This document shows, one piece after another, positions 1 to 64,000 of a stretch of DNA of 64,000 bases. Both the position numbers and the translations under genes were made by a program. The number at the start of each line of letters is the position of its first letter. Positions within the stretch are counted from its first letter, which is position 1. The DNA comes from Hyphococcus sp. (lineage in GTDB: Bacteria > Pseudomonadota > Alphaproteobacteria > Caulobacterales > Parvularculaceae): assembly GCA_021776245.1 (NCBI GenBank), contig JAJFGF010000004.1, positions 1 through 64,000 of the forward strand. Reading direction: 5' to 3'. Below the pieces are notes generated by a model. The model searched no databases, had not been told where the DNA came from, and saw only the letters and a list, made by a program, of their open reading frames with translations.

Positions 1-1
1 G

Positions 2-223
2 GATGCATGGGGCAACATCAGGGCGATGCCGAATCGGCTCGACCCGCCTGCTTTCAGTCGCTTTCTGTATAAGCAGCGCAATGCCGTCGAGAGATTCTTC
101 AGCAAATTAAAGCACTTCAGAGCCATCGCCACCCGATATGATAAACGTGACGATAACTACCTCGCTTCCATTCAACTCGCTTCAATGCGGATTTGGTTGC
201 GGTTTAATGAGTCCGTGACCTAG
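2..223 (+). mobile_element. C-terminal part of an IS5-family-type DDE transposase, truncated by the window edge
   Basis: Open frame from base 2: DAWGNIRAMPNRLDPPAFSRFLYKQRNAVERFFSKLKHFRAIATRYDKRDDNYLASIQLASMRIWLRF; the RNxVERFFxKxKHFRxIATRYDK motif is typical of IS5-group transposases. Confidence 0.88.
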
Positions 224-386
224 CCCCCTGAACCGCGCCATCATCGAGATAGCGCGGTTTTTGGCAGACGCCGTGATTTGAATGGTCCCCGTGGATTTGT
301 CAGCGTATGTCGGATTAAGGCCACCGAACGTCTTTGTTGCGTTTGAGAGCGGCGTGTTCGCATTCACCGGACAACGCCGCGTGGAG

Positions 387-1424
387 TTAGGTCCGTATCG
401 CCGGCCCGGCCGCAAAGGATCGGAACATGCGCCGGTACTGACCCGGCGTCATTCCTGTCTTGCGTTTGAACACGCGACGAAAAAAACCGGGATTTTGATA
501 GCCGACATGCGGTGTAATCTCATCGAACGAGACGTCACTCGTCTCCAGCAAGCGTTTGGCCCCTTCGATGCGCAAGTTCTGCACATGGTCTATCAGGGTC
601 GCACCCGTAGCCAACTTAAACCGGCGTTTCAGGGTGCGCTCGGGAATCCCGGCGTGCTGTACTACGCGAGCAACAGGGTCTGGTTCGTTAAAGTGATTTT
701 CGAGCCATTTTTCGCATTTGCGAACAACGGAATCTGCATGAGGCGTACGGCTGGTAAGGCTCGCATAAGGCAACTGCCCCTCACTGTGCCATTTCAACAA
801 GTATACTTTGGCGATGCGCAGCGCCTCTCCCGGGCTACAGTGACGCGCAATGATATGAATCGCCAAATCGTGCCATGAACTTGTACCTCCGGCGGTGACC
901 ATGCGGCCGGCTGGGTCAGCAAAGCAGAGATTGGGTTCCGGTTGAAATCTGACCTGCGGATAGCGCATGCGAAAAAGGCGTTCGTAGCCCCAGTGAGATG
1001 TCGCTTCACGACCGTCCAGCAGGCCGGTTTCCGCGAGCATTATCGAGCGGGAGCACGCTGAATAAATAGATGATCCGCCTGCGTAACACCGGCGAATCCA
1101 CTCCATAAGTTCTTTATAGCGCCCATGAAGGTCTTCATCCGGTCCCAGCCAAAGTTCCGGCAATATAATAATTGGCGCCGTCGGTTGATTGGCAACGCAC
1201 AAATCCGGAATGACGGGAATGGCGTTGCCGCATCTGAAACGCTCGGTCGTGAGCGATACTATTTTGGGTCTGACGCGTTTCAGCGCGGGCTCAGCGCCAA
1301 CAAGCGTCTGCCAGAGATCGCCGGCCGCCGCCAGCACATCGATCATACCGTAAAGAGCCGAACCGGAGGTTTCGGGCACTGCGACGACCAGGGCGTCAAT
1401 CGTTACTGCGTTCACCTCACCCAT
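387..1424 (-). CDS. GlxA-type AraC-family transcriptional regulator (DJ-1/PfpI-like N-terminus plus AraC HTH)
   Basis: DJ-1-like N-terminus (IYSACSRSIMLAETGLLDGREATSHW) and AraC HTH C-terminus (ERTLKRRFKLATGATLIDHVQNLRIEGAKRLLETSDVSFDEITPHVGYQNPGFFRRVFKRKTGMTPGQYRR). Start placed at MGEVNAVTID. Confidence 0.9.
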   Translation of the reverse strand: MGEVNAVTIDALVVAVPETSGSALYGMIDVLAAAGDLWQTLVGAEPALKRVRPKIVSLTTERFRCGNAIPVIPDLCVANQPTAPIIILPELWLGPDEDLHGRYKELMEWIRRCYAGGSSIYSACSRSIMLAETGLLDGREATSHWGYERLFRMRYPQVRFQPEPNLCFADPAGRMVTAGGTSSWHDLAIHIIARHCSPGEALRIAKVYLLKWHSEGQLPYASLTSRTPHADSVVRKCEKWLENHFNEPDPVARVVQHAGIPERTLKRRFKLATGATLIDHVQNLRIEGAKRLLETSDVSFDEITPHVGYQNPGFFRRVFKRKTGMTPGQYRRMFRSFAAGPAIRT

Positions 1425-1716
1425 TGCTTGGTCCTTTTCTGGCACAAACGAATCTTTTTTGGCGCAAACTGCCCTCAACAGAAAACAAGGCTCGTCCCAG
1501 TCTCCACCCAACGCCGCTGCTTGTGGCGTTTGAGAGGGAAGGCCGATGAGATGACGCAACAATTTATTGCGGATGAGGCAGCGCTATTCGAACTGGCTCC
1601 GCTGTCGGCGCCAATTTCCACGGTTTCAGGCAGTATTTCAACGGCCGTTACAACGCTCATCCAAACCACGCCGCAAGATCGTCCGCTCATCGAATTCACA
1701 ACAGATGGAGAGAAAA

Positions 1717-2631
1717 ATGACGGCACAATTCAATTACAAAGACGCGCTCGCGCGGTCTGAGCAGATCACCTGGCGTGTGGAAGATCTTATCGGCGGCGAC
1801 AAAAAGCTCGATTTCAGCAAGCCTTTCCTGCCGGAATCGCTGGCGCGGGTCAGCGGACTTTCGTTTCTTTCAGACGAAGAAAAGCTGATTCTCAACCAGA
1901 TTCGGGGGCATGAGTATCTTTATGTTTTTGGTCTTGTCGAAGAATTCATCCTGCCCTTTGTCGTGGACCATGCCGAGGCGCATTTACGGGACGGCGATGA
2001 TTATCGCACCCGCGCGCTTCTGCAATTCGCCACCGAAGAAGCCAAACATATTCATCTCTTCAAGCGCTTCCGCGAGGAGTTTGTCGCCGGTTTTGGCGTC
2101 GAATGCGACGTCATCGGCCCGCCCCAAGTGATCGCCGAAGAAGTCCTGAAACACGATCCCCTCGCCGTTTCATTCGCGATCCTCGGAATCGAGTGGATGA
2201 CCCAGAAGCACTACACCGAAAGCGTGCGTGATGACGCCGCGCTGGACCCGCAGTTCAAGAGCCTGCTCAAGCATCACTGGATGGAAGAGATGCAGCACGC
2301 GCAGCTCGACACGCTGATGACGCATACGCTCGCGGCAACAAGAAACGCCGACCAGAAAAGCGCCGCTGCCGATGAATATCTCGAGATCGGCGCCTTTATC
2401 GACGGCGGTCTGGCGCAACAGGTGAAGTTCGATCTCGCCGCATTCGAGCAGGCCGCCGGACGAACCCTCAATGACGAGGAACGCGCAGAATTTCTCGAAG
2501 TGCAGCATCAGGCGATGCGCTGGACCTTTTTGGGGTCGGGCCTGACGCATCCGCAGGTCGCCGCGACGCTTGAGGAAATCACACCTGCCGGGGCGACGAA
2601 AATCGCCGGCGTGGCGCCGGCGTTCTGCTGA
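1717..2631 (+). CDS. Ferritin-like diiron protein (AurF-like oxygenase fold likely)
   Basis: Paired metal-ligand motifs EEAKHIHLFKRF and EEMQHAQLDTL; start MTAQFNYKDAL preceded by a purine-rich ggagagaaaa stretch. Confidence 0.65.
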   Translation: MTAQFNYKDALARSEQITWRVEDLIGGDKKLDFSKPFLPESLARVSGLSFLSDEEKLILNQIRGHEYLYVFGLVEEFILPFVVDHAEAHLRDGDDYRTRALLQFATEEAKHIHLFKRFREEFVAGFGVECDVIGPPQVIAEEVLKHDPLAVSFAILGIEWMTQKHYTESVRDDAALDPQFKSLLKHHWMEEMQHAQLDTLMTHTLAATRNADQKSAAADEYLEIGAFIDGGLAQQVKFDLAAFEQAAGRTLNDEERAEFLEVQHQAMRWTFLGSGLTHPQVAATLEEITPAGATKIAGVAPAFC

Positions 2632-2672
2632 CCGCGCCAATCAACCCCAAAACGAAAACAAAGGAGAGACCA

Positions 2673-3368
2673 ATGGTAAATATTCAAAACAGATCGACAC
2701 CGGCCGGGCCGCGCATTAAGCGAGTCGCCGCAGCGCTCGCGTCCTGCGCAATAGGCTTTTGTTCAATCGTCGCCGCAGCGAATGCCAAGCAAAAGCGGGG
2801 CGTCACCGAGGACGATTTCGACGGGGATCATGCTGATCAAGTCACCGTCAGCAGCATTATCCCGTTAATTTCGGCTGGCGAGATCAGCGGTTCGTCAAAT
2901 TTGATCCGGACCAAAGACGGCGTCGGATTCAACTTCAACACCGCCGACCTTGAAGCCGACGCGCCTTATACGATGTGGTGGGTGACGTTTAATCGTCCGA
3001 AAAAATGCCTGTCGGCATGCGAATGCGGCCTTGCGGATCTTGGCGATCCGGCGGTGGACGCCGGCGTCTTTTTCGCCGGCGGCCGAATGAGCGATCAGGC
3101 GGGCCAGGCCAACTTCGCAGGCGAGATCGCCTATGGCGAACTGCCGCCAGGCGAAGACCAGATTCCGTTTCCCGGAATCGAGGCGCCAATCGGACCCGGA
3201 TCCGAAGTGCATCTCGTCGTGCGCGCGCACGGAGATGCGCTCTCCGATCCCGACGCGCTGAAAGCGCAGCTGACGCAGTTCAATGGCGGCTGCGCGCCCA
3301 ATAGCTGCGTCGATGTGCAGGCTTCCATTCATCGCAGCCAGCTTTGCCGCAAGCGGTCACGGCGCTGA
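2673..3368 (+). CDS. Hypothetical exported protein
   Basis: N-terminal signal-like segment (VAAALASCAIGFCSIVAAANA), aggagag RBS, co-directional with flanking genes. Confidence 0.6.
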   Translation: MVNIQNRSTPAGPRIKRVAAALASCAIGFCSIVAAANAKQKRGVTEDDFDGDHADQVTVSSIIPLISAGEISGSSNLIRTKDGVGFNFNTADLEADAPYTMWWVTFNRPKKCLSACECGLADLGDPAVDAGVFFAGGRMSDQAGQANFAGEIAYGELPPGEDQIPFPGIEAPIGPGSEVHLVVRAHGDALSDPDALKAQLTQFNGGCAPNSCVDVQASIHRSQLCRKRSRR

Positions 3369-3426
3369 AACCACCTGCTTTTTGCCAATCAAATCAATCA
3401 TTCTGAACCGAGAAGGAAATCAAATC

Positions 3427-3990
3427 ATGTTAGACAAAACAAAACCGCAAATCATCAATGGCCTCAATGTCGATGACGTGACAGCGCTGATCAATGACGT
3501 CAAAGCCGATCCGGCCAATGGCGTGACCAGCTGGAAGGTTAAAAGCGCCTGGCAGGGCCGAACCCATAATCAGTCGACAGTATCGTCGTTCTTTATCAGC
3601 GGTGAGGAAGTGAACCGCGAATTCACCATCGACATTGACGAGCCGGAACAGCTGGGCGGCGGCAATCAATTCGCCAATCCCCAGGAATATCTCCTTGCCG
3701 CGCTCAATTCCTGCATGATGGTCGGTTATGTGGCCTTATGTTCATTGAACGGCATCGCGTTGGACAGCCTTGAAATTGAGGTCGAGGGCGATATCGATCT
3801 GCGCGGATTTCTCGGCCTCAGCGACGACGTCGCGCCGGGCTATGAAAATCTCAATTACACCGTGCGCATCAAGGGCGACGCCAGTAAGGAGGAGTTCGAG
3901 GATATTCATCAGGCCGTGATGAAAACATCGCCGAATTTCTATAATCTCTCGCGGGCGGTTCGCCTCAACGCCGCGCTCTATGTAGACTAG
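3427..3990 (+). CDS. OsmC family protein (peroxiredoxin-like)
   Basis: GGGNQFANPQEYLLAALNSCMMVGYVALCSLNGI is the OsmC active-site Cys region; gaaggaaat RBS before ATG at 3427. Confidence 0.88.
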   Translation: MLDKTKPQIINGLNVDDVTALINDVKADPANGVTSWKVKSAWQGRTHNQSTVSSFFISGEEVNREFTIDIDEPEQLGGGNQFANPQEYLLAALNSCMMVGYVALCSLNGIALDSLEIEVEGDIDLRGFLGLSDDVAPGYENLNYTVRIKGDASKEEFEDIHQAVMKTSPNFYNLSRAVRLNAALYVD

Positions 3991-4085
3991 TTGCAATGGC
4001 GTTCGGCGCCGGCAAAACTCCGGGAACCGGCTGGAAGGTTCCTCCCCAACCGGGTTCTGCTTTAAACGTTCCCGCTGACGAAATC

Positions 4086-4200
4086 GAAGCCGCCCTGGCG
4101 CATTTCTTATCGAAAGTTCATCGCGCCAGCGATGAACGCGTCCCGTCAAAAGCTTCGCTTTTGACTTCGGAAATGCGCCAGGGCGGTTTCTTTTTTGTTT
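4086..4200 (+). terminator. Elaborate structured terminator or small structured RNA (three-way junction plus U tract)
   Basis: Outer stem ccgccctggcgcatttc (4090-4106) pairs with gaaatgcgccagggcgg (4170-4186); internal hairpins gttcatcgc-gcca-gcgatgaac (4116-4137) and gtcaaaagc-ttc-gcttttgac (4145-4165); followed by tttctttttt. Confidence 0.75.
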
Positions 4201-4267
4201 GGGCATGGGAATGAACCGGCAAAGACCGGGTTTCGGCCAAACGGCCGCGTCAAACGATCATTCCGCA

Positions 4268-4582
4268 TCAATTCTGGTCTACCGGATAGCACTCGGCAAA
4301 AACCGGATTGCCTACCACTTGCCGGCTTGTCCAAGCGTCCGCCGCCGTTTCGCATTCCTTGACCGAACTGAAAACGCCAATCAGTTCCGGTTCGCCGGAC
4401 GGATCTGGCGTCAGATAACCATGCGCCGCCCATTGCTGATTTGCTGAACCTGGTGTCGCACATGCGCTGACGGCGCCAAGCAAAATAAAAATTGTTGCGC
4501 TGCGAAATATTTTTCGCGCACAGCCGGATTTCAACGGGCACCGTAAGGAAAGCATGAGAGTCATCCTCTTTTTGCTTCGCAT
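4268..4582 (-). CDS. Small putative lipoprotein, hypothetical
   Basis: Lipobox-like ILLGAVSACATPGS; Cys-containing short domain. Confidence 0.5.
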   Translation of the reverse strand: MRSKKRMTLMLSLRCPLKSGCARKIFRSATIFILLGAVSACATPGSANQQWAAHGYLTPDPSGEPELIGVFSSVKECETAADAWTSRQVVGNPVFAECYPVDQN

Positions 4583-4677
4583 TCACGATCATACAACGAA
4601 ATGTCGCCGAAAAGATGGCATTCGCGGTTTCATTTTGTGCAGAAACAACGATACGGAAGCAAAACAATACATAAAAA

Positions 4678-4712
4678 TAAAGCCCCGGCGATAAATGCGC
4701 CGGGGCTTTGAC
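4678..4712. terminator. Rho-independent-type hairpin
   Basis: aaagccccggcg-ataaatg-cgccggggcttt. Confidence 0.6.
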
Positions 4713-4923
4713 TGAATTCAATCGTCGAATTCTTTTTTGCCGAACTAAGCGTTCGAAAGTCTTGGCGCGGAAACTAATCCGCAATTCACCGGCTCCAAAT
4801 CAATCTCTTGCGCCGATAAAAGCCCCTCTGATGCGCGAATGATGCTTCAAAACATCAAAAGCGCGAGGCGCAAACGCAGAATAAACTGCTTTTCAAGCCG
4901 CTAAGGCCCAAAATAGCCGCTTA

Positions 4924-5310
4924 TTATCTCTTCTTGCGCGCCGTTTTACGTTTAGCAGTCTTGCGCTTAGTCGCTTTGCGCTTGGTTGCTTTACGCTTAG
5001 TGGCTTTCTTTGCGGTTTTCCGCTTCGCGGTCTTACGCTTGGCAGTTTTCCGCTTGGTGGCCTTTTTCTTCGCAGTCTTCCGCTTCGCGGTCTTACGCTT
5101 GGCAGTTTTCCGCTTAGTGGCCTTTTTCTTCGTAGCCCTGCGTTTAGTGGCTTTTTTAGCGGTTTTCCGCTTTGCCGTCTTACGCTTGGCTGTTTTGCGT
5201 TTTGTCGTCTTACGCTTCGCAGCTTTACGCTTCGTCGTTTTACGCTTTACTGACTTCTTTGCGGTTTTTCTTTTCGCCGCTTTTCTTTTGGTCTTTCGTT
5301 TGACCGCCAT
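4924..5310 (-). CDS. Histone H1-like Lys/Arg/Ala/Thr-rich repeat protein
   Basis: Nearly the whole protein is KRKTAKRKTAKKKAT repeats; start ATG with ggaggtgaacc RBS on the minus strand. Confidence 0.85.
   Translation of the reverse strand: MAVKRKTKRKAAKRKTAKKSVKRKTTKRKAAKRKTTKRKTAKRKTAKRKTAKKATKRRATKKKATKRKTAKRKTAKRKTAKKKATKRKTAKRKTAKRKTAKKATKRKATKRKATKRKTAKRKTARKKR
5021..5140. repeat. 60-bp tandem direct repeat inside the histone-like gene
   Basis: cgcttcgcggtcttacgcttggcagttttccgctt(g/a)gtggcctttttcttcg at 5021-5080 repeats at 5081-5140 with few differences; more diverged copies on both sides. Confidence 0.85.
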
Positions 5311-5456
5311 GGTTCACCTCCGAATCATGATTCGAAAGCCAGAACATAACCGAATTTACTAAAAAAGTATTGTATATGCGCAACGCATAACGCGCGCATG
5401 TATGTTTTTTTGCATTTTTTGATTCGTTTTTGCGTTTTTCGAACGCAAAAACGTTT

Positions 5457-5912
5457 TTAAAACGGAATGTCGTCATCCAATTCGTATTTTTGTCCGCCCG
5501 AAGAACTACCTTGGTCGGACATTCCGCCCCCAACGCGTTCATTTGAACGTTCACCGCCGCCTCTGCCATCCAACATCACCATTGATGAGTTGAAATTGCG
5601 CAAAACAACTTCCGTCGAATAGCGATCAGCGCCGCTCTGGTCCTGCCATTTGCGTGTTTCGAGCTGCCCTTCGATGTAAACCTTCGACCCTTTGCGTAAA
5701 TATTGCTCAGCAATGCGCACAAGGCCTTCCGAAAAGATCGCAACAGAGTGCCATTCGGTTTTTTCGCGTTTTTCGCCCGTATTTTTGTCTTTCCAGTTCT
5801 CGGATGTTGCAATTCGCAGATTGCAGACCGCTCCGCCGTTCTGAAACTTGCGGACTTCGGGATCGGCGCCCAGATTGCCGATCAAAATGACTTTATTGAC
5901 ACTGCCAGCCAT
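5457..5912 (-). CDS. ssb: Single-stranded DNA-binding protein
   Basis: [40 protein letters not shown] ... C-terminal acidic tip ELDDDIPF. Confidence 0.98.
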
Positions 5913-6015
5913 GATTATCTCCTAATAAATATGCGCTTGAAGCTCATCGCGTGGATTCGCGCCGCGCTCAACGAATGTTTATCCCCAAAGGAAATACGGG
6001 GTGTTCAGCGCAAAT

Positions 6016-6030
6016 GTTCACACCTTGTTC
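6016..6030. promoter_or_regulatory. Putative LexA/SOS box (GTTC-N7-GTTC)
   Basis: GTTCACACCTTGTTC in the ssb/uvrA divergent intergenic region; matches the alphaproteobacterial LexA consensus. Confidence 0.75.
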
Positions 6031-6107
6031 TTCCTGTCAACGGCGATATAACAGACAAAACAGCGAAGGCCTGATCGCCGCATATATATAAAGAGACTGA
6101 CACGCCC

Positions 6108-9100
6108 ATGAGTTTGAAATCGATCCGCGTTGCCGGCGCACGCGAACACAATCTGAAAAATGTCACGCTGGAAGTGCCGCGCGACAAGCTGATCGTGATG
6201 ACCGGACTTTCCGGCTCCGGCAAATCGTCACTGGCATTTGACACAATATACGCCGAAGGCCAGCGCCGATATGTGGAATCGCTTTCGGCTTACGCGCGGC
6301 AATTCCTTGAATTGATGCAAAAACCCGATGTCGATCAGATTGAAGGTCTTTCACCGGCAATTTCCATCGAACAGAAGACAACATCGCGCAATCCGAGGTC
6401 GACCGTCGGCACGGTCACTGAGATTTACGACTATATGCGCCTGCTCTGGGCGCGTGTTGGCGTACCTTACTCACCGGCGACCGGATTGCCGATTACATCG
6501 CAAACGGTTTCCGAAATGGTCGACAGGTTGATGAAGGAACCGGATGGCGCGCGTTTTTACCTGCTGGCGCCGATCATTCGCGGCCGCAAAGGTGAATATC
6601 GTAAAGAATTTGCCGAATTGATGAAAAAGGGCTTTCAGCGCGTCAAAGTCGATGGCGCGTACCATGAAATCGCCGATGTTCCGGCGCTCAATAAGAAAAT
6701 CAAACACGACATCGAGGTGGTTGTTGACCGCATCATTGTAAAAAAAGGCGTTGAATCGCGCCTTGCAGAGTCGTTTGAGACTGCGCTGGAACTCGCTGAC
6801 GGCATTGCCATTGCGGAAAACGCGGATGGAAAAGGTTCCACCCCCGTTCACGGGGGCGGTGTCGCGAAGCGACGGAGGGGGCAGGACGCATCCCCCCTCA
6901 GTCATGCTGCCGCGCAGCCTGACAGCTCCCCCGCAAGCGGGGGAGCGGACAATAGGATCATTTTCTCCGCAAAATTTGCCTGTCCGGTCTCCGGATTCAC
7001 AATTGACGAGATCGAACCACGCTTGTTTTCATTCAATGCGCCGGCTGGCGCTTGCCCTGTATGTGACGGGCTCGGCACTGAAATGGTGTTTGACGAAGAA
7101 CTTGTCGTGCCGGACACGTCACTGCCCCTGAATAAAGGCGCAATTGCCCCCTGGTCGAAAGGAACGTCGCCCTATTACGCGCAAACCCTCGAAGCGCTGG
7201 CCAGGCATTACAAATTCAAGGTGACCACACCCTTCGAAGATCTCGATGAAGAGGCGCAATATGTTGTGCTCTATGGCACCGGAGAGGAAGACGTAAAATT
7301 CATCTATGCCGACGGGGCGCGAAAATTTGAAACCGTGAAACCCTTCGAAGGGGTCATACCCAATCTCGAGCGCCGCTGGCGCGAAACCGATTCAAGCTGG
7401 GTGCGCGAGGATTTGGCGCGGTTCCAGTCGATCACCAATTGCGAGGCCTGCGACGGACAGCGGCTAAAACCTGAAGCGCTCGCTGTCAAAGTCGGCGGCA
7501 AGCACATTTCCGAAGCGACAGCCTATTCGATCAAGGCGGCTGGCGCATGGTTTGAAGGCCTGGAAAAAAAGCTGAGCAAAAAGGAAATGGAAATCGCCGC
7601 CCGGATTTTGAAAGAGATCCGCGAGCGCCTGACTTTCCTCAATAATGTCGGTCTTGATTATCTGACCCTGGGCCGCGCCTCGGGCACGTTGTCCGGCGGC
7701 GAGAGCCAGCGCATTCGCCTGGCGTCGCAGATCGGTTCAGGACTGACCGGCGTACTTTATGTATTGGACGAGCCATCGATCGGATTGCACCAGCGTGACA
7801 ATGAACGGCTGCTCGAAACATTGAGACGCCTGCGCGATCTCGGCAATTCAGTAATCGTTGTGGAACATGACGAAGAAGCGATCCGCGCCGCCGACCATAT
7901 CGTCGATATCGGGCCGGGCGCCGGCATTCATGGCGGCGAGATTGTCGCGCAAGGAACGCTGCGCAATATCACATCCTCCAAGAGGTCGTTGACCGGCGAT
8001 TACCTGGCTGGACGCCGTGCGGTCCCCATCCCCGCCGAGCGCCGCAAATTCAACAAGCGCAAAATCATCAAGATCACCGGCGCGACGGAAAACAATCTGC
8101 AAAACCTCACCGCAGAGATACCCATCGGGCTTCTTACCTGCGTCACCGGCGTTTCCGGCGGCGGCAAGTCGACCCTGATCATCGAGACTTTATACAAGGC
8201 CGCGGCGCGCCGTCTTTATAACAGCAAGGGCGCGCCGGCCGCCCACAAGAAAATTGCCGGGTTGGAACATTTCGATAAGGTCATCGATATCGACCAATCG
8301 CCCATCGGCCGCACGCCGCGATCAAACCCTGCGACGTATACCGGCGCATTCACGCCGATCCGCGACTGGTTCGCCGGCCTGCCGGAGTCCAAAGCGCGCG
8401 GCTATAAGCCCGGGCGGTTTTCGTTCAACGTCAAGGGCGGGCGCTGCGAAGCCTGCCAGGGCGATGGCGTCATCAAGATCGAGATGCACTTTTTGCCGGA
8501 CGTCTATGTCACCTGCGATGTCTGCAAGGGCGCGCGCTATAATCGCGAAACGCTGGAAGTAAAATTTAAGGGCAAGTCCATCGCCGATGTCCTGGATATG
8601 ACCGTCGAAGAAGGCGCGATCTTCTTCAAAGCCGTACCGTCAATCCGCGACAAGCTCGAAACCCTCAATCGCGTCGGGCTCTCTTACATTCATATTGGTC
8701 AGCAGGCGACGACCCTATCCGGCGGCGAAGCTCAGCGGGTGAAACTGTCAAAAGAGCTTTCGAAGCGGGCAACCGGGCGGACACTCTATATACTGGACGA
8801 ACCAACCACCGGTCTTCATTTCGAAGACGTCCGGAAATTGATGGAGGTCATTCAGGAACTGACCGAGGGCGGCAACACAGTGATCATTATCGAGCACAAC
8901 CTCGATGTCATCAAACAGGCCGACTGGATTCTCGATCTTGGCCCCGAAGGCGGCGATGGCGGCGGTGAGATTGTCGCGGCGGGAACGCCGGAAGACGTCG
9001 CCAGAGTCGCGACGTCTTATACGGGGCAATTCCTCAAAGGCATGCTCAAGGGCGCTACCGGGAATGCCAACCCATCAAAGACGAAATCCAAAGCGCCCGC

Positions 9101-9152
9101 AAAGAACAAAGCCGTAAAAGCCAAGACTGCAAGAAAACGACGGGCGGCTTAG
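6108..9152 (+). CDS. uvrA: UvrABC system protein A (excinuclease ATPase), carrying an extra ~40-aa segment
   Basis: [67 protein letters not shown]; two ABC signatures ([33 protein letters not shown]) and zinc-finger cysteines. Confidence 0.99.
6834..6953 (+). repeat. GC-rich multi-hairpin palindromic element inserted in frame in uvrA
   Basis: cccccgttcacggggg, gtcgcgaagcgac, gctcccccgcaagcgggggagc and related self-complementary segments; encodes [40 protein letters not shown], which I do not recognise from canonical UvrA. Confidence 0.8.
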
Positions 9153-9212
9153 ATCATCGGACAATAAATTTTAATCGCCCGATGATCCAGATTCTCTGCT
9201 GCGCGCCGGTCC

Positions 9213-9291
9213 GCGCGCGAAGGCGCGCTATCCAATATTTTGACCGCGTTCGCGGTCGGGGGGCGAAAGTTTGGCGGCGAAGCCGCCAAAC
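9213..9291. repeat. Cluster of short perfect hairpins downstream of uvrA
   Basis: gcgcgc-gaag-gcgcgc (9213-9228), gaccgc-gttc-gcggtc (9242-9257), gtttggcggc-gaa-gccgccaaac (9269-9291). Confidence 0.6.
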
Positions 9292-9385
9292 GGATCCTGT
9301 TGAAGGCTTCGCCCGGCGCTATAGGCTGCGATTTGGACTCAAATAACGTCCCCATGGATTGGCAAACCCTGCTCGGCAATTCCGA

Positions 9386-9745
9386 TCAGGAATTGTTGAC
9401 GTCCGCACTGAGCGTTTGCGACTTGTCGAGCGCCTTACATCGATATCGCTGGACAATATTATTGCCCTCGCCGACGACTTCATATTGTTCCGCGACGAAG
9501 CCGTCACCGCAGCGCAGCGTGTTGACGCATTCATAGACGATGTATTTGCCCTCGGTGTGCTTGGCGGTTTTCGCATACCCGCTATCGCAATCGGACAAGG
9601 GCCGGACGCGCACTTGCGCCAGTTGCAGCGCCGGCGCCGGTGACGCGCCTTTGGCATCGGCGGCATATGCGTTTCCCGACAAGCCGCCGCCGGCGAGACC
9701 CGTGGCGATCGCCGTCGCAACCATTAAACGGTTAGCGTATTTCAT
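9386..9745 (-). CDS. Hypothetical exported Cys-containing protein
   Basis: Signal peptide MKYANRLMVATAIATGLAGGGLSGNAYAA; start codon adjusted from the longer ORF. Confidence 0.55.
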   Translation of the reverse strand: MKYANRLMVATAIATGLAGGGLSGNAYAADAKGASPAPALQLAQVRVRPLSDCDSGYAKTAKHTEGKYIVYECVNTLRCGDGFVAEQYEVVGEGNNIVQRYRCKALDKSQTLSADVNNS

Positions 9746-9969
9746 GACCAATGCTCCCCTGTTGGCTGGTACAAAAATAGAGTGTTCTCCGGGCTGTGTG
9801 CGAATTCCGTCGCAATTCAGCTTGTGGGATGATATCTCCGGCGTTCGCGCGCGACAACCTGTTTCGGGTTTCAACGGCCGCGCTGTCGATCGCCTTCGGC
9901 AATTATTTGTCGCCCCGGGAGCCGCCACATTCAACTAATTACTGCCCGTTGCGCGTTGTTTTGCCGGCC

Positions 9970-10128
9970 TTAATGCCTGTGCAGCTGAGTGTTCGAAACC
10001 ACCGGCAATAATCGTTCCGCGCGCAGGCGGCGGGCCGGAAACACATCATTCACGGCCCCGGGCGCACGGGAAACCAGCAAGCCGTCCGACATCTCTGGAT
10101 CAATAAAACATCGCTTCGTTCGGCGCCC
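9970..10128 (-). pseudogene. Diverged 3'-end remnant of selD
   Basis: Minus-strand frame: GRRTKRCFIDPEMSDGLLVSRAPGAVNDVF..., colinear with intact SelD LRRTLLTDPQTSGGLLVSCAPDAVDDVL. Confidence 0.7.
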
Positions 10129-10950
10129 TTATCCCGTCGGAATTTTGCCGGGGCAGCGATATGGCGGCAGCGCACCAATGACGGCGTTCTCGGGGTTGAA
10201 CCATTTTTTCTCAAGATCGTCCCAATAGCCGTCGAGATCGCGGGCGATCACCCATTCATTCAACGCTTCGCGCAGATCCTCGCTTTCCGGGTCTACGGCA
10301 AAAGCTTCGATTGTCCGCATCAGGGCGAATTCATGGGGCACGATGAATTTGCGGCGTTTTTCTTTTTTGACCAGGTCCTGATAGGGAGAGAACATGACGG
10401 CGCCGTCAATATCGCCGGCGCGCAGCGCATCAATGATTTTCGCAAATGAGGAAAAGCCCTGCAGGGCTGCGCCGGAAAATTCGCCTGTCGCCACATCGCC
10501 GGAAACGCCGCCCTTCTGATAGCCAATGGAAACATCCTTGCGATTGAGCCCGCGCAGCGTTTTCGCCTTCTTTACCTTGTCCCTTGCGATCACCAGATAA
10601 TATTCGGTGTCGTGATAAGGCAGTGAAAAATCAAGTACCAGCCGGCGCGCCGGTGTATTTGAGTAGCCCGAGGCGATCATGTCCGCTTCGCCTTCAATCA
10701 CGGCATCCGCAAGTTTGCAAAACGGTCGCTCCACATACTCAACCGCAACCCCCAAATGCGCTGCGAGTGCCGTTGTCGAATCGATCTCAAATCCGGTGAG
10801 CGCGCCTGCCGCATCGCTGATTGCGAAGGGCGAAAGGCTGGCGACGGCGACCCGCAACGTCCCACGTTCTTTGATCTCCGCGAGGTCCGCCGCTTCGCCG
10901 GCGGCGGCGAGCGCCATCACACCGGCAAGGCCGGCAATAAGGATTTTCAT
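10129..10950 (-). CDS. Periplasmic solute-binding protein (family 3, amino-acid type)
   Basis: Signal peptide, then IKERGTLRVAVASLSPFAISDAAGALTGFEIDSTTALAAHLGVAVEYV; typical SBP_bac_3 layout. Confidence 0.85.
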   Translation of the reverse strand: MKILIAGLAGVMALAAAGEAADLAEIKERGTLRVAVASLSPFAISDAAGALTGFEIDSTTALAAHLGVAVEYVERPFCKLADAVIEGEADMIASGYSNTPARRLVLDFSLPYHDTEYYLVIARDKVKKAKTLRGLNRKDVSIGYQKGGVSGDVATGEFSGAALQGFSSFAKIIDALRAGDIDGAVMFSPYQDLVKKEKRRKFIVPHEFALMRTIEAFAVDPESEDLREALNEWVIARDLDGYWDDLEKKWFNPENAVIGALPPYRCPGKIPTG

Positions 10951-11046
10951 ATGGGGGACTCCCTTGGCGACAGATTCGCTTCCGCGAGTGTAGCCCGGGC
11001 GCCGCCGAAGGAAAGCGCACTGGCGGTTTTGATAGGCAAAAGCAGC

Positions 11047-12114
11047 TTATTCGACCCGCACCCTCGCCTCGCCCGCTTCGACCCGTCCGATTACCGCAGC
11101 GCCGGCATGGCCGTGCGCTGCGAAAATGCTCAATACGTCATCAACCGCATCAGGCGCGCAGGAAACAAGAAGGCCGCCTGAGGTTTGCGGATCGGTCAGA
11201 AGCGTGCGGCGCAGATCAGTCCAGCCCGCCGGCGCATCGATCAAATGCGAAACGGCTCTCCAGTTGCGTCCGGAGGCGCCGGTTTTGACGCCGGCTTCCG
11301 CCAGAGCGCGCGCGTTTTCAAATATGGGGATAGCGGCATCATCAAGGACAGCGCTAACACCACTCGCGCGGCAAATTTCCGAAAGATGCCCGAGCAGACC
11401 GAAGCCGGTGACGTCGGTTATCGCGTTGACGCCGCCAAGCGCCGCCAGCTCTGTTCCGGGAATATTGAGCCGCGTCGTTGAGGCGATCATTTCAGCGTAT
11501 CCGGCCTCATCGAGGCGCTCCTGTTTGAGCGCCGCGCTGTAAATGCCAATGCCGAGGGGTTTGCCGAGAATTAAGACATCGCCGTCCAGCGCGCCGTCAT
11601 TGCGCAGGATTTTGTCGGGATGGGCTAGCCCCAGGGCGACGACGCCGTAAATCGGCTCCGCTGAGTCGATCGAATGGCCGCCTGCAACGGGCGCGCCCGC
11701 CTGTTCGCAAACAGATGCGCCGCCCGAAAGGATTTTGCGGATTGTTGCCGGCGTCATTTTCTCGATGGGCATGCCAACAATCGCCAGCGCAAAAATCGGC
11801 CGCCCGCCCATGGCATAGACATCCGACAAGGCGTTGGTCGCCGCAATGCGCCCGAATTCGAACGGATCATCGACAATCGGCATGAAGAAATCCGTTGTCG
11901 CGATCAGCGCAATATCGTCTGAAATCTGATAAACCGCCGCATCATCGCTGGTTGAGGCATCGACCAGCAAAGCGCGGTGAGCGCCCGCCAGGGGCATATC
12001 GCTTAAGATGTCCTGCAACACATCAGGGGCTATTTTACAGCCGCAGCCGCCGCCATGAGCAAGCGATGTGAGCCTCGGCTCTCGGCGCGGTTCGTCGGTT
12101 GGACCAGCGGTCAA
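11047..12114 (-). CDS. selD: Selenide, water dikinase
   Basis: LTSLAHGGGCGCKIAPDVL, LIATTDFFMPIVDDPFEFGRIAATNALSDVYAMGGRPIFALAIVGMP, ITDVTGFGLLGH, TDPQTSGGLL. Confidence 0.97.
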   Translation of the reverse strand: MTAGPTDEPRREPRLTSLAHGGGCGCKIAPDVLQDILSDMPLAGAHRALLVDASTSDDAAVYQISDDIALIATTDFFMPIVDDPFEFGRIAATNALSDVYAMGGRPIFALAIVGMPIEKMTPATIRKILSGGASVCEQAGAPVAGGHSIDSAEPIYGVVALGLAHPDKILRNDGALDGDVLILGKPLGIGIYSAALKQERLDEAGYAEMIASTTRLNIPGTELAALGGVNAITDVTGFGLLGHLSEICRASGVSAVLDDAAIPIFENARALAEAGVKTGASGRNWRAVSHLIDAPAGWTDLRRTLLTDPQTSGGLLVSCAPDAVDDVLSIFAAHGHAGAAVIGRVEAGEARVRVE

Positions 12115-12215
12115 GCAAATCTCCTGAATGCACGGCGCGGCCTTGCGCCGCCCGGTACACCTTCTAAAACATCAGGCCTTCAAATTGAAAGGCGCAATCG
12201 GAAAATGCCGCCGCG

Positions 12216-13277
12216 ATGATTGACGAAGTTCCCGACACCGAGGTCACAACCTTGGCCCGTTATGACGAAATCATCGACGTACGCTCGCCTGGCGAATTTG
12301 CCGAAGATCGCCTGCCCGGCGCCGTCAATCTGCCGGTGCTTTCCGACGCGGAACGCGCAGAAGTCGGCGCGATCTATAAACAGGAGTCAAAATTTATCGC
12401 GCGCCGCGTTGGAGCGGCTTATGTGGCGCGCAATGTCGCGCATCATCTTGAAACGGCGCTGGCGGGCAAGCCTGCCGGGTACCGTCCGCTTCTTTATTGC
12501 TGGCGCGGCGGCATGCGCTCCGGCGCCATGGCGACAGTGCTTGCGCAGGTCGGCTGGCGCACCGGCGTCGTTAAGGGCGGCTATAAAACCTGGCGCCGCT
12601 GCGTTGTTGACGGCCTCCGCGACAACGATGCGCCGATCAATATCATCTTGCTCGACGGCCAGACGGGGACAGCGAAATCCGAGATACTCGGGCGCCTTGC
12701 CGCACTCGGCGTTCAGACCCTTGACCTGGAAGCGCTCGCGGCGCATCGCGGCTCCGTGTTCGGCGCCCTGAGCGCCAAGGCACAGCCATGCCAGAAGTTT
12801 TTTGAATCACAACTTTGGAACGCTTTGCGCGCATTTGATCGGAACCGCCCGATTTTGGTCGAAGCAGAATCAAATCGTATCGGCCGCTGTGAACTTCCCC
12901 GGCGCCTGTGGCAGGCGATGCTTGCCGCACCGCACATTGTTGTGCGCAGCGACGCAAAGACGCGCGCTGACTATCTGGTTCATGCCTATGCGGACATCAC
13001 GCAGGATAATGCCGTGATTAATGCGGCGATTGACCGCCTCGCGCCATACCAAAGTAAGGAACAGCTCGCGCTTTGGCGAAATATGGCCGGCGCCGCAGAA
13101 TTCACCGCCCTCGCCGCCAGCCTGATGCGCGATCATTACGATCCGCTTTATGATCGCAGCCGCGCCCGCCGGGCGAACAAGACCCTCGCTGAATTTTCCC
13201 TCGGCGGTCTGGACAGCCCGGGCATTAAAGCTGCTGCGGAAAAAATTCGCGGCGTTGTTGAACGACAAGCGCGTTAG
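12216..13277 (+). CDS. mnmH: tRNA 2-selenouridine synthase
   Basis: Rhodanese-like N-terminus (EIIDVRSPGEFAEDRLPGAVNLPVL, YCWRGGMRSGAMATVL) plus P-loop LLDGQTGTAKSEIL; divergent from selD. Confidence 0.95.
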   Translation: MIDEVPDTEVTTLARYDEIIDVRSPGEFAEDRLPGAVNLPVLSDAERAEVGAIYKQESKFIARRVGAAYVARNVAHHLETALAGKPAGYRPLLYCWRGGMRSGAMATVLAQVGWRTGVVKGGYKTWRRCVVDGLRDNDAPINIILLDGQTGTAKSEILGRLAALGVQTLDLEALAAHRGSVFGALSAKAQPCQKFFESQLWNALRAFDRNRPILVEAESNRIGRCELPRRLWQAMLAAPHIVVRSDAKTRADYLVHAYADITQDNAVINAAIDRLAPYQSKEQLALWRNMAGAAEFTALAASLMRDHYDPLYDRSRARRANKTLAEFSLGGLDSPGIKAAAEKIRGVVERQAR

Positions 13278-13385
13278 GCGCCGCTGCACCTTATTTACGC
13301 GACTGCCGGAAATGATTGCGCCGACCCGCCCGCCGGTTCACTCTCTCTTCAGCCAACACCCAGCAATTGAGACAGGAGCCTGCTT

Positions 13386-14573
13386 ATGACTGCACCCAAT
13401 CATTCCGGCAAGGAATTTGACATCATCGTTTATGGCGCAAGCGGTTTTACCGGGCGGTTGGTTGCTGAATATCTCGCGAACCAATATCGCGATGACAAGG
13501 ATCTCAAATGGGCGATGGCGGGCCGAAACGCTGAAAAGCTCGCCGCTGTACGCGATGAAATCGGCGCGCCGCCATCGACGCCGCTGGTCACCGCCGATGC
13601 GTCGAACCCGGCGTCACTTGATGCAATGGTGCGGCGCGCCAAGGTCATTTTAACGACCGTCGGCCCCTACCAGATTTACGGCAATGAGCTGGTTGCCGCC
13701 TGCGCGAAGGCCGGGACTGATTATGTAGACCTTTGCGGCGAACCCGCCTGGATGCGCCAGGTGATCGATGCTCATGAGGAAACTGCAAAAAAATCCGGCG
13801 CCCGGATTGTTTTATCTTGCGGCTTTGACTCCATTCCCTTCGATCTTGGCGTCTTGTTTCTGCAAGATGCGGCAAAAGAAAAATTCGGCAAGCCCTGCAC
13901 TGAGGTCAAAGGACGTGTACGGAAGATGAAAGGAACGTTCTCAGGCGGTACGGCGGCGAGTCTCAAAGCGACAATGGCGGCGGCATTCAAGGATCCGAGG
14001 GTTATCGAGCTTTTAAAAAGCCCCTTTGCTTTAACGCCGGGCTTTGAAGGCCCGCGACAGCCCAGCGGGTCAAAACCGCAATTTGATGAAACAATTGACG
14101 CCTGGGTTGCGCCTTTCGTCATGGCGGCGATCAACACCAAAAACATTCATCGTTCAAACTTTCTGATGAACCATGCCTATGGCGAAGATTTTCTCTATTC
14201 GGAAATGATGGTCACAGGCAGCGGCGAAGCCGGCGAAAAAGCTGCTGCTGCCGTCGCGGGCGACAATTCGTTAATGAGTGAAGACGGGCCGAAACCAGGC
14301 GAAGGTCCGTCGAAAGAAGAACGCGAAGCCGGCTATTACGACGTTTTGTTTGTCGGGCTGACCGGCGGCGGCGATGAAATTCGCGTCGGCGTTACCGGCG
14401 ACAAGGACCCGGGCTATGGCTCGACCTCGAAAATGATCACAGAAAGCGCCGTCTGTCTCATACGCGAGGGCGCCGACACACAAGGTGGCGTGTGGACTAC
14501 GGCGCCGGCCATGGGGGCGGCCCTGATTGACCGGTTGACCGCCAATGCGGGTTTGACATTTACCGTGGAATAA
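13386..14573 (+). CDS. Saccharopine dehydrogenase-like / trans-acting enoyl reductase family protein
   Basis: FDIIVYGASGFTGRLVAEYLANQY, GPYQIYGNELVAACAKAGTDYVDLCGEPAWM. Confidence 0.88.
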   Translation: MTAPNHSGKEFDIIVYGASGFTGRLVAEYLANQYRDDKDLKWAMAGRNAEKLAAVRDEIGAPPSTPLVTADASNPASLDAMVRRAKVILTTVGPYQIYGNELVAACAKAGTDYVDLCGEPAWMRQVIDAHEETAKKSGARIVLSCGFDSIPFDLGVLFLQDAAKEKFGKPCTEVKGRVRKMKGTFSGGTAASLKATMAAAFKDPRVIELLKSPFALTPGFEGPRQPSGSKPQFDETIDAWVAPFVMAAINTKNIHRSNFLMNHAYGEDFLYSEMMVTGSGEAGEKAAAAVAGDNSLMSEDGPKPGEGPSKEEREAGYYDVLFVGLTGGGDEIRVGVTGDKDPGYGSTSKMITESAVCLIREGADTQGGVWTTAPAMGAALIDRLTANAGLTFTVE

Positions 14574-14624
14574 TCGGCGCCGGGATGGCATAATCATTTG
14601 CGCAAGCAACAAGGGATCTCGACC

Positions 14625-15047
14625 ATGCGGGCGATCATTATTGCTTATTTCATATTAAGCGCGTTCCTCATGCTGCCGGCGACGGCGCAGGACAGCGATG
14701 AAATGGACGTTGGCGTTGAACGCAATTACTGCACACAACAGGGTCCATTCTTTTTGCGCTTTGATCCAGACAAGGCCGCCGGCGTATTCGCAATTCTGCC
14801 GAACAATGATCTCGGCGCCGTGGTCGGCGCATTGGCCGACCGCACGCTTACCGGCGAGTGGATTGAGACCGACGATAGTAAGGGCGCGATCCGAATCGTC
14901 TTTTCTGAAGACTGGTCGTCATTCGAAGCGGCCTACACAATCGCCCCGGACAACGATAATTGGCGCGAAGGCTGGACCGGCTATTTGCCGCCCGCAGGCG
15001 ATCCCTCAAGTTTTGATATTGGCGGTGAAACCTTCCTGTGCCGGTGA
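14625..15047 (+). CDS. Hypothetical exported protein
   Basis: Signal peptide MRAIIIAYFILSAFLMLPATAQ. Confidence 0.55.
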   Translation: MRAIIIAYFILSAFLMLPATAQDSDEMDVGVERNYCTQQGPFFLRFDPDKAAGVFAILPNNDLGAVVGALADRTLTGEWIETDDSKGAIRIVFSEDWSSFEAAYTIAPDNDNWREGWTGYLPPAGDPSSFDIGGETFLCR

Positions 15048-15094
15048 CCCTCTGACGCCATTGCGATGAGAACAACCTCGCGCTAGCAAGCACC

Positions 15095-15847
15095 ATGGCA
15101 CAGAATGACTTGATCCCCGACCTTACCGGCAAAACCGCGCTTGTCACCGGCGCATCGCGCGGCATTGGCCGCGCCATGGCGCTTGCCCTTGCAAAAGCCG
15201 GCGCTCACGTGCTGGCGCTTGCGCGCACCAGCGGCGGCCTCGAAGAACTCGACGACGACATTAAAGCCGCTGGCGGCCAGACGTCGCTGATCCCGATGGA
15301 TTTAACCGAAGGCGACAGTATTGAGCGTTTGGCTGGCGCGCTATCGAAACGATTCGAAAAGCTCGATATCCTGTTTGCAAATGCAGCGATGCTTGGCGAG
15401 CTGGCCCCCCTGCCCGACATTGCGCCAAGAGCCTGGAACGCAACGCTTGACTTAAACGTCACGGCAAACTGGCGCTTGATCCGCGCCCTCGATCCGATGC
15501 TGCGCAAATCTGGCGACGCTCATGTTGTTTTCATGACGTCGCGCGTTGGCGGGGAATTGGCGCGACCTTTCTGGGGCGCTTATGCGGTTTCAAAGGCGGC
15601 GCTTGAAATGCTCGCAAAAACCTATGCCGAAGAAACCAAAAACGCCGGCATTTCGGTCGCGATTATCGATCCCGGCGCCATGCGCACGAATATGCGCGCC
15701 GAGGCCATGCCGGGCGAAGATCCGGAAAGTCTGCCGCCGCCTGAAGCCCTGACGCCAATGTTTTATGAGGCGATCACCGCAAAAACCGACGGCGTGTTGC
15801 GCCTGGCCTTTCGGGATTGGCGTGGTGCAAAAAAGATTGACGCTTGA
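15095..15847 (+). CDS. Short-chain dehydrogenase/reductase
   Basis: GKTALVTGASRGIGRAMALAL; YAVSKAALEML. Confidence 0.93.
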   Translation: MAQNDLIPDLTGKTALVTGASRGIGRAMALALAKAGAHVLALARTSGGLEELDDDIKAAGGQTSLIPMDLTEGDSIERLAGALSKRFEKLDILFANAAMLGELAPLPDIAPRAWNATLDLNVTANWRLIRALDPMLRKSGDAHVVFMTSRVGGELARPFWGAYAVSKAALEMLAKTYAEETKNAGISVAIIDPGAMRTNMRAEAMPGEDPESLPPPEALTPMFYEAITAKTDGVLRLAFRDWRGAKKIDA

Positions 15848-15990
15848 GAAGCAGTTCTTCGTCAAAAATAGGTTATTTGAAACTCAGTTCCTTGTAAGAA
15901 CATCAAAGGCATCTATTTGTACCTATGTCCAAACGCATGGGCGACCATCAAATCGCGCGTCACACTTTTTAGAAGCAGGTCGAAAGCGAC

Positions 15991-16794
15991 ATGATACCGA
16001 AGATCATTGGCCGCGGCGTCGATATTTATTTTAGAAAAACATTCTCCAGCCGCGCCCCGCCGCCAATATTGGAAACCTATGGCGAGACGACAGAACGGCA
16101 ACTCAAGACATTCGTTTATCCACATGAAGATGATGAACAGAATGCGCCCGTGCTGGCGCTGCTTTTTGGCGGCGGTTGGCACCATGGCAATCCCTGGCAA
16201 CTTGCAGCTATCGCCAGAGATCTTTCACGCAAAGGCATAACGGTTTATTTGCCGGAATATCGTGTTGCGGCGTGGGACAAAGTTTCGGTGGCGGATGCAT
16301 TGTCTGACGCAAGTCAATTCTTCCATTGGATGGCCGACCGCCACACTGCCAATCCAATTTTTTTCGGTGGGAGCAGTGCGGGCGGTTTTCTCGCAGCAAA
16401 CATCGCCTTGACTGCAACCCGAAAGCCTTCAGGCTTAGTGCTGCTTAACCCGGCGCTCAATTTGAAGCGTGAGCGCATTACCCGGTTTTGGCCGATGCTT
16501 GAGCAGCCGCACGGTTTTGGTATCGAAGAACTATTGGCATTGGATCCAATAGACAAATGCTCCCATAACGCGCCGCCCACGATCATTCTTCATGGCAGTC
16601 GCGATCCAATCATTCCATTAAGTTGGGTTGAGGCCTACGCGACGCAAGCGAGACGTAGCGGCGGCGACTGCCGCGTTATGTCTTTTAAAGGCTACAGCCA
16701 CGGTTTTGTGAACCAGGCGCTATTTCCAAAAGCACACGCCCGCGCCGTCCAAGCGATTATGGAATTCATTACCCATACCGTCGACGCGAAGTAA
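15991..16794 (+). CDS. Alpha/beta hydrolase
   Basis: LLFGGGWHHGN oxyanion motif, FFGGSSAGG nucleophile elbow. Confidence 0.85.
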   Translation: MIPKIIGRGVDIYFRKTFSSRAPPPILETYGETTERQLKTFVYPHEDDEQNAPVLALLFGGGWHHGNPWQLAAIARDLSRKGITVYLPEYRVAAWDKVSVADALSDASQFFHWMADRHTANPIFFGGSSAGGFLAANIALTATRKPSGLVLLNPALNLKRERITRFWPMLEQPHGFGIEELLALDPIDKCSHNAPPTIILHGSRDPIIPLSWVEAYATQARRSGGDCRVMSFKGYSHGFVNQALFPKAHARAVQAIMEFITHTVDAK

Positions 16795-16847
16795 CGGCTT
16801 TGCGCCAATAACCGCCAATCTCATGCGACCTGGTCAGGTAACCCGCT

Positions 16848-18218
16848 TTAAGTCTTATCTTTCACATATGGATTATCCGGCTTTTTCAAAATCAACCGGA
16901 TCGGCACCGCTTTGATGCCGAAGGCGTCGCGGATGCCGTTAACGAGATACCGTTTATAGGCTGTCGGCAAATCTTCCGCCCGCGTACATTGCGCGACAAA
17001 TGTCGGCGGCCGGGTTTTGGTCTGGGCGATGTAACGGATTTTAATGCGCTGCCCGGAAACCGCGGGCGGCGCGTGGCGGGCGATCGCATCATGCAGCCAG
17101 TCATTCAGGTCCGACGTCTTTACGCGCGCATTCCAGTCTACATAAACCTTTGTCACCGCCGGCATCAGTTTGTTTACGCCAACGCCGGTTAACGCCGACA
17201 ATGGGACGATGGGCACGTCCGGCGCCTGAGATAAAAGCCGCGCGGCTTTTTCGGTGATTTTCCGCAGCGCTGCATCGCGATCTTCAACTTCGTCCCATTT
17301 ATTGACGGCAATCACCAGCGCCCGGCCTTCGCGCAGCGCCAGATCGGCAATCTGCAGATCCTGTTTTTCGAACGGCGTTTCCGCTTCGGTTAACAGCACA
17401 ACGACTTCGGCAAACTGGATCGCGCGCAGGCTGTCGCCGACAGAAAGCTTTTCAAGCTTTGACTGAACCTTTGCTTTTTTGCGCATGCCTGCGGTGTCGA
17501 AAAGCTTAATCGGCCATTCGCGCTCAGTGCTGCGCCAGCGCCATTCGACGGAAATTGCATCGCGCGTGATGCCCGCCTCGGGCCCTGTGAGCAGGCGATC
17601 TTCGCCGATCAGGCGGTTTACCAGCGTCGATTTCCCGGCATTTGGCCGCCCGACGATGGCGACCCGCAAGGGTTTTAAAGGGCTGTCCCATTCGAGCGCT
17701 TCATCATCATCGGCCTCTTGAAATTCTGTGACAAACGGCTCGATCGCGCTATAAAGCTCGCCCATGCCTTCGCCATGTTCGCCGGATATTGCGACAGGTT
17801 CGCCAAGCCCCAGTTCATAAGCATCGTAAACACCAGCATCGCTCGCTTTACTCTCAGACTTGTTCGCGAGAAGCACCACAGGTTTACCGCTGGCGCGCAA
17901 AATCTGTGCAAATGTCCGGTCGAGCGGCGTAACCCCTGCCCGCGCATCGATGATCAAAAGACAGATCGCAGATTCCGCAACAGCCATATCCGTTTGCAGG
18001 CGCATCCGCCCTTCCAGCGCCGCTTCAGGCGCCTCTTCCAGTCCGGGCGTATCGATTGCAATGAAAGTGAGATCGCCGAGTTTCGCCGTTCCTTCACGCC
18101 GGTCGCGGGTGACGCCGGGCGTGTCATCCACAAGCGCAAGCTTTTTGCCGACAAGCCGATTGAACAGCGTCGACTTTCCGACATTAGGCCGGCCGACAAG
18201 GGCGACTTTGACAGACAT
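16848..18218 (-). CDS. der: Ribosome biogenesis GTPase Der/EngA
   Basis: Two GTPase domains: [18 protein letters not shown] and [30 protein letters not shown] motifs. Confidence 0.98.
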
Positions 18219-18245
18219 CGGCTTTGCAGGCGATGCACATGCGCA

Positions 18246-19661
18246 TCAGCGCATAGCAATCAGCTTGCCCTCTTCGGTAAGAATGTAAATTTTCTCGTTC
18301 GCGACGATCGGCGCGACAACCGACCCGTTTTCAATTTCTTTTGTTGTAACGACCTCACCGGTTTCCGGCGATACCTTGACGACTTCGCCATCGCTTGAAA
18401 CCAGCACCAGATGATCGCCTGCGAGAACCGGTCCGGACCAGGCAATTCGGCCTTTTTTCTTCTTTTCTTTTTTATAACGTTTTAGCTGCGATACCCAGAT
18501 GATGCCGCCATCTGTGCGCGATACGCAAGCCAGTTCGCCTTCGATGGAAACAATGAATATATAGTCGCCGGCCACCCAGGGCATTTGCAGGCTGGCGATG
18601 GAGGTTTCCCAAACCGATCGGCCCGTACGAATGTCAATCGCCGCAAACCGGCCGCCATGGCTGACGACATAAACAAGACCGCGATCGATCACCGGGCTTC
18701 CGGCGATGTCGTTAAGCGATGAAAGCGCCGTCAGCCGCGCCTGACGCACCAGTGTTTCATTCCAAACCGCCCGGCCATTATCCGTAATAAAGGCGACCAG
18801 CTCGCCCGAGGAAAACGGCGCGACAACAAGATCGCCCGAGGCTGCCGGACTGGCGGAAGAAAGAAAGCGCGCGGATTCTTCAAATGACTGAAACGTCCAC
18901 TCTTTCTTGCCGGTCTCTTGATTGAGCGCCACAAATTCATTGGTGTTCGTGGTAAAATAGACATTGCCGCGATAGGCCGTCGGCGGCGTGCGCACTGCCG
19001 ATTCTGTTTTCGTCCGCCACAATTCTTCGCCCGACATAGCATCAAGGGCGGCGACAAATCCAAAACCGGAAGTTACGAAAACGCGCCCCTCGTCAAACGC
19101 GACGCCGCCGCCAAATCCAATTTCCTTTGGTTTTGGGCCGCGAAAAATTTCACGCACACGGAACCGTTGCTCGATGTCCGGCGCCAATTCGGTGCGCCAG
19201 ACCAGCTCGCCGCTGGCGCTGTTAAAAGCTGAAACCTGCGCAGCTGCATCAAGAACAAAAATGCGATCGCCAACAACAATTGGCGGTGACGTCAGCCGCG
19301 CCCGCCGCGATGACGCTTTGCCGATATCGACTTTCCAATCGATCTCCAATTCAGCCGTCGCGCCCAGATGGTGCAACGTGTGATCGGCTTCGCCGCCCGG
19401 CTGCGGCCAGGACGGATTGATATAGGAGGGCGGAACAGTGACGGCGGCGCCGACATAGCGCGGGTCCGGTGAAAGCTGCTCTTCCAGCGCGAGGATCGAA
19501 ATGCGGTCTTCCTCTTCCGGCGCATTTTCTTCGCCCTTGTCGTCATCGCCGGAAAACAGGCCGGTAATCGGATTGGATGAGCAGGCCGCCGCTGCTAACG
19601 CAAAAAGCGACATCACGGCGAATAATCTAAATTGACCAGCCAGGGCGGGAATAGTTTTCAT
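18246..19661 (-). CDS. bamB: BamB-like outer membrane assembly lipoprotein (PQQ/beta-propeller repeats)
   Basis: Lipobox (LAAAACSS), repeated propeller blades with GxxxW patterns; adjacent to der. Confidence 0.88.
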   Translation of the reverse strand: MKTIPALAGQFRLFAVMSLFALAAAACSSNPITGLFSGDDDKGEENAPEEEDRISILALEEQLSPDPRYVGAAVTVPPSYINPSWPQPGGEADHTLHHLGATAELEIDWKVDIGKASSRRARLTSPPIVVGDRIFVLDAAAQVSAFNSASGELVWRTELAPDIEQRFRVREIFRGPKPKEIGFGGGVAFDEGRVFVTSGFGFVAALDAMSGEELWRTKTESAVRTPPTAYRGNVYFTTNTNEFVALNQETGKKEWTFQSFEESARFLSSASPAASGDLVVAPFSSGELVAFITDNGRAVWNETLVRQARLTALSSLNDIAGSPVIDRGLVYVVSHGGRFAAIDIRTGRSVWETSIASLQMPWVAGDYIFIVSIEGELACVSRTDGGIIWVSQLKRYKKEKKKKGRIAWSGPVLAGDHLVLVSSDGEVVKVSPETGEVVTTKEIENGSVVAPIVANEKIYILTEEGKLIAMR

Positions 19662-19664
19662 AAT

Positions 19665-20513
19665 CTACTCGGTTTCGCTTTCGGCTTCGACGACATCGCT
19701 TTGTGACGCGCCTTCGGTTTCCGTTTCGCCTTCGTCATGTTCACCATGGTCTTCAGGGTGATCAACAGCAGGTGTTTCACGCTCACCGCCGCCGGCTTCA
19801 ACCGCAGCGCCAATCGCGCCAATCAGATCCTCAACCCGCGCTTCGCCGGTAATGTTGATGCCGGCTTTGCCCGATGCGGCAAGCGCTGCAAAATCTTCAG
19901 CGCGTGTTCGCACCGGTTCCGGCGCCGCGGTATCGATCGACAATTGGCGAAACATCGAAAGCGCCGTTTCATAATCCTTGGCGCCAAGCGCTGCGAGGGC
20001 CGAGATTTCACGCGCATAAACGCCAAAGGCGCTGGTTGCCTCCGGCAGATCGCCGAGATCGTCTAGCACCATCTCCCGGCCGTCCGACAACGACAGATAA
20101 GCGGCGCGAAGGCGCGCCAGTTCGCGCACCCGTTTGGCGGTCGATCCTTTATTGTAGATCGCCCGATAGATCTCGATGGCTTTCAACCGCTCACCGCCGC
20201 GCGCAAAGGAAGCCGCGCGATGAAACTGGGCAAGCACGCCATAGCCGCCGTTCTCTTCGGCGAGCGCCGCAAGAGCGGTGCGGCCTTCATCTTGTTCGTC
20301 AGCAAGGAGTTCCACGGCGCCACGAAATTCAAGCGCCTGTTTTTCGGCGGCGGCAGTCTTTTGGGCATTCCAGAACCCCCATCCCGCCACCCCAAGGACG
20401 ATTGAAAGCCCCCCGGCGATGACCAACGGGCCGTACTGACGGAACATCTCCCACTGGCGTTCTTCGGCCAGTTCCTGATCGACTTCTCTTAGAGCGCTGT
20501 CTTCGTTCGCCAC
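19665..20513 (-). CDS. TPR-type membrane protein (YfgM-like), upstream of bamB
   Basis: Single TM segment near N-terminus, tetratricopeptide-like repeats, acidic C-terminus; typical der-bamB-TPR order. Confidence 0.75.
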   Translation of the reverse strand: MANEDSALREVDQELAEERQWEMFRQYGPLVIAGGLSIVLGVAGWGFWNAQKTAAAEKQALEFRGAVELLADEQDEGRTALAALAEENGGYGVLAQFHRAASFARGGERLKAIEIYRAIYNKGSTAKRVRELARLRAAYLSLSDGREMVLDDLGDLPEATSAFGVYAREISALAALGAKDYETALSMFRQLSIDTAAPEPVRTRAEDFAALAASGKAGINITGEARVEDLIGAIGAAVEAGGGERETPAVDHPEDHGEHDEGETETEGASQSDVVEAESETE

Positions 20514-20698
20514 GCGGCGCCATCCTGTTGCTTATGTAATGAAATGCCGGGTGGTTCTAACGACCTTTGTGACAACGCGCAACGCGGGATCAAAGGCCGG
20601 AAACGGGCGATTTTGCGGCGGCTTCGTCTGCGCCCCAACCAAAGCCGGTCCCTGGCGACGAAACGGATCATGGCAGGCTGGAATTGGCGACGGCCGGC

Positions 20699-21259
20699 TC
20701 AAACCGCAATGGCGACACCGCCGATATAGGGGTGTAAAAACATATAGATCGCGATCCAGACGACAAACCCGACGCCGACAGCAATAAAATCGTTCGTTAT
20801 CGGGCCCGGCGCCGGTGTCGGCGCGCCGCGTTTTTTGACGGCGATGCGATCAATCACCGCAAAGGCCAGAAAACTCCCGAAAAGCGCGATCGAGCGAATG
20901 TCGCCATTCACCAGCAAATGAGCGAAAGCCCAGATCTTGACGCCCGCGAGCATCGGATGCTTCACCGTCGCGGCGAGCCGCCCCGCCGGCAGAGAGGATG
21001 CGGCAAGGAGGATCAACGCCAACAGCATGAAGAGATAGACAAGATACCGCGTCCAGTATGGCGGCGAATAAATCACCGTCCGATCGGCGCCGCCCCAGCC
21101 GACCACAATCAAAAGCAGTCCGATGAGCGCAATAATCGAAAACATGCCCTTATAGGGACCGGCGCCGACGCGCCCGACAAGACCCGCGCGCTGGCGGCGC
21201 AACAATCCCGTAAACAGGTGCGATCCCAAAAATATCGCAAGACCGATGAAAAACAGCAC
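20699..21259 (-). CDS. NnrU family membrane protein
   Basis: Multi-TM; RHP-like KHPMLAGVKIWAFAHLLVNGD motif. Confidence 0.85.
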   Translation of the reverse strand: MLFFIGLAIFLGSHLFTGLLRRQRAGLVGRVGAGPYKGMFSIIALIGLLLIVVGWGGADRTVIYSPPYWTRYLVYLFMLLALILLAASSLPAGRLAATVKHPMLAGVKIWAFAHLLVNGDIRSIALFGSFLAFAVIDRIAVKKRGAPTPAPGPITNDFIAVGVGFVVWIAIYMFLHPYIGGVAIAV

Positions 21260-21288
21260 CGCCGCCTAATCTCCCCTAAAGAGCACGA

Positions 21289-21816
21289 TCAGTCGCCTTC
21301 AAACTCTACCAGCGAGACAACCCGCTTGCCCAATTCGCGCAGCTTTTTCGACCCGCCAAGATCCGGCAGGTCAATAATAAACGAACAGAGCACAATTTCG
21401 GCGCCGGCGCGTTCGAGCAGTTTGATGGATGCCGCAGCCGTCCCTCCGGTTGCGATCAGATCATCCACCAGCAAAACACGGTCGCCTTTTTTGATCGCGT
21501 CCACATGTATTTCAACTTCGTCGACGCCATATTCCAGCTCGTAACTTTCAGCGATGGTTTTGTGTGGCAGTTTGCCTTTTTTGCGGATCGGCACAAAGCC
21601 GACGCAAAGCTGGTGAGCGATGGCGCCGCCAAGGATGAAGCCTCGCGCCTCTATGCCGGCGACTTTGTCGATCTTGGCGCCGGCCAATGGCTGCACAAGC
21701 TCATCAACGGCGCGGCGAAAACCGCGCGCATCCGCCAAAAGAGTCGTGATATCCCGGAACATAATTCCGGGTTTCGGGTAATCCGGTATAGTGCGGATAA
21801 CCGATTTTAAATCCAT
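21289..21816 (-). CDS. apt: Adenine phosphoribosyltransferase
   Basis: [54 protein letters not shown]. Confidence 0.97.
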
Positions 21817-22023
21817 GACCGAGCCCCATCAATAACAAAAATCACAATGACGGAGTCGGGGCCGCCGGGCAATGATTGAGTTGTTAACCATAGGCGCTCG
21901 GTTCATCCTGTGGGGCAAACGCCTTACCCCACGCGGCTTGCCCTTTTGACCAATCACGCCATGTTGCCGGCTGGGGATAATTGCCAAGGTCAGAAACACC
22001 GGAAATACGCGAGGAGATTGATC

Positions 22024-24096
22024 GTGAAACGACTTTTACTATGCAGCGCCGCCGCGCTGGCGCTTGTCGCCTGTGGTGAAAAATCGGCGCAAAATAACGC
22101 CGAATCGAGCGCTTCGACCGCGCAGCCAGCGGCGAGCGCTGCTGCGCCGGAGCTTGGCGCATGGGGCGTGGAAATCGATTATATCGACGGCACCGTGGAC
22201 GCCGGCGATGATTTTTACCGGCATGTCAGCGGCAAGTGGCTTGATACATTCGAAATTCCGGAAGAATTTTCGAGCTATGGATCATTCACCGTGCTGTTCG
22301 AGAGATCAGAAGAACGCGTCCGGCAAATCATTGAAGACGCGGCGAACGGGAACAACGCCCCGGGATCAGTCGAGCAGAAAATCGGCGACACATTTGCCAG
22401 CTTTATTGATGTCGATGCAATTAACGCTGCTGGCCTCGACCCTGTCGCAGATGATCTTGCGTTTATCGACGGTCTCACCAGTCATGACGATGTGGCGCGG
22501 GCCATGGCGCGCAGCGATTTGAGCCTCAACTCCTTCCTTGGTTGGTGGATTGATGTCGATTCGAAGAAAACTGATCGTTATATCGTTTATCTGACGCAGT
22601 CGGGTCTTGGCATGCCAAACCGCGATTATTATCTCGACGAAAAATTCGCCGACAAACGCCCGAAATATAAAGCTTATATCGAGCAAATGCTGACGGCGTC
22701 CGGATCAGATGACGCCGGGACTAAGGCGCAGGCAATTTACGATTTGGAGTTGCGCATGGCTGAGGTCCATTGGGAGCCCGCCAAACGCCGTAACCGCGAT
22801 CTCACCTATAATCTGAAAACAGCTGAGGAGCTTGCCGCTTATGCGCCGGGCGTTTCATGGCCTGCAGTTTTTGAAGCGGGCGGCCTTGGCGCTCAAAACG
22901 AATTTGTCGTTCGCGAAGACGATGCAATCCAGAAGCTTGCTGCGATCTTCAGCGAAACGCCCGTTGAAACCTGGCGCGATTATCTTCGCTATCATCATTT
23001 AAGAAATAACGCTGGCGTCCTGCCGTCGACATTCGACGAAGCGACATTCGCTTTCTTCAGTACAGAACTGCGCGGTACGCCAAAACAACGCGAGCGATGG
23101 AAGCGCGGCGTCGCTACAGTCAATGGGGCGTTAGGCGAAGCCGTCGGCCAGGTTTATGTGGACCGGCATTTTCCGGCAGCGTCAAAAGCGGAAATGGACG
23201 CCCTTGTCGGCAATCTTCGCAGTGCGCTCGATGAACGGCTCGACACCTTGCCGTGGATGAGTGAAACAACCAAAGCACAGGCCCACGCAAAGCTCGAAAA
23301 ATTCACGCCAAAGATCGGCTATCCCGAAAAATGGCAAGACTATTCAGATTTTGAGGTTGTGCGCGGCGACGCTTACGCCAATGCGAAAGCCGCAAATGTT
23401 TTTGCATGGAACGATCAGCTGTCAAAACTCGGCAATCCTATCGACAAAACTGAATGGTTCATGAACCCGCAAACTGTAAACGCCTATTACAGCCCCAACC
23501 GCAATGAAATCGTGTTTCCAGCGGCAATATTGCAGGCGCCGTTTTTTGATCCCGGCGCCGATCCGGCGGTAAATTATGGCGGCATCGGCGCTGTCATCGG
23601 TCACGAAATCGGCCATGGATTCGATGACCAGGGCCGCAAGTCCGATGGTGACGGTATGTTGCGCGATTGGTGGACGGAAGAGGACGCAAAAAACTTCAAG
23701 AAGCTCACCGACCGGCTGGGGGCTCAATATGCGACCTACGAAGCCATCGAAGGATTTCCCGTCAATCCGGAACTCACCATGGGTGAAAATATCGGCGACA
23801 TCGGCGGTCTGGCTATGGCCTATCACGCTTACAAGCTTTCTTTGAACGGCGAAGAGGCGCCGGTCATTGACGGTTACACCGGCGACCAGCGATTTTTTCT
23901 GGCCTGGGCGCAAGTCTGGAAGCGGATCGTGCGCGAGGAGCGCCTGAAAAATCAGGTCACGACCGATCCACACGCCCCCGCGCAATTCCGCGTCAACGGC
24001 GTCGTGCGCAATATGGACGCCTGGTACGATGCTTTTAACGTCAACGAGGAACACGAGCTTTACCTGCCGCCGGAAGAGCGCGTGCAGATTTGGTAA
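22024..24096 (+). CDS. M13 family metallopeptidase (neprilysin-like lipoprotein)
   Basis: GTG start with lipobox ALALVACGE; zinc motif VIGHEIGHGFDDQGRKSDGDG; MGENIGDIGGLAMAY. Confidence 0.95.
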   Translation: MKRLLLCSAAALALVACGEKSAQNNAESSASTAQPAASAAAPELGAWGVEIDYIDGTVDAGDDFYRHVSGKWLDTFEIPEEFSSYGSFTVLFERSEERVRQIIEDAANGNNAPGSVEQKIGDTFASFIDVDAINAAGLDPVADDLAFIDGLTSHDDVARAMARSDLSLNSFLGWWIDVDSKKTDRYIVYLTQSGLGMPNRDYYLDEKFADKRPKYKAYIEQMLTASGSDDAGTKAQAIYDLELRMAEVHWEPAKRRNRDLTYNLKTAEELAAYAPGVSWPAVFEAGGLGAQNEFVVREDDAIQKLAAIFSETPVETWRDYLRYHHLRNNAGVLPSTFDEATFAFFSTELRGTPKQRERWKRGVATVNGALGEAVGQVYVDRHFPAASKAEMDALVGNLRSALDERLDTLPWMSETTKAQAHAKLEKFTPKIGYPEKWQDYSDFEVVRGDAYANAKAANVFAWNDQLSKLGNPIDKTEWFMNPQTVNAYYSPNRNEIVFPAAILQAPFFDPGADPAVNYGGIGAVIGHEIGHGFDDQGRKSDGDGMLRDWWTEEDAKNFKKLTDRLGAQYATYEAIEGFPVNPELTMGENIGDIGGLAMAYHAYKLSLNGEEAPVIDGYTGDQRFFLAWAQVWKRIVREERLKNQVTTDPHAPAQFRVNGVVRNMDAWYDAFNVNEEHELYLPPEERVQIW

Positions 24097-24114
24097 AATA
24101 ATTTTCGAGCAAGT

Positions 24115-24150
24115 ATAAAAATGGAGCCTTTTTAGGCTCCATTTTTTATC
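24115..24150. terminator. Bidirectional terminator between convergent genes
   Basis: aaaaatggagcc-ttttta-ggctccatttttt. Confidence 0.85.
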
Positions 24151-24172
24151 GTATCGCGTTTGCGGAAAATTT

Positions 24173-26149
24173 CTATTTGTCTGAGCCAGGCTGCTCTTCC
24201 ACGATGATGTCGCTTGGCAGCTCTATGTCAAATATCTCAGCGAAGAACAAAACAACCGCCTCACTGAGCGCCTTACGGTTCGATCTCTTTTTGAACCCAT
24301 GACCTTCGTCTTTTGCCAGCATAAACCAGGGCTCGCCGCCATTGGCCCGCACAGCGTCAAAAATTTGCTGGGACTCTGACGCCGGCACCCGCGGATCATT
24401 GAGGCCTTGCGCGATCAAAATCGGTTTGGAAAGCTTATCCGCCTGGCGTAACGGCGAAATTGATCGAAGAAATGCGCGCATTTCCGGATCACGCTCATCG
24501 CCATACTCGGCGCGCCGCAAATTACGCCGATAGGCGGCGGTGTTTTCAAGAAACGTAACGAAATCTGAAATTCCGACAATGTCGACGGCGCCTGCAAGGC
24601 GGTCGCTAAAGTGTAACATCGACGCCAGCGCCATATAGCCGCCATAGGATCCGCCATAGACAATGACACGGCTTTCATCGAGATTCGGCTGCGCGGATAT
24701 CCAGTCTAAAAGGGCGCCAATATCGCGCACGGCGTCCTCGCGTTTGAAACCATTATCGAGTTTCAAATAGGATTTTCCATAGCCCCGTGAGCCGCGAACA
24801 TTCGGAGTTACAACGGCGATGCCCAGCTCATTTACCCAATATTGATAATTGGCGCTAAAAACCGGACGGGCCTGGCCTTCGGGGCCGCCATGAATCCGAA
24901 TAACAACCGGATACGGCCCGGGTCCGTCAGGTTTATAGATGATCGCCGGTATTCGGCGCGGTTCGCCATTGGCGCCATCAAAGGTCGTATAAGAAAAAAA
25001 TTCAGGCTCAGTAAATCCTGCAGGGTCCAGACCGCCAATTTCGCTCAGTGTCCATCGCTTTAAGCTTTCTTTCTGGCCAATATTCAGACTGAATACATCT
25101 CCTGGCGCCGTTGCCGTATTCGCCGTAAAGCCAAGTTGCTTGCCGTCCGGGCTAAAACTAACAGATCGGACGACTGATGGCGGCAGGGCCGGCGCCGGCA
25201 ACGGCCTGTCTTTGCGGGTTCGCACATACAAGGCTGAACGTCCGCCTTCGTTCACGACGAACGCATAAGCTTCACCGGTTGGCGATATCGCAATGCCCTC
25301 CACATCCCACGAAATATCTTCAGTGAGATTTTTGGTTTCGTTGTCAGTGATATTGTAGCGGTGAAGCGACAAATATTCGCCGCTTTCATCGGAAGTGTAA
25401 TAAACAGACACGCCGTCATGGGAAAATTTTGCATCGCCATATGAAATCTTCTTTTGAGATGGATTTATTTGACTAAGCGTTCCGGACGCGATGTCGAGAA
25501 GATGCAAAGTGCTTTCATTGATCGAAATGTAGTTCCGGAGCAAAAGCGTTGCGCCATCCGGCGCCCAGTCCACCGGCGCCCACCAACCATCACCGGTAAA
25601 TACAATTTGTCGACTGTCCGGATTTTCAACCTCCGCAACGACGATCGCGCGCATTGACCCGCCTGTCGTCGTATACCAGGCCAGCCTGCCGCCATCGGGC
25701 GACCAGATCACCGACCCCTTGCGGCCAACACCGTCTGAAAGCCGGCGCGCAAATGCAATCGTCCGGTCAAACACATAGATCTGGAAGTTCTCATCGCCGC
25801 CGCTGTCCCGGGCGAATGCAAAGAAGTTCGAATTGGTGGGCGACGGCGCCAGGTCGACGACCGGGTCGTCGTAAAAAGTCAGCTGTCGCCGGGCGCCGCC
25901 AGGCGCTTCTACCACATGCGCCTGCGGCGTCTCGCCGAAACCGGTGACCACATAAAGGCCTGCGCCGTCAGCCGGCCACCCTCCAATGCTTGCTGCGCGC
26001 GCATTTTGATATTGCCCCAGCCGCTCTCGAAGCGCCGGCGGCGGCTCGGGTATGTTCTCGGTAACCAGATTGCCGCGTTCGACGCGCTCAGCGGAGGCTG
26101 CGCCCGTCACGAGGATGCAGGCCAAAATTGTCAGGATCGAATATTTCAC
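24173..26149 (-). CDS. S9 family prolyl oligopeptidase-type peptidase
   Basis: [14 protein letters not shown] nucleophile elbow, [10 protein letters not shown], propeller domain; likely GTG start with signal peptide [20 protein letters not shown]. Confidence 0.94.
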
Positions 26150-26274
26150 TATCGCCTCCACCACACCGGCGGAATTATAGGCGCCTGGAACCTGAATGGC
26201 ACGGGGGCGATCCTTCCCATTTAAGTGTTCACAGGACTTGGGCTTTTTGCAGCGCGGCATTATGCTGCACCGCG

Positions 26275-28128
26275 ATGACACCAAAAGAACAAATCCGTGA
26301 AGCCTTCAAACGCGCCCTGTTACACACAACAAAGGCGCTGTCGGCGCAACGTGACATTGAGGTCGCTTTTGGCGGCGAGCACGCCGCCGTCCAAGGCAAC
26401 ACAGCGCGTATCCCGCTGCCGGCCCGGGAGCTTGATCCGCTGGCCGCAGCAAATGCCCGCGGCGAAGGCGACGCCGCGGCGCTCCGTCTTGCACATCACA
26501 ATCCCCGCGCCCATCAAAAACTGGCCCCAAAAGGCGCCGAAGCGCGTGCGGTTTTTGCTGCGCTGGAAAATGCCCGGTGCGAATCTATCGGCGCTATCGC
26601 CCTTAAAGGCGTCGGCGATAATCTCGCGGCATCGCTTGAAAAGACGATCGCCGACAAAGGCTATGAACGCCTAAGCACGAATGACACTGCGCCCGTCGCT
26701 GATGTCGCGGCGTTATTATTGCGCGAGCGATTGACGGGCCGCCCTGCGCCGCCATCAGCGGCGCCGATCATGGAAAACTGGCGCGAGAATCTCGAAAGCC
26801 GCGCCGGCGCTGCGCTTGACGCGCTTGCGGCCGCCGCTGACCTCGACGATCAGGAAGCTTTTGCGGCGCTTGCCCGCAATTTCATTCGTGACCTCGATCT
26901 TGATGACGATGATCAGGGCGATGAAAACAGCGAAGATGAAAGCGACGGCGACGAAGACGAGGACAGCGACCGGGAAGATGGCGAAAACGACGACGACGAA
27001 GGCGCCGCTGACATGCCCGAGGACCCTGGCGCCGGCGACAGCGAGGATGACGATGCTGACATTTCCGAAGAGGAAATGGACGGCTCATTCGAAGATGATG
27101 ACGGCGCTGCGGAAAACGCGAAAATCTCGTCACTTCGCACCAATTTCGAAGGCGACAGCGGCGAGGCCTACAAACCCTATACGACTGAATTTGACGAAAT
27201 CGCCGACGCAGCTGAACTTTGCGATGCGGAAGAATTGCAACGGTTGCGACGCACGCTTGATCGGCAGCTGGAAAACCTGCATGCGGTTGTAGCCCGGCTT
27301 GCAAACAAACTGCAGCGCAAATTGATGGCGCAGCAAAACAGAAGCTGGGTATTTGATCTTGATGAAGGCGTACTCGACGCCGCGCGGCTCGCACGCGTAA
27401 TCGTCGATCCGATGCAGCCCCTGTCATACAAGATGGAACGCGAGCAGGATTTCCGCGACACGGTGGTAACGCTGTTAATTGATAATTCCGGCTCAATGCG
27501 CGGCCGGCCAATTACAATCGCTGCAATCTGCGCAGATATTCTGGCGCGGACATTGGAACGCTGCGGCGTCAAAGTCGAAATTCTCGGCTTTACGACTCGC
27601 GCCTGGAAAGGCGGCCAGGCCCGTGAAAAATGGGTCGAAGCCGGTCGACCGGCAAAACCGGGACGCCTCAATGATCTGCGTCATGTTATTTACAAGTCCG
27701 CAGACGCGCCATGGCGGCGTGCGCGCACATCCCTTGGCCTGATGATGAAAGAGGGTTTGCTGAAGGAAAATATCGACGGCGAAGCGCTTCTATGGGCGCA
27801 TTCGCGCCTGCTCGGCAGACCTGAAGCGCGGCGCATTATGATGGTGATCTCTGACGGCGCCCCGGTCGACGATACGACTTCATCTTCGAATGGCGGGGCT
27901 TATCTTGAGCGCCATCTGCGGGAAGTAATCCACTATATTGAAAATCGCTCGCCGGTCGAATTACTGGCAATCGGCATTGGTCATGATGTGACGCGATATT
28001 ATCGCCGGGCGCTGACCATCGTCGACGTAGAACAGCTTGGCGGCGCCATGATCGACAAGCTCGCGGAATTGTTTGACGAAGACGCATTAAGACGTTCGGA
28101 CCGCCGTTCCCGCGGGCGCGCCGCTTAG
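26275..28128 (+). CDS. cobT: Aerobic cobaltochelatase subunit CobT
   Basis: Acidic central linker, VWA-type [17 protein letters not shown], start [15 protein letters not shown]. Confidence 0.95.
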
Positions 28129-29309
28129 TTCTTGCGCACCGCCAAAATCTCAAATTCAACGCGGACATTAAGCGCGACGTTTTCTTCGTCGAGCCAGGAG
28201 GACGCAGCGCCGAGATCAAAATCCGTCCTGACCAGGTCAACGCCGCCCGCGGCAATCGCGTTGTCGCCGGTAATGTCCAATGTAAACGGCAGCATAATTT
28301 CCAGCCCGATATCTTTGATCGTCAATGTCCCGACGGCCTCATAGGCGTTGCCGCCAAGACTGTGAATATCGGTTGTAATGAACCGCGCCGCTGGAAATTC
28401 CCGAACACCGAACCATTCCGCGCCAGGCAAGCTCGCATCGCGAAGGTCGTCTCCAGTGGCGGCTGACGCTGTCGGTACTTCGACTTCTATGCTGGACGTC
28501 GTCAAATTATCAGGATCAAAAGATATTCCCGCCGTAAACTGTTCGAAAGCCCCTTCAAATCTGCGGCCTTTTTCCTCACCAATAAAAACCAGACGGCTTG
28601 CGTCATAATCGACGGTCCAATTAGCGCCGACATTTTCGGTCTGAATTGTCGGCTCAAATGCAGCGCTTGCTTGAGGCGCCGGCCCAAACAAATAAAACCC
28701 GCTGGCAGCGCCCAGGGCGCCAAGGATTACAGCAATTGAGGCCCATTGCCCGCGGCTGCGCGGCATCATGCTTTGTAAAACGCCGTCGCGGTTGAAGAAC
28801 TGGTGCTTGAGGGCGGCGCCCACATGGAGGGCAAGCAGGCCAAGGATCGCAAAAGCCAAATATTCGTGGACTTCCTTGAGAATATCTTCGACGCCCTTAC
28901 GATTCGCGACACCGTCAAAAAACGGCAAATGCGGGACGCCAGCCAGACCAAACCATTTGGTTGGAATATCTGTCGGCGACGCTGACACCATTGCCCACCC
29001 GGCGAGCGGCGTCAGGAATATCAGCGCGTAGAACGCCCAATGCGTCGCGCGCGCGACCAGCTTTTGCCATGAGGGCATATCGCCAGGCAAGGCAGGCGGG
29101 CGGTGCGAAAACCGCCATCCAAGCCTGACAAATGTTAGTGCGAGAATTGTCAGGCCAGAGGATTTGTGAAGCTGATAGAGGTCGAACTTTATTGGCGAAA
29201 TATTGGGCAGCTTGTGCATATAGAGGCCGACGGCGACTTGCCCGACGATAAGGATGGCAATCGCCCAGTGCAGGGCGACGGCAACCGATGTGTATCGCGG
29301 ACTTTCCAT
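28125..29309 (-). CDS. Cytochrome b561 domain fused to YceI domain
   Basis: N-terminal di-heme b561 TM region ([24 protein letters not shown]) and C-terminal YceI lipocalin-like domain ([28 protein letters not shown]). Confidence 0.92.
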
Positions 29310-29314
29310 TGGAT

Positions 29315-29968
29315 TTACTCCGCGGCGTCCACCGGCATGATGAATTCGGCGGAAATGACGATATTCACTTGATCGCTCACCGCCGGAACCGCGTAATCAA
29401 GACCGAACTCGGATCGGTTAACCGCCGCCGTTGCTGAAAACCCGATCTTGTAGAGGTTTCCTCGCTCGTCAAATGAACCTTTGTTGAAAGTAGCATCAAG
29501 CGTTACTGATTTGGTGACGTCCTTGATTGTCAGATCGCCGGTTATTTTTCCCGTAGTCTCTCCGGTGCGAACAATGCCTGTACTGACAAATGTAATTTCA
29601 TCAAAATTTTCTGTATCGAAGAATCTTTCGCCGGTAAGATGTCCGTCAAAAACATCGACGCCGGAATCGGCCGAAGTTGCATCTATGGTAACGCTCACCG
29701 ATGAGGCCGCCGGGTCTTCTGCGTTCCATTCCAGCGTGGCGTCCCATTCGCGCCAACGGATTTGAGGCCGCGAATAACCAAAATGGTCATAATTGAAGGT
29801 AATATAGCGGTGCCTCTCTTCGGATTTATAGGTTCCAGAAATGGCGCCAAAGTCCTGCACCGTAGCAGCGTCCTCCGCAGCGCCGCCGGTTTGACTACTA
29901 GCCGGCTGTCCGCACGCAGCGAGCGCGATTGCGGCGCCCAACGGCATTATTGATTTATTGAAATTCAT
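29315..29968 (-). CDS. YceI family protein
   Basis: Lipobox-like AIALAACGQ; YITFNYDHFGYS...TGDLTIKDVTKSVTLDATF. Confidence 0.9.
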   Translation of the reverse strand: MNFNKSIMPLGAAIALAACGQPASSQTGGAAEDAATVQDFGAISGTYKSEERHRYITFNYDHFGYSRPQIRWREWDATLEWNAEDPAASSVSVTIDATSADSGVDVFDGHLTGERFFDTENFDEITFVSTGIVRTGETTGKITGDLTIKDVTKSVTLDATFNKGSFDERGNLYKIGFSATAAVNRSEFGLDYAVPAVSDQVNIVISAEFIMPVDAAE

Positions 29969-30083
29969 CTGGAATTCTCCCTTTATCCGGTAAACCCATG
30001 TTCGCCGAGGCGCCGCCAAAACGCAAATTTGGGTGCGACAGCGGCAAGCACCCTCTCTAAGACGTGATCGATGATTTTCCGCA

Positions 30084-30695
30084 TCAATAGCGTGATATAA
30101 TTGCGTCCATGATTGGCCGCGCCCGCTCCAGGGGGTCTTCTTTTGCGGTTCCTACATAGATAAATCCGGCGATACGTTCATTTTCGCCAAGGCCAAGCGC
30201 GGAAATTACCTGTTCGTCATAAGCATACCATTCCGTGATCCACTGCGCCGCAAAGCCATGGGCGCTCGCAGCCAATAACAGATTCTGGCAAACGGCGCCG
30301 GCCGACAATATCTGCTCCCATTCCGGCGTACGATGCGCCGGGCTGACTGAGGAAATGACCGCAATAACAACTGGCGCACGCATGAACCGGTTTTGTTCGC
30401 AGTCAACTCGTTGATCTTCAGCTTCTGGTTCGTTGGCGGCAAAGGCGTTTCTTAACACTTTGCCAAAACGGGCCCTCGCGTCACCTTCGAATATAACAAA
30501 ACGGAACGGCGTGACCCGCCGGTGATCTGGAACCCGCGCCGCAATTGTCAGCATGGTTCGCAAGGCCTTTTCGTCAGGTCCCGGGCTCCCAAGAAAATCG
30601 GCCGGCGTTGAGCGTCGCCGCCAAAGCATTTCAATGGCGTGAGCGCCAGGATGTGCGGCGGGCAGCGCCTCGCCAAGTTCGGGCAATTTCAACAT
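30084..30695 (-). CDS. Nitroreductase family protein
   Basis: MLWRRRSTPADFLGSPGPDEKALRTMLTIAARVPDHRRVTPFRFVIFEG; AAQWITEW. Confidence 0.9.
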   Translation of the reverse strand: MLKLPELGEALPAAHPGAHAIEMLWRRRSTPADFLGSPGPDEKALRTMLTIAARVPDHRRVTPFRFVIFEGDARARFGKVLRNAFAANEPEAEDQRVDCEQNRFMRAPVVIAVISSVSPAHRTPEWEQILSAGAVCQNLLLAASAHGFAAQWITEWYAYDEQVISALGLGENERIAGFIYVGTAKEDPLERARPIMDAIISRY

Positions 30696-30750
30696 TTTTT
30701 CTCCGTCAAGCGGCATCCGCATCTTGGCAAAAAGCCGCCGCCTGCTATGG

Positions 30751-30798
30751 ACCTAGAGCATAATGCGTGATTATGGAATCACGCATTATGCTCTAGGT
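30751..30798. repeat. Perfect inverted repeat, 22-bp arms with 4-nt loop
   Basis: acctagagcataatgcgtgatt-atgg-aatcacgcattatgctctaggt. Confidence 0.95.
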
Positions 30799-30808
30799 TT
30801 TTGTTTAC

Positions 30809-30852
30809 GCATCGCTTTTGCCGAAAACCGCTTACACTTTTCGGCGCGATGC
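30809..30852. repeat. Imperfect inverted repeat adjacent to the perfect palindrome
   Basis: gcatcgcttttgccgaaaa...ttttcggcgcgatgc. Confidence 0.65.
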
Positions 30853-30912
30853 TTTACGCCCTGCCCCGGCGCCTTTCCAGGGCCCGGCAATAAATTTGGA
30901 TCAGGAACCCCC

Positions 30913-33126
30913 ATGGCTGGCGCGATCGCCGCATCATCTGACGGTTTTTTAACCAGGCTCAAGGAAGGCCGCATTCCCGCGCCGCTGGCGGCGACCACCG
31001 CGAGTGAGGCCGGGCTTTCGGCAATCGATCTTGCGGCATTATTTGAAAGCCAGCTCACCAGCCGGCGCCTCGATCTTGAGGCGCGGCGGCTCGGCGCGGA
31101 AAAGCGCGGCTTTTATTCCATCGGCAGTTCCGGCCATGAGGGCAACGCCGCAACCGCGCATGCGTTCCGCGTCGACGATATGGCTTTTCTGCATTATCGC
31201 AGCGGCGCATTTTACGTTGAGCGCGCACGAAAAATTGCTGGTGAGACGCCGATCTGGAATATGGCCCTGTCTTTTGTTGCGTCATCGGAAGATCCAATCT
31301 CCGGCGGCCGGCACAAAGTGCTGGGGTCAAAACCGCTGTTTATTCCGCCGCAAACCAGCACGATCGCCTCGCATCTGCCGAAAGCCATGGGCGCCGCCTT
31401 CAGTATCGCCCTCGCCCGCACCCACAAAAAACCTGATGCGGAGCTGCCTTTCGACAGCATTGTCCTGTGTAGTTTTGGCGATGCGTCCGCCAATCACTCA
31501 ACGGCGCAGGGCGCCATCAACGCCGCTGCATTGACCGGCTATCGGGGCCTCCCCCTCCCCCTCGTCTTCGTCTGTGAAGACAATGGCATCGGCATTTCGG
31601 TGAAGACGCCCGATGGCTGGGTCGCCGCGAATTACAGCGCGCGCCCCGGCCTTAAATATATCTATGGCGACGGACGCGATATCGTTGATGCGTCGCGCGC
31701 CGCACGCGAAGCTGAATATTGCGCCCGCATCTCACGCAAACCTGTCTTCCTGCATTTGCGCACCGTGCGCCTGATGGGCCACGCAGGCTCCGACCTCGAG
31801 ACCAGCTATCGCGACCGGGCGGAAATTGAAATCGAAGCCGATCAAGACCCGCTGTTGCATACGGCGCGACGCGTGATCGAGGCCGGAATTATGGCGCGCG
31901 ACGATATTGAAACCCTCTATGCGGATATTTCCGGCCGTGTCCATCGCGCCATGGAAGCTGCATGTGACAGGCCAAAATTGACGAGCGCAGCGGAGGTCGC
32001 CACATCGCTAACGGCGCCGCCGCGTCCGCCAAAGGCAAAACGTGCGGGAAAGCCGCTTATGACGGCGCCGGACGACAAACGCGCGCGCGCGGAACCGCAG
32101 CATATGTCGCGCCTCATTTCTCTGGCGCTCGCCAGCGAAATGAACCGTGACGCCAATGTCGTCGTTTTTGGCGAGGATGTCGCAAAAAAAGGCGGCGTTT
32201 ACGGCGCCACAACCCGGCTGCAGCAAAAGTTCGGTCCTTCGCGTGTTTTCGACACACTGCTTGATGAGCAATCAATCCTCGGCATGGCAATCGGGCTTGC
32301 CCATAATGGTTATATTCCCGTTCCGGAAATTCAGTTCCTTGCCTATGTTCACAATGCTGAAGATCAGTTGCGCGGCGAAGCGGCATCGCTCTCTTACTTC
32401 TCAAATGGTCAGTACACAAATCCCATGGTCCTGCGCATCGCCGGTCTTGCCTATCAGAAAGGCTTCGGCGGGCATTTTCATAATGACAATTCCATCGCTG
32501 TCTTTCGCGATATCCCGGGAATAGTTTTGGTCTGCCCATCAAGCGGCGCGGAGGCGGTAAAACTAATGCGTGAGGCGTTCCGCCTCGCTCGCCAGGAACG
32601 CCGCGTTGTCATCTTCCTCGAACCCATCGCTCTTTACGGCGTTAAAGATCTTTATGACGCGGGCGACGGGCTGATGTCGGCGTCATTCGATGAAATCAAG
32701 GAAAAAGCGCATTTCGGCGCCCCAAACATCATTGGCGACGGTAAAGATCTGGCGATTATTACTTACGGCAATGGAACCTATCTTTCCCGGCGGGCGTTGC
32801 GTCCTCTCAAAGAAAAAGGCGTTGACGCCCGTATCATCGATCTTAGATGGCTGGCGCCGTTGCCGATGGACGAAGTCATCGACGCAATCGGCAAGCGTCG
32901 CAATGTCCTGATCGTTGATGAATGCCGCAAGACCGGATCGCCGAGCGAAGAGATCATGACCGCATTCGCCGAACGCAGCGTTTCCTTTAAATGCTCGCGC
33001 GTTACTAGCGTTGATATTTTTATTCCTCTCGGCCCTGCCGCCAATGAAGTGCTTGTGAGCGAAGCCGATATTATCTCGGCAGCGCTGTCACTTGCAGTCA
33101 AGAAAACCAAACGAGCCGCAGAATGA
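30913..33126 (+). CDS. TPP-dependent 2-oxoacid dehydrogenase E1, alpha and beta subunits fused
   Basis: Alpha part with FGDASANHSTAQGAINAAAL; beta part with VVVFGEDVAKKGGVYGATTRLQQKFGPSRVFDTLLDEQSILGMAIGLA. Confidence 0.93.
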   Translation: MAGAIAASSDGFLTRLKEGRIPAPLAATTASEAGLSAIDLAALFESQLTSRRLDLEARRLGAEKRGFYSIGSSGHEGNAATAHAFRVDDMAFLHYRSGAFYVERARKIAGETPIWNMALSFVASSEDPISGGRHKVLGSKPLFIPPQTSTIASHLPKAMGAAFSIALARTHKKPDAELPFDSIVLCSFGDASANHSTAQGAINAAALTGYRGLPLPLVFVCEDNGIGISVKTPDGWVAANYSARPGLKYIYGDGRDIVDASRAAREAEYCARISRKPVFLHLRTVRLMGHAGSDLETSYRDRAEIEIEADQDPLLHTARRVIEAGIMARDDIETLYADISGRVHRAMEAACDRPKLTSAAEVATSLTAPPRPPKAKRAGKPLMTAPDDKRARAEPQHMSRLISLALASEMNRDANVVVFGEDVAKKGGVYGATTRLQQKFGPSRVFDTLLDEQSILGMAIGLAHNGYIPVPEIQFLAYVHNAEDQLRGEAASLSYFSNGQYTNPMVLRIAGLAYQKGFGGHFHNDNSIAVFRDIPGIVLVCPSSGAEAVKLMREAFRLARQERRVVIFLEPIALYGVKDLYDAGDGLMSASFDEIKEKAHFGAPNIIGDGKDLAIITYGNGTYLSRRALRPLKEKGVDARIIDLRWLAPLPMDEVIDAIGKRRNVLIVDECRKTGSPSEEIMTAFAERSVSFKCSRVTSVDIFIPLGPAANEVLVSEADIISAALSLAVKKTKRAAE

Positions 33127-34151
33127 AAAAATCCGCTGTCGTCATCTTTCCGGGCCGAGGCACCTATGGAAAGAGTGAGCTTGGCTATCTCACAAAATAC
33201 CACGCAGACAAAAGCGATTTCATCGCTGGTATTGACGCCTGGCGAAAATCGCAAAATCGAACGCCGGTATCGGAACTGGACAAAGCCAAAACCTACGCCG
33301 CATCAAAACACACGTCCAGCGTCAACGCCTCTGCGATCATCTATGCTTGCGCGCTGGCTGACTTTGCTGACATCAATCGCGACGCATTCGATATTGTCGC
33401 CCTATGCGGTAATTCTCTTGGATGGTATCTAACGCTTGCCGCTTCCGGCGCACTCAATCCCGCCAACGGCATTCGCCTTGTCGATACCATGGGTGCGCTG
33501 ATGGAAGAACAGGGCAAAGGCGGACAACTGATCTATCCGTTTGTCGACGAAGAATGGCGCGTGAGCAGCGCGCGAACCAAATCAGTTGGCGACGCGCTGC
33601 ATGCGGGTCGCACCGCGGGCGAAGCCTATCTTTCTATCCGTCTTGGAGGCATGGCTGTGCTGGCGGGAGATGACGCCGGCATGTCGGCGATGGAAAAAGC
33701 CCTGCCCCAGGTTGAAGATCGGTATCCGTTCCGATTGGCGCGCCATTCGGCGTTTCATACGCCATTGCTGAGCCATGTATCAGACGCCGCATTTCAGTCC
33801 CTGGGCCGTGAATTATTTGAGGCGCCGCAAATTCCGATGATCGACGGGCGCGGCGCGATCTGGTCACCGAGGTCAAGCGATATTGGCGGACTATATCAAT
33901 ACACGCTGGGACAGCAGATCGTCGAAACATATGATTTCTCAAAATCAGTTGAAATCGCCATCAAGGAATTTGCGCCCGATTGCCTGATCCTCGCCGGGCC
34001 AGGCGCGACCCTTGGCGCGCCCATCGCCCAGGAACTCATTCACCACCGCTGGATGGGACTGATGTCAAAGTCGGATTTTTCCGCGCGCCAGAAAAAAGAT
34101 CCGTTTCTGCTGGCCATGGGCCGAGAAGATCAGCGCAAGCTGGCGGTTTGA
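33123..34151 (+). CDS. Malonyl-CoA-ACP-transacylase-like (FabD-like acyltransferase) protein
   Basis: Nucleophile elbow VALCGNSLGWYLTLAASGAL and HSAFHTPLL; start overlaps the upstream stop (ATGA). Confidence 0.75.
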   Translation: MKKSAVVIFPGRGTYGKSELGYLTKYHADKSDFIAGIDAWRKSQNRTPVSELDKAKTYAASKHTSSVNASAIIYACALADFADINRDAFDIVALCGNSLGWYLTLAASGALNPANGIRLVDTMGALMEEQGKGGQLIYPFVDEEWRVSSARTKSVGDALHAGRTAGEAYLSIRLGGMAVLAGDDAGMSAMEKALPQVEDRYPFRLARHSAFHTPLLSHVSDAAFQSLGRELFEAPQIPMIDGRGAIWSPRSSDIGGLYQYTLGQQIVETYDFSKSVEIAIKEFAPDCLILAGPGATLGAPIAQELIHHRWMGLMSKSDFSARQKKDPFLLAMGREDQRKLAV

Positions 34152-34160
34152 CGAGCGCCG

Positions 34161-34562
34161 ATGAACCTTAATCAAATCACCATTCACGTCAGCAATCTTG
34201 AACGTTCCAGCGCCTTTTATCAAAAGATCGGTCTGGTTTTGATCGTCAACAGTCCCGGCAATGGCTACGCCCGGTTCGAATGCCCGGATGGCGGGACAAC
34301 TTTTTCGCTTCACCAAGCGGAAAACATATCACCCGGCGGCGCCTCGTTTTATTTTGAAGTCGACGATGTTGATGGTGTGGTCAAAGCGCTGAAAGATAAT
34401 GGCGTCGCTTTTGAAACCGACCCTACTGATCAGACATGGCTGTGGCGCGAAGCCTGGTGCCGCGATCCTGACGGCTACCGTATCGGGATTTATCATGCAG
34501 GTGAAAACAGACGGTTTCCACCGTGGCGCGTCAAAGACCATGGGGCAGGTTCGGCTGAATGA
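34161..34562 (+). CDS. VOC/glyoxalase family protein
   Basis: ITIHVSNLERSSAFYQKIGLVLI ... WCRDPDGYRIGIYHAGE. Confidence 0.92.
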   Translation: MNLNQITIHVSNLERSSAFYQKIGLVLIVNSPGNGYARFECPDGGTTFSLHQAENISPGGASFYFEVDDVDGVVKALKDNGVAFETDPTDQTWLWREAWCRDPDGYRIGIYHAGENRRFPPWRVKDHGAGSAE

Positions 34563-35011
34563 AATTGTTGGTTCCGCCTGTCGTTCAAGTCATAGTGTCT
34601 GCAATCGCGATGTGGGTGCTCAAAAAACAATTTCCGCTTCTCGATTTCGCACTTACTCATCGACGTTTGATTGCGAGCGCACTCATTGCAAGCGGACTAA
34701 TCATAACCGTCATCGCTGTCGCCGACTTTGGCAAGGCGAAGACAACAGTTAATCCAACAACGCCGTCACAAGCCAATACGCTGATCATCGGCGGGCTATA
34801 TCGGTTCAGCCGCAATCCCATGTATCTTGGCTTCCTGATGATCTTAAGTGGTTGGGCTGTCGGCTTGGGAAATCTTGCAGTGATTGGAATCCTGATGGTT
34901 TTCGTCTGGTACATGACAGTGTTCCAGATCAAACCCGAAGAACAGGCGCTAGGGGAAAAATTCGGCGCTGACTATGAAGCGTACCGCGAAAGCGTGCGCC
35001 GCTGGATTTAA
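34559..35011 (+). CDS. Isoprenylcysteine carboxyl methyltransferase-like integral membrane protein
   Basis: GLYRFSRNPMYLGFLMILSGWA ... EEQALGEKFGADYEAYRESVRRWI. Confidence 0.92.
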   Translation: MKLLVPPVVQVIVSAIAMWVLKKQFPLLDFALTHRRLIASALIASGLIITVIAVADFGKAKTTVNPTTPSQANTLIIGGLYRFSRNPMYLGFLMILSGWAVGLGNLAVIGILMVFVWYMTVFQIKPEEQALGEKFGADYEAYRESVRRWI

Positions 35012-35020
35012 GATCGGTTG

Positions 35021-35083
35021 CTAGCGCACCACATCAATCATTTGCGCCATCACGGCGAGATATTCGCGAGCAATGTGATGGCG
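35021..35083 (-). pseudogene. Diverged duplicate of the 3' end of the M14 carboxypeptidase gene
   Basis: Minus-strand RHHIAREYLAVMAQMIDVVR* versus CRKFGRDNLAVMAQMIDVVR* of the intact gene; first 21 nt from the stop codon are identical. Confidence 0.88.
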
Positions 35084-35995
35084 TCAAAACCAAATATTGT
35101 AGTTCAATCCCCGGCCATCATCCAGAGTAATTGCGTCTCTGCCTTCTAACGAAAAAAGCCGTGCATCAACTTCTGCCAAGGCACAATTATTTTCATATAG
35201 CCCGCAGGGCCAGACGGGTTCAATTCTGCGGCCCAATGATGAAATTATCCAAGAAATATAGGTTGGTCCCGACCGATCAGATGTTTCCCATCCGCGTGCG
35301 ACCACCCCGATTAGGGAACCATTTTGGTCTAAAGCCGCCCCACCGCTCATACCTCCTAGAGAACCACAATCAATTTCAATCGCAGGAAAAGGAATGAGAA
35401 GCTTATCTCGCCCCTCGGGAAACACACTGACTACTACACCCTTGGAAATGTACAGATCCGCACCAAAAGTAATATTATCCTTACACCAATCAATTCCATC
35501 GCCTCGAAAGCCGACTATCGTAACATTGTCACCGTTCTTTGGAGCCCGCGTTGTGGCACCAATTCGATAGTAAGTATTTTTGGGCGGCAGACCCGACGCA
35601 GCTGCTATCGATAAAATGGCTATGTCGTCGTTCAGGTCATGAGATATCTTCGAGACCCGCCAAATTTGTGCACAATCACCACAAATTCCAAATAAGTATG
35701 GCTGTATTTTTTCTTGGCTTAAATCGTCAAATTGATCACCAAAATTGTGAGTAGCGGTTAGAGCTATGCCAGGAGCTACTATCGCCGCTGATCCTATCAG
35801 TTCTGTCGAATTTTCCGATTTTAGCACTAGCCCACATATACTGCCCTTAAAATACTCCCAATTGACGACACCTCGTGGTTGCCGCAACGCGTCAGATTTC
35901 TGGAGACCGACATTATTGAAGACTATCTTATGACCAACGGACAAGTTCTTAGTTGGGTCATCGGTAATTTGACACGATTTAATATCACCAGCCAA
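35084..35995 (-). CDS. Trypsin-like (S1-type) serine protease, no signal peptide
   Basis: His (ALTATHNFGD), Asp (LNDDIAIL) and Ser (GSLGGMSGGAAL) motifs. TTG start assumed; visibly more AT-rich than neighbours. Confidence 0.75.
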   Translation of the reverse strand: MAGDIKSCQITDDPTKNLSVGHKIVFNNVGLQKSDALRQPRGVVNWEYFKGSICGLVLKSENSTELIGSAAIVAPGIALTATHNFGDQFDDLSQEKIQPYLFGICGDCAQIWRVSKISHDLNDDIAILSIAAASGLPPKNTYYRIGATTRAPKNGDNVTIVGFRGDGIDWCKDNITFGADLYISKGVVVSVFPEGRDKLLIPFPAIEIDCGSLGGMSGGAALDQNGSLIGVVARGWETSDRSGPTYISWIISSLGRRIEPVWPCGLYENNCALAEVDARLFSLEGRDAITLDDGRGLNYNIWF

Positions 35996-36019
35996 ATCAC
36001 ATGCCTTTTCGACTAAGTT

Positions 36020-37150
36020 CTAGCGCACCACATCAATCATCTGCGCCATTACCGCGAGATTATCGCGCCCGAATTTGCGGCAGCGTTCCGGCGACCAGCC
36101 ATAGACCGGGTCGGGGTTGATATTTGCGTCCTTGAACGGCATTTCCAGCGTCATCGAAAGACAATTCCAGGTTTCAGCTACATAGCTGTTTGCAATATCG
36201 AGATTGGCGGCGCCGGGCGCCGCGGCGGGATATCCGTCCTTCGTCTGGAAATCCTTGCTCGCCTCCAGAAGCAGCGCGGCATACCGATCACACAACATTT
36301 CGTGGCGATCGTTCCAGGACGGAATGCCTTTGGCGCTGTCGAGGAAATTATTGGGGATCGCCTCGTCGCCATGGACATCCAAAAAGAAGTCAACGCCGGT
36401 TTCCTGCATTTTCCGGCGCACGAGGAAAACCTCCGGACTGAGCTCCATGCTCGTATTGCGCCATGCGCGGTTTAAATCCGTACCCGCCGCATTGGTGCGC
36501 AAATGACCGCGTTTTACGCCGTCCAAATTCATACAGGGAATAATATGCACAACCGCTTTTTCACGCAGAATTTGCGCCGCCGGATCATCTTCGTCTGTTA
36601 TGCGTGCGAGAAATCCTTCCATCCACCATGACGCCATGGTCTCGCCGGGATGCTGGCGGGCGTTTACCCAATAATGGCGTTTGTTTTCGCCCGGCTCACC
36701 AGCGCGGAAATAATCAATATCCTGACCATCAAGGGTCTGGCCCAAATATTCATGGGCGATCAGCGAAGAACGCCGCGTCTTCTCAACAAGCGCTTTGCAC
36801 CGCGCTGCAGGATAGGCGGCAAAATATGCATAATAGACGCGGTCGTGATCAGGCGTGTGCTTGATCGTCAGCGATCTTCCATCATAGCCGGTTTCGACAC
36901 GAAACCAGCGCTCATGATCATAGGACGCGACCGCACGATAGTCGTTCCAACCGCCTGGATAGGACGCTCCGTTTGCATTGACGATATTCATCACCAGGGG
37001 GCGCGTCATAGCCCCCTCCACGCAATAGAAAAACCACTGGTAAAATTTTGCTTTTCCGTCCTGCTCAATCTCCAGACGAATATCCGAAAGGTTAGAAAGG
37101 TCAAGGCAATTGATATTGCCATGGTCGAAGTCGCTGGAAATTTTGATCAT
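36020..37150 (-). CDS. M14 family carboxypeptidase (cytosolic type with N-terminal M14_N-like domain)
   Basis: NARQHPGETMASWWMEGFL (HxxE), FFLDVHGDEAIPNNFL. Confidence 0.93.
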   Translation of the reverse strand: MIKISSDFDHGNINCLDLSNLSDIRLEIEQDGKAKFYQWFFYCVEGAMTRPLVMNIVNANGASYPGGWNDYRAVASYDHERWFRVETGYDGRSLTIKHTPDHDRVYYAYFAAYPAARCKALVEKTRRSSLIAHEYLGQTLDGQDIDYFRAGEPGENKRHYWVNARQHPGETMASWWMEGFLARITDEDDPAAQILREKAVVHIIPCMNLDGVKRGHLRTNAAGTDLNRAWRNTSMELSPEVFLVRRKMQETGVDFFLDVHGDEAIPNNFLDSAKGIPSWNDRHEMLCDRYAALLLEASKDFQTKDGYPAAAPGAANLDIANSYVAETWNCLSMTLEMPFKDANINPDPVYGWSPERCRKFGRDNLAVMAQMIDVVR

Positions 37151-37255
37151 GTTTACTCAAATGGCGGCTGCTACAAAGCGGCTGTGCTGAATCGATTCGG
37201 GCCTGCAGCAATACTGACTAAAAAGGGTATTTACACCGATTGCGTGGGAATGTGA

Positions 37256-39055
37256 TCAGGCGTCCGTCTCGGTTATTGGCCGCACCACGCGGATATGGAC
37301 GTCTTTCAATTGCTCCGGTCCGGCAGGCGCCGGGGCGCCCAGCAGCAAATCCTCGGCCTGCTGATTCATTGGGAACATCGTGACTTCACGGATGTTTTCC
37401 TGGTTGCAGAGCAGCATTACGATACGCTCCAACCCCAGCGCACAACCGCCATGGGGCGGCGCGCCGTATTTGAAAGCGTTTAGCATCCCGCCAAACTTGT
37501 CTTCGACCACTTCAGGACCATAGCCCGCGATCTCAAAGGCGCGAACCATAATATCCGGCCGGTGGTTTCGAATGGCGCCTGAACCGAGCTCATACCCGTT
37601 GCAAACAAGATCATATTGAAACGCCTTGATCGCCAGCTTGTCTTCATCCGTATGCGCTGCTTCCAGCGCCTGCAGCCCGCCTTGCGGCATTGAGAACGGA
37701 TTGTGACCAAACTCAACTTTCTTTTTTTCTTCGTCCCATTCATACATCGGAAAATCAATGATCCATGCGAGCTCAAACCGGTCCTTGTTGGTGATTTCCA
37801 ACTCTTCGCCAATCAGCACGCGCGCCTTGGCGGCAACAGCGACAAAATCTTTAGGCTTGCCCGCCAGGAAGAACGCCGCGTCGCCCGGCTTCATGCCAAG
37901 CTGATCGCGAACCGCCGCTGAACGCTCCGGTCCGATGTTTTTCGCTAATGGACCTTTCACTTCGTCTTCGGCAAAAATCATATATCCCATGCCCGGCAGG
38001 CCCTGTTTTTGCGCCCAGGAATTCATCCGGTCACAAAATGCGCGGCTGCCGCCGCCGGGCGCCGGGATGGCGCGAATTTCATGGCGCGGATCGGATTCCA
38101 GAATTGAGGCGAAGACTTTGAATCCGCTGCCGCGGAAATGATCGGAAACCACATGCATTTCGATGGGGCAACGCAGATCCGGCTTGTCGGTGCCATATTT
38201 CAACATTGCAACGTCGAAGGGGATCATTGGAAACGGGTAGACCGTTACGCTGCGATCACCGGCAAATTTTGCAAATGTATCGCGCGTGACGGGGCCCACA
38301 GCATCAAACACGTCCTGGCGCTCAACGAAACTCATCTCCATATCGAGCTGATAGAACTCACCCGCAGAGCGGTCCGCACGGGCGTCCTCATCGCGAAAAC
38401 ACGGGGCGATCTGATAGTAGCGGTCAAACCCCGAAACCATGATCAATTGTTTGAAAACCTGCGGCGCCTGGGGCAACGCGTAAAACTTGCCCGGATGCAA
38501 ACGCGACGGCACCAGAAAATCCCGGGCGCCTTCCGGAGAAGACGCTGTGAGGATCGGCGTATGAAAATCCGTGAAGCCTTTGGCTTCCATACCGCGGCGA
38601 ATTTCACTGGTGACCGCCGATCGCAACATGATGTTGGCGTGGAGGGTATCGCGCCGCAAATCGAGATAACGGTGCTTCATGCGGATATCTTCGGGATAAT
38701 CCGGCTCGCCAAAGACCGGCAATGGCAGTTCTTCAGCTTCGGATAACACCTCGAAACGCTCAATCCGGATTTCGACTTCTCCGGTCGGCAGATTCGGATT
38801 TACAACCTCGGCGTCGCGCGCCACAACCTTGCCGTCGACAAGGATGACACTTTCCTGGCGAATATGCTCCACATCCGCAAAAAACGGCATTTCCGGCTCA
38901 ACAACGAGCTGTGTCAGGCCGTAATGGTCCCGCAAATCGACGAACAATAGCCCCCCATGATCACGCTTGCGATGGACCCAACCGGAAAGGCGGACCGGCT
39001 GACCGACGTCGCTTTTGCGCAGTTCGCCGCAATGATGAGTGCGATAGGCGTGCAT
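37256..39055 (-). CDS. aspS: Aspartyl-tRNA synthetase
   Basis: [51 protein letters not shown]; class II motifs; [14 protein letters not shown]. Confidence 0.98.
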
Positions 39056-39217
39056 GGAAAAACCCTGAAACCGTTGAATTGAAAGGATAAGAAGACGCGC
39101 CGAAGTGGCCTTCGCTGGCCTTGTTGTCAAGGGTTTCCTGCTTTTTCCACCGATGCGCCCTGCGCCGCAGCGATTGGTTGATGACGGCCCGGCCGGACGC
39201 TGTTAGAAGCCCGCCTC

Positions 39218-40363
39218 ATGCGTGTTATTACCACCACCGACGAACTTCAGGCCTTTTCCGCAGATCTGGCGCAACGGCCTTTTGCCGCCGTCGATACCGA
39301 GTTCATGCGGGAGCGAACTTATTGGCCCATCCTCTGCCTCATTCAGGCAGCGGCGGATGGCGTTGAGGCCATTATCGACCCCCTCGCCGATGGCCTGGAT
39401 CTGGCGCCCTTTCTGGACGTCATGACCGATCGCAATGTGGTCAAGGTCTTTCACGCGGCGCGGCAGGATCTGGAGATTTTCTATCAGTTGATCAAGGATG
39501 TCCCCGCGCCGTTGTTCGACAGCCAGATTGCCGCCATGGCCTGCGGATTTGGCGATCAGATCGGTTATGAGCCGTTGATGCGCGGCCTGCTCGGCGCATC
39601 GATCGACAAAGGGTCGCGATTTACCGATTGGGCGCGCCGCCCACTGACGGATGCGCAGTTAAACTACGCGCTTTCGGACGTCACGCATTTGCGAGACGCT
39701 TATCCGATGATGCAGGACAAACTGAAAACCCAGACCCGGACCCATTGGGTCGAGGCGGAAATGGGCGCGCTCTATGACCCCGATCTTTATCATGTCAAAC
39801 CGGAAAACGCTTGGAAACGGCTGAAATTGAAGGGCGTACGGCCAAAGGAACTCGGCGCTGTCGTGAAACTCGCCGAGTGGCGCGAAAATGAAGCCCAGAC
39901 GAAAGATGTTCCCCGCAGCCGCATCTTAAAGGACGAGGCGATATTTGAACTTGCGCGCTTGCAGCCGAAAACCGCGAAAGACCTTTCTCGCGCGCGCAGT
40001 CTTTCGTCGGGATTTGAGCGATCCTCCGCGGGCAGCGCGATCCTCAGTGCAATTCAAGAAGGCGCGGCGGCAGCGCGTGACGATCTGCCGACAATTGCCA
40101 GATCCGAGCGGCAAAAACCGCCTGGCGAAGTTGTTGAGCTTCTTAAGGTGCTGCTGAAACGTCAATGCGAAGCCTTTGATGTTGCTCCGAAATTGATTGC
40201 TTCTTCGGCGGACCTTGAAGAAATTGCCCTGAACGATGGTGCTGAAGTTCCAGCCCTGGCTGGATGGCGGCGCGAAGTGTTCGGCGAGGCGGCGATACGA
40301 CTCAAACGCGGCGAGTTGGCGCTTAAGCTTAAGAACGGCGCGGTTGAGCTAATTGAGACCTAA
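39218..40363 (+). CDS. rnd: Ribonuclease D
   Basis: FAAVDTEFMRERTYWPILCLIQ, VFHAARQDLEIFY, DWARRPLTDAQLNYALSDVTHL. Confidence 0.95.
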   Translation: MRVITTTDELQAFSADLAQRPFAAVDTEFMRERTYWPILCLIQAAADGVEAIIDPLADGLDLAPFLDVMTDRNVVKVFHAARQDLEIFYQLIKDVPAPLFDSQIAAMACGFGDQIGYEPLMRGLLGASIDKGSRFTDWARRPLTDAQLNYALSDVTHLRDAYPMMQDKLKTQTRTHWVEAEMGALYDPDLYHVKPENAWKRLKLKGVRPKELGAVVKLAEWRENEAQTKDVPRSRILKDEAIFELARLQPKTAKDLSRARSLSSGFERSSAGSAILSAIQEGAAAARDDLPTIARSERQKPPGEVVELLKVLLKRQCEAFDVAPKLIASSADLEEIALNDGAEVPALAGWRREVFGEAAIRLKRGELALKLKNGAVELIET

Positions 40364-40378
40364 GGCTCGTTCGAAAAC

Positions 40379-41881
40379 CTAGCCTTCATAAATCTCGACC
40401 GGCTCTGCTTCGAATGCGGCCGCGAGCGCGCCCAAACGTTTGCGCGGCGTCTCCCCCATCAGCGCCTGGCGATTTTCGGGCGCGCGAAATATAAGCCTCC
40501 CGGATTCGAGCTCGAGCCGGCAGCCCTGCAAAGGCGCACTTAATTTTGGCGCCAATGCAGCGACAAAACGCATGGCCAGCCCCAAGCGTATCGCTTTTTG
40601 CTGTGCATCCCAGGATAATAAGCCAATTACCCGCTCATCGGGCAGCGTAGTCGCGCGGCCCTCATGGCGCCGGTAAAGCGCCAGCGCCACCCCAACGCGT
40701 TCTTCATGACTAACGCCAACAAAGGGGGCGCTCAGCGCTGCGTCAAATGCCTGGACCGCGCGCAAATCCGGATGAAAATAGGCGCCGATATCGATCAACA
40801 GGCAAGCCGCATCACGCAGCCGCCGCTCCGCGTTACTGTCATCAGCGAATAACGGCGCGATGACGGTAGTAACTGCGTCGCCATAGTCGGGCGCCGGCGC
40901 GAGCCTTTCGGCAAAAAACCTGCAGGCGGCAATCAATGGATCCGCCTTGCGTTCGCTCTTCGAAAGGTCCTGGTACAAAAGCCCTTCACGCACGCCGCCA
41001 GACGAAACAATGACTCTTTTGGCCGAGCTCCGTTCAAGGACCGACCGCATCACAAGCGACGCATAAGGCAGCGTTTCAATCCGCCGGCGCGGGATACCGG
41101 GGATGTCCTCGAGTGATCGACGGCTTTGACGTGAAACAAGATCGCATATCTCTGTCGCCTGCGTTGTGGTCATTTCGTAATGGTGCAATACCGACAATGG
41201 ATAGCTGCGCAATCGCATATGAATGCGCGCAACAGCGCGCCATGCGCCGCCGACAGCATAAAGCGTATCGAAAGCGTCGTTGCCCAGGAATTTCGCGCTA
41301 TCAAGTTCTTTTTCAATCATTTTCTTGGCGGCGCTTAAATCATCCCGCGCTGCGCGCATTACATTGAACGGTCCGACCGGCAGGCTTGTGTTTTGCTCTA
41401 TGCCGCCTTTTTTAAGCGCCACCAGTTCCAGGCTGCCGCCGCCCATATCGCCGACGAGGCCGGTAGCGCCGGGTTCGAAGGACACAACGCCCATCGCCGC
41501 GAGATGCGCTTCCTCAACGCCTGAGATAATATTTACGTCAAACCCAAGGCCTGAGATCGCAGCGACAAATTTCGCTCCGTCTTTTGCCTCACGCACTGCG
41601 GCTGTGGCAATCGCATGCACGGGCGGGCGGCCATATTCGTCAAGGATGCGGCGAAACCGGGTCAGTGTCGCGATAGCGTCAGCGACAGCGTCGGGATTGA
41701 GACGGCCGTCTTCAGTCATATCGCGGCCGAGGCCGCATAGCGCTTTTTCATTACAGATTGAAATCGGCGCCCGACCGGGTCCGTTATAGATAACAAGCCG
41801 AACCGAATTCGACCCGATATCGACTACTGCTTTGCAGTGTGAGAGCGGCGATTTCACCGCGGTTTTTTTTGATGACCCCAT
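40379..41881 (-). CDS. ppx: Ppx/GppA family exopolyphosphatase
   Basis: AVVDIGSNSVRLVIYNG; GDMGGGSLELVAL. Confidence 0.94.
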   Translation of the reverse strand: MGSSKKTAVKSPLSHCKAVVDIGSNSVRLVIYNGPGRAPISICNEKALCGLGRDMTEDGRLNPDAVADAIATLTRFRRILDEYGRPPVHAIATAAVREAKDGAKFVAAISGLGFDVNIISGVEEAHLAAMGVVSFEPGATGLVGDMGGGSLELVALKKGGIEQNTSLPVGPFNVMRAARDDLSAAKKMIEKELDSAKFLGNDAFDTLYAVGGAWRAVARIHMRLRSYPLSVLHHYEMTTTQATEICDLVSRQSRRSLEDIPGIPRRRIETLPYASLVMRSVLERSSAKRVIVSSGGVREGLLYQDLSKSERKADPLIAACRFFAERLAPAPDYGDAVTTVIAPLFADDSNAERRLRDAACLLIDIGAYFHPDLRAVQAFDAALSAPFVGVSHEERVGVALALYRRHEGRATTLPDERVIGLLSWDAQQKAIRLGLAMRFVAALAPKLSAPLQGCRLELESGRLIFRAPENRQALMGETPRKRLGALAAAFEAEPVEIYEG

Positions 41882-41953
41882 CTCGCTCGCATCCAACCGT
41901 CAAATGAACCCGCTGATGTTCAGCATTTCGCGATTCGCCCGACGATGACGTTT

Positions 41954-44143
41954 TTACTTTCGCCGTCTCAGCTCCCTGGGCGCATTGTACTCAATCGCCG
42001 CGCCCCGGCCGGAAAGGCTTGGATTAGTCATCATATAGGTATGGACATTAAAGGGCGCGCGTTCGACCGGCGCGGCTGCCCGTTCATAGGTCCCGTCAGC
42101 AAGAAGCCTCCAGCTTTGCGCCTCGTCATTGAGGTTGGCGACCATAATGTAGTCCAGAATTTGACTGTGCACCGTCGGATTCTCGACCGGGCAAAACACT
42201 TCGACCCGCCGGTTAAGATTGCGGGGCATCAAATCCGCCGACGAAACCAGAATTTTGGCCTGAGCGTTCGGCAAGGCGCCGCCGGCGCCAAAGCAATAGA
42301 TCCGCGCATGCTCAAGAAACCGGCCGACAATGCTCTTGACACGAATATTTTCCGATAGGCCAGCCACGCCGGGGCGCAAACAACAAATGCCGCGCACAAT
42401 AAGATCAATTTGAACGCCGGCCTGGGAGGCTTCATAAAACTTGTCGATCACTTCACCATCGACCAGCGCATTCATCTTCGCCCAGATCGCCGCCGATTTG
42501 CCTTTTTTTGCGTTCCTTATTTCTTTGTCGATCAGTTTCAAAATATGCGCCCGCGCAGTAAGCGGCGCTACGGCAAATTTTTCAAATCTCTCCGGCGCCG
42601 CATAGCCGGTAATATAGTTAAACACTTTCGCCGCGTCACGGCCAATCGCGGGATCACAGGTAAAGAGCGACAAGTCGGTGTATATCTTGGCGGTGATGGG
42701 ATGGTAGTTACCGGTTCCCACATGAGTATAGGTTCGCGCGCGGTCGGCTTCCTGGCGCACGACAAGCGATAATTTCGCGTGGGTTTTATACTCAACAAAC
42801 CCGTAGACAACATTAACGCCTGCGCGCTCCAGGGCCCGCGCCCATCTGATATTTGCCTCTTCGTCAAACCGCGCCTTCAACTCAACAAGCGCTGTTACAT
42901 TTTTGCCGGCTTCAGCTGCCTCGATCAACGCTTCAACGATCGGCGATTGTTTTGACGTGCGATAGAGCGTCTGTTTGATCGCCACCACTTTTGGATCGGC
43001 CGCCGCCTGTTTCAAAAACTGAACGACGACGTCGAAAGATTCATAAGGGTGGTGCACCAGAATATCCTTGGCGCGGATTGCTGAAAAACAATCCCCGCCA
43101 TGTTCGCGGATGCGTTCGGGAAATCGCGGCTCAAACGGCTCGAACTGCAAATCCGGCCGGTCGGATGGTATCAATTGGTTGGTCTGCGCCAACCCAAGCA
43201 ATCCGTCCACCAAGATGACATCCTGCGACGTCGCCTGCAGGCGGTCGCAAATAAGATCGCGCAAATGAGGCGTCGTTGTCGCATCAATTTTGACGCGGAT
43301 CACATCGCCCCGGCGGCGGCGCTTCAACATCGTTTCGAAGACCCGCACCAGATCTTCGGCTTCTTCTTCTATTTCAACGTCGGAGTCTCGCAGCACGCGA
43401 TAGGCGCCATGAGCGACGATCTCAAAGCCGGGAAAGACCTGATTGATAAATCGAACAATTACCTTTTCGAGGGAGATAAACCGGACCTGAGCCCGCCCCG
43501 CTTCTCCCACCGTTCCGTCAGGCAATCGGATAAAGCGACCGATATTTATTGGCACCGGCAGCAAGGCCTGCATGATCTCGCCGTCGCGGCGTTTCAGCTC
43601 AAAGCAAAGAACGAAACCGAGATTGGGTACAAAAGGAAAAGGGTGCGCCGGATCGAGCGCCAGCGGGGTCAGAACCGGAAAAATATTCGAATGGAATTCG
43701 TTTTCCAGCCACGCGCTGTCGGTTTCTGTAATTTCATCATCCCCAACAACGCTAACGCCGGTAGCGCGCATCAACGGCGTCAATTCGCGCCAGCAGCGTT
43801 GCTGTTCTTCCATCAACGCCATGGCCCGCTCATTGATCAGCGTCAGCTGTTCCTGCGGCGACAATCCTTCCTGACTAACAACAGAAATCCCCTCGCGCAC
43901 TTGTCCGCGCAGCCCGGCAACCCGCACCATGAAAAACTCATCAAGGTTGCTCGCCGATATCGACAGGAATCGCAGCCGCTCAAGCGGCGGATGGTTCTGG
44001 TTGAAGGCTTCTTCAAGCACGCGCGAATTGAACGCCAACCAGGAAAGCTCGCGATTAATGAAGCGCTGCGGCGAATTCGGCGCGATTTGCAGCGCCGCTT
44101 TCTTGCCAATCCCCTGCCTCAAACCGTCATCAGCGCCGGCCAC
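41954..44143 (-). CDS. ppk1: Polyphosphate kinase 1
   Basis: [83 protein letters not shown]. Confidence 0.98.
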
Positions 44144-44179
44144 ATGCCGCTCCTTTGGTCAACTTCAAGCCTTTCAGGT

Positions 44180-44884
44180 TTATGTCGTAAATTGGTTGCC
44201 AGAAAGCTCATCAATGAATTTTTGCACCAGCGCGACTGTAATTTTCCGTTTTTGGGCAAGAGCCGCGCGGTCCGCAAGCGCAACAAATCCATCAGCCGCC
44301 GCAAAGGTACGCGGCAACCGCGGGGCGGCAAAATCGATAACCGCACGGCTGACCGTCACCTGGCGGTCCCGGAAGCCTTTGGCGATGACGGCTCTGATCA
44401 ATGTTTCGTCCGGCTCATTCATGACTGCGCGGGGCATCGCTTCAAGTCTGGTGCGCAAATCCTTTAAACCCATCGACCAGTCCGACGGATGCCCGGCGCC
44501 TGTTAGGATAACCCGGGCCATAGAGGCGGCGCCGCTTTCAAGCGCCGCAAGAAAGCCATGCGAATCATGCGCCGGCAGACCGTCGACAACAACAAGCGGC
44601 GCTTCGACGAGCGCGCGCTCCAAATCTGAGGGATTAACAAATCGGCATGCGCGCCCGTCAGCGATGACATGGGCGAGATGGGTTTTGCCGGACTTTGGCG
44701 GGCCGCAAATAATCAGCGCCGGATCGTCAGACACCGCCCACCTTTGCGCCACCCGCCACGCCGCATCGTTGGCGTCGGAACGAACAAATCCAGCCGCCTC
44801 ATAGCGGGGCGGCCTATCTGGCAAATCCAGTGCGAGCTGCCCCGGACTATCGGCTTGCTTATTCATCATCGTGTTGCCGGGCAT
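44180..44884 (-). CDS. DnaA-related regulatory AAA protein (HdaA-like)
   Basis: QLALDLPDRPPRYEAAGFVRSDANDAAWRVAQRW, P-loop CGPPKSGKTHLAHVIA; adjacent to ppk1 as common in alphaproteobacteria. Confidence 0.85.
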   Translation of the reverse strand: MPGNTMMNKQADSPGQLALDLPDRPPRYEAAGFVRSDANDAAWRVAQRWAVSDDPALIICGPPKSGKTHLAHVIADGRACRFVNPSDLERALVEAPLVVVDGLPAHDSHGFLAALESGAASMARVILTGAGHPSDWSMGLKDLRTRLEAMPRAVMNEPDETLIRAVIAKGFRDRQVTVSRAVIDFAAPRLPRTFAAADGFVALADRAALAQKRKITVALVQKFIDELSGNQFTT

Positions 44885-44911
44885 GGTCGCAACAGCCGCC
44901 TTCAGGTCGCC

Positions 44912-46321
44912 TCAAAACCGCGAATCGATTTTCGCCGCGCTATCCGTTTCCTCAAGCGCTGCTGGATCAATTCTCAGTTCGTCATCGCTGTCTTTGTCGC
45001 CGGACCCAATTCGGTTTCGTCCTCGCTTGGAGCGCCCACGCACGGCTTGCGCAGTAACCGGCGTTGCGATCATCCAGTGTTCTCCGTCCTCGCTCCACAA
45101 AGCGAGTCCCTGAGACTCCATGGCGATGATCAGTTTGCCTGAATCGCCATATGCGCGGATCAGGATTTCGGCGCCGCGCCGCGACATAGAGCGAACCTGA
45201 ACCGAACCAATCAACGGCGTTGAGACGAGTGCAGTACGGATTTTACCCCATTCGCCGATTGACTGAAAATAAGCGCTCGCCTCAAGAAGGGCGGCTTCGG
45301 TATGATCAATCAGTGTGCGCTGCTTCCAGGGTTTTGCATGTTTTGCAATTGCGGTTTCGATGGCCCCCTCGGCAAGCGTCGGAAAATTCCCTGAAGCCTG
45401 ATGGAACCAGGCTTCAGCGAGAACATCGCCGATTTTCGCCTGAATAAAGTCGTTGGTCGAAGGCCCTTGCTGGACCAGTCGATCGCTGGCGGACTCATCT
45501 ATGCCGATGACGCCAAGCTCATCGAGGCTTCCGATTTCACCGGACTCCCGAAACCCGTTGATCAGACGCACACGCAATCTGTCTTCGCCGTCGATCTGCT
45601 GAAGGAATGCATGCGCAACAATAACCTGGCTGACAGAATATCGGTCCGCGAGTATGTGCAACGCTTCCTGATTTAGCGCCAACGCCTGCCGCCCGCTGAT
45701 AGTTGCGGCGTCTTCCAGATCGCCAAGCGGCGCCGTCATTGGCGTCAATTCGTTATTATACGGACGCACTTTCCAGGCCGCCATCCAGGGGTTATTTTCT
45801 TCCCAGAGGTAGAGCCCGCTTCCGGTTTGTAGAACTGGTAAAACAAGCGCGGTTCTGGTCTGCGCTTCACTATAAGGAATCTGCGCATCCTTCAGAAGCT
45901 TGCGCACCGCCGCCGGCTTAAAACGATAGGTGATGAACGCCCGATAGGTGCTTGATGAACTTTTTTCATTATAGACTTCAAAGCCTGACTCAAGTTGTTC
46001 AAGCGCTGCGTCATCAAGAGCGATAACGCCACGGTCAAAGCTGATCTCGACGGATGCGGGTTCTCCCATCGCAAGACGCGGCAGGTAAACCCAGTCCTCC
46101 TCGACAGTGAGCCGGCGCAGCAATATGTCCATTGCCCGCCGCCGGCCCTGCGACTGGGCAGCATCTTTGGCTCTGGTTGCACTGTCCGCCTGGGCCTGCA
46201 CCGTCACGCGCGGCACAACAAACACATCCTCACCAAGCGCCATAGCCGGCGCGGCGCCAATGGCGCCCAACATAACCGCGGAAAAAACCATTGCCGCCAA
46301 CCGAAACATCATCAAAATCAT
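44912..46321 (-). CDS. DUF2066-type exported protein
   Basis: Signal peptide, then VPRVTVQAQADSATRAKDAAQSQGRRRAMDILLRRLT; adjacent to purM. Confidence 0.75.
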   Translation of the reverse strand: MILMMFRLAAMVFSAVMLGAIGAAPAMALGEDVFVVPRVTVQAQADSATRAKDAAQSQGRRRAMDILLRRLTVEEDWVYLPRLAMGEPASVEISFDRGVIALDDAALEQLESGFEVYNEKSSSSTYRAFITYRFKPAAVRKLLKDAQIPYSEAQTRTALVLPVLQTGSGLYLWEENNPWMAAWKVRPYNNELTPMTAPLGDLEDAATISGRQALALNQEALHILADRYSVSQVIVAHAFLQQIDGEDRLRVRLINGFRESGEIGSLDELGVIGIDESASDRLVQQGPSTNDFIQAKIGDVLAEAWFHQASGNFPTLAEGAIETAIAKHAKPWKQRTLIDHTEAALLEASAYFQSIGEWGKIRTALVSTPLIGSVQVRSMSRRGAEILIRAYGDSGKLIIAMESQGLALWSEDGEHWMIATPVTAQAVRGRSKRGRNRIGSGDKDSDDELRIDPAALEETDSAAKIDSRF

Positions 46322-46455
46322 CCTATTCCCTGCGCTTGCCCGCAACGCCATCCTGGCGCCCGTTATAGCCATGCCCGGCGCCGGAAACGAGCCCATTTGA
46401 GCCGTCTGGACGCATTTAGTTGCGCGGGACGCCCGGCATTGGCTAGGACGGCGCC

Positions 46456-47460
46456 ATGAGTGACGCATATAAAAAATCAGGGGTCGATATTGACGCCGGC
46501 GACCGGCTTGTCAGCGCGATCGGGCCGATCGCAAAAGCGACGGCGCGACCGGGCGCAGACGCAGCGCTCGGCGGTTTTGGCGGGCTTTTCGATCTGAAGG
46601 CGGCAGGATTCAGCGACCCAATTCTTGTTTCGGGAACTGACGGCGTCGGCACCAAACTGAAAATTGCATTTGAGACCGGCAGACACGACACGATCGGTAT
46701 CGATCTTGTCGCCATGTGCGTCAACGACGTCTTAGCACAAGGCGCTGAGCCGCTGTTTTTCCTGGACTATTTTGCAACAGGTAAACTCAATGAGAAGGTT
46801 GCCGCAAGCGTCGTCGCGGGGATTGCCGATGGCTGCCGCCTGGCCGGCTGCGCCCTGGTCGGCGGCGAAACCGCAGAAATGCCCGGCATGTACCCGCCGG
46901 GAGAATATGATCTTGCTGGATTTTGCGTTGGCGCGGTTGAGCGCGAAAATATCCTGCCGCGCCCGATCGCTGCCGGCGATCAAATGATCGGCCTTGCTTC
47001 TTCCGGCGCCCATTCAAATGGCTATTCGCTGATCCGTAAAATTGCGGCGGAATGCGGCGCGGCGTTCGAAAATCCCGCGCCGTTTGATGCGGCGACAACG
47101 CTGGGCGGCGCATTGCTGGAGCCGACGCGCATCTATGTAAAATCGGTGTTGCCCCTGCTTACGGACCCGCAAATCAAGGCTTTCGCGCATATTACCGGCG
47201 GCGGTCTTGCTGATAATGTGCCGCGCGTCCTTGGCGACAATCTCGCGCCTAATTTCGATGACAATGCGTTAATGTTGCCGCCGCTTTTTCAATGGCTCCG
47301 CGATGCGGGCGCGCTCGGCAGCGCCGAGATGCGCCGCACTTTTAATTGCGGGATCGGCGGCGTTCTTGTCTGCGCGCCCGGCGCCGTTGACGCCAGCCTC
47401 GCCGCCCTATCGAAATGCGGCGAAACGGCGCGCGTCATTGGCGAGATCGTGGAGCAATAA
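46456..47460 (+). CDS. purM: Phosphoribosylformylglycinamidine cyclo-ligase
   Basis: [55 protein letters not shown]. Confidence 0.98.
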
Positions 47461-47461
47461 A

Positions 47462-48115
47462 ATGGCGCGGGCAAAACTCGCTGTACTGATTTCCGGACGC
47501 GGCAGTAATCTTCAATCACTGATTGATGCGGCGGTCGATGCCGGCTTTCCGGCTGAAGTCTCTCTTGTGATTTCAAACCGGCCAAAAGCCGAAGGCCTTA
47601 AACACGCGACCAAAGCTGGCATCCACCAGCTCGTCATCGACCATAAGGATTTTCAAACCCGTGAAGATTTTGACGATGCGCTTAATGACGCGCTGCGCGC
47701 GACCAAAGTCGATTATGTCTGTCTTGCCGGCTTTATGCGTATGCTTACACCGAAATTCGTCAATGACTGGCGCGGCAGGCTGATTAATATTCACCCGTCC
47801 TTATTGCCCGCATTTAAGGGCCTGCATGTCCATGAAAGGATGATCGACGCCGGTATCAAAATCGCCGGCTGCAGCGTTCATTTCGTTTCAGCGGAAGTCG
47901 ACGCCGGACCGATCATCGGACAAGCGGCGGTGCCGGTCTTGCCGGGCGACGACGCAGACACGCTGGCCGCCCGCATACTTGAACAGGAACACAAGCTTTA
48001 TCCCGCCTGTGTCAAACTGATTGCAGAAAACAAGGCGCGGCTTTCGGGCGCCGTTGTGCCGTTCGATTCAAGCATTACCGCAGCCGGCGCCCTCTCCAAC
48101 CCACCGGGCGTGTAG
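47462..48115 (+). CDS. purN: Phosphoribosylglycinamide formyltransferase
   Basis: KLAVLISGRGSNLQSLIDA, LAGFMRMLTPKFVNDWRGRLINIHPSLLPAFKG. Confidence 0.98.
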   Translation: MARAKLAVLISGRGSNLQSLIDAAVDAGFPAEVSLVISNRPKAEGLKHATKAGIHQLVIDHKDFQTREDFDDALNDALRATKVDYVCLAGFMRMLTPKFVNDWRGRLINIHPSLLPAFKGLHVHERMIDAGIKIAGCSVHFVSAEVDAGPIIGQAAVPVLPGDDADTLAARILEQEHKLYPACVKLIAENKARLSGAVVPFDSSITAAGALSNPPGV

Positions 48116-48116
48116 G

Positions 48117-48866
48117 CTATACAACTTCCTGATCCAGCCGTGCGAAAAACTCCTGCACCCGCTTGGCGTTGGCGCCAAGATCAGATGCGCCGACGCGCGA
48201 TTTTGACCGCACATCGATACGCGTCATTGAGCCTTCCGGCGTCAATCGAACGATAAAATCGTCAACAAAGCCAAACCAGGTCGACGTGTAGGTTGCTTCC
48301 ACCACCCACCCCGCCTCGGTTGGCCCTTCGCTCAAGATTTCCATTTTCATATCGAGCACAATTTTGCGTACCGTTTCGGCCGTTTCATCAACGCCGCCAT
48401 TGACGCTTTTCGGTTTGATGTCCGGAAAGGCAGCTTGCTGCGCCTCAGCTGTTGTCAACTCTGAGCGCGGCGCCGGTTCCGCGCCGACATAGGCTGCGGG
48501 ATTTTTCCGTGGCAGATCAGCGGCTGTGATAATTTGGGGTGGGTTTTCAAAATCCGTCGTAATGTCGTGAATGAACGGATTGGCATCGACAAGCTCTTTC
48601 ATTTTCAGCGGGACCATTCCCGCCCCGCCTGCAGCAATCGCGGCGAAAAGCGCCAGCGGCGCCAGGCCACGGGCCTTGATAAGCGCTGCGACAAAACCAA
48701 GCGCTGCGGCGCCCGATGCAATCAGCACTGGCAATGCAGCGTCGCGAATGATCGTTAGCCCCGTCCCATATTCCCAATAGCCGTAACGGGTCCCCGGCCC
48801 TGCAACAGCAATTGCCAACGCCAATCCAAGCGCCGCCAGCGACACAAGTACAATACCTAATTTCAT
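48117..48866 (-). CDS. DUF1499-type membrane protein
   Basis: N-terminal TM segments then NPFIHDITTDFENPPQIITAADLPRKNPAAY; start MKLGIVLVSL. Confidence 0.78.
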   Translation of the reverse strand: MKLGIVLVSLAALGLALAIAVAGPGTRYGYWEYGTGLTIIRDAALPVLIASGAAALGFVAALIKARGLAPLALFAAIAAGGAGMVPLKMKELVDANPFIHDITTDFENPPQIITAADLPRKNPAAYVGAEPAPRSELTTAEAQQAAFPDIKPKSVNGGVDETAETVRKIVLDMKMEILSEGPTEAGWVVEATYTSTWFGFVDDFIVRLTPEGSMTRIDVRSKSRVGASDLGANAKRVQEFFARLDQEVV

Positions 48867-49002
48867 TTCCGCCCCACGGATTTGCAAGCTTGTGAGCACA
48901 TAACATACAAATAGGCCCAAATGCACCTGTCGAGGCGGCTGATTTTTGGTTGAATAACCGGCGCAATAGCCCATTTCTTGGTGAGCAATCAGAGGGTGCC
49001 CT

Positions 49003-49320
49003 ATGAGCAGGCCTGTTACGGTCACTATTTCCCATGATCTCGGAAAGGACGAAGCGCGCCGCCGCGTGCGCGACGGATTCGACAAGCTGAAAGCCCAGAT
49101 GACCGGCGGCATGATGTTTAAATTTGCTGAAGACTGGACTGATGACGATACATTGACCTTTAACGCCAAAGGGCTTGGTCAGAATATTACGGGGCAGATC
49201 GATATTTTCCCCCAGCATGTCCGCATCGAAGTGACCTTGCCGGGCCTGTTGGCGACGATTGCCGAAACCATCACCGGCAAAGTCGAACAGCAGGGCAAAT
49301 TGCTGCTCGAAAAAAAATAA
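49003..49320 (+). CDS. Polyhydroxyalkanoic acid system family protein
   Basis: VTISHDLGKDEARRRVRDGFDKLKAQM ... VRIEVTLPGLLATIAETITGKVEQQGKLLLEKK. Confidence 0.8.
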   Translation: MSRPVTVTISHDLGKDEARRRVRDGFDKLKAQMTGGMMFKFAEDWTDDDTLTFNAKGLGQNITGQIDIFPQHVRIEVTLPGLLATIAETITGKVEQQGKLLLEKK

Positions 49321-49345
49321 TTTTGAGGAATTAGTATTTCGCAAA

Positions 49346-49373
49346 AATTGAGGCGGCTTTCGCCGCCTCAATT
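49346..49373. terminator. Bidirectional terminator hairpin
   Basis: aattgaggcggc-ttt-cgccgcctcaatt between convergent genes. Confidence 0.8.
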
Positions 49374-49443
49374 CATTTATTGCCTCTCGAATGATGATGC
49401 AAATTTGGCGGCGACTTCAATTTGACGTCGACAGCCGGCTTAC

Positions 49444-51690
49444 TCAATCATCATCATCATCGTCATCGTCATCATCGTCATCATCGTCATCATCGTCATC
49501 ATCGTCATCATCGAGAAATTCATCCAACGCAGCGACGGCGTCAATGAAGCCGAACCCCGAGTCGAAGTCGAATCCGTCCGGACCAACTTCGTCAAAGGTT
49601 GCAATCGTTGCGCCCGTGCCGTTGCTGGCCCGGATATTCATATCCTGCGCAGTTGAACGCATGACGTCATAAATGTCCGCAGGTTCCGTGCGATCGCAAG
49701 GGCCAAGAAGCCACCCTTTTGCAATCTTGGAGGCTACCTTGCCAGGTTGAACATTGCCGTCATCGCCATCTTCACGGCCCTCGTCATCATCGTCAGGCTT
49801 GCACATCCTGAACTTGATGTCGCCGTTATTTTTAACGCGGATGATCTCCGATCCTTCAGCATCAATCATCAATGCCGCCACAGTAGCGGCATGGGGCGCC
49901 GCAGCTGACGTACCGAAGAAGTTCGGGAACTCCCCCGGTTCACCGGTTTGGAATACACCATCCCCATCATCATCGTCGCGGCTCGTATCATTGAAGAAGA
50001 ACGATGTGTTCGTACCATCCGGACCGGTCAGGCCAGGCTTGAGACGAACTTCAGGCGTCGCTAGGCGGTTGCCAGCGATGTCGAAGAAGATCGGCGTGCC
50101 GCCAGCTGATGAGAAATCGTTCAAACAAGCTGGCACGCACCCCGGCTCACCTGCTTGTCCGCGGAGGTCCAGCGTATTTGGATCGCCGATGAACTCTTCG
50201 GTGAAATAAAATGCCGCAGCACCGACGCCTTCAGCGCCAGCGGCATTGTTATGACCAAAGCCGGACGGCGCATCGATAGCATATTCACTGGCGGCTATCC
50301 CGCCGCCGAATACTACATACTTAACAAAACCAGGCGCTGGGCCGGATTCTGTTAGAAAACCGAGTTGTACCTGCGCCGCGCCGCCGGTAAAATCGACAAG
50401 CGAGACAAGCTCGATTGCGTCACCGCCATTGCCGCCATCAATCGGGATGCCGCCGTCGGTAAACTGGAATTGGCAAAGCCCGTTTGCCGGAAACACGAAA
50501 GGTCCGCCGCCGGGGAAGCAATCCGCCACCCGTACGCCAGCGGCGTCAAACATGACAACGTCAACATCGGTCTGCGCGCCTGCGCCGCCGGAAACAGAAA
50601 AGTTTGGACTGTCCCACTGGAATGTCAGATTTGTTTGTACGGCGCCATTGAAAGTAACCGTCTTCAACAAATCAACACCGGGGCCTGCGTCAAAATCATG
50701 CCAGGTACCTGTTGTCGTATCAATCGTGGCTGCGACAGGGCGGTAGTCAGCTTCAAATGCGTCACGCGCCCGGTTGCCGTTTGACGAATAGTAAGGAACG
50801 CCAAGACGGGCGACCTCGTCAGCCGCCTGGGCGATGATGCCGTCCTGGAACATTGGTTCGGTGAAATATATCACGTCATCAACGATGACATCTGCTCCGG
50901 CGTGAGCCAGCTCGATAATGCCTTGCGCAAAATCTGCCTGACCGTTGAACGCCGTGTGGAACGCAATCTGGGCGCCCGGCACAACGTCATGGATCAGCTG
51001 CGCCATGCCGCGGCCTTCATCGGTACAACCTGTCGTGATATCTGAAAGGATGATGACATTCGGCGGAATGTCGTTATTTGCCGCGTCCTCGGCTGGGGTC
51101 GTGTAAGGCCCGCCCGCGAGGGCGCCTGCACCCGGATCGCACGCAAAACTGTCTGACAACACGCCAATCGTCAGGCCGGTTCCGTCAAATCCGAGATTGG
51201 CGCGCACCGCGTCTGTGCGCATGGAACGATCACCTTGCGAGTCCACAAGTCCGACATTCGTTTCACGAAAACTCGGCTGCGCAAACGCTAAATAACCACT
51301 GGCGGCCAAATCTCCCAACCTGTCAGCTGGAAATTGGGTCGAAACAACACGGCCATATGTCGTGACATTTTTCCCGCCAAGCGATTCGATTGTCACCGCG
51401 AGGTCGCTGGCGGCGCCGGAGGCAACTGCGTCAAGCGTCACATAACCGTCTGCAGAAACATCAGCCAGCTTTAATGCATTATTCGGCCCCGCCTTACCCA
51501 TCGACTCTGCCCTTGCCCGTAAGCTTTTTCGGGCGACGGTCTGCTCCGTTGTTGCAGATTCACTCTGGTTATATACTTGCTCCAGCGCTCCGCCGAGCTT
51601 TTTCATGTATCCTTTGTCTGCAAGTGCAGATCCTGTTTGCGCCGCCAGCACAGTACAAGCTGCTATACCAGCCGTCAGAATATTTTTCAT
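49444..51690 (-). CDS. S8-like exported serine protease with poly-Asp C-terminus
   Basis: Signal peptide MKNILTAGIAACTVLAAQTGSALA; TGLTIGVLSDSF; FFGTSAAAPHAATVAALM; C-terminal LDEFLDDDDDDDDD.... Confidence 0.85.
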   Translation of the reverse strand: MKNILTAGIAACTVLAAQTGSALADKGYMKKLGGALEQVYNQSESATTEQTVARKSLRARAESMGKAGPNNALKLADVSADGYVTLDAVASGAASDLAVTIESLGGKNVTTYGRVVSTQFPADRLGDLAASGYLAFAQPSFRETNVGLVDSQGDRSMRTDAVRANLGFDGTGLTIGVLSDSFACDPGAGALAGGPYTTPAEDAANNDIPPNVIILSDITTGCTDEGRGMAQLIHDVVPGAQIAFHTAFNGQADFAQGIIELAHAGADVIVDDVIYFTEPMFQDGIIAQAADEVARLGVPYYSSNGNRARDAFEADYRPVAATIDTTTGTWHDFDAGPGVDLLKTVTFNGAVQTNLTFQWDSPNFSVSGGAGAQTDVDVVMFDAAGVRVADCFPGGGPFVFPANGLCQFQFTDGGIPIDGGNGGDAIELVSLVDFTGGAAQVQLGFLTESGPAPGFVKYVVFGGGIAASEYAIDAPSGFGHNNAAGAEGVGAAAFYFTEEFIGDPNTLDLRGQAGEPGCVPACLNDFSSAGGTPIFFDIAGNRLATPEVRLKPGLTGPDGTNTSFFFNDTSRDDDDGDGVFQTGEPGEFPNFFGTSAAAPHAATVAALMIDAEGSEIIRVKNNGDIKFRMCKPDDDDEGREDGDDGNVQPGKVASKIAKGWLLGPCDRTEPADIYDVMRSTAQDMNIRASNGTGATIATFDEVGPDGFDFDSGFGFIDAVAALDEFLDDDDDDDDDDDDDDDDDDDDDD
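49447..49512. repeat. Trinucleotide (atc/gtc) low-complexity tract encoding poly-Asp
   Basis: catcatcatcatcgtcatcgtcatcatcgtcatcatcgtc... run at the 3' end of the S8-like gene. Confidence 0.9.
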
Positions 51691-52361
51691 CCAGGTAACC
51701 TCCTCCATTTTCACAACAATGACTTACCGTAGCAATCGGGAATGCACCGAGCCTGCTTCAAGGATAGAAAATACGTTACTGAATCCATAAGCGAAAATTG
51801 GCGTAACACTAAGCAAGTGTCGTCAATTAATATTCGTCGTCCGGTCCACAACCCCATAATCAAAACACATACACTTGTCGCGTTCAAAAAGCGAATGATA
51901 AAGAATGGGCAATCGCAAGTATTGATCTTCCGGTATTTAAATTCTCGCAATGGGTAAGAAGAAATTTTTGTTGCGGCGCTAACTTGCTAGCGGTTGCGTC
52001 TACACAATATTATTTTGAAATTGATCGATGTAGGTACAATGCGCATAATGCATATTTTCAATCTCATTTTTATGTCTGCGCCAGAAAATATCGTGCGGGT
52101 GGCAAAAAATTGCGTATTCAGCAAACTGCCTGCAATGAATGGCTCCGCACACACAAATGAACATTGCCAATCGCTGCACAAGGTCGAGCAAAAAATCTGC
52201 CCTGACGGGATCGCCGCTCATATGGGCGGAGACGGTTACATGGGCGAAATCTCAGCTGTGCAGCATCCAAAAACACCGTGCCGTATACGAGGCGTCGCCG
52301 CGAAATCACGCGGGCGCCCAAAGATATCGAGACAGCCAACTGACTGCGCGCCTAGCGCTCC

Positions 52362-53738
52362 CTACTCGCCGCCCATCAATTCAATCACGCCCGCGGTCAT
52401 TGCCTGAACGCCAGTCTTTAAGGTCGGTTCCGGGATTGGCGCAAAAAATGGCGAATGATTTCCAGGCGGCGCCGACGCCTTGCCGTCGCGGGCTGCCTTC
52501 ATGGCGGCGGGATCATTGCCCCCGGTCCAGAAGATCAGCGTTGGAATATTATCGCTGGTCCGGGCAAAACGGCTGAAATCTTCGCCGCCCATGCTTGGCG
52601 GGCGTTCATAGACCCGCTCCGTGCCAATGCTTGCAGCGACCGCTCCCATGACGCGTGCGGTGAGGTCCGGGTCATTATAAGTCGATGGCGTATAATCGCT
52701 CTCAATGACGACGTCGGGCATCATGTTATCCGGCAACCCGGCCGAGCGCGCCTGCGCCTCGGCAATGCGACGAATGCCAGCAAGCAGTTTTTCGCGCACA
52801 TCGTCTTTATAGGACCGCACGGTAATTTGAAGATGCGCCGCGTCGGGAATGATGTTGTGCTTATAACCCGACTGGAAAGCGCCGACGGTGACAACGCCGG
52901 AATCAAGCGGATCCAATTCCCGCGAGACGAGCGTTTGAAGCGCATTGATGATTTGCGCGCCAATCACAATCGGGTCCTTGCCAAATTGCGGCGCCGATCC
53001 ATGGGTTCCAACGCCTTTGATGTAAATGTCGACACTGTCGACATTCGCAAGCGCGTAGCCGGATGTATAAGTAACATCGCCTGCAGAATCCCATCCAGAT
53101 GTATGGGTTGCCAGCACATAATCGGGCTTTGGGAATTTCGCATACAGATTGTCCTCAAGCATCGCGAGCGCGCCGAGACCAACTTCTTCTGCCGGCTGAC
53201 CAATGAGAACAAGCGTGCCGGACCACTGATCTTTCATTGCAACTAGACGCCGCGCAGTTCCGATCAGCATCGCCATATGGCTGTCATGGGCGCAGGCATG
53301 CATGACCGGCGCTTCCTGTCCGCTGTAATCCGTGCTGATCTTGGTTGACGCATAGGAGAGACCGGTTCTTTCCTCCAGCGGCAAGGCGTCCATATCGGCG
53401 CGGATCATCACGATTGGCCCGGCGCCATTTTCCATGACCGCCGCTAGCCCATAGCCGCCGACGCCCTCATAAACCTTGCCCGCATCCGCCTTGGCTTTTG
53501 CTTTCGTCCATTTGTCGCCGAGGCCGGTTGTCACGGTAAAGCCGAGCGCTTCGAGCTCCGTCGCCATACGCGCGGCGCTTTCGCTTTCTTTAAACGACAA
53601 TTCAGGATTGGCGTGGAAATGTTTGTATAGGTCGAAGACATACTCATAATCGGCGGCGACAGCATCACTGAGGTCGTCAGCCTGAGCGGCGTTAGCGAAC
53701 GCCAAAGATATAGCGGCGGCGGATAGAATTTTTTTCAT
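52362..53738 (-). CDS. M20 family amidohydrolase/carboxypeptidase
   Basis: FHANPELSFKESESAARMATELEALGFTV, HACAHDSHMAMLIGTARRL, PPSMGGEDFSRFA. Confidence 0.95.
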   Translation of the reverse strand: MKKILSAAAISLAFANAAQADDLSDAVAADYEYVFDLYKHFHANPELSFKESESAARMATELEALGFTVTTGLGDKWTKAKAKADAGKVYEGVGGYGLAAVMENGAGPIVMIRADMDALPLEERTGLSYASTKISTDYSGQEAPVMHACAHDSHMAMLIGTARRLVAMKDQWSGTLVLIGQPAEEVGLGALAMLEDNLYAKFPKPDYVLATHTSGWDSAGDVTYTSGYALANVDSVDIYIKGVGTHGSAPQFGKDPIVIGAQIINALQTLVSRELDPLDSGVVTVGAFQSGYKHNIIPDAAHLQITVRSYKDDVREKLLAGIRRIAEAQARSAGLPDNMMPDVVIESDYTPSTYNDPDLTARVMGAVAASIGTERVYERPPSMGGEDFSRFARTSDNIPTLIFWTGGNDPAAMKAARDGKASAPPGNHSPFFAPIPEPTLKTGVQAMTAGVIELMGGE

Positions 53739-55351
53739 TTCTTCCTCATTTGTTCCGGTAATTCAAAATCGACGATCGGCATTGCGCCAGGCGCAACGCC
53801 AAGCCGTTGCTTTTCATCGGCAACCATTGTTTGGATCGACGCACGCAATTGCAGGCCGTCATAGACAACACCATTCTTGATCACGTAATCGATTCCGCCG
53901 ACGCGCACCGGTTTATTAGTTTCCGGGTCGAGCCTGATATGTCCCGTTGCATAGAGCACTTTTAAGTTGGCGAGCGGATTTTCCTTGATAACAACGAGAT
54001 CGGCCTGCTTTCCGACCTGCACTGATCCAATTCTGTCGGCAGCGCCGAGAATCTTGGCGCCTTGAAGCGTCGCCGCATTGATAACTTCGAGAGGATGAAA
54101 GCCCGCCTCTCGAAGCAGCTCCATTTCCTGAATGTAGCCAAATCCATAAGTCGAATAAATATAGCCGGCGTCTTCGCCAACGCCGACCTTGCCCCCGCGA
54201 TTTTTATAATCATTGATAAACCGCATCCATAATTGGTAATTTTCCCGCCACGCAGCCTCTTGCTCTGTACCCCAATCAAACCAGTACGAACCATGGGCGT
54301 TGCGGTCAGGCGCATAGAATTTCCACAAGGACGGCATTGTGTAGATGTCATGCCATTCGGCGCGGCGGGAGCGCATCCAGTCCCGGCTCGCCATATAAAT
54401 TGAAAAGGTCGGAACGATTGAAAATTCGCGCTCCAGCAATGTCGACATTACTTCTTCCCAGCGCGCACTGCCGGGCTTTGCCGCCTGCGCCCACAGCTTG
54501 CCGGCATTTTCAAACCGGTGCTGTTCGTCATTATAATTATAGTCGACGGGATAAGCCTGAAGCGTGCGGTCGTCAAACAAGGCTTCGGGGAGACCATACC
54601 AATGTTCCATGGAACCGAGACCATGCGCAGAGGTGTCCATCACATCGGCATGGGCGACATCGAGCTGCGCATGATGCATAGTGGTTTTAAGCCCGCGCTT
54701 TTTCGCTTCATCAAGCCCGGCCCATAATATCTCTTCGGGTGCGCCGAAAAACTTAACGCCAAGCGCGCCCTCGCCCTTCAGCTGCCTGATGCGTGCGCGC
54801 GCTTGGGCAGGCGTATCGACGTCACCGGCGGACCAGCCGCGAAAAACAGGATAGGGATAGATATTCGGCGCATCGATTTCATTTCGCGCCGACCGCGCTG
54901 CAAGACCCGATGTCCATTTTGCGCCGCCCTGATTGCCCAATTCCCGGACGCTGGTAATGCCGTGGGCGAGCCATAATTTGAAAATATAATCGGACGGTAC
55001 GCCCTGCCCGCTGGTTTCGTCATGGATATGTCCGTGAAGATTAACGAAGCCAGGCAATACATACATGCCGCCTGCATCAATCTCGCGTCCGCCAGACGCC
55101 GGGCGGCGTTCAGGATCAACCGGGAGCCCGGGGGCGCCAACCGGCACAATTCCGGTTATCCGGCCGCCCTCAACAACAATATCGACGGGCCCAACAGGCG
55201 GCGCTCCGGCGCCGTCAATCAGGATCGCGCCGCGAATGACGAGACGATCATACGGCCCCTCGCCAAGACTTCGGTCGGGCACAGTTTGCGCCAGGACAGA
55301 CGACACCATCATGCTTGCCGCGGTCGCAGCGACTACTAAAAGCTTCAACAT
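53735..55351 (-). CDS. Amidohydrolase family protein (imidazolonepropionase-like), exported
   Basis: Signal peptide; VLPGFVNLHGHIHDE; GVGEDAGY; GSVQVGKQADLVVI; stop overlaps the M20 start. Confidence 0.93.
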   Translation of the reverse strand: MLKLLVVAATAASMMVSSVLAQTVPDRSLGEGPYDRLVIRGAILIDGAGAPPVGPVDIVVEGGRITGIVPVGAPGLPVDPERRPASGGREIDAGGMYVLPGFVNLHGHIHDETSGQGVPSDYIFKLWLAHGITSVRELGNQGGAKWTSGLAARSARNEIDAPNIYPYPVFRGWSAGDVDTPAQARARIRQLKGEGALGVKFFGAPEEILWAGLDEAKKRGLKTTMHHAQLDVAHADVMDTSAHGLGSMEHWYGLPEALFDDRTLQAYPVDYNYNDEQHRFENAGKLWAQAAKPGSARWEEVMSTLLEREFSIVPTFSIYMASRDWMRSRRAEWHDIYTMPSLWKFYAPDRNAHGSYWFDWGTEQEAAWRENYQLWMRFINDYKNRGGKVGVGEDAGYIYSTYGFGYIQEMELLREAGFHPLEVINAATLQGAKILGAADRIGSVQVGKQADLVVIKENPLANLKVLYATGHIRLDPETNKPVRVGGIDYVIKNGVVYDGLQLRASIQTMVADEKQRLGVAPGAMPIVDFELPEQMRKK

Positions 55352-55449
55352 CTTTTCCCCATACCCCTACCTACCGGCACAGCATCATAACCCGTTCGCA
55401 GCCAATACAAAGCCTTCGCGGGATTTGCGATGTTGCATCGCGGAAATCT

Positions 55450-56421
55450 TCAAGCTGCCAAGACCATCTCTTCAGTTGCTTCCCACAGACGCATTGCAGC
55501 GTCATCGTCCGCGGCCCACTCAGCAACATGGAAATAGCGTGGTGAGGCCTTACTCGCCAGCTGTGCAATATCGCAGTCTTCACAATATTCGCCGCCGCGA
55601 TCGTTCAATGCCTCGCTTGTCGCGCACCACAGCGTCGTAGAACAGCCCTGTTCCGGCGTTTTAAAGAACGCTTTTAGCGCATCTGGAACCTCGCCGGTTT
55701 CATCAATCCAGCCGAGCGCTACCATTTCTTCCGTTTCGAGATGGCGTTGCAGCGGCGTCATAATGCCGCCGGGATGAACTGAAAACGCCTTGACGCCGTC
55801 TCCGGCCATGCGCCGGTTTAACGCCCGCGCAAAAAGCGCATTCGCGGTTTTTGACTGACCGTAAGCTTCCCATTTTTCATATTCGCTGTTGCGAAAATGA
55901 ATGTCGTCCCAACGAATCGGCGAACGACGATGCGCCGTCGATGAAAGGCAAACGACGCGCGCGCCGCCGGCATTTTTGAGATAGGGCACCAGCTCTTTGG
56001 TAAAAACAAAATGGCCAATGTGATTAGTGGCAAATTGCGCCTCCCAATCGGCGCCAATCCGCGTTTCCGGGCAAGCCATGATCCCGGCATTATTAATCAG
56101 TATGTGTATTTTATCGTGATTGCCGGCAATCTCGGCGGCGCAATTCTGGACGCTTGCGAGATCGCCAAGATCCATCTGGCGGGATTCCACAGCAGCGCCA
56201 ATGCCGGCAAGATTTTCATCAGCTTTTTGCCTGTTGCGCACCGGCACGATGACCTCCGCGCCGGCCGCAACCAATGCTTTGGTCGTTTCCAGCCCAATGC
56301 CGGAATAGCCGCCAGTGACAATTGCGGTTTTCCCCGAAAGATCGACGCCCTTCATAATATCAGCAGCGGTTGATTTTGCTCCAAACCCGGATCCGATTGG
56401 TTTTTGGTCTCCTGCGGCCAT
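55450..56421 (-). CDS. Short-chain dehydrogenase/reductase
   Basis: GKTAIVTGGYSGIGLETTKALVAAGAEVIVPVRN; NNAGIM; YGQSKTANALFA. Confidence 0.94.
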   Translation of the reverse strand: MAAGDQKPIGSGFGAKSTAADIMKGVDLSGKTAIVTGGYSGIGLETTKALVAAGAEVIVPVRNRQKADENLAGIGAAVESRQMDLGDLASVQNCAAEIAGNHDKIHILINNAGIMACPETRIGADWEAQFATNHIGHFVFTKELVPYLKNAGGARVVCLSSTAHRRSPIRWDDIHFRNSEYEKWEAYGQSKTANALFARALNRRMAGDGVKAFSVHPGGIMTPLQRHLETEEMVALGWIDETGEVPDALKAFFKTPEQGCSTTLWCATSEALNDRGGEYCEDCDIAQLASKASPRYFHVAEWAADDDAAMRLWEATEEMVLAA

Positions 56422-56576
56422 AGGCGTTTCCTTTTCCAGATCAAAGAGGCGCGAGAAATCATAGGCTGCACAACCCCTAGCGGCCAGTGGATTAAGCATA
56501 AAGTCGGCTACCGTATCGGATGCCGCTTGCTCCGGCGTTTTTCCAATCCGTAATAAACGCCGAACAGATTATGCTT

Positions 56577-56617
56577 GACTACAATTGTAATCGCGGCTTT
56601 AGATTACAGTTGTAGTC
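56577..56617. promoter_or_regulatory. Two BlaI/MecI/CopY-type operators
   Basis: gacTACAATTGTAatc (56577-56592) and gatTACAGTTGTAgtc (56602-56617), each palindromic and inverted with respect to each other, just upstream of the BlaI-like gene. Confidence 0.85.
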
Positions 56618-56641
56618 ATAGAGTGCTCGCGGCAAGGGAAT

Positions 56642-57019
56642 ATGTCTGACCAAATCACCAAAGCGGAATTTGAGATCATGGACGTTTTGTGGGCAGAAAG
56701 CCCGCTTGCAGCGAGTGATGTCGCCGACCGGCTCGCGGCGCACACAACATGGAGCCTCAAAACCGTCAAAACCTTGTTGAGCCGCCTCGTCGACAAAAGC
56801 GCAGTCTCACACGAACCGGACGGCAGGCGATTTTTGTACAGGCCGCTTCTGACCCGCGCCGATCATGCCCGTGCGGCGACCAGCCGCCTCGCCGATCAGT
56901 TGTTCGGCGGCCGCGCAGCGCCGCTGGTCGCCCATCTTGCGGAACAGCGCAGCCTCTCCAAGAGCGATATTCATGAACTCGAAGAATTGCTTAAGGAGCT
57001 GAAACGTGACGGCGATTGA
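56642..57019 (+). CDS. BlaI/MecI/CopY family transcriptional repressor
   Basis: TKAEFEIMDVLWAESPLAASDVADRLAAHTTWSLKTVKTLLSRLVDKSAVSHEPDGRRFLYRPLL. Confidence 0.95.
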   Translation: MSDQITKAEFEIMDVLWAESPLAASDVADRLAAHTTWSLKTVKTLLSRLVDKSAVSHEPDGRRFLYRPLLTRADHARAATSRLADQLFGGRAAPLVAHLAEQRSLSKSDIHELEELLKELKRDGD

Positions 57020-58508
57020 TCTTCTGCATTGGCTCGGCGAGACATCAATCGCCATATGCCTTTTGATTGTTGTTATACTGATCATCCGTAAACCATTTGC
57101 GAAGATCTTTGGCGCCCATGCTGCCTACGCCTTATGGCTGGCGCCAATTTTACGGGTTTTCCTGCCTGAACTTGCTGTCTTGCCGCCGCCAGAGGCGATT
57201 TTTACGGGTGATAACGCCTGGGAAATGATCGCAATGCCGGTAAGCGCTGATACACGTGTCATCCCATCAGGATATGACGCGCGCACGTTTGCGGCGGTTC
57301 TGGCCCTGTTTTTGTGGTTCACAATCGGCTTTGCCTGGTTCAATCTTAAAATTGAGGCGCAGTCACGATTTATGCGCGTGATGTTGGCGTCGTCAAAGCC
57401 GGCGGCCAGCCAAATTATGCTCTGCGCCGATGCAATCCGGCATAGTCTGGGCGTTAAGCGCCGGACACGAATTCGTCTTTGCAATGAGAATTACGGGCCG
57501 GCAGTCATTGGCCTTTTTCGCCCGGTAATATTTTTGCCTGCGAATTTCTTGAGCGGCTATTCGGCGGAAGAGCGGCGGCTCGCCCTCGCCCATGAAATTG
57601 CCCATATCGCCCGCGGCGACATGGCGGCGACTTTAGCCGCGCTCGCATTCCAGGCGGCGCAATGGCCAAATCCGCTTGTACACTTTGCCTTTCGCCTGTT
57701 TCGCGCCGATCAGGAAGCGGCTTGCGACGCCTTCGTGCTATCACATTACCAGCCCGATCCGCGCGCTGCAGGCGACTATGCTTCCGCGATCATAAAATCC
57801 GCTGCCGGCGCACATGCGGCGCCGGCATTCGGCCTTTCCCTCGGCCATTCAATAAAGGAGAGACTAATGTTGCTCAAAAATCCAAAACAAAGCCGCTCGC
57901 GAAAAATTGCCGGCGGCGCCAGCGCAATTGCTCTGGTTTTGGCCGGGCTCGCCGCCACTGCAAATTATAGCTATGCCGCCGACGATGCGAAAGAAAATGA
58001 TGCAAAAGAGGAACGCGCCGTCGAAAAAGAAAAGCGCGTCATGATTATTGGCGGCGACGAACATGAAGACGGCGTCGTTAAAAAGGAAAAACGCGTTGTC
58101 ATCATGGGGAGTGATGATGATATGGATTTTGTGATGCCAATGATGCATGGCGGCGACTATGAGTTTGTTACGGAAGATGGCGACAGCGAACATCGCGTAT
58201 TCAGATATGTCACGCGCAGCGACGGACACGGACCTCATATGACAATGAAGGGGATGGGCGACTGCACCGCGACAGACGGCGAAGGCGAACCGGTCAAACT
58301 GGAATGGTCAGACGAAGCGGGAAAAGACGGAGAAACCAAAACCCGCAGCATCATCTGCGTTGCAGGCGAGGAAGATCCGAAAAAACGCGCTGAAGCGTTG
58401 CGTAAAGCCATCGACCAGATGGAAAAACACCATAAACAACAGGAAGAGCGCCACAAGAAAATGATCACGGGCCTGCGCAAACAATTGCGCGAATTAGAAA
58501 AGAAATAG
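57006..58508 (+). CDS. M56 family metallopeptidase (BlaR1-like), with an unusual acidic C-terminal domain
   Basis: LALAHEIAHIARGD HExxH-type motif, N-terminal TM helices; overlaps the repressor gene. Confidence 0.93.
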   Translation: MTAIDLLHWLGETSIAICLLIVVILIIRKPFAKIFGAHAAYALWLAPILRVFLPELAVLPPPEAIFTGDNAWEMIAMPVSADTRVIPSGYDARTFAAVLALFLWFTIGFAWFNLKIEAQSRFMRVMLASSKPAASQIMLCADAIRHSLGVKRRTRIRLCNENYGPAVIGLFRPVIFLPANFLSGYSAEERRLALAHEIAHIARGDMAATLAALAFQAAQWPNPLVHFAFRLFRADQEAACDAFVLSHYQPDPRAAGDYASAIIKSAAGAHAAPAFGLSLGHSIKERLMLLKNPKQSRSRKIAGGASAIALVLAGLAATANYSYAADDAKENDAKEERAVEKEKRVMIIGGDEHEDGVVKKEKRVVIMGSDDDMDFVMPMMHGGDYEFVTEDGDSEHRVFRYVTRSDGHGPHMTMKGMGDCTATDGEGEPVKLEWSDEAGKDGETKTRSIICVAGEEDPKKRAEALRKAIDQMEKHHKQQEERHKKMITGLRKQLRELEKK

Positions 58509-58534
58509 AATCTGCAGAATTTTGCAGTGATTGC

Positions 58535-58560
58535 GGCGGGCGTAAGCCCGCCGTTTTTTT
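58535..58560 (+). terminator. Rho-independent terminator
   Basis: cggcgggc-gtaa-gcccgccg followed by a T tract. Confidence 0.9.
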
Positions 58561-58567
58561 AACAGGT

Positions 58568-59356
58568 TCAGCCCCAGGCCTGTGCAATGCTGGAATAGGC
58601 GACCCCGCCATCGACCGCCAGCGTGTCGCCAACCACATAATCCCCCGCTTTCGACGCAAGAAACACCGCCGCCCCCGCCATATCTTCGGCGCGACCGATA
58701 CGCTTTGCCGGGATCATGGTTGCAACCGCATCGCTCTGGTCGCGCGCCGCTTTGTTCATGCTGGAAGCGAACGCGCCAGGTGCGATACCGCTGACGGCAA
58801 TATTATCTTGAATAAGACGCGCCGCCATGCGCCGCGTTAAATGGATCATCGCTGCTTTTGACGCCTGATAAGAGTAAGTCTCCCACGGATTAATTTTTAT
58901 GCCGTCGATGGACGCAATATTGATGACTTTCGCGACGTTGTCCGGCGACGCCGCTGTCTTCAACGCGTCGAACAAGGCTTGCGTCAGGAAGAACGGCGAT
59001 TTGACATTAAGGTCCATCACCTTGTCCCAGCCGCTCTCAGGAAATTCGGCAAACTCCACGCCCCACGCGGCGCCGGCATTATTGACCAGAATATCGAGAG
59101 AATTTTCATGAGTCAGAAAATCCGCAGCAAACGCCTTGCAGCCGTCAACTGTTGAAATATCATGAGGTAAGGAAACGCATGTGCCTAATTTTGAAAGTTC
59201 TTCAGCGGTCTGATCACAGGCCGGCGCCTTGCGCGCGGTGATATAAACCTTTGCGCCCTGCTCCACAAAGCCCTGGGCGATCATCTTGCCAATGCCTCGA
59301 GAACCGCCGGTAACGATGGCCGTGCGGCCGCCAAGGGAAAAAAGATCTTTCATCAT
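58568..59356 (-). CDS. Short-chain dehydrogenase/reductase
   Basis: GRTAIVTGGSRGIGKMIAQGF; NNAGAAWG; YSYQASKAAMIHL. Confidence 0.94.
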   Translation of the reverse strand: MMKDLFSLGGRTAIVTGGSRGIGKMIAQGFVEQGAKVYITARKAPACDQTAEELSKLGTCVSLPHDISTVDGCKAFAADFLTHENSLDILVNNAGAAWGVEFAEFPESGWDKVMDLNVKSPFFLTQALFDALKTAASPDNVAKVINIASIDGIKINPWETYSYQASKAAMIHLTRRMAARLIQDNIAVSGIAPGAFASSMNKAARDQSDAVATMIPAKRIGRAEDMAGAAVFLASKAGDYVVGDTLAVDGGVAYSSIAQAWG

Positions 59357-59368
59357 ATTAAACGTTCC

Positions 59369-59830
59369 TTATTGCGGCGGGTAATACCAGAAGCGTTTCA
59401 CCTTGCCGTCGACAATTTCATAGACAACGACAGATGCCTGACTTTTGCGCTCACCGTCCTGTTCCCATATCGGGCGTTCAATCGCCGTCAGATAGTTCCC
59501 ATTGACTGAGATGTTTTTGAGGCTCGAAGACACAGTCGGATAAGCCTCAAAATAGGCGACAAGTTCAGTATAAAGCTGGCTCGCTGACGTCGTCACCGCA
59601 CTCGATTGATCGCCGGAAACCTCGAACCAAACGACGTCGCCATGCCAAAATTCGCGCATCTTGTCGGCGTCATGGGCGTTGAACGCCTCCATCAGATCAC
59701 TCACAACGCGTTCCGCGTCGCTTGTCGCGGCCGGCGGCGCCGCCCGCTCAGCATCCGGCGAACAAGCCATCGCAAACATCACCAACACCGCGATCCCCAA
59801 TCGCACCAGCATAAATCTACCCCTCATCAC
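59369..59830 (-). CDS. SnoaL/NTF2-like exported protein
   Basis: Lipobox-like [42 protein letters not shown]. Confidence 0.75.
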
Positions 59831-61533
59831 TCAGCGCCAAACCGTTTTCGCCATTCATCGACCTGCTCGTCCTCAATCTTGGCGAACAGCACTTTAGGCA
59901 GCGTGAACGCCTCACCGCCCTTGAATCGTGAAAGCGCGGATGCAGCGCGTGTGGGCCAGCGCGACGCCTCGACCGGATCCAGCCCGAAGATCGCAAACAT
60001 TTTGTCCGCCGTAAATGGGATAACCGGGCGTGACAGCGCCGCAAAGAGAACAATCAGGTTGAGCGCACAGCGAACCGACGCTGCTGCTCTCGCCTCGTCG
60101 GTCTTTATCGAGGTCCACGGCGCGGCGATCTGCAGATATTCATTGCCGGCGACCCAAATGGCCCGCAATTCGGCAAATGCCTTGCGGAATTCCATCTCTT
60201 CAAGATAGCCCGCATAGTCCGCCATGCGTTTGTCAAGTTCAGTGATGAGGTTTTGTTCCGCTTCACCATAATCGCCCGCCTCGGGCACAGCATCGCCGAA
60301 TCGCGCATTACAAAAACGCGTAATGCGATTGACGAAATTGCCAAGCACATCGGCAAGGTCCTTGTTCACGACGCTCGCAAAATGCTCCAGCGTAAAGGAA
60401 GCGTCATCGCTTTCCGGCGCGTTCGCCATCAAATGCCAGCGCCAGTAATCAGGGGGCAATATCTCGAGCGCCTGATCCATAAAAATGCCGCGATTTTCGC
60501 TCGTCGAAAATTTGCCGCCATACCAAGTCAGCCAGTTGAGGGACTTTAGCGCATCAACTGTCTTCCACGGTTCTTCAGATCCCAGTATTGTCGCAGGAAA
60601 ACTCACTGTGTGAAAGGCGACGTTGTCCTTGCCCATCACCTGCACATATTTTACATCCGCCGCGCCCTTATCGGTCCGCCACCAACGCTCCCAATTCTCG
60701 TTATTGGCCAGCGCCCATTCCTCGGTAGCGCCAATATATTCAATCGGCGCATCGAACCAGACGTAGAAAACCTTGTTTTCAAAGCCGGGACGCTTGGCGC
60801 CGTCTTTCGCTACGGGAATACCCCAGACGAGGTCGCGGGTAATCGACCGATCACGCAGGCCCTCCTTAAGCCATTTTTTTGCAATCGACTTGGTCAATTG
60901 CGGCCATTCTGTTTTTGACTCCACCCAACGTGCAATGCGGTCCTGCATTTGCGCCTGCAGCAGGTACAAATGCCGTGTTTCGCGAACTTCAACATTACGA
61001 GAACCAGAGATTTTTGAATAAGGCTCTTTCAATTCGATAGGGTCAATCAGCCGACCACAATTATCACATTGATCACCACGGGCTTTTTCATATTCACAAT
61101 GAGGGCAAATTCCCTCCACATAGCGATCCGGCAGGAACCGTTGATCGTCGATCGAATAAATCTGTTTATCGACACGCTCTTCGATCAGGCCACGGTCCTC
61201 AAGAACAGCAGCGAAGTGCTGCGTCAGTCGATGGTTTGGCGGATTGGAAGAACGCCCGAAATGATCGAAGGAGAGCCCAAAGGCTTCGCCGGCCCCGGCC
61301 TGAATTTCATATTGCTCGGCGCAATATTGCTGCACCGTTTGCCGCGCATCGCGGGCCGCCAATTCAGCCGGCGTGCCGTGCTCGTCGGTGGCGCATATAT
61401 AGAGAACATCATTCCCGCGCTGGCGTTGAAACCGCGCATAGACATCCGCCGGCAGCATTGAGCCCACAAGATTGCCCAGATGCTTGATGCCGTTGATATA
61501 AGGCAGCGCGGATGTGATCAGAATGCGGGCCAT
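59827..61533 (-). CDS. metG: Methionyl-tRNA synthetase
   Basis: [85 protein letters not shown]. Confidence 0.98.
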
Positions 61534-61689
61534 GGGGATTCTTTCAAAGATCGATCCCGGTCTATAGCGGCAAGCGGCCTGAAATCACAAGAAGGCGCTG
61601 CAACCTGTGCATTCGGCGCCCTTGCCCCGGCGCAATGGTGGCGGCGGCAGTTCGGCGCGCCAGCGCCTCACGCTATGATTGAGATGCTT

Positions 61690-62142
61690 CTATATTTGGT
61701 TCGGCTGAGGAATTCGATCCAGCAGTCCCGCCGCCGCCCTCAGCAAATCCGAGAGCACAGTCAACATTTCCTGCATGCTGTAGCCATTCACAGTAGCCGC
61801 CATGAAACCGATAAACAGGAGCAAGCCGATCGTGCGGGCAATGGTGCGGCGCGCTGTCAGGAACAGCACGGTCGCGCCCAATAGTTCGACTGGCCCCGCA
61901 AATCCGCCCGATGCTGCGCGTTCGAGCAGACCGGTAATCGATTGCACGCCGCCCAAAGACGCGGCCGCGCTGGACGGCGCCAAGATGTGCGATGCGCCCA
62001 ATAAGGAAAGCAAACCCGCACATGCGCCTTGAGCGGTGTCTTTACAAAAGCCGAAAACGCCGCGTAACGGCCCGCCGGTTTCACTCTCCGCCGCTGGCCT
62101 TGGATCGAAGACCGGGCGGCGCCTTCTCACTGCTGTCGTCAT
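61690..62142 (-). CDS. Hypothetical membrane protein
   Basis: Several hydrophobic segments (GACAGLLSLLGASHIL, GPVELLGATVLFL, GLLLFIGFMAATV). Confidence 0.5.
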   Translation of the reverse strand: MTTAVRRRRPVFDPRPAAESETGGPLRGVFGFCKDTAQGACAGLLSLLGASHILAPSSAAASLGGVQSITGLLERAASGGFAGPVELLGATVLFLTARRTIARTIGLLLFIGFMAATVNGYSMQEMLTVLSDLLRAAAGLLDRIPQPNQI

Positions 62143-62378
62143 AATGCTCCTCCTTAACCGCCCGCCCCGCCATTAATACGACCGCCAATGGCCAATTAGG
62201 TTCACCCAAGGCGGGAGAAAAAGCGGCGGAAAGATGGCGGTTCGGCGCCGCACGGGAATGTGATAAACAAACCCTTCGTCGCCTCAGCGTCTCGCTTTAC
62301 CGTTTTTACGGTGATTGTGCGGCTTAAACGGGCCATCGTCGGCTGTGTTTTTCTCAAATTCATCGAAGGGATATTCAA

Positions 62379-63140
62379 ATGAAGCAATTAGCGTCTTTTG
62401 CCGCTGCTGCGATAGTTTCGGTTTCGGCCGCTGCTGCAGCCGAAATACCGGCCAACATAAAGGCTGGCGTCGATAATCCGAACCGCACAGAGGCCAACCG
62501 TGAACGCGACGCCGACCGAAAGCCGGCCGAGGTTCTGGCGTTTTTCGGCGTTGAAAAAGGCATGACGGTCGTCGATCTTGCTTCAGGCGGCGGCTATTTC
62601 ACCGAAATCATATCCGGCGCTGTCGGGCCAACCGGTCAGGTGCGCGCACAAAATCGCGCGGGCGAAAGATTTGAGCAACGCCGTGCGGCGCTCGAAGAGC
62701 AGTTTGCGCCGTTCGGCAATATTACAATTGACGTGACCGAAGCGGGATCCGCGCTTCCTTATGAAGATAACTCCGTCGACATGGTATTGTTGTCTCTTAT
62801 CATTCATCATCTCCATTATAACGCCGAGTCCGGTGAGACCATGCCGGAAAGCTCTGCTGCAATTTACGCTGACGTAAGACGCGTCCTGAAACCCGGCGGT
62901 GTCTTTGCTGTTATTGAACATAAAGCGCCGGACGGCGCGACCCGCGAACAAAGCGCCGCCTGGCATCGTATTCCCGAGGACATCATGGTCGCCGACGTGA
63001 CATCGGCTGGATTCGTGCTTGACGGGTCAAATGACGAGATTCACAACAACCCTGATGACGATCTGCAAAATGTCTGGTTTGACACTGGCTTGCGCGGCAA
63101 GACCACACGCCTGGTGCATCGTTATAAAAGCCCGGACTAA
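62379..63140 (+). CDS. Class I SAM-dependent methyltransferase fold protein with signal peptide
   Basis: MKQLASFAAAAIVSVSAAAAAEI signal; VVDLASGGGYFTEIIS motif I; RRVLKPGGVFAVIEH. Confidence 0.88.
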   Translation: MKQLASFAAAAIVSVSAAAAAEIPANIKAGVDNPNRTEANRERDADRKPAEVLAFFGVEKGMTVVDLASGGGYFTEIISGAVGPTGQVRAQNRAGERFEQRRAALEEQFAPFGNITIDVTEAGSALPYEDNSVDMVLLSLIIHHLHYNAESGETMPESSAAIYADVRRVLKPGGVFAVIEHKAPDGATREQSAAWHRIPEDIMVADVTSAGFVLDGSNDEIHNNPDDDLQNVWFDTGLRGKTTRLVHRYKSPD

Positions 63141-63167
63141 ACTCAAAAGCCAATTCCAAAATATACG

Positions 63168-63199
63168 GCCGGACTCTGTCATCGTGACAGTCCGGCCGG
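63168..63199. terminator. Hairpin between convergent genes
   Basis: ggccggact(ct)gtca-tcg-tgacagtccggcc. Confidence 0.6.
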
Positions 63200-63292
63200 C
63201 GTCATGAATTGGCGGCGATACGAATACACGCCGCACAAGCGAGAATTGGGGCTCGAAGATTGCGCCGTGATCTTCAAATAAATTCGCAGTTA

Positions 63293-63796
63293 TCAAGGTT
63301 TTTGCAAAAGCGATCGGCCGGCAAAAATAAAACCGAACCCGAAAAAAACACCGCCAACAGCGAAAGCCTGATCAGCAAATCCGGCGGCTGCGCCAAAAAT
63401 GACTGCGACGATGCTAAAAAGCCAGATCACCGGCGCCAACATCGAGCCCGCGCCGCGCAAAAGGAAATTGATCGAGAAGACGCCGATGCCGAGCGCAATA
63501 ATTGCGACGCCGGCCTGGTATATGTCTACGCCAAAACTTTTCCCATCCGGACCGATGATCAGGACAATGCCTGTTGCTGCAATCAAAAAAGCGGTAAAGC
63601 CGGTTCGGCCAAGGCGTTCTGCACTGGCCAGATAAAACCCGGTCAATCCAAACAGCAAATTGATATCAACAAAAAAATAAAACGCCTCAAGCCAGTCATT
63701 ATTCGGCGACCATGGAATAAAACTCGAGGCAACGCGCGCGACACCGCCGGCAATCGCCTGATAGCCAAAAAACCGCGCTATTTGTTCAAATTTCAT
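63293..63796 (-). CDS. Hypothetical multi-TM membrane protein
   Basis: Several hydrophobic helices; ATG start, convergent with the methyltransferase. Confidence 0.6.
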   Translation of the reverse strand: MKFEQIARFFGYQAIAGGVARVASSFIPWSPNNDWLEAFYFFVDINLLFGLTGFYLASAERLGRTGFTAFLIAATGIVLIIGPDGKSFGVDIYQAGVAIIALGIGVFSINFLLRGAGSMLAPVIWLFSIVAVIFGAAAGFADQAFAVGGVFFGFGFIFAGRSLLQKP

Positions 63797-63815
63797 ACTG
63801 CTTTATTTGAGCGCA

Positions 63816-63999
63816 TCATGCGTTCCAAGTCTTCTTTGTCGTCTTGTAGGATTTTTCGACAAGCTTTTCGAGCACCTTTTGGTCAACATCTTCAAGCTTG
63901 TTGATGTAAAGGCAGGACCGCCCGGTCTTGTATTTTCCGAGCTTTTTGCGAAGCGGATCGTTTTCAGCGATCGAGCCGAGTACATAGAGCACCATATTG
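63816..63999 (-). CDS. DUF1801-like protein, 5' end beyond the window
   Basis: Minus-strand frame NMVLYVLGSIAENDPLRKKLGKYKTGRSCLYINKLEDVDQKVLEKLVEKSYKTTKKTWNA*; absent from the ORF track because the start lies outside. Confidence 0.7.
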   Translation of the reverse strand, partial: NMVLYVLGSIAENDPLRKKLGKYKTGRSCLYINKLEDVDQKVLEKLVEKSYKTTKKTWNA

Positions 64000-64000
64000 G

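Follow-up and report, generated by a model that had tools for sequence, protein, structure and literature searches.

A protease gene between two copies of a carboxypeptidase gene 3' end in a Hyphococcus genome, and similar scars at other resident genes

Integration by tyrosine recombinases commonly leaves the target gene with a restored 3' end, and in the genomic islands that depend on them direct repeats with the restored 3' end flank the foreign DNA. In the minimal mobile element of Neisseria, genes are exchanged cleanly by homologous recombination in both flanks, a process that does not by itself produce a duplicated 3' end. DNA can also integrate through one homologous and one illegitimate join, as has been established in other bacteria (PMC3240628); the same route was suggested for displaced 3' gene modules (PMC5361080). 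In such displacement arrays one join is homologous and lies in a conserved gene, the other is illegitimate, and serial events build the arrays (PMC5361080). Finally, insertion with long target duplication has been described for restriction-modification genes of Helicobacter pylori 26695 and J99 (Nobusato, Uchiyama, Ohashi and Kobayashi 2000, as cited in PMC1643837 and PMC3031569).

The locus compared here with these systems lies on contig C24 of the Hyphococcus genome (G000), that of a Marinicaulis-like member of the Parvularculaceae, within the window, i.e., the whole 64-kb stretch of DNA that was analysed. Its features are the following:

34559-35011, plus strand: ICMT/PEMT-like methyltransferase gene (150 aa; Pfam), the native downstream neighbour, convergent to the M14 gene (synteny in G021, G024, and G017)
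35021-35068 (to about 35078 with one gap), minus strand: remnant, a diverged second M14 3' end including the TAG stop, beside the ICMT 3' end (repeat alignment)
35084-35995, minus strand: cargo, a trypsin-like (Trypsin_2) protease gene of 303 aa with a TTG start, apparently complete, a singleton in the genus
35996-36019, minus strand: leader of 24 nt separating the M14 stop codon from the start of the protease gene; a Shine-Dalgarno-like run, AAAAGG, lies 8 nt upstream of the TTG
36020-36067, minus strand: functional copy of the 48-nt 3'-end repeat, directly adjoining the cargo (repeat and whole-genome searches)
36020-37150, minus strand: intact M14 carboxypeptidase gene (376 aa; Pfam Pepdidase_M14_N and Peptidase_M14) with its functional 3' end

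A sequence-only reading of the window had described the end of the M14 gene as recurring on the far side of the protease gene, and this description was borne out in most particulars. The terminal 48 nt of M14 (36020-36067) were matched at 35021-35068 with 43 of 48 positions identical (90%) and no gap, the start-to-start distance was exactly 999 nt, and the two copies encode the peptides claimed for them, REYLAVMAQMIDVVR and RDNLAVMAQMIDVVR, each followed by the stop codon. The repeat reaches ~58 nt if one gap is allowed. Within the 64 kb it was the sole dispersed, well-conserved, non-low-complexity repeat of such length, and in a whole-genome search the M14 3' end found two copies only (65 bits, E 6e-12), the next match in G000 scoring 29 bits. 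That the repeat might be an ordinary internal repeat of the M14 family, a possibility that would have undone the earlier reading, was ruled out by the M14 loci of relatives and the repeat search of the window. A weak repeat signal at one relative locus (L003) was mid-gene and probably due to chance. No inverted repeat was observed at the M14/protease junctions, and no convincing promoter or terminator was found in the M14-protease region.

The open reading frame between the copies is indeed a protease gene and AT-rich, its G+C content being 45.6% as compared with 53.5% in the M14 gene and 55.4% in the contig. Its stop codon (35084-35086), however, does not directly abut the remnant as had been stated; the gap is ~5 to 15 nt, depending on how the edge is aligned. 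The product matched the Trypsin_2 profile (PF13365; E 3e-11, 44.5 bits against a cut-off of 27.6), and its putative catalytic triad (His83, Asp124, and Ser217) was invariant in an alignment of three sequences. The best homolog, with 33% identity, belongs to another family of the same order. Because the TTG start aligned with the ATG start of this homolog and the putative triad was invariant, the reading frame looks complete. Since the gene starts 24 nt past the M14 stop on the same strand, co-transcription with the M14 gene is likely. The cargo contains no recombinase gene; the integrases of G000 sit on other contigs.

Several origins of the protease gene could be set aside. It had no match in phage or plasmid collections, so that neither a phage nor a plasmid source was indicated. 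A role in defence was suggested only by weak fold-level matches to the protease domains of RT-Protease_XI and LmuA, and was not retained. The gene also had no match in the other genomes of the genus, including their M14 loci, which argues against tandem duplication of a native M14-protease pair followed by loss. An integron gene cassette was rejected as well, since inspection of the junctions by eye showed no attC-like site (GTTRRRY core with inverted arms).

An M14 ortholog was present in 27 of the 28 genomes of the genus, and the space between it and the ICMT-like gene varied. In G017 (protein identity only 65%) the two genes abut with a single M14 tail, while in G024 they are separated by 137 nt. 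G021 is the closest relative (M14 84% identical to that of G000); here the M14 and ICMT genes are ~890 nt apart, and the slot contains a DUF4328 gene of opposite orientation. After it, next to the ICMT gene, a second M14 3' end persists in decayed form (72%). The DUF4328 gene of G021 and the protease gene of G000 are each singletons within the genus. The absence of the protease gene elsewhere and the abutting genes in G017 support the proposed insertion, and the arrangement was not shared over deep divergence, an outcome that would have spoken against it. In G000 as in G021, ~16 nt lie between the remnant and the ICMT stop, so that the remnant occupies the ancestral position of the M14 3' end, a possibility that the sequence-only reading had raised for the copy at 35021. 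When both copies of G000 were compared with the M14 tail of G021 to see which matches this relative better, 7 and 8 differences were counted, which hardly separates them.

A fixed slot between two conserved genes with different single genes in each genome resembles the minimal mobile element of Neisseria, but the M14 slot has a duplicated 3' end. A related explanation is that the M14 3' end was duplicated once, before the split of G000 and G021, and that the cargo was later exchanged by homologous recombination in the flanks. The slot and remnant at the same place in both sisters, with similar spacing to the ICMT gene, would agree with this, as would the common single-gene turnover between the two genomes. 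Among the few informative sites in the four-way comparison of M14 ends, however, two grouped each remnant with its own tail, one was conflicting, and none grouped the two remnants. At other genes, moreover, a similar scar is present in one of the two species where the site is empty in its sister. A single ancestral duplication thus seems highly improbable, and the sites compared lean toward two separate events for the M14 scars of G000 and G021.

Single-gene presence or absence between G000 and G021 was frequent along positions 12417-63302 of the window, mostly without flanking repeats, and unrelated genes were often swapped in the same slot (e.g., at 15820-16854). Across 60 kb of shared gene order, 12 gaps were counted, most of them without repeats.

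A foreign gene thus lies between direct target copies far longer than the duplications made by transposons, and the M14 footprint belongs to the known kind termed insertion with long target duplication. As far as the citing papers describe the H. pylori cases, they share with the present ones accessory genes without a transposase, a long direct target duplication, and absence from a related genome. Compared with the same descriptions, the scars reported here differ in being mostly gene 3' ends that usually end at the stop codon, in diverging mainly at third codon positions, and in that restriction-modification genes are not among the cargos named.

Similar scars were present elsewhere in G000 and G021. 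The parts sampled were ~0.71 Mb of G000 (about a sixth) and 2.05 Mb of G021 (about half). Direct comparison between the genomes yielded 28 indels, and four insertions showed flanking duplications of ~100-220 bp, whereas the corresponding site in the sister is single-copy and empty:

7.3-kb block at an AraC-type gene
0.6-kb block at yacG
1.5-kb block at an MFS-like gene
1.9-kb AbiEi/AbiEii toxin-antitoxin block in a non-coding stretch (G000 C7:6198-8527), flanked by a duplicated non-coding stretch of ~219 nt (84%), with the empty site at ~157.5 kb of G021 contig C11

Independently of this comparison, the sampled sequence, about 2.76 Mb in all, was scanned for repeats, with heuristic gene calls. 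Isolated two-copy repeats flanking genes were direct in 26 cases and inverted in 3 (p 8e-6); among the direct repeats, 14 lay at gene 3' ends and 1 at a 5' end (p 5e-4). Without five doubtful cases (MBL, the partly inverted kynureninase case, C2 39-kb, C11 77-kb, and C11 95.3-kb) the latter ratio was 9:1 (p 0.011). The script missed both M14 scars, as the atypical protease was not called as a gene and the G021 repeat fell under its threshold, and it put yacG aside as multi-copy. The 13-kb loci scanned in unrelated genomes gave zero isolated cases, a control too small to be useful. Repeat lengths were 48-58 nt at M14 and 40-220 nt at the other scars. In G021 (C1:117250-118976) the 3' end of a MAPEG gene likewise carries an inserted single Trypsin_2 protease gene together with a diverged copy of the tail; this case mirrors the M14 locus and is independent of it.

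Two further loci of G000 were observed in addition. On contig C2 (85545-95077) a ten-gene block, which by eye contains two disulfide-reductase-like genes, a MerR-like regulator, and others, lies between 200-nt repeats (95%) made up of a gene 3' end and the 56 nt beyond its stop codon; the contig has no Phage_integrase gene. On contig C9 (20700-23600) the 3' end of a kynureninase-like gene is copied past a LuxR-type gene, both directly (72%) and inverted (38 nt, 100%), in what is a more complex rearrangement.

The most elaborate scar was found at yacG (Pfam YacG; G000 C2:7444-18150), the 3' end of which occurs in four copies: in the gene, at 8322 (97%), at ~11.78 kb (84%), and at 18.04 kb (84%). 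The copies are separated by different cargo, i.e., a 155-aa protein, a CHAT-domain protein, and a DUF885 protein with a DegP-like protease, while in every other genome of the genus that gave a match the yacG tail was single. Insertions may thus have landed at this gene end more than once, and the array can be likened to the arrays built by serial events (PMC5361080). After the array, at 18200-18724, an ORF resembling a REP-associated (RAYT-type) transposase was seen by eye only.

Serial copies at yacG, and different cargo at the same gene end in two species with similar junctions, could also be explained by site-specific integration, in which the M14 3' end would serve as the attachment site of a recombinase acting in trans, and the mobile unit would be a mini-element made up of the cargo and a replacement 3' end. 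Restoration of gene 3' ends is usual for tyrosine recombinases, and foreign DNA between direct repeats that include a restored 3' end is likewise common to the M14 locus and the islands. The scars nevertheless differ from such islands in the one-gene cargo, the lack of a recombinase, and the many unrelated target genes. About a dozen unrelated 3' ends were used, the cargos examined with Pfam contained no integrase, and a search of contigs C24 (that of the window), C2, C3, C7, and C9 for Phage_integrase genes was negative. No other copy of the M14 tail, and hence no second attachment site, was found in the whole-genome search. Site-specific integration is accordingly considered improbable.

The differences between functional tails and remnants were also counted by codon position. 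Summed over 17 pairs (with the yacG D2 row limited to its 102-nt homologous part and C2_11x, a likely paralog pair, left out), codon positions 1/2/3 showed 51/35/113 differences. The third-position share (113 of 199, 57%) is greater than the neutral 33% (p 1e-11). It is also greater than the 44-50% that we estimate for duplication in place, with decay of the extra copy and continued constraint on the functional one (p 2e-4 to 0.03). Between the M14 orthologs of G000 and G021 the share, as estimated from codon-position identities, is ~69%, and the value in the scars is therefore intermediate. Many copies thus appear, from their codon positions, to have diverged as coding alleles before they were brought together, with later decay added. 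At the M14 scar alone (five differences, 1/0/4) the bias is weak by itself (p 0.045), and several scars showed no codon bias (G021 M14, 7/2/7; the C2 86-kb case, 2/2/2; ExbD, 0/1/0). In addition, homology stopped within 10 nt of the stop codon in ~10 of 15 cases, as would be the case if donor and recipient shared the gene and not the sequence after it.

These two patterns bear directly on in-place duplication of a long target. Under this explanation, aberrant repair or replication would capture foreign DNA, by template switching to the foreign DNA and then back upstream, so that 40-200 nt of target are copied twice and the non-coding copy decays. The footprint is that of the H. pylori insertions, as cited in PMC1643837 and PMC3031569. 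Copy identities range from ~70% to 98%, as expected for events of differing age, and the MFS and M14 remnants of G021 have indels or have lost the stop codon. The yacG D1 and D2 copies, 97% identical, are compatible with copies identical at birth, and these two near-identical copies are equally far from the empty site of the sister. However, the third-position bias exceeds the estimate for one decaying copy, and the repeat ends cluster at stop codons. Moreover, Ku was absent from G000 and G021, so classical end-joining capture would not be available, and capture by NHEJ was rejected. In-place duplication is therefore rated less likely than recombination with a diverged homolog, although it is the most plausible of the rival explanations. 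comEC was present in both genomes and counts in favour of such recombination, though weakly, being a common gene.

Of the two mechanisms proposed by the sequence-only reading, recombination with a diverged allele carrying the extra gene fits better, because of the third-position bias and the homology ending at the stop codon; it is favoured rather than proven, and an insertion that regenerated the 3' end of its host gene fits less well. We give recombination with a diverged homolog, by one homologous and one illegitimate join, a probability of roughly one in two. The donor and both joins are inferences, the homologous join being suggested by the coding-type divergence between tail and remnant. 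The donor would have been a related genome in which the M14 gene already preceded the protease gene. One join would have formed by homologous recombination inside the M14 gene, and the other illegitimately, between DNA just past the protease stop and a point ~60 nt before the stop of the recipient M14 gene. The M14 gene would thereby have gained the 3' end of the donor together with the extra gene, and the last ~58 nt of the recipient's own M14 gene would have stayed beside the ICMT gene. The search found no donor genome with M14 directly before this protease gene. A random illegitimate join would predict neither the short repeats nor the reuse of particular ends (M14 in both species, yacG in four copies). 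That such recombination has been measured as rare (PMC5361080) also counts against recombination with a diverged homolog.

The recombination favoured here corresponds to homology-facilitated illegitimate recombination (PMC3240628; for arrays, PMC5361080). As in the T6SS immunity arrays and Rhs orphan tips, a module is added and the older 3' part is left downstream. The anchors here, however, are housekeeping or ordinary genes that regain their entire 3' end, and what stays behind is a tail of 50-200 nt and not a toxin tip or an immunity gene. Relative to the report of 2000, as it is represented in the papers citing it, the placement at 3' ends, the codon-biased divergence, and the reuse of the same ends may be new.

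Few records exist, outside laboratory work, of how chromosomes acquire single foreign genes with neither transposase nor integrase. Scars of this kind record single events, with the cargo, the landing gene, and a rough age, and their codon-position bias can tell an imported foreign allele from a target copied in place. As the same slot holds different cargo in sister genomes and yacG carries a four-copy array, the hypothesis of repeated landing sites is directly testable. As a tentative and, on balance, doubtful generalization, Marinicaulis-like bacteria might recurrently gain accessory genes at resident 3' ends, where the incoming diverged end would restore the gene, add 1-10 genes, and leave the old end as a dated scar, with favoured ends (yacG and M14) being reused to form arrays. 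If true, recurrent landing at 3' ends would parallel integrative elements without needing a recombinase, and could be read genome-wide from its scars.
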